Source of the DNA: Thiorhodovibrio winogradskyi
GTDB taxonomy: Bacteria; Pseudomonadota; Gammaproteobacteria; Chromatiales; Chromatiaceae
DNA length: 64,000 nucleotides
Assembly (NCBI RefSeq): GCF_036208045.1
Contig: NZ_CP121472.1
Coordinates: forward strand, 2,987,531-3,051,530
Direction of reading: 5' to 3'
Shown here: in pieces, positions 1 through 64,000 of the stretch
How positions within the stretch are numbered: position 1 is the stretch's first letter
Layout of the letters: each line of letters starts with the position of its first letter
The notes under the pieces: generated by a model
What the model was told of the DNA's origin: nothing
What the model saw: the letters and a program-made list of their open reading frames with translations, nothing else
Databases searched by the model: none
Translations under genes and position numbers: made by a program

Positions 1-441
1 GACGGGCATCCGTTCAAGGTGACCAAGTTTCGCAGCATGCGGGTTGATGCCGAGGCCGATGGCAAGGCACGCTGGGCGACGAAAAACGATCCGCGCATCA
101 CCCGGGTGGGCTCTTTTTTGCGCAAGACGCGCATTGACGAGTTGCCACAGTTGGTGAGCGTGTTGAAGGGGGAGATGAGTTTTGTCGGCCCACGGCCGGA
201 ACGACCGGAATTTGTCGGGCATCTTGCAGTGAAACACCCCTATTATGCGGCCCGCTTGCGAGTCAAGCCGGGCTTGACCGGCTGGGCACAGTTGAAATAT
301 CCCTACGGCAGCACGGAAGAAGACGCGCTGCGCAAGCTGGAATACGATCTTTACTATGTGAAGAATCACAGCACTTTTCTGGATGTGCTGATTTTGCTCC
401 AGACGGTGGAAGTGGTGCTTTTTGGCAAGGGGGCACTTTAG
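1..441 (+). CDS. Sugar transferase of exopolysaccharide synthesis (3' part only)
   Basis: Only the last 146 codons are present; the reading frame is open from base 1, so the gene begins outside the window. The visible part is the cytoplasmic catalytic core of the bacterial sugar transferase family (WcaJ/EpsE type), which moves a sugar-1-phosphate from a nucleotide sugar onto undecaprenyl phosphate to start a polysaccharide repeat unit. Diagnostic stretches are [23 protein letters not shown] and [10 protein letters not shown]. The ending ([13 protein letters not shown]) resembles the subgroup found in XrtA/PEP-CTERM loci, which fits the prs genes 3.5 kb downstream. The neighbouring HDOD gene converges on it with a gap of 4 bp. 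Confidence 0.9.
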
Positions 442-445
442 GTTG

Positions 446-1381
446 TTACGGGGCCCTTGGTCCAAGGGGCGTTTCCGCCAAGGCGTGTTCTATTACATCG
501 GAGCAAGCGGTCGGGTCTAGCCCCAGGCGCGCGAGGAAGCGGTCGTGATCCTCGGTGGGATGGCAGCCTCCGAGCCCAAGGCCTGATTGCTCGAGCAGAC
601 TGTCTGCCAGGCCGGTGAGCAGCACGAGCTGTTCATGATCGCCCTTGTAGGCGGGGTTGTGATGGTGGCGAACGGCGAGCAGGAGGGGTGCTGGCATCTC
701 CCAGGCGTCGTAGAGCCACTCGCCGAGTTGGGTGTGTTCCACGCCCAGGGCGAAACGGTCGATGGTTGGCAGAGACAGCCCGGGGTTTGACGCGATCAGG
801 CGGCTGAGGAAGTGGAACTGCTCGGGCAACAGATGGCCCAGCAGAAAATAGCCGATGTTGTGAGTGATACCCGAGAGCTGCACCAGGCCGAGTGGCAGTT
901 GAATTGCCCCGCGTTGTTGCTTGGCCAGTTCTTGCATGACCAGGCTGCAGCGCAGGCCATGTTGCCACAGGCGGTCGCGGCCGATGGGACCCTGGTTGGG
1001 GGTGCGCAGTGGCGACAAGGCGGCTAGCGCCAGGGCGAAGTCCAGCGAGGTGTTAAAGCCCAGTCGGGTGACGGCATCCTGCACGCTGTCGATTGTTCGC
1101 ACACCCCCATGGTAGGCTGAATTGGCGCGCCTGAGGATTTGCGAGGCCAGCAGGGGATCGAGCTGGATGGTCTCGGCGAGACTTTGTGCTGAGGCGTTGT
1201 CGTCATCGCGCAGCGCCCAGAGTTGTTTGGCGAGCGCCGGCATTGGGGGCAGTTCTTCATTGGAGCGCACCAGGGCGCGAATATCGCCGGGTGGCAAGTG
1301 CGCGAGCCGGCATCGGTCGACATTCGCGATGTTCCAGTGCAGCAGGTCAGGCTCGGGGATTACAGCCGCGTTCAGGGTCAT
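446..1381 (-). CDS. HDOD domain signalling protein
   Basis: A 311-residue soluble protein with an HDOD domain at about residues 40-240 (LPPMPALAKQLWALRDD, then DPLLASQILRRANSAYHG). HDOD domains are HD-GYP relatives usually lacking the metal-binding HD pair; they occur in two-component and c-di-GMP-linked signalling and their ligand is generally unknown. No other domain is seen. The start overlaps the stop of the upstream sigma-54 activator gene by one base (TGATG), so the two are probably translationally coupled and belong to one minus-strand operon with the secreted protease. Confidence 0.85.
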   Translation of the reverse strand: MTLNAAVIPEPDLLHWNIANVDRCRLAHLPPGDIRALVRSNEELPPMPALAKQLWALRDDDNASAQSLAETIQLDPLLASQILRRANSAYHGGVRTIDSVQDAVTRLGFNTSLDFALALAALSPLRTPNQGPIGRDRLWQHGLRCSLVMQELAKQQRGAIQLPLGLVQLSGITHNIGYFLLGHLLPEQFHFLSRLIASNPGLSLPTIDRFALGVEHTQLGEWLYDAWEMPAPLLLAVRHHHNPAYKGDHEQLVLLTGLADSLLEQSGLGLGGCHPTEDHDRFLARLGLDPTACSDVIEHALAETPLGPRAP

Positions 1382-2775
1382 CAGGGGCTCGGATGCTGGT
1401 TGGGAATGTTCTGGTTGGGAACATTCAGGCGGTAGCGCTTGAGCTTGCGGTAGAGGGTGCGTTCACTCACCGAGAGACCGGCGGCGACCTCCTTGCGATT
1501 ACCATGGTGGCGCTGGAGCAAATCGATGATGTAGCGTGCCTCGGCCGATTCAATCGGGGAAAGATGCTCGAATGTCGCGGCCGTCTCGGCGGCTTGTACA
1601 AACTTATCTTGCTCAGAATACTCTTTTAGTGTGCGCGCAGCTACGCTGTTCGGCGCCTGCGGCAGACGGATGGACTCCTCGGTGATTTCTCCACTGGGAT
1701 TGAGCGCCACCGCCAGTTGAATGATATTGCGCAACTCGCGAATGTTGCCGGGATAGTCGTACTGCAGCAGCTTGCGAATGGCCGCCTTACTGAGCCTCGG
1801 TAACCCCAGACCCCCCCGATTCATTTCTTTAAGCAAAAACTGCACTAGCTCTGGGATGTCCTCACGGCGTTCGCGCAAGGGCGGTATTTCAATCGGCAAG
1901 ACTGCCAGACGGTAGAACAGATCCTGACGAAACCGCCCCTGCCTCGCCATGGCCGCCAGATCCTGATGGGTGGCGCTGACAACCCGAACATCGGCCTTGA
2001 GGCTTTTGGTTCCGCCCACTTGCCGGAAGAGGCCCGTCTCAAGCGCGCGCAGCAGCTTGGGTTGCTGGGACAGGGGCAGCTCGCCGATTTCATCCAAAAA
2101 CAGGGTGCCGCCATCCGCTAGCTCGAACAATCCGGTTTTGTTGGCCACGGCGCTGGTGAAGGCGCCTTTGATGTGGCCGAACAACTCGCTTTCAAACAGG
2201 TCCTCGCTGAGAACGGTGCAGTCAACGACAATAAAGGGGCCGCTGGTGCGTCGCGACTGGCGATGAAGATGCTCGGCGGCTAGTTCCTTGCCAGATCCGG
2301 TTTCACCATGCAGGAGCACGGGTGCTTCGGTCTTGGCCGCGCGCTCTAGCTCAGCGAGCAGGGACTGGGTGGCTGGCGACTGGCCGAGAATTTTGACATC
2401 CGGGAGCGCCGGACCAAGCGGACGCAGATTCTCGCCCAGGTAAATGCGACCGTCCTCGTCGAGGATCGGGAAACCAAAAATCTGGGTGAACTGATTCGCG
2501 CCCGACGCCAGTTTGATGACATGGTTTTCCGCATAGGGCTCCAAGTCGCGAAAGAATCGCCGATGACGGCACTCCAGCTGCGGGACGGCGTCCAGGCTGC
2601 AGGAGTCCTGACCCACGATGGTGTCGGGAGACAGGCCAAAGGCGTGTTCAAACGCCTGGTTGATGAAGCGTATCTGGCACTCCGCGTCAACGACCATCAA
2701 TGGCTTGCGTTGCCCCGCGATGAAGCGGGAAAGCGTGGCTGTGGGTGTCATGGCGGAAGACGTCAGTTCCAGCAC
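1381..2775 (-). CDS. PAS-containing sigma-54-dependent transcriptional activator
   Basis: 464 residues. An N-terminal PAS-like sensor (about 15-115; [21 protein letters not shown]) is followed by an AAA+ sigma-54 interaction domain (about 130-360) with Walker A GETGSGKE near residue 158, and a C-terminal Fis-type helix-turn-helix ([19 protein letters not shown]). There is no receiver domain, so the signal is probably sensed directly by PAS. The loop that contacts sigma-54, normally GAFTGA, reads GAFTSA at residues 204-209. It overlaps the protease gene upstream by 13 bp and the HDOD gene downstream by 1 bp. The target promoters are unknown; the neighbouring EPS genes are obvious candidates but have their own activator, PrsR. 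Confidence 0.88.
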
Positions 2776-3659
2776 TCGACTCTCACGACATACTCTCTGG
2801 CGCTTTCTAGCAACCGATGGGGTTCCAGGCGGTTGCTGCTCGCGGGTTTGAAGTCCGCCGTCACGCCATGGGCCGAGAGGAAGGCGCGCACCGCGGAATT
2901 GGGGATGGCGACGCCTTGATCGCGGACAATGCGCCCGGATTCCTGGTAAATCTTGCTGGTGTCCGCGGCGGCAAAGACCACGCCGACCACCTGCCCGGCG
3001 GCATTGAGCGCCGGGCCACCGCTGTTGCCAGGGCGAACGGCTGCATTGAAGGGGAGCGGTCCGGATGTGTTCGCGGAGGGTCTCAGGGTGCCTTCGGTCA
3101 GCAAGGGAATGAGTGGTGGCAGTCCTTGATTTGGATAGCCGACGATAAAGACCCCTGCCCCAGCCGGGTCGGCGTTTGAGGCGAATTCCGCCACCGCAGC
3201 CGGCTGCAACTCTCCTTTAAGGAGCGCGAGGTCTCTGTTGGGCTGCGCCGCGACGAGCTTGACACGACTGACGGTGCCGTTTGGCGATGAGATGGCAAGA
3301 TCGGAGCAGTCTTTCACCACATGGGCGTTGGTGATGATCGCGCCCTGAAAATCGACAAAAAATCCAGCGCCAACGCCAGCGAGGCGTTTGCCGATGACGG
3401 ATGACTCCTTGGCCTCCTCCATCGACTCGGCAATGTAGGCCCGGCGCTGCTCGCGGATGCGCGCGGCCTCGGCATTGCTGACGACGCGGCCCTCGCACTG
3501 ATCGGCCCGGGCGCGCCTGACGATCTGGCGTTGGGGGTCCAGGCAATTGACCAGCTCGGTCCCACGCGGGCTCTGCGCTTGGACAACGCCGGCATTGAAT
3601 ACCAGCACCAGGTGCATGGTTAGGCACAAAAGTACCAAGATGACAGGATATTTCCTCAT
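2763..3659 (-). CDS. Secreted trypsin-like serine protease
   Basis: 298 residues with a clear signal peptide ([20 protein letters not shown], cleavage likely after VQA at about residue 28). The chymotrypsin-fold protease domain covers the C-terminal two thirds, with a complete triad: His113 in ITNAHVV, Asp143 in NRDLALL and Ser213 in [10 protein letters not shown]. There is no PDZ domain, so it is not a full DegP/HtrA protein. The N-terminal region has cysteines (NCLDP, DQCEG) that could form a disulfide in the periplasm. It is the first gene of the minus-strand block and is divergent from prsT across about 240 bp that should carry both promoters. The substrate is unknown; matrix or EPS-associated proteins would fit the location. 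Confidence 0.85.
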
Positions 3660-3900
3660 GATGTTGCTCTAAGGTCAGATCAATGTCAGCCAGTTGATGC
3701 CTCTTGTCGCATCCGTTTATCGAAAACCCCAATAGGCTAACGGATCCTGATTTGGCTGCGGTTTCGAGTGGTCAGGATATCGTATCCGGGAAGGGATCAC
3801 ATGGCTAAATCCGACGCGCGCCTCGCGCGCGCTCTTAAATGATATCCCTCTTATGGTAACCTTCGCCCATCACACGACTAAGATCCGGAGGGCACTTTTC

Positions 3901-6900
3901 ATGAAGGCTTTCTTACCACGGCGACAGACTCCTCGGCCGGCGTTCCTTCTTGGGGCGCCGCTCCTACTGATGCTTGCATTCCTGTCAGCGGGTTGCGGAG
4001 GCGCTGCTTCTCCAGATCAAGCCCTTGCCCGCGGTCAAACCGCCCTGGCCGAGGGGGATTTACGCACCGCCGCGATTGAACTTAAAAATGCCCTGCAGGC
4101 AGACCCCGAGCGTGCCGACGCACGGGCCTTACTTGGTCAGGTGTTGGTCCGCCAGGGCGACGGGGTCGCGGCCGCCCTGGAACTGGAGCGCGCGCAAAAT
4201 CTGGGCGCCGAGGCATCCCTGATTCAACCCTGGCTGGCCGAGGCATGGCTGCAAAGCGGCGACCATGCCAAATTGATTGAACTCGATAGCGAGGATGTGC
4301 CGCCTGGCACCCAGCAGGCGCGGATACTTGCCCTGCAGTCCCGCGCTTTGCTCGCCACCGGGGATCTTGAAGCAGCCGTGGCCAAAGCGACCAGCGCCAT
4401 GGAGGCCGATCCGGCGTTGCCGGCCGCCAACCTGGCCATGGCTCAGGTGCAATTCGCACGGCAGGATGTTGATCAGGCACGGAAGGTCCTTGACGAGACA
4501 TTGGCCGCGGCGCCAACGGATGCCGACGCGAACATGCTGCTTGGCGAAATCGAGCGCCAAACCGGCAATCTGGAGGCGGCAGAAGCGGCCTTCTCCACCG
4601 CCATGCAAGACCCACTGGCGGCAGCACGCGCCCAGCTCAATCGCGCCTATACCCGGATTCAACAGGAAAATTACACGGGTGCGCAGGAAGATATCACCAA
4701 GCTGCGCGAAACCCTCAAAAACAATCCGCTAGTCGACTATGCCGAGGGCCTGCTGTTATATTCGCAAGCGCAATATCGCCCCGCCATTGAACGCATCGAC
4801 GCAGCCCTTGGCGCCAGCCCAAACCTGCTTCCGGCACTGCGCCTGGCCGGCGCGACCCGACTCGCGCTGGAAGAACCACGGCTGGCCAGGGTTCATCTCG
4901 AGCGCTTCCTGTCCGCTCAACCCGAGGACTCGGGTGCTCAGCGGATGCTGGCCATGGCGCTGCTCCAGCTTGGCGAGGCCAAGGAGGCGGAAGCCATGGC
5001 ACGCACCCTGGTGGCCCGGGACAGCGCCGATGTGGCCGCCATGGATCTGCTCGCCAGTGCTTTGATGATGCAAGGTAAGCGCAAGGAGGGCACGGACTTT
5101 CTGCGCCAGGTCCAGGCCGCCGCGCCCAGTTCGCCAACTCTTGATACCCGCCTCGGGCTGGCTCTTCTCGACCAGGGCGACCAAGAGGAAGGTCTGCGCC
5201 TGCTGCGCGAGACGGCCGAGCGCAATCCGGAATCCACCGACGCCGTCGAGAAACTGGTGGCCGGCCTGGCGCGCACCGGCGACCTGGACGAAGCCCTTAA
5301 CACCGCGAATGCCTACCAAAAGCAGCACCCTGATTCGGCGCACGCGCACAATCTGGTCGCCGCTGTGTATCTGCAACAGAATGAGTTGGATCAGGCGCGC
5401 GCGGCATTCGAGCAGGCGCTGGCGACCGAGCCTGGTAACCTCCCCGCGAGTAAAGCGCTCGCCGCCCTGGCAGTTCAGGCCGAGGACTATTCCTTGGCCA
5501 GCAACATCCTCGAGACCAGCCTGTCGCATCACCCAGCGGATCTCAGCCTGCTGATATCGCTCGCGAAACTGGGCCTTGCCCAGGAGGATGCGGACAGGGC
5601 GAAAATGTATCTGGATCAAGCGCTCGAGCGCCATCCCGACGAGCTTGCACCAAAGCTTTACATGTCAGCCTATTTCCTGCGGCAGGGCGACGCCAGAGAA
5701 GCGCTCTCCTTCGCGGCCGATGCTGTCGCTTTGGACCCTAGAAACGCCGCTGCTCTCGGGCTGCGCGCGGATGCGCAGCTCGCGTTAGAGGATTATCAAG
5801 CCGCCCGCGAATCCCTGCAGACTCTCAATGCTCTCTTGGAGAATCCCAATGCGCGTGTTCTTTGGGCACAGGCGCGCGCGGACTTGGCACTTGGTAACAC
5901 TGAAGACGCCAAGCGTGCGCTGGAACAAGCCCATGCGGCGGCGCCCGAGTTCACTCCCGCTTTGCTGGCGCTCGGACGCTTGGCCATTGCACAGCAAAAT
6001 GTCGCGGGAGCTGCCGAATACCTGTCCGCGCTCCAGGAGCAACTGGGCGAGAACCACAGGGATGTCCTGCTGATACAAGGTGATCTTGCCCGCTTGCAGG
6101 GCAATTTGGCAGGCGCCGATGACGCCTTTCGCGCCCTGCTTGATGTCAACGCGGACCTGAACCTTGATCAGGACACCGCCCTTTGGAGTGCCGCCGAGCA
6201 GCTGGTTCTGGCCTACGTGCGCGAGGGCGATCCCGAAGCCGGTCTGAAATCCGCCATGGAATTGGAGAGCCGTCAGCCTGACTCGGCGCGATTGCAAACA
6301 CTGCTGGGATTGCTTTATCTGCGCGATCAACAGCCCGAACAGGCTACTGCAGCCTTCCAACAGGCCCTGGAGCTCGATCCTGGCAATACCAGAGCCATCA
6401 GTGGGTTGGTCTCCCTGGCGGTGCAGGCCGAGGATTTTGACCAGGCAAAGGCGCTCTATACCGCGGCCCTGGAGCAAAAGCCCTCGGATCTTGAGTTGCT
6501 AATCGGCTCGGCAAGGCTCGCCCTGCTTCAGGACGACCCGCAGGCGGCCGAGGCTTTTCTTCTCGACGGCGTTAAGAAAAATCCCGAATCCCCGGCGGCC
6601 AAGCTCTATCTGGGTGCCTTTTATCTCGGCCAGAATCAACCCGGGAAAGCCCTTGAGCTGGTCTCGGCGCCGGGCATCGACCTTGACAACTCACCACGCC
6701 TGCTCGCGCTCAAGGCCGAGGCGGAAATCAACCTGAACCAGTTCCGATCCGCGGTCCGAACCCTGCAAAGCCTGAATCTTCTCCAGCCTGACCAAACCCG
6801 GGTGCTGCTCGCGCTTGCCAACACCCAAGCTCGACTCAACGATTTACAGCCTGCCAACGAGACGCTGAAACAGGTTCTTAGGTTGGAGCCGCAATCCGTA

Positions 6901-7647
6901 CCTGCCTTGCGTGGCCTGGTGCGCATTGCCCTTGCCGAGAAGGCCCCGGCGGAGGCGGAAGCACGCATCGCCGCGCTCAAAGAGCAACTTGGCGCTGAGC
7001 ACGATGATGTGCTACTCCTTGAGGGACAGCTGGCGGAACTCAGTGGCGATTCCACTCTGGCCTTGGCGAAATATCGCCAGATCTTCGACCAGTCACCGAC
7101 GCCGGCGAGTCTGCTTCTGGTCGCTCGCAGCCTGGCTCGCCAGGATGACATGGACGGGGCGCGCGAGGCTCTGAAAAACTGGCTCGCCGAGCATCCGCAA
7201 GACAATCGAATTCGCTTTGAACTCGCACAGCTTGAACTCAACGCGGGAACAACCGACCAAGCCATCGCGCAATACCAGGCATTGGTCGACTCGGGCGTGG
7301 ACAATGCCGTGGTTTTGAACAACCTGGCATGGCTACTAAAAGACAGTGACCTTGACAGGGCTCTTGGCTACGCACGCCAAGCCCACGAGGCCGCACCAGA
7401 ATCAGCCGACATCGCCGATACGCTTGCGATTCTGCTTCTCGCGAACAAGGATATTGCCGAAGCAAGACGCTTGATAGACATCGCATTGCAGGAAAAACCC
7501 GACAATGCCAGCATGCTGTATCACAAAGCCCTGATTTTGAGCAAACAGGGAGAGCAGGAAGAAGCTCGCACGCTGGTTGAACAGGTGCTGGCCAACTCAG
7601 GGGATTTTCCAGAGCGTGAAGAGGCGGAAGACTGGCTGAATCAGTAG
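3901..7647 (+). CDS. prsT: PEP-CTERM/XrtA system TPR-repeat lipoprotein PrsT, enlarged
   Basis: 1248 residues. The chosen ATG has GGAGG ten bases upstream and gives a lipoprotein signal (FLLGAPLLLMLAFLSAGC, lipobox LSAGC); an upstream in-frame ATG at 3853 would bury that signal. The rest is almost entirely tetratricopeptide repeats (for example LDPGNTRAISGLVSLAVQAE), predicted to lie in the periplasm as a scaffold. PrsT proteins of XrtA loci are, to my knowledge, around 900 residues. The extra length here is explained by an in-frame tandem duplication of about 316 codons (5254-6201 and 6202-7149). It heads the prs gene set. An inverted repeat follows the stop. Confidence 0.9.
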   Translation: MKAFLPRRQTPRPAFLLGAPLLLMLAFLSAGCGGAASPDQALARGQTALAEGDLRTAAIELKNALQADPERADARALLGQVLVRQGDGVAAALELERAQNLGAEASLIQPWLAEAWLQSGDHAKLIELDSEDVPPGTQQARILALQSRALLATGDLEAAVAKATSAMEADPALPAANLAMAQVQFARQDVDQARKVLDETLAAAPTDADANMLLGEIERQTGNLEAAEAAFSTAMQDPLAAARAQLNRAYTRIQQENYTGAQEDITKLRETLKNNPLVDYAEGLLLYSQAQYRPAIERIDAALGASPNLLPALRLAGATRLALEEPRLARVHLERFLSAQPEDSGAQRMLAMALLQLGEAKEAEAMARTLVARDSADVAAMDLLASALMMQGKRKEGTDFLRQVQAAAPSSPTLDTRLGLALLDQGDQEEGLRLLRETAERNPESTDAVEKLVAGLARTGDLDEALNTANAYQKQHPDSAHAHNLVAAVYLQQNELDQARAAFEQALATEPGNLPASKALAALAVQAEDYSLASNILETSLSHHPADLSLLISLAKLGLAQEDADRAKMYLDQALERHPDELAPKLYMSAYFLRQGDAREALSFAADAVALDPRNAAALGLRADAQLALEDYQAARESLQTLNALLENPNARVLWAQARADLALGNTEDAKRALEQAHAAAPEFTPALLALGRLAIAQQNVAGAAEYLSALQEQLGENHRDVLLIQGDLARLQGNLAGADDAFRALLDVNADLNLDQDTALWSAAEQLVLAYVREGDPEAGLKSAMELESRQPDSARLQTLLGLLYLRDQQPEQATAAFQQALELDPGNTRAISGLVSLAVQAEDFDQAKALYTAALEQKPSDLELLIGSARLALLQDDPQAAEAFLLDGVKKNPESPAAKLYLGAFYLGQNQPGKALELVSAPGIDLDNSPRLLALKAEAEINLNQFRSAVRTLQSLNLLQPDQTRVLLALANTQARLNDLQPANETLKQVLRLEPQSVPALRGLVRIALAEKAPAEAEARIAALKEQLGAEHDDVLLLEGQLAELSGDSTLALAKYRQIFDQSPTPASLLLVARSLARQDDMDGAREALKNWLAEHPQDNRIRFELAQLELNAGTTDQAIAQYQALVDSGVDNAVVLNNLAWLLKDSDLDRALGYARQAHEAAPESADIADTLAILLLANKDIAEARRLIDIALQEKPDNASMLYHKALILSKQGEQEEARTLVEQVLANSGDFPEREEAEDWLNQ
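5254..7149 (+). repeat. In-frame tandem duplication inside prsT (two units of 948 bp)
   Basis: Three anchors recur at constant distance: KLVAGLARTGD/QLVLAYVREGD (5254 and 6202), LAVQAEDYSLA/LAVQAEDFDQA (5467 and 6415) and QLGENHRDVLL/QLGAEHDDVLL (6043 and 6988). Offsets are 948, 948 and 945 bases, that is 315-316 codons, so several TPR motifs were copied as one block and have since diverged. Confidence 0.8.
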
Positions 7648-8293
7648 TAGGTCGGCAGCCGGCCTTCCCAGATTTTTTCAAAGACTGTCTTGCGTTTAGG
7701 ATCTGGGAGTGGGAAGCCGGCTGCTACTTGAGCGGTTAGCGCGAACCTTGCGCTTTAGCGGGAGATGCCCTGAATCGCAGGACCAGTGCGATTTGACTCA
7801 CGTAAGCATTTCGAGACATTGGAGATCACTTGCTCGCGAAAGGTACTCGGCGGTCTGACGGATTCCGACGAGCGACGGCTTAAGTATTCCGGATCGGCGG
7901 ACTTCTTCATACTGGGTAGGCTGAATCGCATTCTGATGCCCTCTTCCGAGATGGATGACTGACTGGATATTCGGGTGGCCTGGCCGAGCGGGAGCCTGAG
8001 TTGTAAGGGGCTCCTTGTTCTGGTCGCGCTCTGGTCGCGCTTTGGCCACTGGCCGCTTAGGAGTCAGCACGATACTAAGCAAATTTGCTGCCAATCTTAA
8101 TTTCGGCGCTCGGGGCTGCGTTCTTGCTAGCCTGCTGAATTCAAGGATACACCTCACGACCCAGGGATGACAGAATCTGTCAGTCTCGCGACCGGAAGTG
8201 GCAGCACCCATGACATCAATCGTCTGACAAGAATGCTGTTACCCCAAACTCACCCGCAAAAAGCTTCGGCCCTTCAGAGAGCTCGCGACCATT
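7648..8293. other. Long intergenic region between prsT and the XrtA-associated ATPase gene
   Basis: About 650 bp without a convincing gene. It contains the inverted repeat just after prsT, a perfect 11-bp tandem duplication (CTGGTCGCGCT twice, 8020-8041) and a short palindrome GCAAATTTGC near 8089-8098. A minus-strand open frame of 137 codons (7798-8211) has no recognisable domain and atypical composition. The promoter for the downstream ATPase/prsK/prsR genes presumably lies here, but no convincing sigma-70 or sigma-54 pair stands out. Confidence 0.6.
7655..7723. repeat. Imperfect inverted repeat downstream of prsT
   Basis: The left arm GCAGCCGGCCTTCCCA (7655-7670) is complementary, apart from one extra C, to the right arm TGGGAAGCCGGCTGC (7710-7723 region). 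Both arms also carry CAGAT/ATCTG-type ends. The loop is about 40 bases and contains a T-run on the + strand directly after the left arm. It may attenuate or terminate prsT transcription or be a REP-like element; there is no T-run after the right arm, so a classic terminator is not supported. Confidence 0.5.
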
Positions 8294-9691
8294 ATGTTTG
8301 AAAGCTTCTACGGTTTGCGCGCGGACCCTTTTCGCCTGACGCCAGACCATCAATTTTCCTTCGAGCACGAGCATTTCTCCAAAGCCAAGGCTTACATCGA
8401 CTATGCCTTGGTGCGCGGCGAGGGTTTTGTGATGGTCACCGGTATGCCGGGGACAGGCAAGACAACGCTGGTCGCTGACCTACAGGCACGCCTTCCGGTT
8501 GCTGAAATCACCACGGCAACCATCAACTGCACCCAGTTGGATGCGGAAGCCCTGCTGCTCATCTCGGCCTATGAGTTCGGCTTACAGGTCGAATCGACCG
8601 CCAAAGCCGTCCTGTTGCGGGAGTTAATGGCGTTTTTTCATCGCGAACATCATTCAGGTCGCCGTGTTCTTTTAATCATTGATGAAGCCCAAGACCTATC
8701 TGTCCAAGCACTCGAGGAACTCCGGCTGCTGACCAACCTGCAAAGCGCTGGCCGACCACTGCTGCAAATCATTCTGCTGGGTCAAAGCTCCTTGCTGGAT
8801 TTGATTCGGCGACCGGAAATGCTTCAAGTCCACCAGCGTATCGTCGCAGCGACTCATCTACAAGCCCTGACCCCGCGGGAAACAATCGAATATGTTCGCC
8901 ATCGGCTTCTGAAAGCTGGGTGGACAGGCAGACCAACATTTCGCCCTGGCGTGCTCAAATCTGTTTATTCATACAGTCTTGGAGTTCCGCGGCTGATCAA
9001 CCAAATCTGCAGCCGAATGCTGCTGAGGGGCTTCAGCCTCGAACTGGTCGAAATCACCAGACACGATGCATATCAGGTGCTGCAAGAACTCCAGGAAGAA
9101 GGCCTGGTCCAGGCACCCCGTTCCAGTCACGAGCAATCGCCTCAATCCCTGGCCCTTCATTGGTCTGAAATCGACCACGGGCTCTACCCGGAAAAGCCCA
9201 GCACCCATTCAGTCAATCAAATTCTAAGCGACAAACCGCTTAATCAGGCGCCGCCACAACCAGCAGCGGATTTGCAAGCTCAAGCCGACGAGCAACGGCC
9301 GAACACCGCCCATGCGATAACAGCGAATCCATATTCCGAGCCGCCTATTCCCGCACAGGAGGATCCGGAGTACCCAGCCACGGAGAGCGCGCAGTCCACG
9401 CCGGACGCTCTGGAAGAAGTATCCACAGATAAAAAACCCATCACTCCTATAACTGCCGAGACTCCCGTGACTGTGAATCAAGGCACCAGTCATCCAGAAG
9501 ACCAGCCCACTATAATCCGACCTTTCAGTGTAGGTAAATTGGTCATTGCGTTTCTTGCCCTCAGTCTTGTCTTGATCAGCTTTTTGGCTGGCATGCTGCT
9601 GTCAAATCCACAGCCGCGGGCTGAGCTCATGGAGGTGATTTCAAGGTATGCATCCTCGGCGATGGACTTCTTGCAATCAGCATTTCAATGA
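8294..9691 (+). CDS. XrtA/PEP-CTERM locus secretion-type AAA ATPase
   Basis: 465 residues. The N-terminal 270 residues are an ExeA/GspA-like AAA ATPase of the subfamily found in PEP-CTERM loci: opening MFESFYGLRADPFRLTPD, Walker A GMPGTGKTT (about 50-58) and Walker B LLIIDEAQ. A low-complexity, Pro/Gln/Ser-rich linker of roughly 130 residues leads to a single hydrophobic segment near the C-terminus (LVIAFLALSLVLISFLAGML), so the ATPase is probably anchored in the inner membrane facing the cytoplasm. It likely energises or organises assembly of the EPS export machinery. The tail with its membrane anchor is longer than in typical family members of about 270-350 residues. Confidence 0.88.
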   Translation: MFESFYGLRADPFRLTPDHQFSFEHEHFSKAKAYIDYALVRGEGFVMVTGMPGTGKTTLVADLQARLPVAEITTATINCTQLDAEALLLISAYEFGLQVESTAKAVLLRELMAFFHREHHSGRRVLLIIDEAQDLSVQALEELRLLTNLQSAGRPLLQIILLGQSSLLDLIRRPEMLQVHQRIVAATHLQALTPRETIEYVRHRLLKAGWTGRPTFRPGVLKSVYSYSLGVPRLINQICSRMLLRGFSLELVEITRHDAYQVLQELQEEGLVQAPRSSHEQSPQSLALHWSEIDHGLYPEKPSTHSVNQILSDKPLNQAPPQPAADLQAQADEQRPNTAHAITANPYSEPPIPAQEDPEYPATESAQSTPDALEEVSTDKKPITPITAETPVTVNQGTSHPEDQPTIIRPFSVGKLVIAFLALSLVLISFLAGMLLSNPQPRAELMEVISRYASSAMDFLQSAFQ

Positions 9692-9808
9692 TCGACCCGG
9701 CAGTCTTTTCATACCCTTTGTTTTTCTAACTCTTGCATACCGGTCGCATATTTCTGATGTCAGGCTGAATATCCTCATTTTTTTGTTTCCGCATCCTGAG
9801 CCAACTTA

Positions 9809-11914
9809 ATGGTCAATGTTGCCTCCCTGACTTACCTCGCCGCACTCATACCGTCCGGTATCTTATTTTTATTGCTCCTCACCGCCTGGCGGGGCCGACT
9901 ACGAGGACTTTCCGCCCTAATCGGAATTGGCGGCATCCTCCTTTGGGCCAGCGTCCAGCTCCTGGCAAGCAGGCAGGTTACAATCATCAGTGCCGCCATC
10001 CCAGTTGCTGACGCCATCCGCAACCTTGGTTTATTTTTTCTCCTGACCTCTGCCTTGGCTCCACTGATTACTAGGAAAATACGCCTTTTTTGGTATGTCG
10101 CCATTACTTCAACCCTGGTACCACCTCTTGGACTGGTGATTCTTCCGGACACTTTTCCCAGCCTCGCAACTGTTTTCTCCCAAACAGCAATTTCCCGGCT
10201 CTCGCCCTATTTTTGGCTGCTTCAAACCATTCTTGGTTTACTGCTTGTTGAACAAGTCTTTCGCAACTACCCATCGCCCCAGCGATGGGCGATCAAACAT
10301 CTGTGTCTCGGAATCGGAGCCATTTTCGCCTACGATCTGTTCTTCTTCTCTGACACAATCTTGTTGCAGCGCATCGATGAGCACTTATGGCAGGCACGGG
10401 GGCTTGCCACTGCCCTTGCCGTTCCCTTCATCGCCGTGTCCCTGGCCCGCAATCCTAGCTGGTCACTTGATATTCACATTTCTAGAAGTGTTGTATTCCA
10501 TTCCGCGACCCTTCTTGGATCAGGTGTTTACCTGATGGCCATGGCACTGGCTGGCTATTATGTCCGCGCATTTTCGGGTGCCTGGGGCGCCACACTACAA
10601 ATTGCCTTCCTCTTCGCCGCGGGCTTGTTTCTTTTAACACTGCTCTTCTCCAATCATCTTCGGGCGAAATTCAGGATTTTTCTGAGCGAACATTTCTTTA
10701 GTTTCAAATATGATTATCGTGCTGAATGGCAAAGATTCACTAACAACCTGGCAGCAACCGGTCACTCAACACCCAAATCCATTGTTGAAGCACTGGCCGA
10801 AATTGTAAACAGCCCGGGCGGGCTCTTGTGGGCCAAGACCGAACGAGGCAATTTTGAGCCAATCGACAAAATCTCAGCCGCGGTCGAGACTCAAGCTCCA
10901 CTGACGCTAGAGACTCCCCTAGTCGACTTTATGAGCCGTTCCGGCTGGATTATTGACCTTGCAGAACTACGCGCCAAGCCGGACCGCTATGAAGGGATAG
11001 ACCTTCCAGAATGGATTTTTGAAGGTTCTGATTGTTGGTTAGTCATTCCCTTGTTTTTTCGCGCGGAGTTAATCGGCTTCGTTGCTCTTATCCGATCCAA
11101 GATCATTCGCCACGTCAACTGGGAAGACCGCAGCCTTTTGAAAACCGCCGGTCTGCAGGCCGCTGGCATGTTGGCACAATACCAGTCTGACCGGGCACTG
11201 ATGCGCGCACAACAGTTTGAAGCCTTTAACCAACTGGCCGCCTATGTGGCACATGATCTGAAAAATCTGTTAGCACAACAGTCGTTGATTGTGACAAACG
11301 CGGACAAGCATAAGCATAATCCAGCCTTCATCGACGATGTTATTCTGACAATCAAGAACTCCGTTGACCGCATGGAACGTCTGATGACGCAACTCCGTCA
11401 CGGCAAGCGCGAGTTAGAGTCGAGGCGATGTATTATAAGCACTGTTCTTGCCGAGGCCATTAGCAGATCTTGCCCTACACCCCCAATTCCTGTACTTAAG
11501 GTTGCTGATCAAGATATCGTGGTGATGGCCGACGAGGAACGTTTGATCACCTCACTTGCGCATTTGCTAAAAAACGCGCGGGAGGCAACATCAAGCGATG
11601 GTTCGGTTAGCGCTGAACTTCTGAGGGAGGAAGCGACGGCCATCATCAAAATCTCCGACGATGGTGTCGGCATGTCTGCTGACTTTGTCACAAATCGGTT
11701 ATTTAAACCATTTGATTCGACTAAAGGCCTGACGGGAATGGGTATTGGCGCCTTTGAGAGTCGCGAATATATTCGTGCCTTAGGCGGAGACCTGCAAGTC
11801 GACAGCAAGCCAGGTGAGGGCACCCTTTTTACAATTCGTCTCCCCTGCCCTTCCAACCCCAAGGAAGCAACCGATCATCCTGCAAAACCACTCGAAGAGG
11901 GGATTTTCGGATGA
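9809..11914 (+). CDS. prsK: XrtA/PEP-CTERM system histidine kinase PrsK
   Basis: 701 residues. The N-terminal 290 residues hold a series of hydrophobic segments (about eight membrane helices). A GAF-like region follows (about 320-460), then a kinase core with the phospho-accepting His482 in VAHDLKN, the N-box LLKNAREA, the G1 box DDGVGMS and a GxG region (TGMGIGAFESREYI). It should autophosphorylate and pass phosphate to PrsR, encoded next with an ATGA overlap (11911-11914). The ligand sensed is unknown. The start used has only a weak ribosome-binding site. Confidence 0.9.
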   Translation: MVNVASLTYLAALIPSGILFLLLLTAWRGRLRGLSALIGIGGILLWASVQLLASRQVTIISAAIPVADAIRNLGLFFLLTSALAPLITRKIRLFWYVAITSTLVPPLGLVILPDTFPSLATVFSQTAISRLSPYFWLLQTILGLLLVEQVFRNYPSPQRWAIKHLCLGIGAIFAYDLFFFSDTILLQRIDEHLWQARGLATALAVPFIAVSLARNPSWSLDIHISRSVVFHSATLLGSGVYLMAMALAGYYVRAFSGAWGATLQIAFLFAAGLFLLTLLFSNHLRAKFRIFLSEHFFSFKYDYRAEWQRFTNNLAATGHSTPKSIVEALAEIVNSPGGLLWAKTERGNFEPIDKISAAVETQAPLTLETPLVDFMSRSGWIIDLAELRAKPDRYEGIDLPEWIFEGSDCWLVIPLFFRAELIGFVALIRSKIIRHVNWEDRSLLKTAGLQAAGMLAQYQSDRALMRAQQFEAFNQLAAYVAHDLKNLLAQQSLIVTNADKHKHNPAFIDDVILTIKNSVDRMERLMTQLRHGKRELESRRCIISTVLAEAISRSCPTPPIPVLKVADQDIVVMADEERLITSLAHLLKNAREATSSDGSVSAELLREEATAIIKISDDGVGMSADFVTNRLFKPFDSTKGLTGMGIGAFESREYIRALGGDLQVDSKPGEGTLFTIRLPCPSNPKEATDHPAKPLEEGIFG

Positions 11915-13296
11915 GTCAGTCAGCACCGCACTTGTTAATTGTTGAAGATGACCCTGGTTTGCAAAGTCAGCTGCGCTGGTGTTTCGATGGGTACCGTGTG
12001 TTGATTGCAGGCAACCGTGCAGAGGCTGTGGCGCATGTCCGCAAACACCGACCGAGTGTTGTCACCCTCGATCTCGGTTTGCCACCTGACCCCGGCGGAG
12101 TCAGCGAGGGCATGAGTACCCTTAGCGAAATGATTGCCATTGCTCCGGGAACAAAAATTATTGTTGTCACAGGCAATGATGATCGCTCCCACGCCGTGAA
12201 AGCCATCGGCCTGGGTGCTTACGATTTTCATCTCAAACCCATCGATGCGGGAATGCTGAAGCTGGTCATCGACAGAGCTCGCAACTTGTTTGAGCTTGAA
12301 GCCGAGAATCAGCTATTACAGGGTGGCAGTTTTTTCGAAACGCCATTTGCCAATTTAATCACGAATAGCGATAACATTTTGTCGCTCTGCCGCGATGTCG
12401 AAAAGGTTGCGGACACGAGTGCAAACGTGCTTATCCTTGGCGAAACAGGCACGGGAAAGGAGCTTTTCGCCCGCGCCTTGCATAACCTGAGTTCTCGCGC
12501 CTCATCCCGATTTGTCGCTGTGAACTGCGCCGCGATACCCGAACAGTTACTGGAAAGCGAATTATTTGGACACGAGAAAGGTGCTTTTACCGGCGCAAGT
12601 GGCCAAAGCGTGGGAAAAATCGAGCATGCGAACGGCGGGACTTTCTTTCTAGATGAAATCGGCGATTTACCTATCTCTCTTCAACCAAAACTGCTAAGAT
12701 TCTTACAAGAGCATGTTATAGAAAGGATTGGTGGGAGAAATGAAATCTCGGTCGACTTGCGCATCGTCTCCGCCACCCATAGAAATCTCCCTGATCTGGT
12801 CGCTGGCGGCCACTTTCGAGAAGATCTGTTTTATCGCCTGAGCGAAGTCATGATTGAGCTCCCCCCCGTCAGAGAGCGCCCGGGAGACGCGGTTATCCTC
12901 GCACGGGCTTTCTTGAAACGATACAATGCGCACTTTGGCAAATCGCATCGCGGCTTCACCCCCGAGGCTGTCAGAGCCATTGATCTTCACGCTTGGCCTG
13001 GCAACGTCAGAGAAATCGAGGGTGCTGTTAAAAAGGCGGTTGCCATGGCGGACGGCCCCGTCATTTCCGCCGAGGATCTCGGCCTCGCCTTGGATGGAAT
13101 CGATACACCAGAGACCACCCTAAATCTACGCGAGGTTCGCAAGCAGGCTGAAAAGGCTGCGATCCAGCAGGCATTGGCAAGGGCCGACGGTAACCTTTCG
13201 CAGGCGGCCAATCTTTTAGGCGTTACGCGGCCAACACTGTACAACCTGCTTGAAAAGTATGGACAAAAACCGATCGAGAGCCAGCACCCAAAGTGA
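11911..13296 (+). CDS. prsR: XrtA/PEP-CTERM system sigma-54 response regulator PrsR
   Basis: 461 residues. The receiver domain (1-125) has acidic residues in VEDDPG and the phospho-accepting Asp54 (VVTLDLGLP). The AAA+ domain has GETGTGKE, an intact GAFTGA loop and DEIGDLP Walker B. The C-terminal Fis helix-turn-helix reads NLSQAANLLGVTRPTLYNLL. It is the output partner of PrsK and should activate sigma-54 promoters of EPS and PEP-CTERM genes. I found no clear -24/-12 element upstream of the genes in this window, so its targets may lie elsewhere. The downstream export gene starts 28 bp after its stop. Confidence 0.92.
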   Translation: MSQSAPHLLIVEDDPGLQSQLRWCFDGYRVLIAGNRAEAVAHVRKHRPSVVTLDLGLPPDPGGVSEGMSTLSEMIAIAPGTKIIVVTGNDDRSHAVKAIGLGAYDFHLKPIDAGMLKLVIDRARNLFELEAENQLLQGGSFFETPFANLITNSDNILSLCRDVEKVADTSANVLILGETGTGKELFARALHNLSSRASSRFVAVNCAAIPEQLLESELFGHEKGAFTGASGQSVGKIEHANGGTFFLDEIGDLPISLQPKLLRFLQEHVIERIGGRNEISVDLRIVSATHRNLPDLVAGGHFREDLFYRLSEVMIELPPVRERPGDAVILARAFLKRYNAHFGKSHRGFTPEAVRAIDLHAWPGNVREIEGAVKKAVAMADGPVISAEDLGLALDGIDTPETTLNLREVRKQAEKAAIQQALARADGNLSQAANLLGVTRPTLYNLLEKYGQKPIESQHPK

Positions 13297-13324
13297 GCAG
13301 GCTGCACTTCACGGGAGATCCCAC

Positions 13325-13978
13325 TTGAAAAATCGCGACCTTCCCAAAGAATCCCGAGCGTCAGGCCCTTTAACCATAGCGGTTTCCACCCTGACACTCC
13401 TCTCTGGCTGCGCAGTACAGAGTCAGTATCCGCCGGTACCGCCCGATCAACGCCAACTGAGCGTGCAGGAGAGTTATTTCTACGAGGTAGCCCCTGGCGA
13501 TGCCGTGAATATTTTTGTCTGGGGAATCCCGGAACTTTCCGGCACTGTCCCCGTGCGACCGGACGGGATGCTCACCACACCGCTGATTGAAGACATGCCC
13601 GCCAGTGGGAAGACACCCTCGGAGCTCGCGCGTGATCTAGAGAAGGAATTAGCCCTGTATGTCCGAGCTCCGATCGTCACCGTCATCGTCAACGGTTTTG
13701 TTGGGCTGCCTCAACAGCAGGTCCGAGTTGTTGGCGAGGCGACCAAACCTGCCGCGGTGCCATTTAGAAAACACATGACACTGCTGGACCTGATGATTGA
13801 GGTAGGAGGCTTGACCGAGTATGCCGCTGGCAACAAAGCGGTGTTGGTCCGCTTCATCGATGGGAAACAACGGGAATATTCGGTGCGCATCGACGACCTC
13901 ATTCGGGACGGCGATATATCCCAAAACTTCAGCCTACTGCCCGGGGATATTCTTGTCATCCCGGAGGCATGGTTCTAA
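13325..13978 (+). CDS. Polysaccharide export lipoprotein (Wza-like), XrtA system
   Basis: 217 residues from a TTG start preceded at good distance by GGGAG. An ATG at 13250 would also be in frame but lies inside prsR and lacks a signal for translation. The TTG start gives a lipoprotein signal ending in LLSGC. The protein has a polysaccharide biosynthesis/export domain (YEVAPGDAVNIFVWGIPELS, PVRPDGMLTTPLI) and a SLBB-type region (VRVVGEATKPAAVPFRKHMT). It is shorter than full Wza and matches the compact export proteins of PEP-CTERM loci. It probably forms, or is part of, the outer-membrane exit for the polymer, working with the chain-length protein encoded next. Confidence 0.88.
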   Translation: MKNRDLPKESRASGPLTIAVSTLTLLSGCAVQSQYPPVPPDQRQLSVQESYFYEVAPGDAVNIFVWGIPELSGTVPVRPDGMLTTPLIEDMPASGKTPSELARDLEKELALYVRAPIVTVIVNGFVGLPQQQVRVVGEATKPAAVPFRKHMTLLDLMIEVGGLTEYAAGNKAVLVRFIDGKQREYSVRIDDLIRDGDISQNFSLLPGDILVIPEAWF

Positions 13979-14064
13979 CCTAGAGTTTGACCCTTGCTTT
14001 CTGATCATGCGCATCGGAAAGCCTTTCCACTTTAATTGGGATAACTTTATCTGGACCTCATCCC

Positions 14065-15597
14065 TTGCACGAACTCCTTGCTGAAATTTTTCGATATCTC
14101 CGTGGCGTTTGGCGCTATCGCTGGATAGCTCTTGCACTTGCATGGGTCGTTGCCATCGGTGGGTGGATTTTTGTCTCCAGTATTCCTAACGAATACCGTG
14201 CATCCGCGCGTTTATTTGTCGATACACAGAGCGTTCTGCGACCGCTTCTGCAAGGTCTAACAGTCCAACCAGATTTCGCGGAGCGAGTCTCATTGATGAG
14301 CAAGGTGCTCCTGAGTCGACCGAATTTGGAAAAGGCAATCCGAATGAGCGACTTCGAGTTAGGGATTAAAAATGATGACGAAAAAGAAAACCTGATTGCG
14401 CTACTCAACAACAAAATACGCATCAGCGGCGACCGTAACGCTCCAATCTATACCATATCATTTGAGTATCTGGATCCTGACAGCGCTACCCGCCTGGTGC
14501 AGGCTTTAGTTTCGATTTTCATTGAAGAAGCCCTTGCCGGTGACCAAACCGCCACGACAACCGCAAGGGACTTCCTTGACGAAGAAATTGCTGACTATGA
14601 AAAGCGACTTAGAGAATCAGAACTGCGCCTTGCGGATTTCAAACGTGATAATGCGGGTATGCTCCCAGGCGAGACTGGGTATTACGCGACTCTTGAGCAA
14701 GCAAGGGATGCGCTAAAAGACGCTAATCTTTCCTTGGAGGAAGCAACCAAACGCAGGGACCGACTACGCGAGGAAATTGAAGCGGAAAATGACCGTGCCG
14801 ACGCGAGCGGCGGAACATCCATCGACCAAAATGTAACCGACCCGCGAATCACGGAGATGCAAGAAAAGTTGGATAACCTGTTATTACGATTCACCGAACG
14901 GCACCCCGACGTCATAGAGCTCAAGCGATTAATTACCGACCTAAAACGTCGTTCCGCCGCAAATCTCTCAGGCCCTGAAAATCGTCAACCAGCAGCTCAA
15001 GTTCAAGCTGCTACGGTCTACGGTAATTTAAGGATTCTCCTCAATGAGGCGGAAGCTCAGGTCGCCTCCTTGCAAGCCCGCGTCAATGACTATGAGACGC
15101 GCGTTTCTGAACTTACCGAAAAAATTGATTCCATTCCGAAGATCGAGGCTGAGCTTACCCAACTCACCCGCGAGTACAACACCATCGCCAGTCAGCATTC
15201 AAAATTACTGGAACGGCGGGAATCAGCTCGGCTTTCAACGGAGGTTGAGAAATCTACAGAGGGCGTAAAGTTTCGCGTTATTGATCCTCCACACGCGTCC
15301 AACCAACCATCAGCACCAAACCGACTACTTCTTGCCGCCGCAGCGCTTATTGTCGCTATTGGCAGCGGCGCTGTCGCAGCACTTGCTATCGACCTCCTTC
15401 GCCCGATCTACGATGATCGGCACCTTTTGTATCTGGCAACGGGTTTGCCGGTTCTTGGAGTGGTTACATTGGTCCAGAATGCCAAGCAGCGTCGGCACCA
15501 GCGGATTCTTTGGATTCCATTCTTTTTACTCTCTCTCGGATTAGCAATAGGTACCATCATTGTTGGATCAGGGTTACCGGCACGCTTTCTCGCTTAA
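14065..15597 (+). CDS. Polysaccharide chain-length determinant (Wzz/GumC type), XrtA system
   Basis: 510 residues starting at TTG (HELLAEIFRYLRGVWRYRW). Two membrane helices frame a long periplasmic coiled-coil region: the first near residues 20-40 (WIALALAWVVAIGGWIFV), the second near 415-440 (LLLAAAALIVAIGSGAVAAL). A further hydrophobic stretch ends the protein. Coiled-coil signatures are abundant (LEEATKRRDRLREEIEAEND). The family controls polymer length as a polysaccharide co-polymerase. In this type the kinase domain is a separate protein, encoded next. The start codon lacks a strong ribosome-binding site, so the exact N-terminus is uncertain. Confidence 0.88.
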   Translation: MHELLAEIFRYLRGVWRYRWIALALAWVVAIGGWIFVSSIPNEYRASARLFVDTQSVLRPLLQGLTVQPDFAERVSLMSKVLLSRPNLEKAIRMSDFELGIKNDDEKENLIALLNNKIRISGDRNAPIYTISFEYLDPDSATRLVQALVSIFIEEALAGDQTATTTARDFLDEEIADYEKRLRESELRLADFKRDNAGMLPGETGYYATLEQARDALKDANLSLEEATKRRDRLREEIEAENDRADASGGTSIDQNVTDPRITEMQEKLDNLLLRFTERHPDVIELKRLITDLKRRSAANLSGPENRQPAAQVQAATVYGNLRILLNEAEAQVASLQARVNDYETRVSELTEKIDSIPKIEAELTQLTREYNTIASQHSKLLERRESARLSTEVEKSTEGVKFRVIDPPHASNQPSAPNRLLLAAAALIVAIGSGAVAALAIDLLRPIYDDRHLLYLATGLPVLGVVTLVQNAKQRRHQRILWIPFFLLSLGLAIGTIIVGSGLPARFLA

Positions 15598-15723
15598 GAT
15601 CCTTAGAGAAGTGCGTTTTCATTATTATTGTCTTTCGTTGTATTTGGGCAACCCTTGATATTTATAATAACCGGACAGGTTCCTCTGATACTTTCCCAAA
15701 CGAATCATTTATCTGGCGACACC

Positions 15724-16749
15724 ATGAGCACAATCGAAAAAAGCCTCGCGAAGATCGCCGCTCAAAAGCAAAAACAGTCAGAACTCACACCTTTTTCGCA
15801 AGGGATGGCGGTATCTCCGTCTGTCGCAGAGACGCAGGCTGTATCGCATATCAAGGAAGGGCCGTTCAATGCGTTGCTTAGTATGGAAACAGCGCAGAGT
15901 AGCCGCGGAACAACTCCACTTCAACCAGTTGAAATCGCCTCCAAGCAAGCAACCGGCGAAGACATTCATTTTTTCCCCTGGGAAAAGCTTAGGCCTGATG
16001 GAATACTAACCCCAGACTCAAAAAGATCCCAACTTGCTGAGGAGTACCGGCTGATAAAAAGGCCATTGCTAATGAATGTCGATAAGAAAGGGGCAGATAT
16101 TGTCGACAATGCCAATCTTATTATGGTCACAAGTTCGCTGCCCCGCGAAGGCAAAACCTTTACGGCGATTAATCTCGCAATGAGTATCGCCATGGAGCAA
16201 GATCGTACCGTGCTTCTGGTGGATGGTGACGTTGCCAAGCCAACCGCCGCAAAGCGCCTTGGGATCGAAAACCGCGCCGGACTGATCGATCTTTTGGATG
16301 GCTCGGATACCAAAATAAGCGATGTCATGGTCAAAACGGAATTACAAAATTTCCGCGTTTTGCCTGCTGGGCGACATCATGATCGCTCCACTGAGTTACT
16401 AGCCAGCGACCAAATGGCAAGATTCATGTCTGAATTCTCCAAACGCTATCCAGACCGTGTTGTTATTTTTGACTCACCACCCTTGCTGCTTGCCAGTGAG
16501 ACTGCCGTACTCAGCCACGGAATGGGGCAGATTGTAATGGTTGTCGCTGCCGAAAGAACAACTCATCATGCGGTCGCGGACGGTCTTGCGCGACTCGGTA
16601 GCGATAAAATTATCGGCCTCATTCTAAATCAATATCGCCCAAGTCTCGGCAATCGTTCTGGCGCCGGATACGGTTATGGGTACGGGTATGGGTACGGTCC
16701 CGCTTCGGACGCGGAGTCGATTTCTGAGTCTCGAGAGCGGGCTACCTGA
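15724..16749 (+). CDS. BY-kinase-type ATPase (CpsD/CapB-like) of the XrtA locus
   Basis: 341 residues; the ATG was chosen because the family motif MSTIEKSLAKIAAQK begins here. It is a soluble ParA/BY-kinase fold with Walker A SSLPREGKT (about 137-145), Walker A' VLLVDGDVAKP and Walker B VVIFDSPP. It is the cytoplasmic partner of the chain-length protein encoded just upstream, and the pair would cycle through tyrosine phosphorylation. The C-terminus carries alternating Gly-Tyr residues at 314-325 (five tyrosines), encoded by a 12-bp near-repeat, and fits the tyrosine cluster that BY-kinases autophosphorylate. The gap to the upstream gene is 126 bp. Confidence 0.88.
   Translation: MSTIEKSLAKIAAQKQKQSELTPFSQGMAVSPSVAETQAVSHIKEGPFNALLSMETAQSSRGTTPLQPVEIASKQATGEDIHFFPWEKLRPDGILTPDSKRSQLAEEYRLIKRPLLMNVDKKGADIVDNANLIMVTSSLPREGKTFTAINLAMSIAMEQDRTVLLVDGDVAKPTAAKRLGIENRAGLIDLLDGSDTKISDVMVKTELQNFRVLPAGRHHDRSTELLASDQMARFMSEFSKRYPDRVVIFDSPPLLLASETAVLSHGMGQIVMVVAAERTTHHAVADGLARLGSDKIIGLILNQYRPSLGNRSGAGYGYGYGYGYGPASDAESISESRERAT
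16666..16698 (+). repeat. Gly-Tyr codon repeat in the BY-kinase tail
   Basis: Eleven codons alternate glycine and tyrosine. The 12-bp unit GGKTAYGGGTAY occurs about 2.5 times with only third-position changes, a pattern prone to slippage in steps of 12 bp, which would add or remove two Tyr residues without a frameshift. Confidence 0.85.
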
Positions 16750-16766
16750 GAAGGTTGCAGACCATC

Positions 16767-18215
16767 ATGCTTTCCTTAACGCGACTAACACATCGGCGCT
16801 TCGTCTTCGGGCGACCTAGCTATTTTATTTTCATTTTTTTTGCCGGCTTTTCAATTCACATACCGGCTGCTGAGTGGACACTTTCAAAACAAGTCTCGCT
16901 AGACACCAGTTTTAGCGACAACATTAACCTGACTGACACAAATCCTGCTTCGGATTTCTTTACATCCTTGTCGCCTGGTTTTGTCCTGCAGGGTAAGGGA
17001 TCTGGGCTGACGGTTGATCTTGCCTACGCACCCCGACTGCTCTACTACCTTCATGAGACGTCAAACAACCGCATTGACAACAATCTACAAGCAAATGCTG
17101 AAGCCGAAGTTTTTAGGGAGCATCTGTTTGTTGATTTCACCTCCTCCGCCAGGCAAGAGTTTATCGATCCCTTTGCAGCCAGAGGCGATGTTGAGAACAC
17201 TACGGATAACATTCAAACGACTTACTCCTATGCAGTTTCACCCTTATTACGATCAAATTTAGGACGCAACGCAGAGCTGGAACTTCGCCTCACCAACACA
17301 GGGGTCTTTTATTCCCGAGAGGGTAGCGACAGCTATAGCTACGAAGCCGATTTTCAGATTCGCTCCCGTGCTGACAACCCGGGTCGAACTCTCTGGAGTA
17401 CTCAGGCGCGAAAAGAACGTGTTGAGTATGATTCCGGCGATGATGATTTTTCCAATTTTTCCATCTTGGTAGGATATGAACTCACCCGCCATTGGACCAT
17501 CGAACTTAGCGGCGGTTACGAAGACAATAATTATGCGGCTAGCCAAGAGACTAGCGGCTCCCAGTGGGGTGCTTTCCTCTCTTGGGTTCCCACCTCCCGT
17601 ACCTCTTTTCGCTTGGGCATCGGCAAGCACTATTACGGAACCACTCCGAGTTTCGAGTTCAGCCACCAAAGCAAGAGATCAAGATGGACCGCAATTTACT
17701 CCCGAGAATTGACGACTTCACGGTCCGACGTGGTCAACAATCCAGTGTTTCAGTTCGAGGATCCTTTCGGCGAACCCTTGACACCTAACACGGCCGACGC
17801 CGGAAGACTGGGCGTTGACAACGCCTTGCCAAATGCCCGAGTCTACCTTTCAGATCGCCTATCCGGTCAGTATGTACTGGAGACACGTAGAAGTTCTTTA
17901 AGTCTAAATGTCGATTATGTGCAGCGAGAATATGAGGGCGATGCGAATGAAGAAACGGCGGTTCAGGCCGCGCTCGACTTCCAACACCGTTTAACTGCGA
18001 AAACTTCCGGCAACGCAGGGGTGTCTTGGAGGCAAACCGATCAAGACATCACGAATGTTTCAGAAAACGCGAACCGCGACGAAGAAATAACTGTTTTCAC
18101 CGGATTAAGCCGATCTCTCAGCGAGCGCATCAATGTCGATCTGAACTACCAATTCCGCAATGGCCGGGACTATACGGAAAACCGTGTTACGCTTGGACTC
18201 TCGTCGCGCTGGTAG
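16767..18215 (+). CDS. PEP-CTERM-associated outer-membrane beta-barrel protein (TIGR03016-like)
   Basis: 482 residues. The ATG was preferred to an in-frame TTG at 16755, because GAGAAGG abuts the TTG but lies 12 bases from the ATG. A signal peptide is present (SYFIFIFFAGFSIHIPAAEW). The mature part has alternating polar/hydrophobic strands and many aromatic ends (for example FHRL..SRW), typical of a barrel, and it ends in Trp (GLSSRW), a common C-terminal residue for BAM-inserted porins. The family is restricted to XrtA EPS loci and may serve as the outer-membrane conduit or anchor. It follows the BY-kinase gene closely and probably belongs to the same operon. Confidence 0.82.
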   Translation: MLSLTRLTHRRFVFGRPSYFIFIFFAGFSIHIPAAEWTLSKQVSLDTSFSDNINLTDTNPASDFFTSLSPGFVLQGKGSGLTVDLAYAPRLLYYLHETSNNRIDNNLQANAEAEVFREHLFVDFTSSARQEFIDPFAARGDVENTTDNIQTTYSYAVSPLLRSNLGRNAELELRLTNTGVFYSREGSDSYSYEADFQIRSRADNPGRTLWSTQARKERVEYDSGDDDFSNFSILVGYELTRHWTIELSGGYEDNNYAASQETSGSQWGAFLSWVPTSRTSFRLGIGKHYYGTTPSFEFSHQSKRSRWTAIYSRELTTSRSDVVNNPVFQFEDPFGEPLTPNTADAGRLGVDNALPNARVYLSDRLSGQYVLETRRSSLSLNVDYVQREYEGDANEETAVQAALDFQHRLTAKTSGNAGVSWRQTDQDITNVSENANRDEEITVFTGLSRSLSERINVDLNYQFRNGRDYTENRVTLGLSSRW

Positions 18216-18370
18216 CCGCTTTTCCTGAATGTTGGATGCCTTAGCAGGGCAAGCAAACTTTCCTTGGCATCCAACCATGCAATGACTCCGATATTTTCTT
18301 CGCCTCACGACCCCATTATCATGCAGATCAGTCTCGGTTACTCAGCCTTTAGAACGCGCGGAACCGCTAA

Positions 18371-19267
18371 ATGCACCTAGAATCACCCATCACAAATGCT
18401 CTCTCGATTGACGTAGAGGATTACTTTCAAGTCTCGGCATTCGAGGGACATGTCAAGCGCGCCGAATGGGAGCATCGCGATTGCCGCGTGGAAAGGAACC
18501 TCAACGAGATTTTGGACTTGCTCAGCACGCATGGAGCGAAAGCGACTTTTTTTACTCTTGGCTGGATCGCTGAACGCTTTCCTGACATGATCAGGCAAAT
18601 CACGAAACAGGGCCATGAATTGGCGAGCCATGGTTACGAACACGTTCGCGTCACGGAACAAGATCCCAAGACCTTTGCCCGGGATATCACGCATACCAAA
18701 AAGCTACTCGAGGATGTTAGCGGCTGCGCTATATCCGGGTATCGCGCGGCCAGTTACTCGATCAACCGTAGTAACCTTTGGGCACATGAGGAGATTATGA
18801 ATGCCGGGTATCGGTATAGCTCGAGCATTTATCCGATCCGCCATGATCTTTACGGAATACCTGATGCGCCCAGATTTGCTTTTCGGCCACTAAAAAATCA
18901 AGATTTCGTTGAGATTCCCGTGACCACTTTGGCAATCGGCAACAAACGTATCCCCTGTGGTGGCGGAGGTTTTTTTAGACTCTATCCCTATTCCGTGTCT
19001 CGCTGGATGATCAACCATATTAACCAACATGATCACCAAGCAGCCATCTTTTATTTCCATCCGTGGGAGATAGACACGAATCAGCCGCGTCTTGCTGGAC
19101 TCCCTTTCAAAACGCGGTTTCGACATTATTTAAATCTCTCAAAGACACACCAACGGATAGCGGCACTTTTGAGAGACTTTCAGTGGACGACCATGGAAGG
19201 AGTTTTTTTTGGGTCGCAAGAGAACCCAAATACTTATCCTGAGTTTCTACTTCAAACGTCGATCTAA
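18371..19267 (+). CDS. XrtA-locus polysaccharide deacetylase (NodB domain plus DUF3473)
   Basis: 298 residues. The carbohydrate esterase 4/NodB domain opens with NALSIDVEDYFQVSAF (catalytic Asp) and has the metal-binding HGYEH motif (ELASHGYEHVRV). The C-terminal part has IFYFHPWEID, characteristic of the DUF3473 extension in this subgroup. No signal peptide is seen, as is usual for the XrtA type. It probably removes acetyl groups from amino sugars of the EPS or its precursor. It is the last recognisable EPS gene here; a GC-rich hairpin lies downstream before the convergent PilZ gene. Confidence 0.9.
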   Translation: MHLESPITNALSIDVEDYFQVSAFEGHVKRAEWEHRDCRVERNLNEILDLLSTHGAKATFFTLGWIAERFPDMIRQITKQGHELASHGYEHVRVTEQDPKTFARDITHTKKLLEDVSGCAISGYRAASYSINRSNLWAHEEIMNAGYRYSSSIYPIRHDLYGIPDAPRFAFRPLKNQDFVEIPVTTLAIGNKRIPCGGGGFFRLYPYSVSRWMINHINQHDHQAAIFYFHPWEIDTNQPRLAGLPFKTRFRHYLNLSKTHQRIAALLRDFQWTTMEGVFFGSQENPNTYPEFLLQTSI

Positions 19268-19297
19268 ATCCACAGACCATCCTTTATCTTGGTCAAA

Positions 19298-19319
19298 GAC
19301 GAAGCATCCCAGCTTCGTC
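19298..19319. terminator. Hairpin between convergent genes (possible terminator)
   Basis: A perfect 8-bp stem GACGAAGC (19298-19305) / GCTTCGTC (19312-19319) with a 6-base loop, located 30 bp after the deacetylase stop and 30 bp before the end of the PilZ gene. There is no long T-run on either side, so termination efficiency is doubtful. Confidence 0.45.
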
Positions 19320-19348
19320 GTCATATCGCTGCTGCTTAGCCTACCTTA

Positions 19349-19747
19349 CTAAAGTGGATTATTGATCGACACCGGATCGCCAAGTTGCTGCAGGCGCTGT
19401 TTGGCGTGATCGTTAATGTCGCTGAAGGAGATCCCGACCACCCATTGGTCGCCGCTGCCAGACTGGGTTGCCCAGACAACCGAGCCTTTCAGCTTCAGGA
19501 GGTCCGCCTGGTTTTCGCAGCCTAGCTGGACGAGCACGTCAGCATCGACCTGGGGCTTGTGGAAGGTCCGTATTCTGACGCCGCCCTCACTGATATCTTC
19601 CGTCATGCCATGATTGATGCCGCCGTATGTCTCGGGAAACATTTTGACCCGAGCATAGCATTCACGCGTCGTTCTCTCATAGCGCCGCTTTTCGCTCAAA
19701 TCATGGTTCACGCTGGCCCCCATGGATACCATTTCTGTTTGCAACAC
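19349..19747 (-). CDS. PilZ domain protein
   Basis: 132 residues from a GTG start with GGAGGG well placed upstream. A single PilZ domain with the c-di-GMP binding signatures RRYERTTR (RxxxR) and DISEGGVRI (D/NxSxxG) is followed by SVVWATQSGSGDQWVVGISF, the usual later strand with a Gly-Ile. Such single-domain proteins bind c-di-GMP and act on a partner. Its position at the end of the EPS locus suggests EPS output as one possible target, but nothing in the sequence proves this. It faces the deacetylase gene. Confidence 0.85.
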   Translation of the reverse strand: MLQTEMVSMGASVNHDLSEKRRYERTTRECYARVKMFPETYGGINHGMTEDISEGGVRIRTFHKPQVDADVLVQLGCENQADLLKLKGSVVWATQSGSGDQWVVGISFSDINDHAKQRLQQLGDPVSINNPL

Positions 19748-19969
19748 TTGTCTATCCCTCCATCCTCACACGCTTAAGCGGCTATCGATTCCAATGACCA
19801 CGCCCGAACTTCATTCCATTGTACGCCTTGATATCCTTGCCTTTGGCCGGTCTTCGCCTTGAAGATTAGCCGAATCCGCGCAAAACGACAAACCTTGATT
19901 TCGCTTCATGCGTTCAGTTCTGGTTCCGCTGATGATCAAGCAGACATCATTGCTCGAGAGACCACCGCG

Positions 19970-20716
19970 ATGATCCAGCGTACCGCCATTCTGATTGGCC
20001 AAGTAGGCTGCGACAGGCTCGCTCGCGCCAATGTCCTGATTGCCGGGCTCGGCGGCGTCGGCGGTCATGCAGCCGAGGGGCTGGCGCGCGCGGGCGTTGG
20101 CCAGCTCACCCTGGTGGACCCTGACCGGGTGGAAGCATCCAATCTTAATCGCCAACTCATCGCACTGCATTCAACGCTCGGACAGCCTAAGGTGGAAGTG
20201 ATGGTGGCGCGCTTGCGCGACATCAACCCTCAAGGCCAGTTCACGCCGCTGGCGCGTTTTCTTGACCCCGATAATCTCTCCAGCCTGGCTCTGGAGCGAT
20301 TTGACGCCGTGATTGATGCGATAGACAGCCTGAGCAGCAAGGTGGCGCTGTTGGCCGCCTGTCTTGAGGCTGGCGTTCCGGTCTTCAGCAGCATGGGAGC
20401 GGGCGGGCGCATGGACCCGCGCGCGCTCCGAACAAGCGATCTGATGCAAAGCGCACAGTGCCCCCTAGCCCGAGCCGTGCGCCAGCGGCTGCGCCGCCTT
20501 GGCCACGGCGAGGGAGTATTGGCGGTCTGGTCGCTGGAGGCTCCGCGCCCGGCGCTGATGCCCGAACGCACGGCTAGCGGGCGTTCCCGCGCCATCAACG
20601 GCACCATCAGCTACATGCCGGCGCTCTTTGGTCTCACCCTGGCTGGCTGCGCGATTGAGCGACTGCTGGACAGGGAACCGAGACACAGTGGCTGTGTGCG
20701 TCCTATACTTGAATGA
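19970..20716 (+). CDS. tcdA: ThiF/E1-like protein, probably tRNA threonylcarbamoyladenosine dehydratase
   Basis: 248 residues from the ATG where family similarity begins (MIQRTAILIG); an open frame runs upstream to 19859 without similarity. It has the Rossmann nucleotide-binding loop VLIAGLGGVGGHAAEGLARAG, the acidic strand LVDPDRVEASNLNRQ and the C-terminal TSDLMQSAQCPLARAVRQRL that resembles TcdA (CsdL) more than MoeB or ThiF. No CxxC zinc motifs are seen, as expected for TcdA. TcdA uses ATP to cyclise t6A37 of tRNAs to ct6A. The partner CsdA/CsdE is not in the window. Confidence 0.8.
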   Translation: MIQRTAILIGQVGCDRLARANVLIAGLGGVGGHAAEGLARAGVGQLTLVDPDRVEASNLNRQLIALHSTLGQPKVEVMVARLRDINPQGQFTPLARFLDPDNLSSLALERFDAVIDAIDSLSSKVALLAACLEAGVPVFSSMGAGGRMDPRALRTSDLMQSAQCPLARAVRQRLRRLGHGEGVLAVWSLEAPRPALMPERTASGRSRAINGTISYMPALFGLTLAGCAIERLLDREPRHSGCVRPILE

Positions 20717-20755
20717 CGCCCCACTGGGATGATTAGCATAGCCTGAGGTTTTCTC

Positions 20756-22126
20756 ATGCGCGGATTCTGGAAAAAACACCCATCGACCAACGGCGAGGCT
20801 CTGGCGCCAGAATTGAAAGCGGCCGACAAGGCAGGGGCCTTTCCCGACCTGGCCGAACAGGATCTGATTGCCCTGTACAACGCTGCCGACCTGGTCAAGT
20901 TCGCGGCCGGCGACTGGGCATTTTCCGCCGAGCAGCTCAGGACGGATCTCATTATCGTTCTGAGCGGGCATCTTGAACTGCGCGCCAGCGCGGAGCAACA
21001 CCTGCCCGCCGAGATCTTCAAGACCGGCGACTGGATCAGCGATGGCGACTTCGACGCCCCACCGGATGAAGGCCATTTCGCGGTGCTGGCGCGTACCTCG
21101 GGCACCGCGCTGGTGATTGATCCAGCGACCTTTGCCCAGCTCGATGAGGATCTACAGTCCTATCTGCTGCTGCGGGCAAAGCGCATCACCCAGACGCACC
21201 TGCGGCAACAGCGCAAGAATGCCCAGATATTGTTCGACACGCGCGCCGATCTCCTTGATGCCATGTATCGGCTACGTGCCGAGTCAGGCGCGGGCTTTAG
21301 CCAGTCTCCCATCGCGCAAAAACTCTTCGCCAAGGTACCCAAGTTACCCGTCTCCTCGCTCGAGCTGTTGAACAAAATGCTCGATGATCGCACGACGCGC
21401 CAAGAGATTGTCGACATGGTCGCGATGGATTACTCACTGACCAGCAATCTGCTAAAAGCTGTTAACTCACCCATTTATGGCTTTGAGAACAAGATCACTA
21501 ACCTGAACCACGCCATGCTCTTGCTTGGGCATGAGCAGGTGTATCAGATTGTCATGTCCGAAAGCGTTCGCTATAGCTTGCCGGAGACGCCGGCCTTTGC
21601 CGAGATTCATGCGCGTTCGGTCGACATCTCGCGCATCGCCTTTGTGATGGCGCAAGCCCAGCCGCGCGTCAAACCGGCTGAAATCTCAACCATTGGTCTC
21701 TTGGGTGAGATTGGCATGGTCATTGTGGAGTTGCTCAAGAACTATAACCCGCAACTTGACCCGCTGTTCAATCTGGTGGATCCGGCGGAAATGGGCGCTG
21801 AACTGCTGCGCACCTGGAAACTGCCAGATGCCCTGTGCAAGACACTGCAATACCAGTATTACCCTGAATTCGCGCCACCCAAGCGAGTCCCCGAGGACGT
21901 GCGCTTGCAGGTTGCGCTTTTGTATCTGTCGCGGCGCATGTATCGGGCGCTCAAAAAAACCGCCGATCAGGATCCGGCCGTTTTCATGGATGAGTACCTG
22001 GATGCGATTGGTCTCAAAGATCTGAGCGAAAACAAGCTTATCTATGAGCGCTCGCTGCCGCGTCTGGTCAAGGAAATCGACACCTTGCCGAAGTCACTGG
22101 CCACTATGGTGAAAGCGGAACACTAA
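20756..22126 (+). CDS. HDOD protein with N-terminal cyclic-nucleotide-binding-like domain
   Basis: 456 residues. The N-terminal 150 residues resemble a cupin/cNMP-binding fold (DLVKFAAGDWAFSAEQ, LIIVLSGHLEL, TALVIDPATFAQLDED), but the phosphate-binding cassette residues are not convincing, so ligand binding is uncertain. The HDOD domain spans about 195-400 (LPVSSLELLNKMLDD, DYSLTSNLLKAVNSPIYGF, LLGHEQVYQIVMSESV). There is no DNA-binding or enzymatic domain. It begins 39 bp after tcdA on the same strand. It is the second HDOD protein in the window and not a close copy of the first. Confidence 0.82.
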   Translation: MRGFWKKHPSTNGEALAPELKAADKAGAFPDLAEQDLIALYNAADLVKFAAGDWAFSAEQLRTDLIIVLSGHLELRASAEQHLPAEIFKTGDWISDGDFDAPPDEGHFAVLARTSGTALVIDPATFAQLDEDLQSYLLLRAKRITQTHLRQQRKNAQILFDTRADLLDAMYRLRAESGAGFSQSPIAQKLFAKVPKLPVSSLELLNKMLDDRTTRQEIVDMVAMDYSLTSNLLKAVNSPIYGFENKITNLNHAMLLLGHEQVYQIVMSESVRYSLPETPAFAEIHARSVDISRIAFVMAQAQPRVKPAEISTIGLLGEIGMVIVELLKNYNPQLDPLFNLVDPAEMGAELLRTWKLPDALCKTLQYQYYPEFAPPKRVPEDVRLQVALLYLSRRMYRALKKTADQDPAVFMDEYLDAIGLKDLSENKLIYERSLPRLVKEIDTLPKSLATMVKAEH

Positions 22127-22150
22127 CATCCGCCGCAAGCTCAGCCCAAC

Positions 22151-24013
22151 TCAGCGTTCAGGGCCCCCGCGGGTATTGAAGGACACCTTCCACTCGGCGG
22201 GCTTGCCGGTGAGCGGAATGGCGATGAGCTCCAGATTGCCCACCTCCGAAACCGCCGCCTGCAGGCGCACCGGTACCACCTCGCCCTGCTCGCGATTGTC
22301 CGCTGGCAGGTTGGTCTGGATATCCTCGAGTTCGTCGAGTTCATCCGGCGTCCATTCCTCGAGCAGGTCGCCGGGCTGGTCCTCGCGCCGCACGCTGGAG
22401 CCGAAAAAGCGAAAGCGCACCGGCTCGCCGACAATGAGGCCAAACTCCTGGGGCGGCCGCACGGGGTCCGAGCCCTCCTCCAGGCCAAAGGGCACCAGGC
22501 AGAGTGCCTGCAGTTCGGGTTCCATGCCGGGAATGGCCGGCGCCGCGCACTCGATGCCAACGTAGTAGGAATGCGAGGTGCCGCCGCGAATGCGCACCCC
22601 GCCATGGCCGCGTACATGAGCAAAAAAGGCCGCGCCCCGGGCCACGGCCAGGTCGAGATCCCGTGCCTCGAGCAGACGTGCCGGCGGGGCATCCTCGGCC
22701 GCCAGCCAGCGGTTGATGACGGACGCGACCCGCTCGCGCAGCACGCTCGCGTTAAAGACACCGCCGTTGAACAGCACCGCGGTGGGATGCAGGAAGCTCG
22801 CCCAGTGCGCTTGCTCGACAAAGCCCTCGAGATCCCCGGTGGCGCCAGCCTGGCGACTAAGAAAGGCCGCCAGATGGCGGGTGATGCCTGGATCCTGGGC
22901 AAAGGGCAGGCCGACTTTGGTCAGGGCGCCGCGCTCGCGCACCGCCGGACGGGCGGAAATCTCGCAGTCGGGGAAAAAGCCTTCAATCAGGGTCTTCTCG
23001 ACTTCCTCGCGCGTGAGTTCGGTGCGGATACTGCCGCCGATCAGCTTGGTGCCACGGCTCGGCACCACCACGGGGACGCTGGTCAGCTCGGCATCGGCAA
23101 GCAGGGATTCCTTGGCCTGGCGGCAGCCGTGGGTGAGTGCCTGCACCTGCCAGCGGTCAAGCTCGGTGCCCTGGGTTTTAAGCTTTTGCTTGACCAGATG
23201 GGCCAGGGCCAGGTCCATGTTGTCGCCGCCGAGCAGGATGTGCTCGCCCACGGCGACGCGCGTCAGCTCAAGCGCGCCAGCGTCCTCGGTCACGGCGATC
23301 AGGGACAGATCCGTGGTGCCGCCACCGACATCCACCACCAGCAGAATGTCGCCCACCTTGACCTGTTGGCGCCAGTCGCCGCGACTGTCGTTCACCCAGG
23401 AATAGAGGGCCGCCTGGGGTTCCTCAAGCAGCACCAAGTTTTGGATGCCAACCGCGCTCGCGGCCTCGGCGGTGAGTTCCCGCGCGGCCGGGTCGAAAGA
23501 GGCCGGGACAGTGACAGTGACTTCTTGGCGTTCGAGCGGATCGTTCGGGAATTGACCATTCCAGGCGTCGCGCAGATGGGCCAGATAATGGATGCTGGCA
23601 TCGAAGGGTGACATGCGCGGAATGTCGTCCTTCATGTCAGGGGCCGCGATGGGCGGCGGCAGGATGCCCGCCTTGCGGTCGACATCGGGATGGCACAGCC
23701 AGCTCTTGGCGCTGGAGACCAGACGCATGGGCGTGGTGGTGCCCTGCTTGCGTGCCAGGGTACCGGCGATGCGCCGCGGATCGGCCGGCCAGGGCAGGCT
23801 GAGATCGCCGGACTTAAATTCGTCCTGATGCGGCAGATAGATGAAAGACGGCAGAACCGGGAGTTGCTCGACCGAACCCGGCGCCGTCAGCTGTGGGATG
23901 GCCATCTGCTGGTGCTCGACCTGTTCGCCGTCGCATTTCTCCGACTCGACATAGGCCAGGGCACAGTGGGTCGTACCTAGATCAATGCCAATCGCAAAAC
24001 GCGGTTTGCTCAC
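22151..24013 (-). CDS. Hsp70 family protein (DnaK-like, divergent)
   Basis: 620 residues. The ATPase domain is recognisable: phosphate-1 RFAIGIDLGTTHCALAYVE, phosphate-2 LLVVDVGGGTTDLSLI and the adenosine motif LFNGGVFNASVLRERV. The C-terminal part is shorter than and different from the DnaK peptide-binding domain, so this is one of the non-canonical Hsp70s. It overlaps the upstream DUF2760 gene by ATGA (24010-24013), a pairing recurrent in Proteobacteria, suggesting the DUF2760 protein is its dedicated cofactor or client. No DnaJ or GrpE gene is nearby. It converges with the HDOD gene. Confidence 0.9.
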   Translation of the reverse strand: MSKPRFAIGIDLGTTHCALAYVESEKCDGEQVEHQQMAIPQLTAPGSVEQLPVLPSFIYLPHQDEFKSGDLSLPWPADPRRIAGTLARKQGTTTPMRLVSSAKSWLCHPDVDRKAGILPPPIAAPDMKDDIPRMSPFDASIHYLAHLRDAWNGQFPNDPLERQEVTVTVPASFDPAARELTAEAASAVGIQNLVLLEEPQAALYSWVNDSRGDWRQQVKVGDILLVVDVGGGTTDLSLIAVTEDAGALELTRVAVGEHILLGGDNMDLALAHLVKQKLKTQGTELDRWQVQALTHGCRQAKESLLADAELTSVPVVVPSRGTKLIGGSIRTELTREEVEKTLIEGFFPDCEISARPAVRERGALTKVGLPFAQDPGITRHLAAFLSRQAGATGDLEGFVEQAHWASFLHPTAVLFNGGVFNASVLRERVASVINRWLAAEDAPPARLLEARDLDLAVARGAAFFAHVRGHGGVRIRGGTSHSYYVGIECAAPAIPGMEPELQALCLVPFGLEEGSDPVRPPQEFGLIVGEPVRFRFFGSSVRREDQPGDLLEEWTPDELDELEDIQTNLPADNREQGEVVPVRLQAAVSEVGNLELIAIPLTGKPAEWKVSFNTRGGPER

Positions 24014-24765
24014 AGTTCCACCTCCGCCGCGGCCAAAATGTGCAGATCACGGCTGCTGGCCACCTGGGGTAGCTGAATTTTGGTCGCGCGCCAGCCGCGA
24101 TGGACCAGGGAGCCGGTAAAGGGCGGCTCGCCCACCACCTGACCAGTCGGGCGCACCTCGGCAGGGTTGAAACCGGGCTCGAGCCTGACCTGACTCCCCT
24201 CGGTCTCCTCCCGCACCGGTGCAATGTGCAGGTGCTCGCGTAGCACCTTGCCACACCCCTCATGCACCACGCGCGCCGCCGCGCCGACGTCCTGATCGCT
24301 GTAGCTGCCGACATCCTCTTGCATGAAGTCAATGAAACGTCCCTCCTTCTGCAGCAAGCTAAGCAGCAGCAGGGCTGAATCCGGTGGGGCTTTTTCGAGT
24401 TCCGCGGTTTTAACCAGCGCTGGGCGCGCATCCGGGCCAGATGTCGTGCCCGATGTTGCCCTGGCTTCAGCTCGCGCGGCCGAGGGTCGCGCAGCTCCCA
24501 AACCGGGCGTCGAGAACTGATCGGCATGCAGGGCACGCAGATCCTCGGCATACTCAGGGCTGGCCAGCGCGCGGGCGAAGGACAGGCTGGCAATCGGCAG
24601 TCGCTGCAGGATAATCCAGGCTTCACGCGCACCGATACGGCCGTATTTATAGGCGATCGCGCCATACTTCCGGGCCAGCGCCCAGGTCTTCGCCAGCACA
24701 GGCCGCGCCTTTGCGAGCATGAGACGGATGCGTTCCTGCTCAAGCAGGGACTTTAGCTTTTTCAT
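24010..24765 (-). CDS. DUF2760 domain protein, partner of Hsp70
   Basis: 251 residues with a strong ribosome-binding site (GAGGAAGAAGG). The N-terminus is basic and helical (MKKLKSLLEQERIRLMLAKA). The conserved DUF2760 block is C-terminal: ALLLLSLLQKEGRFIDFMQE, GAAARVVHEGCGKVL and VVGEPPFTGSLVHRGWRA. A variable Ala/Arg/Pro-rich linker lies between them. The function is unknown. Translational coupling to the divergent Hsp70 gene suggests they work as a unit. No membrane segment or signal peptide is seen. Confidence 0.85.
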   Translation of the reverse strand: MKKLKSLLEQERIRLMLAKARPVLAKTWALARKYGAIAYKYGRIGAREAWIILQRLPIASLSFARALASPEYAEDLRALHADQFSTPGLGAARPSAARAEARATSGTTSGPDARPALVKTAELEKAPPDSALLLLSLLQKEGRFIDFMQEDVGSYSDQDVGAAARVVHEGCGKVLREHLHIAPVREETEGSQVRLEPGFNPAEVRPTGQVVGEPPFTGSLVHRGWRATKIQLPQVASSRDLHILAAAEVEL

Positions 24766-25032
24766 TCCTTCTTCCTCATCGCGGGGACCACTGAATCAGC
24801 AGCGACGGCATGGCTGGCCGCCCGGGGAGTCTGACGACGGCCATGATCTGACGGTGATGTGACGGTATAGTAACGCGCAAGCTCTCAGGCTTCATCACTT
24901 TACCCTGACACTCGGCATTGCCTTGCCCCTGGTGCGCCGGCATGCGAACAGGCATTGCAAACCGGCACAGGAAACCAGCACTGGGGACCAGCATCAGGAA
25001 CTAGCCCCTGCATAACAGCATCACAGCGAGAC

Positions 25033-25275
25033 ATGACAGCAGAATCTTCCACCATCACCGGCCCCAATGCCGAGGAACGCCACAGCATGATTGCAGTGGC
25101 CGCCTATTTTCTGGCTGAACAACGCGGCTTTCTCCCGGGAGAGGCCGAGCGCGACTGGAAACTGGCGGAGCATCAGATTGATCGCATGCTCGAACGTCTG
25201 CGCCAGGCCGGCCAACCGACCGAGGGGCTCAGCGCGACCGACATCCGCAATGCGTTGCGGCTATGGTCACACTAG
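25033..25275 (+). CDS. DUF2934-like small protein
   Basis: 80 residues. The core IAVAAYFLAEQRGFLPGEAERDWKLAEHQID matches the pattern of DUF2934, a short helical domain found in many small proteobacterial proteins of unknown role. The ATG at 25033 was chosen because it follows a purine-rich stretch and precedes the conserved part closely; the frame is open upstream to 24955. It has no signal peptide and is alone between oppositely oriented genes. Confidence 0.7.
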   Translation: MTAESSTITGPNAEERHSMIAVAAYFLAEQRGFLPGEAERDWKLAEHQIDRMLERLRQAGQPTEGLSATDIRNALRLWSH

Positions 25276-25292
25276 CGCCCGCGCACCGCGAC

Positions 25293-25493
25293 TCAAAAGG
25301 CCGCACCCGAGGGCTTGTTCATTTTTTTCAAAATCAACGCCAAGGGACAAAAGCCGGTAAAAGCCGACTGTAGCAAATTCAGCCCGATAAAGGCCGTGAA
25401 CAGGTACCAATAAGGCGACACCCAGTTACCCAGGGCCAGGGTCACCAAAATCATGAATCCGGCAAAGGCAAAGACGATACGATCAATGTTCAT
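25293..25493 (-). CDS. DUF2892/YgaP-like small inner-membrane protein
   Basis: 66 residues with AGGAG nine bases before the ATG. Two membrane helices (IVFAFAGFMILVTLALGNWV and YLFTAFIGLNLLQSAFTGF) are followed by the family signature GFCPLALILKKM, with a cysteine at the start of the last motif. In other proteins this domain is fused to rhodanese (YgaP); here it stands alone. Its role is unknown, and the cysteine might take part in sulfur-species handling, which is speculation. It converges with the DUF2934 gene. Confidence 0.82.
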   Translation of the reverse strand: MNIDRIVFAFAGFMILVTLALGNWVSPYWYLFTAFIGLNLLQSAFTGFCPLALILKKMNKPSGAAF

Positions 25494-25739
25494 GGGATAT
25501 TCTCCTGATTGGTTTCTTGGTTGGTCTTCCGGTCGGTCTTTTGGCGAGCCCGCTGGCCAAATGCCAGTCAACCTTGGCTTAAGTCACTGGACCGACGCGG
25601 CTGCAAAGCATCGAGTGACGCGGGATCATAGTCAAGCTGCATCCCGGCATCAAGCAGGCACCGAACCGCTAGCGATCCGCCAACTGCCAAGGCCAGCAGC
25701 CAGGGACGGCAACAGCGCAACTCTAAACGCCACACCAGC

Positions 25740-27374
25740 ATGACAGCCACTCGCCAAACTGCCAACAGCCAGTCGCTTGCGTCCCTGATCGAGGCGTTGC
25801 GCGACCCTGCCGCCTATGCGCATCCGGTTGGCCGGGTCGATGTCATCGAAACCCACATCTCCTTTGTGCTACTCGCCGGCGCCTATGCCTACAAACTGAA
25901 AAAGCCGGTCAATCTGGGCTTTCTTGATTTCTCCACCCTGGAGCAACGTCGGCACTTCTGCCATGAGGAAGTCCGCATCAACCGCCGTCTGGCCCCGGGG
26001 CTCTACCTGGATGTTGTCAGCGTCAGCGATCAGGCGGGGGCCATTCGCATCCACGCTCAGGGCGAGGCGAAGGCGCTGGAGTATGCCGTGCGCATGCGGC
26101 GTTTTCCGCGCCATGCGGTGCTGACGGAAACGCCCATTGATCGCGACATCATTGACCGCCTGGCCGAGCGCATTGCCGAGTTTCACCTCGGCCTGCCCCC
26201 AGCCGCCCCCGAGAGTTCCTTTGGGCAACCAAACAAAATTCTCCAGCCCATGCTGGCCAATGTGCGGGTGCTGCGCAAGAACCCGCTTGACCCAGAGAGC
26301 GAGCGGCGCATCGCGCAGATCGAGCATTGGACCCGCGCGCGCTTTAGCGAGCTTGAGCCCCTGTTCGCCGCGCGCAAGGCCGAGGGCTGGATTCGCGAGT
26401 GCCATGGTGATTTGCATCGCGGCAACATCGCCCTGCTCGATGGCGAGCCGACCATTTTCGACGCGCTGGAGTTCAACCCCGAGCTGCGCTGGATCGACTG
26501 CATCAGCGATCTGGCCTTCCTCGCCATGGATTTGCGCGAAATCGGCGAGACCGCGCTCGAGCGGCGCCTAATCAATGCCTATTTGGAGCGCACCGGCGAT
26601 TACCCCGGTCTGCGCCTGCTGGCCTTTTATCAGGTCTATCGCGCCATGGTCCGGGCCAAGGTGTGTGGCATCCGCCTGGGCCAGCACCCCGAGGCAGCCG
26701 CGGATGTACGCCAGGCACGCGCCCATCTCGATCACTATTTGCGTCTGGCCGAGGCGTTCACCCACACACACCCTCCCCGGCTGTTCATCACCCACGGCCT
26801 GTCAGGCTCCGGCAAGACCTGGCTCAGCCTGGCGCTGCGCGAACGCCTGCCGCTGATCCATATCCGCTCGGACATTGAACGCAAGCGCCTCTTTGCCACC
26901 GCGCCGAGCGATTCAAGCACCGTAGGTCTTTATAGCGAACAGGCCTCGCGCCAAACCTATTTGCGCCTGCTTGAGCTGACCGAGCAAATTCTGCTGTCTG
27001 GTTGCGGCGCACTGGTCGACGCCGCCTTTCTGCGCGCCGAGCACCGCGAATGGTTCCGCACACTGGCCAAGCAACAGGGTTGCGATTTCACCATTCTCGC
27101 GCTCAAGGCACCGCCGGATCTGCTCAAAACGCGCGTGCTTGCCAGACTCAGGCGCGGCGACGACGCCTCCGATGCCGACGCAGTGATTCTGGCCCGCCAG
27201 CAGGAACACCACGACCCACTCAGCGAGGAAGAAGACCACGCGGCCATTCATCTGGACACCGAATCCCCCGCCCAAATCGCCGCCTTTCTGCGCCGGATGA
27301 CGCGGGAGGCCGCCGAGGAACCGCCTGCCCGCCAAGTGATCGCGGCGAGTTGTCAAGCCAACTCGGGCAAGTGA
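25740..27374 (+). CDS. Aminoglycoside-phosphotransferase-like plus P-loop kinase fusion protein
   Basis: 544 residues with two modules. Residues about 1-340 have a protein-kinase-like APH fold with the catalytic loop CHGDLHRGN followed by IFDALEFNPELRWIDCISDLA, the metal-binding region. Residues about 345-520 are a P-loop kinase of the zeta-toxin/gluconate-kinase type with Walker A HGLSGSGKTWLS. This fusion is widespread and usually annotated only as bifunctional APH/ATP-binding protein; its true substrate is unknown and it should not be read as an antibiotic-resistance gene. It converges with dnaE. Confidence 0.85.
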   Translation: MTATRQTANSQSLASLIEALRDPAAYAHPVGRVDVIETHISFVLLAGAYAYKLKKPVNLGFLDFSTLEQRRHFCHEEVRINRRLAPGLYLDVVSVSDQAGAIRIHAQGEAKALEYAVRMRRFPRHAVLTETPIDRDIIDRLAERIAEFHLGLPPAAPESSFGQPNKILQPMLANVRVLRKNPLDPESERRIAQIEHWTRARFSELEPLFAARKAEGWIRECHGDLHRGNIALLDGEPTIFDALEFNPELRWIDCISDLAFLAMDLREIGETALERRLINAYLERTGDYPGLRLLAFYQVYRAMVRAKVCGIRLGQHPEAAADVRQARAHLDHYLRLAEAFTHTHPPRLFITHGLSGSGKTWLSLALRERLPLIHIRSDIERKRLFATAPSDSSTVGLYSEQASRQTYLRLLELTEQILLSGCGALVDAAFLRAEHREWFRTLAKQQGCDFTILALKAPPDLLKTRVLARLRRGDDASDADAVILARQQEHHDPLSEEEDHAAIHLDTESPAQIAAFLRRMTREAAEEPPARQVIAASCQANSGK

Positions 27375-27384
27375 CGAAATTCGA

Positions 27385-30300
27385 CTAGAGGAACTCAGCC
27401 AGCTCCCGTTTGGGTTCCTGTTCCGGCTTGGGCTCCGGCTCGGGCTGCTCGGACTCGGGTTCGTCCTCGATTCGTCCCGGGTCGATTAGATTGAGCGAGG
27501 GTGCCAGGCGCAGCTCGCGCTCGTAGACGATTTCCACCCCTCCAGCCCCAAGTAACTGGCGTAGGCGTTTGATCAGAGTGTCACTTGGGCTCACCCGCCA
27601 ATCCTCACCCAGGCGCAGCTCGCCGGTCGCGCCGGGACGTCGGTAGTGGACGCGCACGGCAAGACCGGTGCCACGAAATTGCTGCAGGATGTCGATCAGG
27701 GCATTGATCAGGTTCTGGCCCTGGTGATGCCGCTCGGGCTCGGCCAGATCGATGGTCAGGCGCAGATGGTCGGCCAGTTCGGCGCGCGCCTCGGCCAGAG
27801 GGCGCACACTGCTGGCACGCAGGGACCAGCTGTCGCGGAACTGATCGAACACCACTTGCCCGGAGACCACCAGGATGCTGTCGGTGACCAGCAACTCGCG
27901 GGTCTGCTCGTACAGCTCGGAGAAGACGGTTGCCTCGATGCGTCCGGTGCGATCGTCCAGGGTGACGCTGGCCATGCGCCCGCGTTGGGTTTTGTTGGCG
28001 CGCACCGCCACCACCAGCCCGACGACGGTGCGCGGCTCGCCGCGACCACCGCCCTCCTCGCCAAAGCCAAAACTCTGCCCGCCCTCGAGCAGACCGACGA
28101 TGCGGCGCGAGACCATGGCGTTGAGCTCGGACTCATAGGCATCAATGGGGTGGCCAGTGAGATAGAGCCCCAAGGTTTCCTTCTCGCCGAGTAGGCGCTC
28201 GTCCTCGTCCCACTCGGGCCATTCGTCGGCGGCGATCTGTGGGTCGGGGCCGGTGTCAGTCCCGTCGTCCCCCATGCCACCGCCCATCCCGAACAGATCG
28301 GTCTGGCCGCTGCTGGCGCTGGCATGTGCCTGTTCGGCCAGCTTGAGCGCCACCGGCAGCTGGTTAAACAGGGTCGCGCGGTTTTTGCCGAGTTTATCCA
28401 GGGCACCGGCGCGAATCAGGGCCTCGACCACCCGGCGATTGACGCGCTTGAGGTCGATGCGGCGGCAGAAATCCCAGAGATCGGCAAAAGGCCGGCCATC
28501 GCGCACCTTGAGGATCGACTCAATGGCCGATTCGCCCACACCCTTGATGGCGCCCAGGCCGTAGATGACGCGCGCGTCTCCGGCGATGGTGAAACGCCAT
28601 TCGGAGCCATTGATGCAGGGTGGGTCCACGGCCAGCTTCATCGCCCGGCATTCATCGATCAGGGTGACCACCTTGTCGGTGTTGTCCATGTCCGCGGACA
28701 GGACCGCGGCCATGAAGGCGGCCGGGTAATGGGTCTTGAGCCACAGGGTTTGGTAGCTGACCAGCGCGTAGGCGGCCGAGTGACTTTTATTGAAGCCATA
28801 GCCGGCGAACTTTTCCATCAAATCGAAAATGTGCGTGGCCACCCTGGCATCCACGCCGCGCTCGGTCGCGCCCTGCTCGAAGATGGCACGCTGCTTGTCC
28901 ATCTCCTCGGCCTTCTTCTTGCCCATGGCGCGGCGCAGCAGGTCGGCGCCGCCGAGCGAATAGCCGGCGAGCACCTGGGCGATCTGCATCACCTGTTCCT
29001 GATACAGGATGACGCCATAGGTGGGCTTGAGGATAGGTTCGAGGTCCGAGTGCGGATAGGCCACGGCGGCACGGCCGTGCTTGCGGTCGATAAAGTCATC
29101 CACCATGCCCGATTGCAAGGGGCCGGGGCGGAACAGGGCCACCAGGGCGGTGATGTCCTCGAAACAGTCAGGCTGGAGCTTTTTGATCAGCTCCTTCATG
29201 CCGCGCGATTCAAGCTGGAACACCGCCGTGGTGGCGCAGCTTTTCAACAGCGCGAAGGCCCGTTGATCATGGGCATCGATCTGCTCGATCTCGAGCGGCG
29301 TCTCGCCCTGCTCCGCGCGCCGGGCGTTCACTGTCTTCAGCGCCCAGTCGATGATGGTCAGGGTGCGCAGGCCGAGGAAATCGAACTTCACCAGCCCGGC
29401 CTGCTCGACATCGTCCTTGTCGAACTGGGTGACCAGATTCTCCCCGCCCGGCTCGCAGTAGAGCGGCGCGAAATCCGTCAGCTTGGTCGGCGCGATTACC
29501 ACGCCGCCCGCGTGCTTGCCGGCATTGCGTGCCAGGCCCTCGAGCTTGCGCGCCATGTCGATGATAGCGGTGACGGCCTCGTCCTCGGCATAGGCCGCCT
29601 TGAGCTCCTCGCTTTCCACCAGCGCCTTGTCGAGCGTCATTTTCAGCTCGAAAGGCACCATTTTAGCGATTTTATCGACAAAGCCGTAGGGATGGCCTAG
29701 AACTCGGCCGACATCACGCACCACCGCCTTGGCCGCCATGGTGCCGAAGGTGATGATCTGCGACACCGCCTCGCGACCGTACTTGCGCGCCACATAGTCG
29801 ATGACCTCGTCGCGGCGCTCCATGCAGAAGTCGATATCGAAGTCGGGCATGGACACCCGCTCGGGGTTCAGAAAGCGCTCGAACAGCAGGTCGTGCTCAA
29901 TGGGGTCGAGATCGGTGATCTTGAGCGCATAGGCCACCAGCGAACCGGCGCCCGAGCCGCGCCCGGGGCCGACCGGAATACCCTGATCCTTGGCCCACTG
30001 GATGAAGTCGGCGACGATGAGAAAATAACCCGGAAAGCCCATGTCGCAAATGACTTTCAGCTCAATGTCCAGGCGTTCGTCATAGACCCGGCGGTGCTCG
30101 GCGAAGTCCGGCGCCTGCACATCGAAGGTACGCACCAGGCGCCAATCGAGCCCCTTTCGCGAGGCCTCGGCAATGAAGTCATCCACGCTCTGCCCATCGG
30201 GCGCCCCTGGCGGGAGGGGAGCGTCCGGCAGATAGCTCTTGCCCAACTCCAGCTCCAGATTGCAGCGCTTGGCGATCTCGAGCGCATTCTCCAGCGCCTC

Positions 30301-31059
30301 GGGCAGATCGGCGAACAGCTCGGCCATCTCCGCCGGGGTGCGCAGGTACTGCTCCGGGCTGTAATCGCGCGGACGGCGCGGATCCTCAAGGGTCAGGCCC
30401 TCATGAATACAGACCCGGACCTCGTGGGCATCGAAGTCCTCGGTCTTGAGAAAGCGCACATCGTTGGTCGCCACCACGGGCACCGACTGCGCGGCGGCAA
30501 GATCGACACAGGCTTGGATATGGAGATCCTCATCCGCCCGACCGGTGCGCATCACCTCAAGATAAAACCTGTCACCAAAGAGCTGAAGCCAGTCCGCTAG
30601 CCGCTGCTCGGCCTGCTCGCGATGGCCGCGCACCAGCGCCCGGCCGACATCGCCATACTGCCCGGCGGAGAGCGCGATCAGCCCCTCGGCGCTCTCCACC
30701 AGCCAGGCACGGTCGATACGCGGGAAGCCAGTATCCTGGCGCTCGAGATAGGCGCGGGAAATCAGCCGGGTCAGGTTGCGGTAGCCGGTCAGATTCTGCA
30801 CCAAGAGCACCAGCCGATGCGGATGCGCGAGGTCGGCCGGATCATCGACGCGAAACTCACTGCCGACAATGGGCTTGACGCCAGCCGCCATGGCCGCCTT
30901 GTAGAAGCGCACCAGGCAGAACAGATTGGTCAGATCCGTCACCGCCACCGCCGGCATGCCCGCCTCCACCGCGGCCGCCACCAGCGCCTTGGGTCGAATC
31001 AGACCATCGACCAGGGAAAATTCCGAATGGAGATGCAGATGAACAAAGGAGTTTTCCAC
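27385..31059 (-). CDS. dnaE: DNA polymerase III alpha subunit
   Basis: 1224 residues. Domains in order: PHP (1-270, FVHLHLHSEFSLVDGLI), palm with catalytic aspartates in SMPDFDIDFCM and KFDFLGLRTL, fingers (GYGFNKSHSAAYALVSYQT), helix-hairpin-helix region, OB fold (VAVRANKTQRGRMASVTLDD) and C-terminal domain. It is the replicative polymerase subunit of DnaE1 type. The last 30 residues form a Glu/Pro/Lys-rich tail (EDEPESEQPEPEPKPEQEPK) unlike E. coli DnaE and probably disordered. The 3'-5' exonuclease partner dnaQ is also in the window (42374-43108). Confidence 0.97.
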   Translation of the reverse strand: MENSFVHLHLHSEFSLVDGLIRPKALVAAAVEAGMPAVAVTDLTNLFCLVRFYKAAMAAGVKPIVGSEFRVDDPADLAHPHRLVLLVQNLTGYRNLTRLISRAYLERQDTGFPRIDRAWLVESAEGLIALSAGQYGDVGRALVRGHREQAEQRLADWLQLFGDRFYLEVMRTGRADEDLHIQACVDLAAAQSVPVVATNDVRFLKTEDFDAHEVRVCIHEGLTLEDPRRPRDYSPEQYLRTPAEMAELFADLPEALENALEIAKRCNLELELGKSYLPDAPLPPGAPDGQSVDDFIAEASRKGLDWRLVRTFDVQAPDFAEHRRVYDERLDIELKVICDMGFPGYFLIVADFIQWAKDQGIPVGPGRGSGAGSLVAYALKITDLDPIEHDLLFERFLNPERVSMPDFDIDFCMERRDEVIDYVARKYGREAVSQIITFGTMAAKAVVRDVGRVLGHPYGFVDKIAKMVPFELKMTLDKALVESEELKAAYAEDEAVTAIIDMARKLEGLARNAGKHAGGVVIAPTKLTDFAPLYCEPGGENLVTQFDKDDVEQAGLVKFDFLGLRTLTIIDWALKTVNARRAEQGETPLEIEQIDAHDQRAFALLKSCATTAVFQLESRGMKELIKKLQPDCFEDITALVALFRPGPLQSGMVDDFIDRKHGRAAVAYPHSDLEPILKPTYGVILYQEQVMQIAQVLAGYSLGGADLLRRAMGKKKAEEMDKQRAIFEQGATERGVDARVATHIFDLMEKFAGYGFNKSHSAAYALVSYQTLWLKTHYPAAFMAAVLSADMDNTDKVVTLIDECRAMKLAVDPPCINGSEWRFTIAGDARVIYGLGAIKGVGESAIESILKVRDGRPFADLWDFCRRIDLKRVNRRVVEALIRAGALDKLGKNRATLFNQLPVALKLAEQAHASASSGQTDLFGMGGGMGDDGTDTGPDPQIAADEWPEWDEDERLLGEKETLGLYLTGHPIDAYESELNAMVSRRIVGLLEGGQSFGFGEEGGGRGEPRTVVGLVVAVRANKTQRGRMASVTLDDRTGRIEATVFSELYEQTRELLVTDSILVVSGQVVFDQFRDSWSLRASSVRPLAEARAELADHLRLTIDLAEPERHHQGQNLINALIDILQQFRGTGLAVRVHYRRPGATGELRLGEDWRVSPSDTLIKRLRQLLGAGGVEIVYERELRLAPSLNLIDPGRIEDEPESEQPEPEPKPEQEPKRELAEFL

Positions 31060-31135
31060 GATTCGGAGCCGATGTCCTTTAGCAATGTCCGTAAACCAAG
31101 AATCCGATGTGAACCAAGAAGCGGATGGTCAGGCC

Positions 31136-31321
31136 TCATCGCACCATCAAAACCAGAATCACCACCAACCCAGCCACACCGGCCAAGGGTAACACCACCG
31201 CCGCCCAATCGCCCTGCTGCGCCTTGCGCCCTTGCTCCTGCCAGGCCTTGTACGCGGGCCACATGCGAAACAGCAGCAAAATCAACACGGCCGCCAGCAC
31301 GAGTTTCAGGAAAAGATCCAT
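31136..31321 (-). CDS. Small two-helix membrane protein
   Basis: 61 residues with GGAGG nine bases upstream of the ATG. Two hydrophobic segments (LFLKLVLAAVLILLLFRMW and VVLPLAGVAGLVVILVLMV) are separated by a short polar loop (KAWQEQGRKAQQGDW). I do not recognise a family. The clear ribosome-binding site and amphipathic layout argue that it is real. It lies between dnaE and the Bax-inhibitor gene on the same strand. Confidence 0.65.
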   Translation of the reverse strand: MDLFLKLVLAAVLILLLFRMWPAYKAWQEQGRKAQQGDWAAVVLPLAGVAGLVVILVLMVR

Positions 31322-31367
31322 GATGTCTTCCTCCAGCTTGCAGAAATGAACCCCAACAGCACGGGCA

Positions 31368-31395
31368 TAAAAAAGCCCCGATCAGAGCCGGGGCT
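31368..31395 (-). terminator. Rho-independent terminator after the Bax-inhibitor-1 gene
   Basis: On the minus strand a 7-bp stem AGCCCCG/CGGGGCT (31389-31395 with 31374-31380) is followed by a run of T (A on the + strand, 31369-31374). It lies about 65 bp after the stop of the BI-1 gene and separates it from the small membrane-protein gene. Confidence 0.85.
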
Positions 31396-31459
31396 GGCAA
31401 ACAATGGCACTCAGTCAGTCATTATCGGTCAAGACTGGCGCCGGGTCGGGCAACCGTCA

Positions 31460-32125
31460 TCAGTCATCGCCCATGAAGCCAAGAATCTGCAACAGGCTGA
31501 TGAAGATATTGAAAATCGACAAATAAATGCCGTAGGTCGCCATGATGTAGTTGGTTTCCTCACCGCGGGCGATCCGGCTGGTATCGAACAGGATAAAGGC
31601 ACTCATCAGCAAGATGATGGCACCTGAAATCGCCAGCGACAAAGCCGGAATGTTCAGGAACAGATTGGCGACAATGGCGACCAGCACCACCATCATGCCG
31701 GCAAACACAAAGCCGCCCAGGAAGCTGAAATCCCGCTTGCTGGTCAGCGCGTAGCCTGAGAGCCCGAGGAAAATCAGCGCCGTGCCACCAAAGGCCGTGG
31801 CGATAATGCCAGGTCCGTTCGGCAACGCCATGTACATGCTGAGAATGGATCCAAGCCCAAAGCCCAGCATGCCGGTGATCAGGAAAATCACCCCGACCCC
31901 ACTGGCCGACTGAGCCGCGCGCGGGAGCACGAACATGCCCAACAGCATGGCACCAATCACGGACACCATATAGACCCAGGGCGGCATGGCCAAGGCCATC
32001 GACAGCATCGCCATCACCGCACTAAAGCCCAGGGTTGCAGACAACAGCAAATAGGTGTTCTTAAGCACCTTGTTCGCCGCGACAGCGCTCGAGGCGCCTT
32101 GCATCATCGTGTACTCATTCGCCAT
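31460..32125 (-). CDS. Bax inhibitor-1/YccA family membrane protein
   Basis: 221 residues with seven hydrophobic segments and family hallmarks: LKNTYLLLSATLGFSAVMA near the N-terminus, GVGVIFLITGMLGFG and the C-terminal IYLSIFNIFISLLQILGFM. In E. coli the relative YccA modulates FtsH proteolysis of membrane proteins; other members are pH-gated calcium leak channels. A ribosome-binding site AGGAG precedes the ATG, and a good terminator follows. The gene flanks the left side of the putative accessory island. Confidence 0.92.
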   Translation of the reverse strand: MANEYTMMQGASSAVAANKVLKNTYLLLSATLGFSAVMAMLSMALAMPPWVYMVSVIGAMLLGMFVLPRAAQSASGVGVIFLITGMLGFGLGSILSMYMALPNGPGIIATAFGGTALIFLGLSGYALTSKRDFSFLGGFVFAGMMVVLVAIVANLFLNIPALSLAISGAIILLMSAFILFDTSRIARGEETNYIMATYGIYLSIFNIFISLLQILGFMGDD

Positions 32126-32588
32126 GGTTTCTCACCACTCCTGAGGTTGTTGGTTTAAGGTCGTTGGCTTTTAAGGATGCTGGCACCCAATCATGGGCAC
32201 CAAAAAAATTGCGCGAAAGAAAAAATTACATCATCCCGACTGCCCAAGTCGGATCGAGCCATGTGTTTCGAGATCGAATCTTAGATCCCAGGCTGTTAAT
32301 CTAAGCCCGGATCAGTCGAACATCAACGCCTTCCGACCCGTCCAGGGCATCTCAAGTTCCAACAGGATAACGAAAGCAGCCGCGAGATCAAGCACCCGGC
32401 CTACCCGCGCGCGGCGTCGCACGCAGTATCGCTCCCACCGGTGGCAAGGTCTGAGGAATGTCTTGATCTCGCAAATAACAAACCTTAGCTAGTACGTTTT
32501 ACACCAAAGGGCAAAGCATTTGATTTGCATTGGCTCAGGCTGCTCCCAGCAGCACGCAAAGACTTGGTTAGAAAGCCGGCTGACGCCG
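32126..32588. other. Intergenic region left of the RT cassette
   Basis: About 460 bp with no supportable gene. An open frame on the + strand (32193-32492) is rich in Arg, Ser and Thr without domain signatures or a good ribosome-binding site. The promoter of the BI-1 gene should be at its left end. No metallophosphoesterase 5' fragment, transposase or direct repeat matching the right edge of the island is visible. Confidence 0.55.
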
Positions 32589-32693
32589 GGTGAAGGGGGG
32601 CGGGGACCAAAAAAAACGCCCTCCGAAAGCCACGGCCTCTGTGGAGGGTTCTAGTTAGGATCCGGTCAAGAGCGGGAACCGCCCCCCTTCGCC
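32589..32693. repeat. Nested inverted-repeat element directly downstream of the reverse transcriptase
   Basis: The outer arms GAAGGGGGGCGG (32592-32603) and CCGCCCCCCTTC (32679-32690) are perfectly complementary over 12 bp and extend to 15 bp with one G-T wobble. Inside lie GACC (32605-32608)/GGTC (32664-32667) and the stem CCCTCC (32619-32624)/GGAGGG (32643-32648). The whole is about 105 bp and starts 20 bp after the RT stop. It is either an elaborate terminator or a structured RNA belonging to the cassette. Confidence 0.75.
32609..32648 (-). terminator. Rho-independent terminator for the RT operon (inner hairpin)
   Basis: Read on the minus strand, the CCCTCC/GGAGGG stem (32643-32648 and 32619-32624) is followed two bases later by eight T residues (A on the + strand, 32609-32616). 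This is a standard terminator layout for the minus-strand RT operon, nested within the larger inverted repeat. Confidence 0.65.
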
Positions 32694-32712
32694 GCTTATC
32701 TTAGCACCGGTT

Positions 32713-34056
32713 TCACCCTGACCGAGGGATGGCGGCATTACGGATCTGCACGAGCGACATTAATCCGTGCCTTTCGCGCAACTCCCGCATCGACAATCGT
32801 CGAAATCCGCGAACGCCTGGCTGCTCGGTCGCACACTGCACGATCTTCCGGGCGATTCGGTAGTCGATGTCCCGAAGCAGACTTCGGTCATTGGTGTCTC
32901 GCAACATTGACGCCATACCCGGAACCGTGAAGGCATGCCCCGGTGTCAGCATACGATTCGTCACCCGGCTAAGGCACGCAGCTCTGGCATCGATGTGATA
33001 GTCGCGAATGGCATGCGCGGTTCGATCCAGTCGCCGACAAACCTCGGTCATGACGCGCGCGATACGTTTTGGCCCTGCCGCGACAGTGCCAGCAAAGGTC
33101 ACCGAAAGGCCAAGGAAATCAATATGGCTTGAGCCTTGAAATCGCGAATCCATCTCGCAGCGCCGTCCGGCGCCGTTGAAGTAGGTGAGTATGTCCTTTT
33201 TTTTATTACGCTGTACACCAAGCGGTTTGAGTAGTTCGTTGATCTTGGCATCCGCGTTTATAACAACATCCCGATCCGGGTGCGCAATTAGGAAGTCGTC
33301 ATTGAACCGAGCGTAAAAAGCTCCTTCCGTATCCGCCAGCATCTCGTCGAGCGGCGCCGCGGCGAGAACATTCACCATGGGTACAATGGGCGTCCCCATC
33401 GGAATCCCGCGGAGTCGCGAAAACTCCAGGCCGCCTGGATCGCGAACCACCGGGCGGACCAGAGACTGAATCAATTGCCACGCATTGTCCGAAATCGCCC
33501 GATCCGTACCAACCTCTATCACCTCTCTTAGCTTGGTCCAAATGAAAGCATCCTGGTGAACCGGAAGATTGTCGCCGTACTTCTCGAAATCTGACTGGAG
33601 CACGAACAATCCGCGTTTCCTGGGATCAGGGACTCGGCGCCGGTAGTCGCGGACATAAGCCGCGAAGTCTTGCATCGCCTGATAGTTGCTCTTGCCCGGT
33701 AGATAGGAATAGAGCCCCGGCAATCCCAACACCCGCGCATTCTCGGAAACGACTTGGTAGACCACCGCGCCGATAATCTGATCGATAAATGTTGCCCTAT
33801 GCACTGCCCGCGTTTTCGAGCGCAGCTTGAGGAACCACAGGTCGACCGGCGCGAAGACGTAGTCGCCGCTCGCCACTGTTTTAGCGAGCACCTTGCCGAG
33901 GCTGCGATTGCGCAGATAGGCGGCGTAGTAACTCACTCCGCCATAGGCCTGCATGAACCCTTTGTTCAGCCGATTCCTCTTGCCAAAGACCTTGCGAATC
34001 GCAGCTGCGTAGGCATGAGGATCGGCCAGGATGTCGTCGATGTGAAGCCGACTCAT
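32713..34056 (-). CDS. Reverse transcriptase of unknown group (defence candidate)
   Basis: 447 residues from an ATG with GAGGAG eight bases upstream. RT motifs are in order: Asp156 in LQSDFEKYGDNLP (motif A), GIPMGTPIVP (217-226), the catalytic FNDD box (251-254, in place of YADD), NKKKDILTYF and HIDFLGLSV (311-319). There is no X/maturase or HNH domain as in group II introns, and neither the NAxxH nor VTG motif of retron RTs is present. No template/variable repeat pair suggests a DGR. It overlaps the membrane-protein gene by ATGA and must be co-translated with it. The combination looks like the unknown-group RTs that serve phage defence; the function is inferred, not shown. Confidence 0.88.
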   Translation of the reverse strand: MSRLHIDDILADPHAYAAAIRKVFGKRNRLNKGFMQAYGGVSYYAAYLRNRSLGKVLAKTVASGDYVFAPVDLWFLKLRSKTRAVHRATFIDQIIGAVVYQVVSENARVLGLPGLYSYLPGKSNYQAMQDFAAYVRDYRRRVPDPRKRGLFVLQSDFEKYGDNLPVHQDAFIWTKLREVIEVGTDRAISDNAWQLIQSLVRPVVRDPGGLEFSRLRGIPMGTPIVPMVNVLAAAPLDEMLADTEGAFYARFNDDFLIAHPDRDVVINADAKINELLKPLGVQRNKKKDILTYFNGAGRRCEMDSRFQGSSHIDFLGLSVTFAGTVAAGPKRIARVMTEVCRRLDRTAHAIRDYHIDARAACLSRVTNRMLTPGHAFTVPGMASMLRDTNDRSLLRDIDYRIARKIVQCATEQPGVRGFRRLSMRELRERHGLMSLVQIRNAAIPRSG

Positions 34057-36146
34057 GTGTGCGACTCCTCGCTTGAGCCCGACGGCTTTAACCAGGTGAA
34101 TTGCCATTCGGCAAAAGCATCATCCCAACGCTTAAGCGATCTCGCATCAACATCACTAGGCACAAAAAATAGCGCGCGGAGATTGTCATCAAGAAACGCG
34201 GCATAGAGACGATAGTGACCGCACCAGGCGTACGGCGAACCAGAGCGCAAGGCGCGCATGGCAAAAGGAATCGCCGAAGCCACAGTCTCCTTATCCAGCT
34301 TGGCGGCTTCACGCGATCGGCCGGCCGCTTGTAGATCGAGCACGATACCGTCGCGAATTTCGCAACGAAAGCTGTCGATCAGAGCGAAGATGTCAAGCCG
34401 AGGCGACGGCCGTCGCAGATCATCACGATCACGCAGCATCGCGATGGCAGCCCCACCCCCCTGCCGTGGTCCTGGCAATGGACGCACCAATGCGATCAAA
34501 CCGCCCGCGGCTTCCACAAAGAGATAAGGGTCGAAAGCCTCCCGGTCGCTCTCGCGCACTCGCTCATAATAAATGAGACGCCGATCATCCAACCAGGCCA
34601 AGCGCCCTTTGCCCTCTAGGGCTTCCTCCAGCATCTCGCGGAGAGCGGATTTTTCGCCTTCGGCAACCTTTCTAGCGACCGTGATCACACCCAGATCGAG
34701 CTTCCCAGCTTCCGCCGCCAAGCGTCGTCCCCAGTCATTCAACGCAAGGAACGGCGCGACCCTGACCGTCCGATGATCGTGCAAGATTTGCGCTGCAATC
34801 AAGAAGATCAGACCAGCGAGCAAACAAAGATCAATTTGCGCGAGACCGCCAATATCGGCAAAACCACGGACTTCAACAAAAACAAGACCAGCAATGATGA
34901 TGCCTACGCTGACACAGACCTCGACGAATCGTGCATCCGCAAAGGCTCTGATTTGATACACGGCAAGCCAAGCCCTAAGCAGGAACAAGGGAATCATGGC
35001 AACCAGGAGTTGAAAAGGGATATCGGCGAATCCGAACAAGAAGACGGTCGTCGCCAGCGCCCAGAAAAACAGCCCGATGCCGACGGCGGCGAAAACAAGT
35101 TTCGCCATGAACCCCCGCGCAAGATCCCGCAGCATGCGCGAGCGTCGAAGTCGAACGAAATCGAAGTAAAACAGCGCCGACCATTCATAGGCGCCGCGAA
35201 TGGCCGGCAGAACAAGATAGAGAAAGAGCCAGAAGTCCGGCGTCTTCCATGTGGGATGTCCAGCGGTGAGATCGATCGCCTCGCCGCCGATCGATTCGAG
35301 CCCGAGGAGAACGGGCACCAGCAAACCATCGATCCGAATCAGGAGCCCGGCCAACGTTGACCACATTAAGTTTATTAACGGCAGACGGCGCAGGAACGGG
35401 AAAAACCCCGTCAACCCCTGGCGAAATGTCGGACTGATCCCGACGACCCGATACATACGCTTGATGTAAACCAAGCCAATGGTCATGCTAAAGGCGCCGC
35501 TAAGGATAATCGAGACAATCAGCGATCCCTCATGTAAAACACCAAATAGACTTGCCATTGCCGCGGCTTGAAGCAAGATGGGCGCCAGAACGGTCAGGAA
35601 CGGGCGGTAGATGCGCCTATTTGAATAGATACCTGAATGAAGGGTGAGAATCGGAATACGTAGTGCGAGTTCAACCGTGATCAGCAAGATATAAATGTCG
35701 ACAAAGATCGTCTCGGCTGCATTCGCTGACGACAAGGAGACGAACAGCCAGGAAAGGCCGCATAGGAAGACAACCAACGCAAGGATGACTGAAAGCACCA
35801 ACCAGTGCGAGATCTCCCGCTCATACTCCGGCTTGTCAGTCGGACCAGAGAGCGCGCGCAGTCGTTCGCGCAGGACTTCCATCGCGCCCCACCAAGCGCC
35901 CCTGACGAGTGGGGCGCCCGCACGCAAAAGCACGACGAGGATAACGCCGGGTTTGGTCGCGTGAGCAAGAAGAATGAAAAACTCCGCCACATGGACGGAA
36001 AAGGAGATAATCTCGAACGAAAATAGATAGCGCAACCGATAGGCGAAATAAGACGCGATCTTGTTGCGAAGTAGGCTCGGAAAAAGCGTAACGACACGAT
36101 TCTGGCTTTTCGCGGCTTTCTCAAACCACTGATCGATCTTTCGCAT
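34053..36146 (-). CDS. Large multi-pass membrane protein coupled to the reverse transcriptase
   Basis: 697 residues; the second ATG was chosen because GGAG lies nine bases before it and directly abuts the first (36155). About residues 40-455 contain some ten to twelve hydrophobic segments (for example WLVLSVILALVVFLCGLSWL and LCLLAGLIFLIAAQIL), in a layout reminiscent of flippase-like exporters. Residues about 456-697 are soluble, and the stretch EEALEGKGRLAWLDDRRLIY is faintly like a degenerate GGDEF-type fold, which is only an impression. I do not recognise the family. Coupling to the RT implies a joint function, perhaps as the membrane effector of an RT-based defence system. Confidence 0.8.
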   Translation of the reverse strand: MRKIDQWFEKAAKSQNRVVTLFPSLLRNKIASYFAYRLRYLFSFEIISFSVHVAEFFILLAHATKPGVILVVLLRAGAPLVRGAWWGAMEVLRERLRALSGPTDKPEYEREISHWLVLSVILALVVFLCGLSWLFVSLSSANAAETIFVDIYILLITVELALRIPILTLHSGIYSNRRIYRPFLTVLAPILLQAAAMASLFGVLHEGSLIVSIILSGAFSMTIGLVYIKRMYRVVGISPTFRQGLTGFFPFLRRLPLINLMWSTLAGLLIRIDGLLVPVLLGLESIGGEAIDLTAGHPTWKTPDFWLFLYLVLPAIRGAYEWSALFYFDFVRLRRSRMLRDLARGFMAKLVFAAVGIGLFFWALATTVFLFGFADIPFQLLVAMIPLFLLRAWLAVYQIRAFADARFVEVCVSVGIIIAGLVFVEVRGFADIGGLAQIDLCLLAGLIFLIAAQILHDHRTVRVAPFLALNDWGRRLAAEAGKLDLGVITVARKVAEGEKSALREMLEEALEGKGRLAWLDDRRLIYYERVRESDREAFDPYLFVEAAGGLIALVRPLPGPRQGGGAAIAMLRDRDDLRRPSPRLDIFALIDSFRCEIRDGIVLDLQAAGRSREAAKLDKETVASAIPFAMRALRSGSPYAWCGHYRLYAAFLDDNLRALFFVPSDVDARSLKRWDDAFAEWQFTWLKPSGSSEESHT

Positions 36147-36187
36147 GTCGCACATCTCCAGCCATCAGGGGGCGCCTTGGTGCGTCG

Positions 36188-36233
36188 CTCAGCGGGCGAT
36201 TTCATCAAGCGGCGGTGATCGGTTGATGCTGAG
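36188..36233 (-). promoter_or_regulatory. Hairpin in the leader of the RT operon
   Basis: CATCAA (36203-36208)/TTGATG (36223-36228) flanked by CTCAGC (36188-36193)/GCTGAG (36228-36233) gives a nested stem between the operator-like palindrome and the first gene of the RT operon. It could be a leader structure or part of a small RNA supplied to the RT. Confidence 0.35.
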
Positions 36234-36305
36234 TGCAGCGGCACGGGCGGTCAAGAGGTCGTTACAACGCTCACCTAAAGCCATGTCATGAAATCGCATA
36301 ATACT

Positions 36306-36328
36306 TGCGATATCATGCTGATAGCGCA
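36306..36328. promoter_or_regulatory. 23-bp palindrome between divergent island genes (operator candidate)
   Basis: TGCG-a-TATCA-tgc-TGATA-g-CGCA is symmetric apart from one mismatched pair. It lies in the roughly 290-bp region shared by the minus-strand RT operon and the plus-strand RNase T2 gene, where a dimeric regulator could control both. No regulator gene is visible in the island. Confidence 0.5.
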
Positions 36329-36433
36329 GGAATTATTCAGTGTACCGCACGCAATTGGTGCAAGCACACGCTTCTTGTAACCATGCAAAGTACAACAAAG
36401 ATGGCGGGCTCGAAAGGGGAGTTAAGCAAGGCG

Positions 36434-37279
36434 ATGAGCATCAGGTCGATGGATATCAGGACGAAAGTCAACACTAGACCACTTCATCCCAATTTACTTG
36501 CTCGCAATATCCACTTGCGTGTGTTACTCACTATATTCTTGTGCTTCGTCGGGTTTCCTGTAACCGCAGCGGACCAGGAGCAGGCTTGCGAGCGATTCGC
36601 ACACTATATTTTCATGCGCGATTGGTCGCCAAGTGTCTGCATCAAGTACGCAAAAGAAGGCGCCATGTGCATCATTCCCAATGCTTCGCGGAACTGGATC
36701 GTACACGGATTATGGCCTTCAGCTCCTGCCGGAGAGCGACTATTCATCTCTTGCGATGGTCCTGAGTTTTCCCGCGACGCGGTCAGCGGCCTAGAGCCCG
36801 CACTCGATACCATCTGGCCCAATCCGGAGTTCGAACAGGCCGACACCACGGCGCGGGGCCGCACTTGGGCATGGCGTCACGAATGGGAAAAACACGGAAC
36901 CTGTGCCGCACTCTGCGATCCCCAAGTGGACGGGCAATCTGCTTACTTTCAGCTGGCAATGGATCTGAACAAAAGATACGACATTGCATCGGTTTTGGAT
37001 CATGCTGGAATCATGCCCAACGCCATGACACCAATCGCATCGGTTACCCTTGTCAACGTGCTCAAGAAGGCCTTTGGCGTCAATCCGATCATCGAATGCG
37101 TCACCCCCAACCGTGGCGATACCGCTTACCTTTACGCGATCGGACTCTGCTTCTCGAAATCTCACGATCCGCTGGACTGTCATCAGGAGTCTGACACTAG
37201 CGACGCTAGTTGCCCGGCGACTGTCATCTATCCGACACAGAATATTCCAGCAAGGCCACGGCAATCTAGGAACCACTGA
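36434..37279 (+). CDS. Secreted ribonuclease T2
   Basis: 281 residues from the preferred ATG; several in-frame starts exist between 36305 and 36434 and the true one is uncertain. A signal peptide is evident (LRVLLTIFLCFVGFPVTAA). Both active-site segments of the T2 family are intact: CAS I WIVHGLWPS and CAS II WRHEWEKHGTC, giving the catalytic histidines and glutamate. Cysteines are numerous, as expected for a disulfide-stabilised periplasmic or secreted enzyme. T2 enzymes cut RNA non-specifically, leaving 2',3'-cyclic phosphates. The 2H phosphoesterase gene starts 2 bp after the stop. The region is visibly richer in A/T than the surroundings. Confidence 0.92.
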   Translation: MSIRSMDIRTKVNTRPLHPNLLARNIHLRVLLTIFLCFVGFPVTAADQEQACERFAHYIFMRDWSPSVCIKYAKEGAMCIIPNASRNWIVHGLWPSAPAGERLFISCDGPEFSRDAVSGLEPALDTIWPNPEFEQADTTARGRTWAWRHEWEKHGTCAALCDPQVDGQSAYFQLAMDLNKRYDIASVLDHAGIMPNAMTPIASVTLVNVLKKAFGVNPIIECVTPNRGDTAYLYAIGLCFSKSHDPLDCHQESDTSDASCPATVIYPTQNIPARPRQSRNH

Positions 37280-37281
37280 TC

Positions 37282-37986
37282 ATGATGACAACAATGCTAA
37301 GAATTCCAATGATCCTTTTAGCGGTATTCTTACTATCCACGTCTATCGCCTTTGGCCAAAGTAATCTGATCGCCATTGATGTCTTGATTCAGCCAGGCCC
37401 GAAGATGGTGGCTGAAGCAAAAAAATGGAATACGGCGCTGCGTGAGCAATACCCCAATGGATTCAAGCTAGACGAAGGACATCTTCCTCACATCACGCTG
37501 ATACAGATGTTCATTGCCGAATCCGATCTACCTAGGATGTTGGCGGCTGTGGCTCAGGTTAAGTCGGAGTTTGACTGGCGCACTCTCGAACTAACGGCGA
37601 CAGGTCTTTATCACTTTCCAACCGGCCAGAATGGGCTGGCCGGTTTCTTGATCGAACCCATTGACCAGTTGCATGCGTTGCAGCAAGATGTCATTGAGGC
37701 TGGGAGAGACTATGCGCGAAAAGGGGGAGATGAATCCGCATTCGTTCCTGATCAGTCAGGTTCTCCGTTTGATCCGAGCCTGTTCCATTATGTTGAGACA
37801 TTCGTGCTGAACCAGACTGGAGATAGGTTCAATCCGCATGTCACGATCGGTGTGGCGCCACTCAATTTGTTACAGGAATTAGAGCAGAAACCATTCGACA
37901 AGTTTACCTTCGGTGCCAATGACATAGCGATCTATCAACTCGGCAATTTTGCAACAGCGTCCAAGCGCCTAGACCGCGACCGCTAA
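37282..37986 (+). CDS. Secreted 2H phosphoesterase (2'-5' RNA ligase/cyclic phosphodiesterase family)
   Basis: 234 residues with AGGAA upstream of the ATG and a signal peptide (MILLAVFLLSTSIAFGQ). The two HxT motifs of the 2H superfamily are present, HITLIQ (about residue 71) and HVTIGV (about 193), placing the active site between two lobes. Members hydrolyse 2',3'-cyclic phosphates or 2'-5' bonds. Because it follows the RNase T2 gene by only 2 bp and is also exported, it most likely acts on the cyclic phosphates that RNase T2 generates; this is inference from context. Confidence 0.85.
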   Translation: MMTTMLRIPMILLAVFLLSTSIAFGQSNLIAIDVLIQPGPKMVAEAKKWNTALREQYPNGFKLDEGHLPHITLIQMFIAESDLPRMLAAVAQVKSEFDWRTLELTATGLYHFPTGQNGLAGFLIEPIDQLHALQQDVIEAGRDYARKGGDESAFVPDQSGSPFDPSLFHYVETFVLNQTGDRFNPHVTIGVAPLNLLQELEQKPFDKFTFGANDIAIYQLGNFATASKRLDRDR

Positions 37987-38164
37987 TCCATTTTCACCTG
38001 AGACCCCCTAACTCATCATCTTAGCTGGCGGCGCACCGGCACGTCACTTCAACATTATGACCGAGCAGAATTCAGTGGGAATCATGCCCAATGCCCCCGG
38101 CATGACCCTGGCTCCAAGTCAGGTGACCGTCTTAACCCTCGAATAATCCAGAAGATGGTGTCTC

Positions 38165-38380
38165 ATGATTGATTACACTCAGTTTGATTACTCAATACTT
38201 TTCATAGCGGTACTAGTGATAGGCTATGGTATCTATGCGCTCATACGTGGCGAATTTCAATGGAATTTCACAACGGCGAAGCGAATAGAACGCCCAGTGT
38301 CGTTTTGGCTGTCGATCGCTTTTTCTTTTATCGGCGGAGGACTCATGCTCATGCTGGGAATGAATATCTGCCCATGCTAG
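38165..38380 (+). CDS. Small two-helix membrane protein
   Basis: 71 residues. Two hydrophobic stretches (SILFIAVLVIGYGIYALIRG and FWLSIAFSFIGGGLMLMLGM) are separated by a polar loop with KRIERP. I do not recognise a family with confidence; small proteins of this layout include immunity proteins and orphan membrane peptides. It lies 178 bp after the 2H phosphoesterase gene on the same strand. Its stop overlaps the point where the truncated metallophosphoesterase frame begins, so it may have been joined there by recombination. Confidence 0.6.
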   Translation: MIDYTQFDYSILFIAVLVIGYGIYALIRGEFQWNFTTAKRIERPVSFWLSIAFSFIGGGLMLMLGMNICPC

Positions 38381-38840
38381 AACTGGCCTCGCTCGCGCGC
38401 TTTCTGAACACACTCGATGCGCTGCCGGAGGGCGCACGCGATCTGGTCACCGCGCATCACCCGCTGCGCGAGGTGGGCACCAAGGGAACCGCGCTGACCC
38501 GGCATGGCCAGAAGGCGCTCTTAAGGAACTCGCCAAACGCCCGCTGCTCGCGGGTCATGTCCATGATGCCTTTGACCTCACCGAGCAGAGCGTGGCGGGG
38601 CCGGTGCGCATGATTAGCGCCGGCACCCTGTCGCGGCGTCTGCGCTCCCCCTCGGCGATTTTCAACGAGCTGCGCTGGGATAGCGAGCATTTGCGCGTGA
38701 GTCTGCGCGATCTCGACGTTTACCCCACGACTGTCATGATGATCGGCGACCTGCCCGAAGACGCAACCCCTCAGCGCCGTCCGGACAAGCAAGTCGCGCC
38801 GGTCGAGAAGGTTCCGGCTGTGGATCCACCGTTGCATTGA
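38374..38840 (+). pseudogene. Metallophosphoesterase remnant, 5'-truncated and frameshifted
   Basis: The first frame gives LVTAHHPLREVGTKGTALTR and continues, after a shift at about 38518-38520, as ELAKRPLLAGHVHDAFDLTE and VRMISAGTLSRRLRS. Together these are the C-terminal metal-binding motifs (THHPL and GHxH) and tail of a calcineurin-like phosphoesterase. The N-terminal metal-binding half is missing; upstream in this frame lies only the overlapping small membrane-protein gene. It therefore looks like a decayed host gene at the right edge of the accessory island. Confidence 0.75.
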
Positions 38841-39293
38841 TTGCGCTTGGCGCCGCGGGGCTGCGACAGTTAGGATTCTGGCATGCGCTTGAGTCACTTA
38901 ACTTCTTGTGCATTGCTCAAGAATCAATGTCTCTTGCAGCACCCTGTAGTGGCGGCGATGATGGTGGAAATGACAATTCCCCTTGTCAAATCGCGTCAAA
39001 TGCGGTGCGTCAGCACTTCACAAGCGCGGAAGCTGCACGTATACTCTTGAGTTATTCGCTTCGGCGAATGCGCGAGTCGGGGCCGCGGGAGCGGTCAAGA
39101 AAGTCTGGTGACCCGACAGTCGGCAGGAATCGGCCTAAGCTGTCACCTGGGCCAACTGAGCCAGACAAGCTGGACCGACTCACGCGGGTCCGACCCACTC
39201 GGCCCCGACCCTTTCAGATGGCCGGGCAGTCCTGGTTTCCTGTTCTGACATCAACTGCTTACCCGAAAGACGTTACCATTTAGGAGAGAGACA
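38841..39293. other. Leader/intergenic region upstream of the sulfur globule protein gene
   Basis: About 450 bp. It contains a near-consensus promoter at 39017-39045 and, downstream of it, a long potential leader with a 10-bp inverted repeat GTCGGGGCCG (39076-39085)/CGGCCCCGAC (39200-39209). An open frame on the + strand (38837-39283) has no recognisable protein features and is not called. Confidence 0.6.
39017..39045 (+). promoter_or_regulatory. Sigma-70-type promoter for the sulfur globule protein gene
   Basis: TTCACA (39017-39022), a 17-base spacer and TATACT (39040-39045), that is 5/6 matches at each hexamer. Transcription would begin about 240 bases before the ATG at 39294, implying a long 5' leader. 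Confidence 0.6.
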
Positions 39294-39671
39294 ATGACGA
39301 AGTTTTCTAAGATGATTGGCGTTGCCGCCATTGCTGGCGCTGCCGCCTTCTCTATGGGTACCGCACAGGCTTGGTGGGGTCCTGGTTGGGGCGGCCCCGG
39401 TGGTTACAATGATGGCTGGGGTGATGGCTTGGGTGACATGTTGGGCGACGGCTATGGCGACTTCAACATGAGCATGTCGGGTGGTGGTCGCGGTCTAGGA
39501 CGTGGCCGCGGTTATGGCTATAACCGTGACTATTATGGCTATGGCCCTTATGGCCACGGCTACCCCTATGGCGGCTACGGCCATCCGGGTTATGGCTACG
39601 CGCCCCCGGCTCCCTATGGTGCTCCCTATGGCGCGCCTCCGGCTCCGGCCAACAGCGGCGAATCCAAGTAA
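39294..39671 (+). CDS. Sulfur globule protein (Gly/Tyr-rich, secreted)
   Basis: 125 residues with AGGAGAG before the ATG and a Sec signal peptide ([19 protein letters not shown], cleavage before WWGPGW). The mature protein is dominated by Gly, Tyr, Asp and Pro with short repeats ([19 protein letters not shown], then GYG/YGY units), closely resembling SgpA/SgpB of purple sulfur bacteria. These form the protein envelope of intracellular sulfur globules in the periplasmic compartment and link the organism to oxidation of reduced sulfur. A strong terminator follows. The gene stands alone between a degraded locus and fnr. Confidence 0.88.
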
Positions 39672-39739
39672 GACTGACTCTAGCAGTCTGTTACACAGCG
39701 CAGACAGCCCAGGCACCGAGTGCCTGAGCTGGGCTCCGA

Positions 39740-39767
39740 GCCGCGCCGACCCAGGCGCGGCTTTTTT
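39740..39767 (+). terminator. Rho-independent terminator after the sulfur globule protein gene
   Basis: A perfect 8-bp stem GCCGCGCC (39740-39747)/GGCGCGGC (39754-39761) with a 6-base loop followed by six T (39762-39767), about 70 bp after the stop. It is suited to a highly expressed monocistronic gene. Confidence 0.92.
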
Positions 39768-39821
39768 GTGCCTGCTCGATTCCCTGTTTGCATCTAGGGT
39801 TGGCCTGATGGGAGGCTCCAC

Positions 39822-39835
39822 TTGATCTCCGTCAA
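39822..39835. promoter_or_regulatory. FNR-box-like site upstream of fnr
   Basis: TTGAT-CTCC-GTCAA differs by one base from the FNR consensus TTGAT-N4-ATCAA. It lies 43 bp before the fnr start codon, in a position suited to autoregulation by oxygen-sensing FNR. Confidence 0.6.
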
Positions 39836-39878
39836 TGACGGCTGCAAAATGGCAAAAAACTGATCGGAGTGGAGCGCC

Positions 39879-40637
39879 TTGAGTCAGGATAAAATTATTT
39901 CTTTCGAAAATATCCGGGTTGCTTGCCGCAACTGCTCGCTTAACGCCCTTTGCCTGCCAATGGGCTTGTCAGGCGAGGATGTCGAGAAGCTGGAGAGCGT
40001 GATCAAGCGCTCGCGGCCGCTGCATCGCGGCGAGCATCTGTTTTACGGCGGTGAGCGTTTTCAATCTCTCTTTGTCGTCAAGACCGGGTCGGTCAAGACC
40101 TACACCCCGAGCTCAGAGGGCGGCGAGCAGGTGCTTGGCTTTCACTTGCCCGGTGAGTTGATCGGCCTGGACGCCATCGATCAGGATTTTCACGCCTGTT
40201 CGGCGCGGGTGCTTGAGACTTCGGCGATCTGCGAGGTTCCCTTCCGCAGGCTCGAGGAGTTGGCGGCCACCCTGCCCTCGCTACAGCATCAACTCTACCG
40301 CCTGCTGAGCAAGGAGATTGTCGAGGAATCCGAACTCCTGATGCTGCTGGGCAAACGCAATGCCGAGGAGCGCCTGGCGGCTTTTCTGGTCAGTTTGTCC
40401 CAACGTCTGGGCAAGCGCGGTCTGTCGACTACGGATTTTCACCTCAGCATGTCCCGGCATGAGATTGGCAATTATCTAGGCCTGGCGGTTGAGACCGTGA
40501 GCCGGCTGTTTACCCGCTTTCAAGACGAGCGAATGCTGGATGTTGACAGAAAACATGTTCAGGTACTTAACATGCCGCGTATTGAAGCCCTGGCGGGCAT
40601 CGCACAAAACCGCACGGGCAAGCGCGAAACCAGCTGA
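39879..40637 (+). CDS. fnr: FNR-type oxygen-sensing transcriptional regulator
   Basis: 252 residues from a TTG start. Four cysteines at 16, 19, 25 and 107 reproduce the [4Fe-4S] ligand pattern of E. coli FNR (N-terminal three plus one central). A cNMP-binding-like fold (about 30-150), dimerisation helix (KEIVEESELLMLLGKRNAEE) and Crp-type helix-turn-helix (MSRHEIGNYLGLAVETVSRL, with the E--SR recognition residues) follow. It should activate or repress genes on loss of oxygen; in phototrophs this includes bacteriochlorophyll and respiratory genes. An FNR-like box in its own upstream region suggests autoregulation. Confidence 0.92.
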   Translation: MSQDKIISFENIRVACRNCSLNALCLPMGLSGEDVEKLESVIKRSRPLHRGEHLFYGGERFQSLFVVKTGSVKTYTPSSEGGEQVLGFHLPGELIGLDAIDQDFHACSARVLETSAICEVPFRRLEELAATLPSLQHQLYRLLSKEIVEESELLMLLGKRNAEERLAAFLVSLSQRLGKRGLSTTDFHLSMSRHEIGNYLGLAVETVSRLFTRFQDERMLDVDRKHVQVLNMPRIEALAGIAQNRTGKRETS

Positions 40638-40850
40638 TTTTCTTGCGGGCTGGCGCCCTTGCCGGAGCCGCCGAGCCCGCCACCATCGCGCAAAAAAACA
40701 CATCTACCTCCATACCGTCGCTTGCGCGCAAGGCGAGGGACAGTCAACCCGCCTTGCATCGGCGGCGCAATCACGACATCCTTAGTGCCCTTTTCCGCCC
40801 GGCTGGTTGCAGGCAACCGGCATTTGCAGTCTCTTTCAGGATTTCCTGTC

Positions 40851-42332
40851 ATGCATGACCTTCGCGATCAACCTGCGCGTCATCTCCCGGCCTTGGCTGG
40901 TCTTGGCCGCGCCTCCATCGGCATCAGCAGCGCGCTGCTGGGAACACTTTTGCTGTTCTTCTCTGGCGGCCTGCTGGCATCCGAGGGCGGCACCGCACAT
41001 CTGAATCTGACCACCACCTGGGTGGGACTGACCTCGCTGCTGATCTTTGTCGTCGCCTATGGCCTGGTGATGACGGAGGAATTTACCCATCTGCGCAAGT
41101 CCAAGCCGGTGATGCTGGCGGCTGGCGCGATCTGGCTGCTCATTGCCTACTACTACGAAACCCATCACGGCAGCCCCCATGCGGCGGCCGAAGCGGTGCG
41201 ACACAACATCATGGAGTTCGGCGAGCTGTTTTTGTTCCTGCTCGCGGCCATGACCTACATCAACACCATGGAGGAGCGCCTGGTTTTCGATGCCCTACGC
41301 TCCTGGCTGCTGCGCATGGGGTTTGGCTACCGCACGCTGTTCTGGATGACGGGTTTTCTGGCCTTTTTTATCTCGCCGGTGGCCGACAACCTGACCACCG
41401 CGCTGTTGATGTGCGCAGTGGTGATGGCGGTGGGCGCCGACAGTCCCAAGTTTGTTGGCCTGGCCTGTATCAACATCGTGATCGCGGCCAACTCAGGCGG
41501 CGCCTTCAGCCCCTTTGGCGACATCACCACCCTGATGGTCTGGCAGAAGGGCATTATTGATTTCGAGTCCTTCTTCCGGTTGTTCATCCCCGCGCTGGTT
41601 AGCTTCGCGGTGCCAGCCTGGTTCATGCACAAGGAAATTCCCAACGTCAAGCCGCCGCCGAGCCAGGAGCGCGTACGCATGAAGCGCGGCGCCATTCGGG
41701 TGGTGCTCTTGTTCCTCGCGACCATTGCCACGGCGGTGAGCTTTCACAATTACTACCACCTGCCGCCGGTCCTGGGCATGATGACGGGTCTGGCGTACCT
41801 GAGCTTCTTTAGTTATTACCTGAACATGACCGGTGAGATGTCGACGGTACGCGCTGGCAACATCGAAGACAGCATGCCTTTTAATATCTTCAACAAGGTG
41901 GCACGCGCGGAGTGGGACACCCTGATGTTCTTCTACGGTGTCATTTTGTGCGTCGGCGCCTTGGGTTTCATCGGCTATCTGGAACTGGTCTCCCATGTCG
42001 CCTACGACGGCATGGGCCCAACCATCGCCAACACGCTAATCGGCATTCTGTCTGCTGTTGTGGATAATATCCCGGTGATGTTCGCGGTACTGACCATGAG
42101 CCCGGAGATGAGCCAGGGCCAGTGGCTGCTGGTGACACTCACCGCTGGCGTGGGCGGCAGCCTGCTATCCATTGGCTCCGCCGCCGGCGTGGCGCTGATG
42201 GGCCAGTCCAAGGGCATGTATACCTTCTTCGGGCATCTTAAATGGACGCCCTATATCGCGGCGGGTTACTTCGCGTCCATCCTCAGCCACTTCATCATCA
42301 ACTTCGGAACCTTCAAGCTGCCAGCTAATTGA
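40851..42332 (+). CDS. nhaD: NhaD-type sodium/proton antiporter
   Basis: 493 residues. The ATG was chosen because CAGGA lies nine bases upstream and the preceding in-frame sequence is basic and non-conserved. About a dozen membrane helices; typical stretches are FLAFFISPVADNLTTALLMC, IVIAANSGGAFSPFGDITTL and VVDNIPVMFAVLTMSPEMS, the conserved Asp-Asn motifs of the NhaD/IT superfamily. It exchanges Na+ or Li+ for protons at the inner membrane, as expected in marine or brackish bacteria. Downstream it converges with dnaQ; an 11-bp inverted repeat (42357-42367/42393-42403) lies between the ends. Confidence 0.92.
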   Translation: MHDLRDQPARHLPALAGLGRASIGISSALLGTLLLFFSGGLLASEGGTAHLNLTTTWVGLTSLLIFVVAYGLVMTEEFTHLRKSKPVMLAAGAIWLLIAYYYETHHGSPHAAAEAVRHNIMEFGELFLFLLAAMTYINTMEERLVFDALRSWLLRMGFGYRTLFWMTGFLAFFISPVADNLTTALLMCAVVMAVGADSPKFVGLACINIVIAANSGGAFSPFGDITTLMVWQKGIIDFESFFRLFIPALVSFAVPAWFMHKEIPNVKPPPSQERVRMKRGAIRVVLLFLATIATAVSFHNYYHLPPVLGMMTGLAYLSFFSYYLNMTGEMSTVRAGNIEDSMPFNIFNKVARAEWDTLMFFYGVILCVGALGFIGYLELVSHVAYDGMGPTIANTLIGILSAVVDNIPVMFAVLTMSPEMSQGQWLLVTLTAGVGGSLLSIGSAAGVALMGQSKGMYTFFGHLKWTPYIAAGYFASILSHFIINFGTFKLPAN

Positions 42333-42356
42333 TAGCTGCCCCCAATGACTGGCAGC

Positions 42357-42403
42357 CGGCAGACCGACATCGCTCATGAGCCAGAGCCGGCCTCGGTCTG
42401 CCG
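42357..42403. repeat. Inverted repeat between nhaD and dnaQ ends
   Basis: CGGCAGACCGA (42357-42367) and TCGGTCTGCCG (42393-42403) are perfect complements with a 25-base loop. The right arm is within the last codons of dnaQ. It may act as a bidirectional transcription barrier between the converging genes; no T-run is present. Confidence 0.5.
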
Positions 42404-43108
42404 CAGCCACACACACTGGCCTCCACTGGCTTGGTCGATGGCGACCAGCCGCTGGCGGTGGGCGTCAAGCTCGGCCCCGCTCGCGCGCATGACCACCAGG
42501 GCCGGGCGGTCCTTCGATAGCATCCGCGCCACCTGCGCACCCTGCCCGTCGCGCGGGCGTGCCGGCTGGCTGTCCAGCTCCAGGCTGACCTGACCGCCGG
42601 TCATGGCCAGATAGACTGCAGCCAAAATCTCGGCATCGAGCAGGGCGCCGTGCAGATCGCGCTTGGTGTTGTCGATCTGATAACGCTTGCACAGGGCATC
42701 CAGGCTGTTGCGTTGGCCGGGATGGCGGCTGCGGGCCAATTTCAAGGTGTCGATCACTTCGCACTGATTCTCGATTCGTGAGGCGTCCTGGCGCCACAGG
42801 CGCAGTTCGTGATTCAGAAAGCCAAGGTCGAAGGCGGCGTTGTGAATGATCAACTGGGCGCCAGCGATGTAGTCCAGAAATTGCTCGGCCACATCAGCAA
42901 AGCGCGGCTTGTCGGCGAGGAAGTCATCGGAAATGCCGTGCACATCGACCGCCCCCTCCTCCACCGACCGGTCCGGTTGCAAATATTGATGAAAATTGCT
43001 GTGCGTGAGGCGGCGGTCGATGAGTTCGACACAGCCGATTTCAATAATGCGGTGGCCTTCACTCGGCTCCAGGCCGGTAGTTTCTGTGTCTAGTACGATC
43101 TGTCTCAT
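42374..43108 (-). CDS. dnaQ: DNA polymerase III epsilon subunit (proofreading exonuclease)
   Basis: 244 residues. DEDDh exonuclease motifs: Exo I VLDTETTGLE (Asp7, Glu9), Exo II IHNAAFDLGFLNHEL and Exo III HGALLDAEILA. A C-terminal tail (about 195-244) should bind DnaE. It lies next to rnhA on the same strand with a gap of 6 bp. In E. coli dnaQ and rnhA are adjacent but divergent; here they are codirectional, with rnhA first. Confidence 0.95.
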   Translation of the reverse strand: MRQIVLDTETTGLEPSEGHRIIEIGCVELIDRRLTHSNFHQYLQPDRSVEEGAVDVHGISDDFLADKPRFADVAEQFLDYIAGAQLIIHNAAFDLGFLNHELRLWRQDASRIENQCEVIDTLKLARSRHPGQRNSLDALCKRYQIDNTKRDLHGALLDAEILAAVYLAMTGGQVSLELDSQPARPRDGQGAQVARMLSKDRPALVVMRASGAELDAHRQRLVAIDQASGGQCVWLRQTEAGSGS

Positions 43109-43114
43109 GCTGTG

Positions 43115-43618
43115 TTAGCCTTTTTTCTCTGCCTTCTCTGGCAGCCGCGCCTTCTGTTGCATCCTGGCATTCTTGGCCTCCTTTTCCATCTCGGCGATAC
43201 CTCGGTTGGCGAGCCTGTCGGCGGCTTCATTGCCAGGATGTCCGCTGTGCCCGCGCACCCATCGCCAACCCACCCGATGCCCGGTCAGCGCACCGTCGAG
43301 GCGTTGCCAAAGGTCTTGATTCTTGACCGGCTCGCGCGCCTTCGTGAGCCAGCCATTGCGCTTCCAGTTGGCCATCCAACGCTCCACGCCATCCTGGACA
43401 TAGCGCGAATCGACCGTGATCACCACCTCGCTCGGGCGTTTGAGCGCTTCCAGCGCCTGGATCACCGCCATCAGCTCCATGCGATTGTTGGTCGTCATGG
43501 GCTCCCCCCCGCAGAGTTCTTTTTGGTGCTCGCCCCAGCGCAGCAAGGCGCCCCAGCCGCCCGGGCCCGGGTTCCTCTTGCAGGCGCCATCGGTAAAGAC
43601 TTCAATCGCATTAGTCAC
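43115..43618 (-). CDS. rnhA: Ribonuclease HI
   Basis: 167 residues. All active-site segments are present: [16 protein letters not shown] (Asp10), [10 protein letters not shown] (Glu), VDSRYVQDG (Asp) and [12 protein letters not shown] (Asp). It degrades the RNA strand of RNA-DNA hybrids. The last 20 residues ([20 protein letters not shown]) form a basic tail absent from E. coli RNase HI. The start overlaps the end of the methyltransferase gene by 8 bp. Confidence 0.95.
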
Positions 43619-44393
43619 GGCTGGACTCCCGTGCGGTGGGTTTGACCGCCCGACCAGGCAGCAGCGAGGGTCGTGGCTTCCAACTCGAACGCAGCGGCGT
43701 CACCGCCGACAACCGCTTGACCGCGCGGACCGCATAGACACCGCCAAAGACTGGCCAATAACGGCTGCCGAGGGTATCGACCCAGTCAAGCCGGGTGGTG
43801 AAGGCGCGCCGCCAAGGAGGGCGAAACACCAGCATGCGCCTGACCTCGACATGAAAGCCGATCAGCCGCAGCCAGTCACAGACGCGAAATAGCGTCAGCC
43901 GCGAACCACACCAGGGCACGACGCCGCGTCGTCGCGGCCATACCCGCCGCACGCCCCAGGCACTGAGCGGGTTGAAGCCGAACAGAAACACCCGACCCTC
44001 GGCAATGAGCACGCGCTCGACTTCGCGCAACACCCGGTGCGGATCGGGCGAAAAATCCAGACTATGCGGCAGCACCACGGCATCGAGGCTGTCGGAGGCA
44101 AAGGGCAGCTGCGTCAGCCGCGCATGCAGTGACAGTGCACCCCCAGGATTTGGCGCCATCACATCCGCGACCGCGGGCTGTAACAACAGCTGATGGCGAA
44201 TGCGACAGACACCGAGTGCGGCGGCAAAGGGCTCAGGGGCACCGACCTGCAGGAGAAAATAACCAAAGGCGTCCTCGAGCAACTCCTCGAGACAGCGCGT
44301 TTCCGACGCCGCGACAGCGCGTCCAAGCGGACTCCGGTACCAGGCATCGAGAGAGAGCAGCGGGTCGGCCGCAACGGCATCGCAGTCTTTCAT
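43611..44393 (-). CDS. Class I SAM-dependent methyltransferase (YafS-like position)
   Basis: 260 residues. The SAM-binding core is degenerate at the first motif but shows the later ones: [19 protein letters not shown] and [27 protein letters not shown] homologous methyltransferase gene sits beside rnhA in E. coli (yafS), and the same neighbourhood is kept here. The substrate is unknown. The C-terminal 60 residues are basic and probably flexible. The gene is the first of the minus-strand trio with rnhA and dnaQ. Confidence 0.82.
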
Positions 44394-44713
44394 GGAACCT
44401 CGTCAGGCTAACAGCAGGGAAAAAAAGGTCAGGGCGGCACAGCATAACGCTCCCTCGGGGTCTTCGCCGAACCAGGCGCTAGCAGAACATTGGAGCAGAC
44501 ATTGGAGCAGCCACAGGGGTGAACACAGGCACTGACCTTGGAGCGCCGACGCATTCATTGTCAAACATCCGGGTTTTCCCGTATAGTGCGGCAACTTGTC
44601 GGTTCGGATCCGGGGTGCTCTAGCGATCTTCCCGCGACACTATCAGACCCCGCGGACGAAATCAGGTTCGAGCGAGCGACTTTTCCATCAACCCTCATGC
44701 GGAGGATCAGTGT
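44394..44713. other. Divergent intergenic region upstream of mltD
   Basis: About 320 bp. It contains a perfect 12-bp tandem duplication ACATTGGAGCAG (44487-44510) and a good sigma-70-type promoter for mltD (44558-44587). Nothing coding is supported. The promoter of the minus-strand methyltransferase-rnhA-dnaQ genes should lie at the left end but is not obvious. Confidence 0.55.
44558..44587 (+). promoter_or_regulatory. Sigma-70-type promoter for mltD
   Basis: TTGTCA (44558-44563), an 18-base spacer and TATAGT (44582-44587), five of six matches in each hexamer. It lies about 125 bp upstream of the mltD start. Confidence 0.6.
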
Positions 44714-45940
44714 GTGACCGCGACAGAACACTCTGCCCAAGAGCCACTCACTGGCCAGGCGCTTGCCGCTGGCAGGACAGGTGACCCCCAGCTTCCAGAC
44801 TCTACCGGTCGCATCAGCAAGGCCAACAGCCGGTCCAACACCATCAGCATGCGGGTGTCCGCCCTGGCGATCATCCTGCCCTTGGCGCTACTGGGACTTG
44901 GCGGCTGTGTCTCCCAACCCGCGCGCGATAGCGCGGGAGCGGGCCAGTGGATGGATCAGCCCCCGCGTTCGGTATCGGCGCGCGAATACGGCTTCGTTCG
45001 CCCAGCCATCGATCCCCACTCCCTGGCGCAACATACGCCGGGCCGACCGGCGCGATCTGGCGCGCCGGCTCTCAGCATTGCCGGTGACCCCTGGCAGCGC
45101 ATCAGAAGTGGCCAACGCCTGGGCATTGCGCCCCACTCACGGGTCACCCAGAGCCTGAAGCAGTTCACCCGCAACAAAGAGTATCTGAATCAACTCACCG
45201 CGCGAGCTCGCCCCTATCTGCACCTGATCGTGACCGAGCTTGAGCGCGGCGGTCTGCCGACCGAACTCGCCCTGCTGCCGGAGATCGAAAGCCGCTATAA
45301 CCCGCGCGCGGTCTCGCACATGAGCGCCGCGGGTATGTGGCAGTTCATGCCCTATACCGGAAAGGAGATGGGACTCGTGCAGAATGCCTCCTATGACGCC
45401 CGGCTAGACGTGCTGGCATCCACCCGCGGGGCGGTGAAGTATCTGCGTGAGCTAAACCAGACCTTCGACGGCGACTGGGCACTGACCCTGGCCGCCTACA
45501 ACTGCGGGCCTGCCTGCGTGCAAGCGGCCCAGCGGGCCAATCATCGCGCGGGCAAGGCAACCGACTACTGGTCGCTCAACCTGCCGCGCGAGACCGAGGC
45601 GTACGTGCCCAAACTGCTTGCTGTTGTCAGCATGGTGCACAGTCCCGAGCGTTTTGGACAACGCCTGCCAGCCTTGCCCGCCGCCTCACCACTGGCGGTG
45701 GTGACAACCCGAGCGCCGGTTGATCTGGCGACAGCCGCCAGTGCCAGCGGAGTCCCCGCCAGGACGCTCGCGGAGCTAAACCCTGCGCTGAAACAGGGTC
45801 GTAATCGTGCCGGACAGACTACCCATCTACTGGTCCCAGCAGCCGCCGCCGCGCGCCTGAACAAACACCTGCGGCAACTCGGCGGCGGCACCGACGATGC
45901 TCTGGCCGCCAATGAGGGCAAAGCTGGCGGAAGAACCTGA
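44714..45940 (+). CDS. mltD: Membrane-bound lytic murein transglycosylase D
   Basis: 408 residues from a GTG with GGAGG nine bases upstream. The lipobox LGLGGC lies at about residue 65, so this start gives an unusually long hydrophilic N-region of about 45 residues; an internal ATG at 44849 would give a normal lipoprotein signal but lacks a ribosome-binding site. The SLT domain (about 155-300) has the catalytic Glu in LLPEIESRYNP and motifs MSAAGMWQFMPYTG and LAAYNCGP. The end resembles one LysM domain (ATAASASGVPARTLAELNPAL). It cleaves peptidoglycan between MurNAc and GlcNAc, forming 1,6-anhydro ends. Confidence 0.9.
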   Translation: MTATEHSAQEPLTGQALAAGRTGDPQLPDSTGRISKANSRSNTISMRVSALAIILPLALLGLGGCVSQPARDSAGAGQWMDQPPRSVSAREYGFVRPAIDPHSLAQHTPGRPARSGAPALSIAGDPWQRIRSGQRLGIAPHSRVTQSLKQFTRNKEYLNQLTARARPYLHLIVTELERGGLPTELALLPEIESRYNPRAVSHMSAAGMWQFMPYTGKEMGLVQNASYDARLDVLASTRGAVKYLRELNQTFDGDWALTLAAYNCGPACVQAAQRANHRAGKATDYWSLNLPRETEAYVPKLLAVVSMVHSPERFGQRLPALPAASPLAVVTTRAPVDLATAASASGVPARTLAELNPALKQGRNRAGQTTHLLVPAAAAARLNKHLRQLGGGTDDALAANEGKAGGRT

Positions 45941-46036
45941 TATCCCGGATTGCGCGGCAACCGCAAAAAAAGAAAAAAACCTTGAGTTGCTCGAATTGGA
46001 CTGGACCTTTTTTCAAAACAGGTCTAGCCTAGTCAA

Positions 46037-46230
46037 TAAGGCGTCGCCTGCGATGCTCGATCACCGCCTGGGTATTTTCTTGAGCCTAATCATTACCCAG
46101 GGGGCATGATGCCAAGGCCGTTGAGCATGTCCGCCCCGAGCGGAAAGCCTGAAGCCCGCGCAAGTGCTCCCACTTGAACCCATTGGTTCAAGAACGAAGG
46201 TCGGTACCGACACTTGCGGGGGACGCCGAT
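46037..46230 (+). ncRNA. ssrS: 6S RNA
   Basis: The terminal stem pairs GGCGTC (46040-46045) and the following CCTGCGA-like bases with TTGCGGGGGACGCC near 46214-46227. Internal stretches match the E. coli 6S RNA plan: a GAGCATGTCCGCCCCGAG-like segment near 46118 and the hairpin CTTGAACCCATTGGTTCAAG near 46173-46192. The gene is directly upstream of fau (ygfA), the conserved ssrS-ygfA order of gammaproteobacteria. 6S RNA mimics an open promoter and binds the housekeeping RNA polymerase holoenzyme in stationary phase. The 5' and 3' ends are approximate. A weak promoter-like TGGACC-N17-TAGCCT lies just upstream. Confidence 0.85.
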
Positions 46231-46257
46231 TCTTTTTGCTTGCATCTCCAAGTGCGC

Positions 46258-46896
46258 ATGCCCCCTTCCCTCTCGCTGCGCCGCGCGTTACGCGCCAGAC
46301 GCCGCGCCTTAACCAAGAACAGTCAGCGACAGCACGCACATCGGGTTGCCACACGCATCCTGCGCCTACCAGGCATAAGACGCGCCCGGCGCATTGCCCT
46401 CTATGTCGCCGCTGACGGCGAACTCGATCCGACTCCAATCCGCGATGGTCTCAGCCGCGCTGGCGTCACCTGGTATTTGCCAGCCATCACCTCTGTCGCA
46501 CCGCCCCGGCTCGCCTTTTATGCCGACCGCGCACCAAATGCCAGACGGATCAACCGCTTTGGCATTCCCGAGCCTGATCATCGCCAACTGGCCCCAATCA
46601 AACTCTCAGCCCTCGACCTAGTCTTGCTGCCGCTGGTCGGTTTCGACAGGCACTGCCAGCGCATTGGCATGGGACTTGGCTTTTATGATCGCTGCTTTGG
46701 AGACATACGTTCGCGCCTGCACTGGTCCCGGCGACCGCGGCTGATTGGCCTGGCACATGAGTGCCAGCGACTCGAGCAGATTGACTCCAACCACTGGGAC
46801 GTCGTGCTGGATGCGGTGATTACCGAGGCAAATATCTATCACCGCGACAGTCATATTTCTGAAATGGCCCTGTCATCCGCGAGCTTGCGCCCTTGA
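46258..46896 (+). CDS. fau: 5-formyltetrahydrofolate cyclo-ligase
   Basis: 212 residues. The start at 46258 was chosen because family similarity begins there (LSLRRALRARRRAL, the substrate-binding N-terminus) and the upstream in-frame part overlaps the 6S RNA. The conserved nucleotide-binding block reads LPLVGFDRHCQRIGMGLGFYDR. The enzyme converts 5-formyl-THF to 5,10-methenyl-THF using ATP. Processing from a joint ssrS-fau transcript is likely, as in E. coli. Confidence 0.9.
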   Translation: MPPSLSLRRALRARRRALTKNSQRQHAHRVATRILRLPGIRRARRIALYVAADGELDPTPIRDGLSRAGVTWYLPAITSVAPPRLAFYADRAPNARRINRFGIPEPDHRQLAPIKLSALDLVLLPLVGFDRHCQRIGMGLGFYDRCFGDIRSRLHWSRRPRLIGLAHECQRLEQIDSNHWDVVLDAVITEANIYHRDSHISEMALSSASLRP

Positions 46897-47003
46897 GCAA
46901 AGCTTACTGATAACAGCTTCAGGATTTACATTCATAATCAGCAACAAGATTCTGTTATTCTTATTGCTACTTGCATTTCTCAGCAAAATGACTCACGCCA
47001 GGT

Positions 47004-47032
47004 TTGACCGAGTATTCGCAACCGCTTATACT
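47004..47032 (+). promoter_or_regulatory. Promoter of the ATP synthase operon
   Basis: TTGACC (47004-47009), exactly 17 bases and TATACT (47027-47032): five of six matches at both hexamers with optimal spacing. It lies 52 bp before the atpI start and nothing else intervenes. Confidence 0.8.
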
Positions 47033-47084
47033 GCGCGGCTGAAACAACGGACCTAACAAACTGCTCCAAGCATCAGTTGCCAGC

Positions 47085-48358
<1,274 letters not shown>

Positions 48359-48449
48359 TGGGACCACAGACCCGATGCGCATGAGCCCGCGGGCATAGCG
48401 CCCGGCCCGGGTCTGTCCCCGGGTTTTGCAGACTTTCGTTTCTGTTTAA

Positions 48450-48716
<267 letters not shown>

Positions 48717-48782
48717 CGCCGCTCCGGCCGCGCGATTCTCCGCGGGCCGGATCACAGTCACTCGTCTTCACGAGGCTTACGG

Positions 48783-49253
48783 ATGAATATCAATTTGACA
48801 CTAATTCTCCAGATGATCTCCTTCACGGCGTTTGTCTGGTTTTGCATGACCTATGTTTGGCCGCCAATCATTCACGCGCTCGACGAACGCAAAAAGCGCA
48901 TTGCCGAAGGTCTGGCCGCCGCCGAGCGTGGCGCCAAAGAGCAGGAGCTTGGCCAGCAGCGCGCACTTGAAGTGATGCACAAAGCCAAAACGGACGCGGC
49001 CGAGATTGTCAATCAGGCCCAGCGCCGCTACAACGAGATTCTCGACCAGGCCAAGCAGGACGCGGTCGCCGAGGGCAGCCGCATCAAGCACGCGGCCGAG
49101 GCCGAGATTGAGCAGGAGACCAATCGCGCGCGTGAAGAACTGCGCGAGCGGGTGGCCAGCCTCGCTGTGGCGGCAGCCGAGAAAATCCTCCAGAAGGAGA
49201 TCGACGCGGCAGCGCATCGCGAGCTGGTCGAATCCTTCGCCAAGCAAATTTAA
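48783..49253 (+). CDS. atpF: ATP synthase Fo subunit b
   Basis: 156 residues: one N-terminal membrane helix ([20 protein letters not shown]) and a long charged helical stalk ([19 protein letters not shown]). It forms the dimeric peripheral stalk linking subunit a to F1 delta. There is no second b' gene, although some phototrophs have one; the single b gene is the usual proteobacterial form. Confidence 0.95.
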
Positions 49254-49262
49254 GGCGACATC

Positions 49263-49814
49263 ATGGCTGGAGACTTCACGACCATCGCCCGCCCCTATGC
49301 CGAGGCGGCCTTTGCTATCGCCAAGGCACAGGGAGCACTTGAGCCCTGGTCCGAGGCGCTGAACATCCTCGGCACCATCGCCAGTGACCCGCAACTGCAC
49401 GCCATTGTTGGTAACCCTAATGTCGGGCGCGAGCGCTTGGCCGAGCTGGTGCTGGCAACCGCCGCCGGCACCAAGGGCGAGGGGCTACCAGCCGGCCCGG
49501 CCAATCTCGCGCGGATACTGGCCGCCAATGGCCGGCTGCCGATACTGCCGGAGATCGCTCGCCTGTTCGATCAGCGCAAAACCGCTGAACAGGGCGTGCG
49601 CCGGGTGCTGGTGCGCAGCGCCTTCCCACTTGATGAAGGCGAACAGCAGGGGCTTATCACCTCGCTCAAGACGCACTTTGGTGCCGAGGTCGAACTCAGC
49701 GTTGAGGAGGATGCCAGCCTGATCGGTGGGGTCGAGATTCGCGCCGACGATCTCGTCATCGACAGCTCGATCCGGGGCAAGCTACAGCAGCTCTCAAACG
49801 AATTGCAATTCTGA
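49263..49814 (+). CDS. atpH: ATP synthase F1 subunit delta
   Basis: 183 residues. The N-terminal helical bundle opens with [18 protein letters not shown] and the C-terminal domain holds [29 protein letters not shown] in two conserved strands. It caps F1 and binds the b stalk. It starts 9 bp after atpF and ends 13 bp before atpA. Confidence 0.95.
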
Positions 49815-49827
49815 ACGGAACACCGCC

Positions 49828-51369
<1,542 letters not shown>

Positions 51370-51457
51370 GGGCTTCACGGTCGGCGCGCGGAGAGTTGCT
51401 CGTGCGCGTCACAGTCTCATGTCCTAGATTCAACCAGGCTCGCATCAGGAATCCCTC

Positions 51458-52324
51458 ATGGCTGGCGCTAAAGAAATACGCTCCAAGATCTCGAGCATCA
51501 AGAGCACCCAGAAGATCACAGGTGCCATGGAGATGGTCGCCGCATCCAAAATGCGCAAGGCGCAAGAGCGGATGCAGGCCACTCGTCCCTATGCCGAGAA
51601 AATGCTTCAAGTTATTCGGCATTTGGCCAAGGCCTCACCCGAGTACCGCCACAGCTTCATGGCGCAAGAGCGCGAGATCAAGCGGGTTGGCTATATCGTC
51701 GTCTCCTCCAATCGCGGACTTTGCGGTGGGCTGAACACCAACCTGTTCCGCATGCTCGTGCAGGAGCTCAAGCAAAAACGCGTTGAAGGCATTGACACTG
51801 CTTTCTGCACGATTGGCACCAAGGCCCTGGGCTTTTTTAAGCGCTTCGGTGGCAATGTGATGGCGGAGGCCGCTCAGCTCGGTGACAAGCCACGCATTGC
51901 CGACATCATTGGTCCGGTCAAGGTCATGCTGGACGCGTTCGAGAAGGGCGAAGTCGACGCGGTTTTCATTGCCTATAACGAGTTTATCAACACCATGACG
52001 CAGAAACCGCGCCTGCGCCAGTTGGTCCCCATCGAGCCGGATGACAAACCGGCCGCATCCGGCCCGGTTTGGGACTACATCTACGAACCCGATGCTCGTT
52101 TGGTACTGGATAACCTGCTGGCCCGTTACATTGAATCCCTGGTCTATCAGGGCGTGGTCGAAAATGGCGCTTGCGAGCAAGCTGCACGCATGGTGGCAAT
52201 GAAATCCGCCTCCGACAACGCCGGTGAACTGATCGACGAACTGCAACTGGTTTATAACAAGGCGCGCCAGGCGGCTATCACACAAGAAATCTCCGAGATC
52301 GTCAGCGGAGCCGCCGCCGTTTAG
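51458..52324 (+). CDS. atpG: ATP synthase F1 subunit gamma
   Basis: 288 residues. The N-terminal helix ([20 protein letters not shown]) and C-terminal helix ([19 protein letters not shown]) form the rotor coiled coil; the Rossmann-like middle has [17 protein letters not shown]. It transmits rotation from the c-ring to the catalytic sites. The ribosome-binding site CAGGAA is near the ATG. Confidence 0.96.
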
Positions 52325-52350
52325 GCAAAGGTTCCATCCAGTTGGGCTGA

Positions 52351-53799
<1,449 letters not shown>

Positions 53800-53944
53800 A
53801 GCCGAAAGGCGAGAACATGCGAGGATCTAGGGCTAGAAGATAATAGCTCGCCAGCGGGCCTCGGCTTAAGCGCCAGCTTGAACGGCAAGCTTAAACCAGG
53901 CCCGCAACACTCGTGCGGCTACGCAACAGGGAGACCAGACACCA

Positions 53945-54370
53945 ATGGCAATGACCGTACATGTCGACATCGTCAGCGCCGAGGGCGCCATTCACTCCGG
54001 CATGGCCGCCATGGTCTATGCGCCGGGCGAAATGGGCGAACTTGGCATCGCACCACGCCACACCCCACTGATCACTCGGCTCAAACCGGGCGACGTGCGG
54101 GTCGAAGACGACAAAGGTGGCATGGAGCACTTTTATGTTTCTGGCGGCATGCTGGAGGTTCAGCCGGATGTGGTCACGGTACTTGCCGACACCGCCATCC
54201 GCGCCCAGAACATCGATGAGGCCCAGGCACTCGAAGCCAAGCGGCGCGCCGAGGATGCCCTCGCTGGCAAGACCGCTGAGTTCGAATACGCCAAGGCTCA
54301 GGCCGAATTGGCCGAGGCCATCGCCCAGTTGCGCGCCATCGAGAAATTGCGCAAGATGCGAGCCAGCTGA
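53945..54370 (+). CDS. atpC: ATP synthase F1 subunit epsilon
   Basis: 141 residues: a beta-sandwich N-domain ([37 protein letters not shown]) and a C-terminal helical hairpin ([18 protein letters not shown]) that can inhibit ATP hydrolysis. It is the last gene of the atp operon; a terminator lies 38 bp after the stop. Confidence 0.95.
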
Positions 54371-54407
54371 GCGAAAGAAGGTATATCTCGGGCATCTGAC
54401 CACCAAA

Positions 54408-54431
54408 CCCTCGCCCATGGCGGGGGTTTTT
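54408..54431 (+). terminator. Rho-independent terminator of the atp operon
   Basis: The 8-bp stem CCCTCGCC (54408-54415)/GGCGGGGG (54419-54426), with one G-T pair and a 3-base loop, is followed by five T. It lies between atpC and glmU, so glmU probably has its own promoter or depends on read-through. Confidence 0.88.
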
Positions 54432-54485
54432 GGTTTTCTACGCCACACATTACGCGATGAATTCAGACGGGGAGCAGCTGTCAAG

Positions 54486-55850
54486 ATGAAACTCGGAGTC
54501 GTCATCCTGGCCGCTGGCAAGGGTACGCGCATGCGCTCAGCCCTGCCAAAGGTTCTGCATCCACTGGCCGGCCGCCCCATTCTGCACCATGTGCTGGATG
54601 CCGCCGAAGCCCTCGGTGCCGCGCGCATATGCTGCGTTTATGGTCATGGCGGCGACCTTGTTCCCAAGACCCTGGCGGACTCCAACTGCACCTGGGTTGA
54701 ACAGAGCGAACGACTCGGCACCGGTCATGCCGTCCTGCAAGCCATGCCCAGCATGGCGGGCATGGATCGCATCCTGGTGCTCTACGGTGATGTGCCCCTG
54801 ATCGAGCCCGAGACCCTAAATCGCCTGGTGGCCGACAGCAATGGCACGGCGCTCGGGCTGATCAGCATGCATCTTGATGACCCCAGTGGCTACGGCCGCA
54901 TTGTGCGCGACAAACGCGGCCATGTGCTACGCATCGTTGAGCACAAGGATGCCAGTGAAGCCGAACTCGGCATTCAGGAAATCAACACCGGCATTATCGT
55001 GGCCGATGCCCGTCGCCTTGGCGAATGGCTGACGCAAATTGGCAACAACAACGTCCAGGGCGAATACTATCTGACCGACGTTATTGGGCTTGCCACGGCA
55101 CAGGGTATTGAAGTGGTCACCACCCACCCCGAAGCGCCGCAGGAAGTCGCGGGCGTCAACGACCGGCTGCAACTTGCCGAACTCGAACGCTACCACCAGC
55201 GCCGCCTGGCGGAAACCCTGATGCTGCAGGGCACCACGGTACTCGACCCAGCGCGGCTCGATATCCGCGGCACCCTGATCTGCGAGCGCGATGTGACCCT
55301 GGACGTGAACCTGATTGTCGAGGGCCGGGTCCGCTTGGGCGCCAATGTGCGCATTGGGCCAAATTGCCTGCTCAAGGACTGCGAAATTGGCGCTGGCACC
55401 GAGGTCTTTGCCAACAGCCTGATCGAAGGCGCCCACATCGGCGCCGGCGCGCGCATCGGCCCCTTCGCACGTCTGCGCCCAGAGGCCGACATCGCCGATC
55501 ACTGCCACATCGGCAATTTTGTTGAGGTGAAGAAATCCCGCATCGCCGAGGGCACCAAGGTCAACCACTTAAGCTACATTGGCGATGCCGAACTGGGCAG
55601 CCGGGTGAACATTGGCGCCGGTACCATCACCTGCAATTATGATGGCGCCAACAAGCATGTGACCAAAATTGGCGACGGCGCCTTCATCGGTTCCAACACC
55701 GCCCTGGTCGCCCCGGTCGAAGTGGGCGCGGACGCCACCATCGGCGCCGGTTCAGTGATCGCGCGCGAGGCCCCCGCCGGCACCCTGAGTCTGACCCGCG
55801 CGCCCCAAAAGACCATTGAGGGCTGGCGGCGACCACGCAAGAAAGACTAG
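54486..55850 (+). CDS. glmU: Bifunctional GlmU (GlcNAc-1-P uridyltransferase/GlcN-1-P acetyltransferase)
   Basis: 454 residues from the ATG with GGGAG upstream (MKLGVVILAAGKGTRM). The N-terminal pyrophosphorylase domain has LAAGKGTRMRSALPKVLHPL; the C-terminal half is a left-handed beta-helix of hexapeptide repeats (NIGAGTITCNYDGANKHVT, the acetyl-CoA site). It makes UDP-GlcNAc for peptidoglycan, lipopolysaccharide and EPS. It is adjacent to glmS, which supplies its precursor, and the pair is also downstream of the atp operon in E. coli. Confidence 0.96.
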   Translation: MKLGVVILAAGKGTRMRSALPKVLHPLAGRPILHHVLDAAEALGAARICCVYGHGGDLVPKTLADSNCTWVEQSERLGTGHAVLQAMPSMAGMDRILVLYGDVPLIEPETLNRLVADSNGTALGLISMHLDDPSGYGRIVRDKRGHVLRIVEHKDASEAELGIQEINTGIIVADARRLGEWLTQIGNNNVQGEYYLTDVIGLATAQGIEVVTTHPEAPQEVAGVNDRLQLAELERYHQRRLAETLMLQGTTVLDPARLDIRGTLICERDVTLDVNLIVEGRVRLGANVRIGPNCLLKDCEIGAGTEVFANSLIEGAHIGAGARIGPFARLRPEADIADHCHIGNFVEVKKSRIAEGTKVNHLSYIGDAELGSRVNIGAGTITCNYDGANKHVTKIGDGAFIGSNTALVAPVEVGADATIGAGSVIAREAPAGTLSLTRAPQKTIEGWRRPRKKD

Positions 55851-56009
55851 CCGGAGGCCTTCCAGAGACCCATTTCGGGTAGCCGGTTACGGATACCAAT
55901 TACGGGCGCCCAGTTTCTGGTCATCGGTATAAGACAAGAGATCATCGCGGCAGAACCCTGACCCCCACGACTCCTCGGGTTTTTCCCGCTCCAACATCAG
56001 GTGACATCC

Positions 56010-57842
56010 ATGTGCGGCATTGTCGGCGCCATTGCCCAGCGACCCGTCGCTGATATTCTGCTCGAAGGCCTGCGACGGCTCGAGTACCGCGGCTATGACT
56101 CAGCCGGACTCGCGGTGCTCTCCGAGCAGGGTGAACTCAAGCGCCTGCGCTGTCTCGGCAAGGTCGCGGCGCTGGCCAATTCGCTAGCAGGAAGCTCCCT
56201 GCCCGGCACCCTGGGGATTGCCCACACCCGCTGGGCCACCCATGGCGAACCATCGGAGCGCAACGCCCATCCGCACATTTGCCGCGAGCGCTGCGCCCTG
56301 GTGCACAACGGCATCATCGAGAACCACGAAAGCCTGCGCGCGCAACAACAGGCCGCCGGGCATCGTTTCACCTCGCAGACAGATACCGAGGTGGTGGTTC
56401 ATGCCATTCACGATGCGCTTGAGCGCGGCCTTGACCTGACCGATGCCGTGCGCGCGTGCGTCAAGCAGCTCCATGGCGCCTACGCCCTGGGTGTGATCGA
56501 TCGCCAAGATCCCGAACATCTTGTCGCCGCCCGCCTTGGCAGCCCACTGGTCATCGGCATCGGCTTTCAGGAGCATTTCATCGCCTCCGATGTGCCGGCC
56601 CTGCTACCGGTAACCAATCGCTTTATTTTTCTCGAAGACGGCGACCTCGCCGAACTGACCCGCTCCTCGGTGCGCATCTGGAATGCCAGCGGACAGGAGG
56701 TTGAGCGCCCGGTACGAACCTCGAGCATGTCGGTCGACGCCACCGAGCGCGGGCCTTACCGGCACTTCATGCAAAAGGAGATTTTCGAGCAGCCCCGCGC
56801 CATTGCCGAAACCCTTGAAGGACGCCTTGGCGCCGACCACGTCCTGGCCGCTGCCTTTGGCACCCAGGCCGAGGCACTCTTCGCCCAGACTCGCTCGGTC
56901 ACCATTATTGCCTGCGGTACCAGCTTTCATGCCGGATTGGTGGCCAAGCACTGGATTGAATCCCTCGCCGGCATTCACTGCCAGGTGGAAGTGGCCAGCG
57001 AATATCGCTACCGTCAGCATGTGGTGCCTGAGCAATCCCTCTTTGTCAGCATTTCCCAGTCTGGCGAGACCGCCGATACCCTGGCCGCGCTGCAAATGGC
57101 CAAGCAAAGCGGCTATCTCGCCACGCTCGCCATCTGCAATGTCGCCGAAAGCTCCCTGGTGCGCGAATCCGAGCTGCAACTCCTCACCCGCGCCGGCCCC
57201 GAGATCGGGGTGGCCTCGACCAAAGCCTTCACCACCCAGCTCGCGGCTTTGCTGCTGCTGGCGCTCGCGCTTGGACATCAGCGCCGTCTGAGCCCGGAAC
57301 GTGAAGCCCATGCGGTCGAAATACTGCGCACCCTGCCGGCTCAAATCGAACGCGCACTAAGTATCGACGAGGCCGTCGCCGATCTGGCCCAGCACTTTGT
57401 TGAAAAGCATCACACCCTCTTTCTTGGACGCGGCGAGCAACATGCCATCGCGATGGAAGGGGCGCTCAAGCTCAAGGAGATTTCTTACATTCACGCCGAG
57501 GCCTATCCTGCCGGCGAACTCAAGCACGGTCCACTGGCGCTGATCGATGAAGACATGCCGGTGGTTGCCGTGGCCCCCAACAATGCCCTGCTTGAGAAGC
57601 TGAAATCCAATCTTGAGGAAGTGCGCGCGCGTGGTGGTCAGCTCTATGTGTTTGCTGACGACAGTGTCGCATGGCAGCAGGCCGAGGGTGTGCATGTGCT
57701 GCGCCTGCCGGAAAGCGATGATCTGATCGATCCGCTGGTGTTCAGCATCCCCATGCAGCTGCTGGCCTACCATGTCGCGGCGCTCAAGGGGACGGATGTT
57801 GACCAGCCACGCAATCTCGCCAAATCCGTGACCGTCGAGTAA
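56010..57842 (+). CDS. glmS: Glutamine-fructose-6-phosphate aminotransferase
   Basis: 610 residues. The start is fixed by the N-terminal nucleophile: Met is removed to expose Cys1 in [12 protein letters not shown]. The glutaminase domain (to about 240) is followed by two SIS sugar-isomerase domains ([44 protein letters not shown]) and the conserved C-terminal [12 protein letters not shown]. It makes glucosamine-6-phosphate. No glmS ribozyme is expected or seen in the 159-bp leader. It lies 159 bp after glmU. Confidence 0.97.
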
Positions 57843-57868
57843 CCAAGAGCACCGGGAGTCATGCAAAG
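57806..57868 (+). other. attTn7-type target at the glmS 3' end (unoccupied)
   Basis: The last codons of glmS encode the conserved [11 protein letters not shown], which is the DNA stretch recognised by TnsD of Tn7-like elements; insertion normally happens about 25 bp after the stop, here near 57866. No Tn7 end or cargo is present. The call rests on family knowledge of the site. Confidence 0.4.
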
Positions 57869-58122
57869 CCTTTCAGGCGATCTTGACTCGACAGCGGCGA
57901 CAAGGATTCCCCACCATTTCGCGCTAAATCCCGAAAACCTGGATACACCTTGCTCGTGCGTCACCAGAGCACCGAGTCGCTGGAACCGTCTTGAAGCCAC
58001 TGCCGCAGCAGTGTAGCCTTATTCCCTAGCACTCAGGGATCATCGCGCGCGGAATCAAAAAGCACCTTTGAGACCAGTCGCCATTCAAGCTAGCACGGTT
58101 CTCCCCAGCGCTCGGTTTCACT

Positions 58123-58848
58123 ATGGACAGCAAGAACATCAATCGCATCAGCGACCCCGAGGTCATCGCCAAAATCATCACCAAGCACTTCAAGGCGCGG
58201 GGAAAACTTCGCCTATCAACAGCCGCTGGTGACATCAAGGCCGATACCATGATGGTCGACAACGACCATTTCGCCAGATACTTCCTGGTCGACGCCCTTC
58301 CTCGGCTGGTCGGTGCGACGCTGGAAGAGGAAGAGGAGATTGAAATCAGCGGAACCATCGCCTCTCTGTATAGCTGGTTTCGCACCCAGGAGCTAAACCC
58401 CATCGTCGAGGATGGCGAGCGCTATTACGAAATCCCTTATCCTGACACCCTCTACCAACTGCAGCGGCGCGGCGCCTTCCGGACCACCCTGCCGCCGCGG
58501 CTTAAGCCGACCATCACGGGCCAGATTGAAAACACGGATATCGAAGTGGAAAGCCATTCCTTCGATGCCATTCTCGAAAATCTTTCCGCAACCGGCGCTG
58601 GCATGATTGTGAGCGGCAAGACGGCCTCACTGCTCAGAGAGGGGGCAAAGCTGTGCAAGACCCGTATTCGGGTGACCAAGATTCTCGATGTCACCGTCGA
58701 TGCCGAAGTGCGCAATAGTCGCCCCGGGCGCGGCGATGGCGAGTTGATTCTTGGCCTGGAGTTTCTTCGTCTGCCTAACAAGGATGCCCAGACTATCACC
58801 CGGGCCGTGATGGAACTCCAACGCCAGATACTGGCCGCCATTGATTAG
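58123..58848 (+). CDS. YcgR-like PilZ protein (probable c-di-GMP effector)
   Basis: 241 residues. The N-terminal YcgR-type domain (1-115) is followed by a PilZ domain with QRRGAFRTTLP (RxxxR) and ENLSATGAGMIVSG (NxSxxG), then GELILGLEFLRLP near the end. YcgR proteins bind c-di-GMP and slow the flagellar motor; no flagellar genes are visible here, so another output is possible. The stop codon is inside the first copy of a 16-bp tandem repeat. Confidence 0.85.
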   Translation: MDSKNINRISDPEVIAKIITKHFKARGKLRLSTAAGDIKADTMMVDNDHFARYFLVDALPRLVGATLEEEEEIEISGTIASLYSWFRTQELNPIVEDGERYYEIPYPDTLYQLQRRGAFRTTLPPRLKPTITGQIENTDIEVESHSFDAILENLSATGAGMIVSGKTASLLREGAKLCKTRIRVTKILDVTVDAEVRNSRPGRGDGELILGLEFLRLPNKDAQTITRAVMELQRQILAAID

Positions 58849-58922
58849 CAGGATCACAGATTAGCAGGATCACAGATTAGCAGGATCACAGATTAGCAGG
58901 ATCACAGATTAGCAGGATCACA
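58843..58922. repeat. Five-copy 16-bp tandem repeat
   Basis: GATTAGCAGGATCACA repeats five times without a mismatch (starts 58843, 58859, 58875, 58891, 58907). The TAG of the first copy (58846-58848) is the stop codon of the PilZ gene. There are no spacers, so it is not CRISPR; perfect identity suggests recent expansion and a variable copy number. Confidence 0.95.
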
Positions 58923-58967
58923 GAACACAGCTGTCTGGCCGGTTTCCGCTCCCCGCACCACCCGCCT

Positions 58968-59204
58968 TTAGCCTTTGACCCCGCTCTTGCGTGCCTTGAT
59001 CATCTGCTGACCAACGGCTTGGTGAAGCAGCTTGAAAGTGCGCCGCTGGGCTTCTTGATTGGTGGTTCTGGGTTCGCCAATCAAACCGAGGCGCGCTTGA
59101 AAATAGGCCAAATCGGACTGGAGTTGAATCATCAGCAAACGCCGCCGGATAATCTCATCGCGCGTATCGGGGTTCTCTTGGATCGCGGGGGTGTTTTCGC
59201 TCAT
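58968..59204 (-). CDS. Small hypothetical protein
   Basis: 78 residues with an excellent ribosome-binding site (AAGGAGGG, six bases before the ATG); the longer frame to 59270 is not used. It is polar and helical (DEIIRRRLLMIQLQSDLAYF) with a basic C-terminus. I do not recognise a family. It has no membrane segment or cysteine. It lies divergently upstream of sucA. Confidence 0.7.
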   Translation of the reverse strand: MSENTPAIQENPDTRDEIIRRRLLMIQLQSDLAYFQARLGLIGEPRTTNQEAQRRTFKLLHQAVGQQMIKARKSGVKG

Positions 59205-59520
59205 CAAGGCCCTCCTTGGGAAGACTGTGGTTGGGTGTAAAAGGCACGGCATTTGCGCCAATGCGCTCATGGGTCATCACAAACAGTCGGAGCCAGCATT
59301 GCAAAACATCAGATCATGCCAGCACAGGGCGTCCCACCAAGCGTACAATCGCCATTATAGTCGACCCCTGGGCCATAGGTTTCCTGAACTCCTGCTGTTT
59401 GAGCCGCTGCGCGGCTCCTCTTCATAAGGCGCCTGCCCCTGTGAATATGAAAATATCAACAAGGACTGCGGCGGCCACACATCAGCCGCTCTTGCCTCCC
59501 AAGCGGATAATGATCGACGC
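59205..59520. other. Intergenic region upstream of sucA
   Basis: About 315 bp between the small minus-strand gene and sucA. Two overlapping -10-like hexamers occur, TACAAT (59344-59349) and TATAGT (59356-59361), without good -35 partners. The sucAB promoter probably lies here; no terminator, repeat or RNA was recognised. Confidence 0.45.
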
Positions 59521-62415
59521 ATGAACGCGCTCCTTGAGCTTTTTCACGACTCCTCTGCTTTTCACGGCAGTAATGCCGCTTTTATCGAACAGCTCTACGA
59601 GCGCTACCTGCACGATCCTCACAGCATCCAGGCCGATTGGCGCGAGCGCTTCAATGCCCTGCCTGAACGCGGGAGGGATAGCCTCTCAACACAGCGCGCG
59701 CGCGAGCAGCGTCCACAAGTATCAGGTGCGCCCGGCTTCTCGGATTGGCCAGCTCCCGCGGCCACACCAGCCACCAAGACCCTGGATCGCCCGACCGAGG
59801 TCAGCGCGGAAAAACAGGCCGCGGTTCTCAGGTTAATCAATACCTATCGCAGTCGCGGGCATCAATTGGCCAATCTTGACCCTCTGCGTCTGCGCCCCCA
59901 ACCCGAAGTCGCCGACCTCGAACCCAGCTATCACGGGCTGCTGGATTCGGACCTCGAACAGGTCTTTAACAGCGGATCCCTTTACGGCCCCGATCGACTG
60001 ACGCTGCGCGATATCATCGCCAGGCTAAAACGCAGCTATTGTGGTCACGTAGCCTGTGAGTACATGCACATTACCACCACGCCCGAGAAGCGTTGGGTGC
60101 AAAAGCGCATCGAGTCTTACCAGGCGCGCCCGGAACTCACCAAGAAAGACCGCCGCTGGCTACTGCAATTGCTCACCGCCGCCGAGGGTATCGAACAACA
60201 CCTGCACCGGCGCTACGTTGGTCAGAAACGTTTCTCGCTCGAGGGCGGTGAGGCGCTGATCCCACTGCTCGATGAACTCATCCAGCGCGCCGGGCGCGAC
60301 GGCGTGCGCGAGCTTGTCATCGGCATGGCTCACCGCGGCCGGCTCAATGTGCTGACCAATATTTTCGGCAAACCGCCACAAGATATCTTTGCCGAGTTTG
60401 AAGGCCGGGTCGCGCTCAAGGCCGGTCAGCGCGCCGGGGATGTCAAATACCATCTTGGCTTTGCCACCGATGTCGCCACTCCAGGCGGGCCGGTACATCT
60501 GGCATTGGGTTTTAATCCCTCCCACCTGGAGATCATCGACCCGGTGATTCAGGGCTCCGTGCGTGCGCGCCAGCGACGCCGCGGAGACCGTGACGGCAGC
60601 CAGGTGCTGCCGGTGCTCATCCATGGCGATTCGGCCTTTGCCGGACAGGGCGTGGTGATGGAGACCTTGCAGCTGTCTCAGACGCGCAGCCATGGCACAG
60701 GCGGCACTGTGCACATCATTATCAACAATCAGATTGGCTTCACCACCAGCAACCCGCTCGACACCCGCTCGACCCTCTACTGCACCGATGTGGCGAAAAT
60801 GGTCCAGGGGCCGGTCTTTCATGTCAATGGCGATGATCCCGAGGCGGTGATCTTTGTCACCCGCATGGCGCTGGATTTTCGCAACAGATTTCGCCGCGAT
60901 GCTTTCATCGATCTGGTCTGCTACCGTCGTCTTGGCCATAACGAGGCCGATGAACCCGCGGTAACACAACCCATGATGTACCGCAAGATTCGTCAGCACC
61001 CCACGGCGCGCGCCATTTACGCCAAGAAGCTGATCACAGCCGGCATCCTGACCGCCGACGCAGCCGACACCATGATCGCCGACTATCGCCACACCATCGA
61101 TCACGGTCTGGTTGTGACTCGCCAGGTACTCCGTGACCTGGATCACGGCTTTCGCACCAACTGGCGCCGCTTTGCCGACACCCTCTGGACAGCGCCCTGC
61201 GCGACCGGCCTGCCGCTACCCAAGCTGCAGGCTCTGGCCGAGCGCCTGCTGCGCCTGCCAGATGGCTTTAAACTTCATGCGCGGGTGGCCAAAATTTGGG
61301 CCGAGCGCCGCCAGATGGCGGCCGGTGAACAACTCATCAACTGGGGCTTCGCCGAGAACATGGCCTATGCCAGCCTGCTCGACGCGGGCATGCCGGTGCG
61401 TCTGTGCGGACAGGATGCCGGGCGTGGAACCTTTTTTCACCGCCATGCGAAAATCCATTGCCAGGCGAGCGGCGATGACTACACGCCTTTGCAGCATTTG
61501 AGCCCTGATCAGGGTGCCTTTGTCGCCATCGACTCCATTCTCTCCGAGGAAGCGGTCCTGGGCTTCGAGTACGGATTCGCGACCGCCGAGCCCGATGCCC
61601 TGACACTCTGGGAGGCCCAGTTCGGCGACTTTGCCAATGGCGCCCAAGTGGTCATCGACCAATTCATTTGTTCCGCCGGCACCAAGTGGGGTCTGCACTG
61701 CGGCCTGACGATGCTGCTCCCGCACGGACTCGAGGGTCAGGGCGCCGAGCACTCCTCGGCGCGACTGGAACGCTACCTGCAGCTCTGCGCCGAACACAAT
61801 ATCCAGGTGTGCGTGCCAACCACGCCCGCGCAGATTTTTCACCTGCTGCGCCGACAGATGCTGCGCCCCTATCGCCGCCCGCTGATTGTCATGACGCCCA
61901 AGAGTTTGCTTCGCCACCGCCTCGCGGTCTCGGCGCTCGAGGAGCTCAGTCAAGGTCGCTTCCAGCCGCTCATCCCGGAATGCGACCCCTTGCCGCGCGA
62001 CACCATCGAACGGGTGATTTTTTGCAGTGGCAAGCTGTATTTCGACCTGCTCGAGGAACGCCACACCCGGGCGCTTGAAACTGTCGCCATTGTTCGCGTC
62101 GAGCAGCTCTACCCCTTTCCCAAGGAGGACTTCGCGGCCACGCTGGCCGATTATGCCCATGTCGATGAATTTATCTGGTGCCAGGAGGAAGCGCAGAACC
62201 AAGGCGCCTGGGATCAGATCAAACACCGCTTTCAACCGCTCATCCGCGCCGGCAAAGAAGTCTATTATGTGGGCCGGCCCGCGTCGGCGGCGCCCGCCGT
62301 TGGCCATCGGTCAATCCATCTCGAACAGCAGCAGCGGTTGATCGACGAGGCACTCACGGGCCGTGTCAACCCCAGCATGAACCACAACATTGATCGGGTC
62401 ATTCCACAACCATGA
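59521..62415 (+). CDS. sucA: 2-oxoglutarate dehydrogenase E1 component
   Basis: 964 residues. Family marks: N-terminal [52 protein letters not shown], the ThDP/Mg region with [13 protein letters not shown] and the C-terminal pyrimidine-binding [12 protein letters not shown]. It decarboxylates 2-oxoglutarate and transfers the succinyl group to E2. It overlaps sucB by ATGA (62412-62415). Presence of the complex implies an oxidative TCA branch, notable because some purple sulfur bacteria rely on a partial cycle. Confidence 0.96.
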
Positions 62416-63776
62416 CGACAGAGGTCCATGTCCCCACGCTTCCGGAGTCGGTCGCTGATGCCACGGTACTCGAGTGGCACAAGGCCGCGGGCGACAGAGT
62501 AAGCGCGAACGATATTCTGCTTGAGCTTGAAACCGACAAGGTGGTGCTGGAAGTGCCAGCGCCCTGCGACGGGTTACTGAGTGAAATTCTGGTCCAAGCC
62601 GGAGAAACCGTCAGCACCGACAGGCTGCTCGCGCGCATTGAGGAGACAACCACCGACAGGAGCGCGCCGGCGTCGCCCGCAAGCCAGCAGGCCGGAGCCG
62701 ATGCGCCTGATACCGGAGAATCTGGAGCCGATTCACCGAGTTCCGCGGCACCTGGTGGAGCCCTCCCAGCTTCCCCAAGCGCGAACCAGCCTCCTGCTGG
62801 CGCCGCCGCCCCATCAACCGCCCCGGCAGCCCCAGCGCGGGAAGCGCTCATGGCGCCGGCCGCGCGGCGCCTAATCACCGAGCTCGGGCTCGATGCTGCT
62901 GAAATTCCAGGCAGCGGTCGCGACGGGCGTATTCATAAAGCCGACGTTCTGGCCTGGCTGGACCGCCGTGAGGCAGCCGAACCTGAAACAGACGCTGACC
63001 GCGCGGCCTTCAGCACCGAGTTAGCCGGACAGGATACAAGCAGCCACCAGGCGCGGCAGACTGCCTCGTCCGAGCAGCGACCGCAACAGCGCGTCCCAAT
63101 GACCCGGCTGCGCGCGCGCATCGCCGAGCGGCTGCTCGAGGCACAGCGGCAAACAGCGACGCTGACCACCTTCAATCAGGTCGACATGAGCGCCGTGATG
63201 GCCCTGCGCCAGCGCTATCGCACTGACTTCGAGCAGCGCCACGAGGTGCGTCTGGGGATCATGGGTTTTTTCGTCAAGGCAGCGGTCGCGGCACTGCAGC
63301 AGTTTCCGATCATCAATGCCACCATCGACGGCGATGACATCCTCTACCATGGCTTCTACGACATTGGCATCGCCGTCAGCACCGAGCGCGGGCTGGTCGT
63401 ACCCATCCTGCGCGACTGTGATCGCCTGAGTCTAGCCGGCATTGAAACTGGCATTGCCAGCTTTGGCGCCAAGGCCCGTGATGGCAGCCTAAGCTTCGAG
63501 GAACTCACCGGCGGAACCTTCTCCATCACCAACGGCGGGGTCTTTGGCTCCCTGTTGTCAACGCCCATCATCAACCCACCGCAGAGCGCCATCCTCGGGA
63601 TGCACAAGATCGAGGAGCGCCCGGTCGCCATCAAGGGCCACGTCGAGATTCGCCCAATGATGTATCTCGCGCTATCCTACGATCATCGGCTGATTGATGG
63701 ACGCGATGCGGTTCGCTTTTTGGTCGCCATCAAAAACGCCATCGAAGATCCGGCCCGGCTATTGCTGAATCTTTAG
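62412..63776 (+). CDS. sucB: Dihydrolipoyl succinyltransferase (E2 of 2-oxoglutarate dehydrogenase)
   Basis: 454 residues. One lipoyl domain with Lys43 in [14 protein letters not shown], then a long Ala/Pro/Ser linker (about 85-145), the subunit-binding domain ([20 protein letters not shown]) and the catalytic domain ending in [17 protein letters not shown] with the active-site His. It forms the complex core and hands succinyl to CoA. The E3 gene is not in the window; it could lie downstream after the next partial gene. Confidence 0.95.
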
Positions 63777-63862
63777 CTGACCGACGCCCAGCGCCGACAT
63801 TCTCCCACGCCCAGGGTAACCCTTGCCCGCGAGCGGACTTCTGCAGAGGACCCAAGACGCCA

Positions 63863-64000
63863 ATGAAGGTCATGATCCGAGTCGACCGCGTTGCCGCCAT
63901 TCTTGCCGGCTGCGACTGCTATGGCGATCTCATTGCCGAGGTTGACCCGCGCGAGTTAAACCTCGACGAACGCAATGCCCTCGCGCTCGCCCCCGAACAA
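63863..64000 (+). CDS. Unknown gene, 5' part cut by the window end
   Basis: 46 codons are visible from an ATG with GAGGA about 12 bases upstream; a second ATG at 63872 is possible. The peptide (MKVMIRVDRVAAILAGCDCY then GDLIAEVDPRELNLDERNAL) shows no family I can name. It lies 86 bp after sucB on the same strand and may be part of that operon. A CDC motif is present, but too little is visible to interpret. Confidence 0.5.
   Translation, partial: MKVMIRVDRVAAILAGCDCYGDLIAEVDPRELNLDERNALALAPEQ

Follow-up and report, generated by a model that had tools for sequence, protein, structure and literature searches.

Ribonucleases of the T2 family make 2',3'-cyclic phosphates. In Escherichia coli, the genes of the T2 enzyme RNase I and of CpdB are not known to form an operon, and CpdB, whose fold is unrelated to that of the 2H phosphoesterases, also removes phosphate. 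The classification of the 2H enzymes is reportedly due to Mazumder and colleagues (2002). In the available portion of a study of E. coli, RNase I makes all of the detectable 2',3'-cyclic mononucleotides (2',3'-cNMPs) of that bacterium (PMC8765455). CpdB is described, in the accessible text of two papers, as a periplasmic 2',3'-cyclic nucleotide phosphodiesterase that is also a 3'-nucleotidase (PMC7922932, PMC10454023). LigT, according to an excerpt of another report, converts 2',3'-cAMP into 2'-AMP (PMC5283653), and a rice paper, in its available part, ties S-like T2 RNases to phosphate recycling (PMC7793952). No description of an exported 2H-phosphatase fusion or of a T2-2H gene pair was found in the literature searched, in which subscription journals are thinly covered.

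In the current work, a stretch of 64,000 nucleotides from Thiorhodovibrio winogradskyi (the window) was found to carry an RNase T2 gene and a 2H phosphoesterase gene side by side. The putatively exported RNase T2 (36434..37279, + strand) has 281 residues when read from ATG 36434, which appears a reasonable start codon; the longest version of the frame opens at TTG 36305. Its membership of the RNase T2 family is indicated by PF00445 (137.7 bits, cut-off 26, residues 56-249) and by WIVHGLWP and WRHEWEKHGTC, which contain HGLWP and HEWEKHGTC, taken here as the T2 catalytic motifs; both are intact in the translation, histidines included. The N-terminus contains a hydrophobic stretch, LRVLLTIFLCFVGFPVTA, followed by AD, and resembles a signal peptide when judged by eye. 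The 5.48 Mb genome has no other PF00445 match. Among PDB chains, the top relative by sequence is the plant RNase MC1 at 92.9 bits, against a best score of 49.5 bits with 65 bacterial T2 loci, a comparison of bit scores alone with limited bacterial sampling. The T2 gene may possibly have been transferred from a eukaryote or from an unsampled bacterial clade. A single-sequence search of IMG/VR with the T2 protein found no relative.

The second gene (37282..37986, +) encodes a putatively exported 2H phosphoesterase of 234 residues, from ATG 37282 to a stop codon ending at 37986. The protein matches PF13563 (41.6 bits, cut-off 27) and PF02834 (28.3 bits, cut-off 23.3), and both H-x-T/S motifs are present as HIT in LPHITL and HVT in NPHVTI. 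Its N-terminus, MLRIPMILLAVFLLSTSIAFG/QS, also resembles a signal peptide by eye. The T2 stop codon occupies 37277-37279, which leaves a gap of exactly 2 bp before the 2H start, and an AGGA lies a few bases 5' of that ATG. Both gene calls are well beyond chance. The original prediction had described two proteins with intact active sites and signal peptides, encoded 2 bp apart; the catalytic motifs, Pfam scores and coordinates agree with it, and the signal-peptide-like N-termini make export of both products a likely prediction.

Modelled by AlphaFold with 63 aligned sequences, the mature 2H protein has a mean pLDDT of 92.4, and on this model it is predicted to have the 2H cyclic-phosphodiesterase fold. 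In VIA-align it matches YjcG (2d4g, Z 15.1), Arabidopsis CPDase (1jh6, Z 14.8, rmsd 2.6, 161 residues), drCPDase (5h7e, Z 14.6) and E. coli LigT (5ldi, Z 13.9), and other 2H enzymes give Z values of 13-15. The protein is thus placed in the 2H superfamily by its motifs and by its fold. Since many of the structural scores are nearly tied, the model gives the 2H fold and not the nearest subfamily or substrate. The top match in Foldseek is a cGAMP phosphodiesterase from a poxvirus (E 6.7e-6, TM 0.46), which makes cyclic dinucleotides a possible substrate. From its Pfam matches, motifs and fold, the protein is probably a 2',3'-cyclic phosphodiesterase. It does not appear to be LigT or ThpR proper, since no PDB chain, LigT included, was related in sequence at E up to 1, and NCBIfam, which presumably includes a ThpR model, gave no match at E up to 0.01.

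The adjacency of the two genes is a single case, as far as was searched. A T2 profile found no T2 gene beside any of 85 related 2H loci, some of them shortened by contig ends. In the opposite direction, none of 65 other T2 loci, each at most 3.6 kb long, had a neighboring 2H gene by a generic 2H profile built from 23 frames, of unchecked sensitivity; this survey omits three T2 matches of the class sample and one from the 2H-bearing genomes. In the class sample of 369 genomes, T2 occurs in 32 and PF13563 in 205, and among the matches listed the genes of the window are the only T2/2H neighbors. T2 was found somewhere in 28 of 80 genomes that bear a relative of the 2H gene and was not found in the other 52, some of which are incomplete; the 2H enzyme thus does not depend on T2. 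The proportions 28/80 and 32/369 are no evidence of linkage, because the two groups differ in taxonomy. Two other genomes of the genus lack both T2 and the 2H family. A conserved, recurrent T2-2H system, the possibility that a survey of adjacency had been proposed to examine, is therefore rejected as far as the searches reach (0/85, 0/65, both genus-mates without either gene). Within that scope the adjacency is confined to this strain, which the original prediction had itself named as grounds for refutation.

The two genes lie at a point of rearrangement, within DNA that varies across the genus. Window DNA from about 38969 rightward is kept in both genus-mates, and the part from 20000 to about 32141 is also kept there, located elsewhere. 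Between these two parts, with 40 candidate places scored per genome, the only genus-mate matches were a short piece near 32.3 kb and a repeated element at 38390-38850. The synteny break, together with the absence of genus-mate matches for the DNA between, defines an approximate variable segment of about 6 kb at 32400..38390 that holds the T2-2H pair and a pair of genes for a reverse transcriptase and a membrane protein. The G+C content falls to 50-53% over the T2-2H pair from about 55-65% in the DNA around it. Acquisition or assembly of the pair is probably recent.

Several other elements of this region can be described. The repeat at 38390-38850, of about 430 bp, adjoins the synteny break. 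Among the candidate places scored, a second copy was found in the T. winogradskyi genome, and one genus-mate has two copies and the other has one, at 73-77% identity. On the minus strand at 32713-36155, divergent from T2, a 464-residue reverse transcriptase frame overlaps a frame for a 700-residue protein that appears by eye to be a membrane protein and has no Pfam match at E up to 0.01. The reverse transcriptase is weakly similar to Drt9 (61.4 bits, PADLOC models) and scores 47.7 bits against group II intron reverse transcriptases, for which the NCBIfam cut-off is 300; the two frames may possibly be an unlisted defence pair. To the right, at 39294-42332, a sulphur globule protein, an Fnr-type regulator and an NhaD antiporter follow in a row (Pfam/NCBIfam), which suits a sulphur-oxidising purple bacterium.

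In single-sequence searches with the 2H protein, neither the 368 remaining genomes of the class sample nor assembled genome contigs gave a relative, and plasmid records gave seven, of 34-40% identity. When named genomes were searched with a profile of five sequences, 171 related stretches appeared; the top 80 of them, four of the plasmid loci and one further locus (L147) make up the 85 study loci. L147 was the only other relative that the profile detected in a phylum sample of 398 genomes. It is a distant relative (1546-2109 of its locus) inside an open frame of 1072 residues, in which the second catalytic histidine is replaced by proline. Of the 86 aligned 2H sequences, 85 retain both HxT/S motifs. 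A crude signal-peptide rule, a rough screen given the uncertain start codons, is satisfied at 56 of the 85 loci. The tree groups the window protein with its eight closest relatives (53-70% identity) in a clade of nine sequences, with support of 100/100. Two of these eight have a PafA-like gene 17-42 bp upstream, in two frames at one locus (L072), and the other six have no recognised partner adjoining. An origin of the 2H gene in phages or viruses was rejected: no phage record encodes a relative, and IMG/VR gave no match in a single-sequence search and one locus (L199) in a profile search, with neither T2 nor any of the three phosphatases described below.

The more interesting result of this analysis is that the 2H family, putatively exported for the most part, is repeatedly joined to phosphatases. 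A phosphatase of the HAD (37), PhoC-type/PAP2 (9) or PafA (3) type is fused to the 2H domain or adjoins it at 49 of the 85 loci; these types were chosen from four of the family's own loci (L062, L063, L064 and L066) before being counted across the same 85. The HAD cases comprise 23 fusions, with HAD first in 18 and 2H first in five, and 14 separate HAD genes on the same strand within 400 bp. All nine PAP2 cases are 2H-PAP2 fusions, and the three PafA-like genes precede the 2H gene. None of these partners was found at the remaining 36 loci. Partner-bearing loci come from about ten phyla, according to the origins of the records. Thirty control loci with generic PF13563 proteins had no HAD, PAP2 or PafA partner; the controls came from one class, with flanks of about 1.5 kb, shorter than the family loci.

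The naming of the partners rests on examples. PF12710 exceeded its cut-off in all six HAD proteins scanned, and Pfam found PF01569 at L062 and PF01663 at L066. The top NCBIfam scores fall below the curated cut-offs: PhoC 158.8 bits against 430 (L062), PafA 461.8 against 650 (L066) and HAD-IB 22.1 against 45. The catalytic motifs are nearly always kept, with D.DGT in 38 of 39 HAD frames and SGH plus the His/Asp motif in all nine PAP2 frames. On a tree of 86 sequences, some of them long-branched, the three partner types change at least seven times, and partner presence or absence at least 19 times. The recruitment of partners from three unrelated phosphatase families points to a shared chemistry, in which a cyclic phosphodiester is opened and the phosphate is then removed. 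As the commonest recognised partner is a phosphomonoesterase, the 2H enzyme seems to act in many hosts as the first step.

Another recurrent partner for the 36 solo loci was sought and rejected: in 74 of the 137 listed neighboring frames, which are crude calls, no Pfam family occurred in more than two. Sulfatase-like frames, recognised by eye, lie near the rhizobial 2H genes (L062 341-1969 and 6355-8019; L063 16-651; L069 8587-10254), suggesting a shared island.

The original prediction placed both enzymes on a two-step route from RNA to mononucleotides. The logic of substrate and product in that proposal agrees with the predicted fold and with the phosphatase partners of the family, and the notion of the pair as a system is not supported, with an adjacency seen once as far as was searched. 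In the reading that we favour, T2 and 2H would form a co-transcribed unit of two genes that degrades RNA outside the cytoplasm. Cleavage of RNA by RNase T2 would leave 2',3'-cyclic nucleotides or ends, whose cyclic phosphate ring would then be opened by the 2H enzyme. The product is probably a 2'-mononucleotide (2'-NMP), a narrower outcome than the mononucleotides first named, because LigT turns 2',3'-cAMP into 2'-AMP in the available part of that report (PMC5283653). By this analogy, 2'-NMPs would be the extracytoplasmic end product of the pair, and the final release of phosphate needs another enzyme. In many hosts the 2H protein would thus begin a path from cyclic phosphate through monoester to inorganic phosphate; in T. 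winogradskyi the partner slot would be held by the RNase that makes the 2H substrate, and the phosphatase would come from elsewhere. The genome has one PF02872 match, a long UshA/CpdB-like protein (L148, 130-3120). It is a putatively secreted nucleotidase of the UshA/CpdB superfamily with a C-terminus that appears repeat-rich by eye, and its specificity is not readable from sequence.

Phosphate starvation had also been suggested as the trigger, and no sequence support for this was found. In a scan with a single consensus, the approximately 400 bp that precede T2 contained no Pho-box match with fewer than seven mismatches. The sole match of the window, a Pho-box-like sequence with three mismatches at 37221..37238 (+), lies within the 3' end of T2 and is not significant, as at least one such site appeared in 10 of 100 shuffles. 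Across the 2H family, upstream Pho boxes with up to four mismatches occur at 4 of 83 loci, where plain shuffles predict 0.7; this weak and scattered enrichment was set aside.

We consider it somewhat more probable than not that T2 and 2H are a co-transcribed unit degrading RNA extracytoplasmically, with a 2H family that elsewhere often seems to feed phosphatases. Weighed against this are the single T2-2H case, the six partnerless relatives among the closest eight, the 36 of 85 loci without a phosphatase, the signal-peptide rule satisfied at only 56 of 85, the first place of the cGAMP phosphodiesterase in Foldseek, the lack of a Pho box upstream and the NCBIfam scores of the partners. A rival reading is an exported 2H phosphodiesterase that feeds phosphatases from other substrates, such as phospholipid or sugar cyclic phosphates, ADP-ribose derivatives, cyclic dinucleotides or 2'-5' linkages, with its place beside T2 an accident of gene transfer. 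An adjacency seen once, the 52 of 80 2H hosts (some with incomplete genomes) in which T2 was not found, the Foldseek ranking and the Ensifer and Rhizobium copies, flanked by sulfatase-like genes (by eye) and not by nucleases, speak for such an enzyme; however, the 2 bp gap on one strand and the fit of substrate to product do not, nor do plant CPDase and LigT among the top VIA-align results, although these are tied with less characterised 2H proteins. We regard this explanation as unlikely, and as the most serious of the alternatives.

A function in defence or signalling, in which foreign RNA is destroyed or the 2',3'-cNMP signals made by T2 are cleared, appears quite improbable. The genus-variable segment, and in it the adjoining divergent reverse transcriptase with its weak similarity to defence enzymes such as Drt9, would be in keeping with defence, and 2',3'-cNMPs influence E. 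coli physiology according to the available portion of one study (PMC8765455). However, neither T2 nor 2H has a PADLOC match at E up to 0.01, the 2H relatives are missing from phage records, and their recognised partners are phosphatases. Least probable of all, and by our estimate very improbable, is that two intact genes without a joint role are kept as inert cargo of a recent insertion. Their absence from both genus-mates examined, the synteny break and the lowered G+C content (about 50-53% against about 55-65% around) are what such cargo would show, but the reading frames and active sites are intact and the spacing is operon-like.

The preferred reading, a co-transcribed RNA-degrading unit, can be extended to the family, although more tentatively and with somewhat less than even confidence. 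The 2H family, largely exported by prediction and spread over some ten bacterial phyla, may be a general opener of cyclic phosphates that evolution has coupled to three or more unrelated phosphatases and, here, to an RNase. Such combinations would constitute a modular pathway, outside the cell, that leads from RNA to phosphate and is an alternative to CpdB. The repeated fusion to unrelated phosphatases and the one pairing with an RNase suggest a concrete and cheaply testable function for this family. If true, it would add an extracytoplasmic route for recycling phosphorus from RNA in which CpdB is not needed.

Among known systems, RNase I and CpdB resemble the pair of the window in that 2',3'-cNMPs made by a T2 enzyme are opened, putatively so in the window, by another exported enzyme. 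Unlike CpdB, the second step of the window is a 2H enzyme and would need a separate phosphatase. The fold and the two HxT/S motifs are common to the window protein, LigT/ThpR and plant CPDase; the window protein differs from these in its signal-peptide-like N-terminus, in relatives that are often linked to phosphatases and in the absence of a sequence match. The 2H family has relatives of the PafA, PhoC and HAD phosphatases as its fusion partners or neighbors, whereas none of them adjoins the 2H gene of the window, where an RNase T2 is found instead. The T2 protein of the window resembles the plant S-like T2 RNases, which are induced by phosphate starvation, in that its best match among PDB chains is RNase MC1 at 92.9 bits; unlike them, the T2 of the window is bacterial, shows no detected phosphate-response signal and stands in an operon-like arrangement with a 2H gene.
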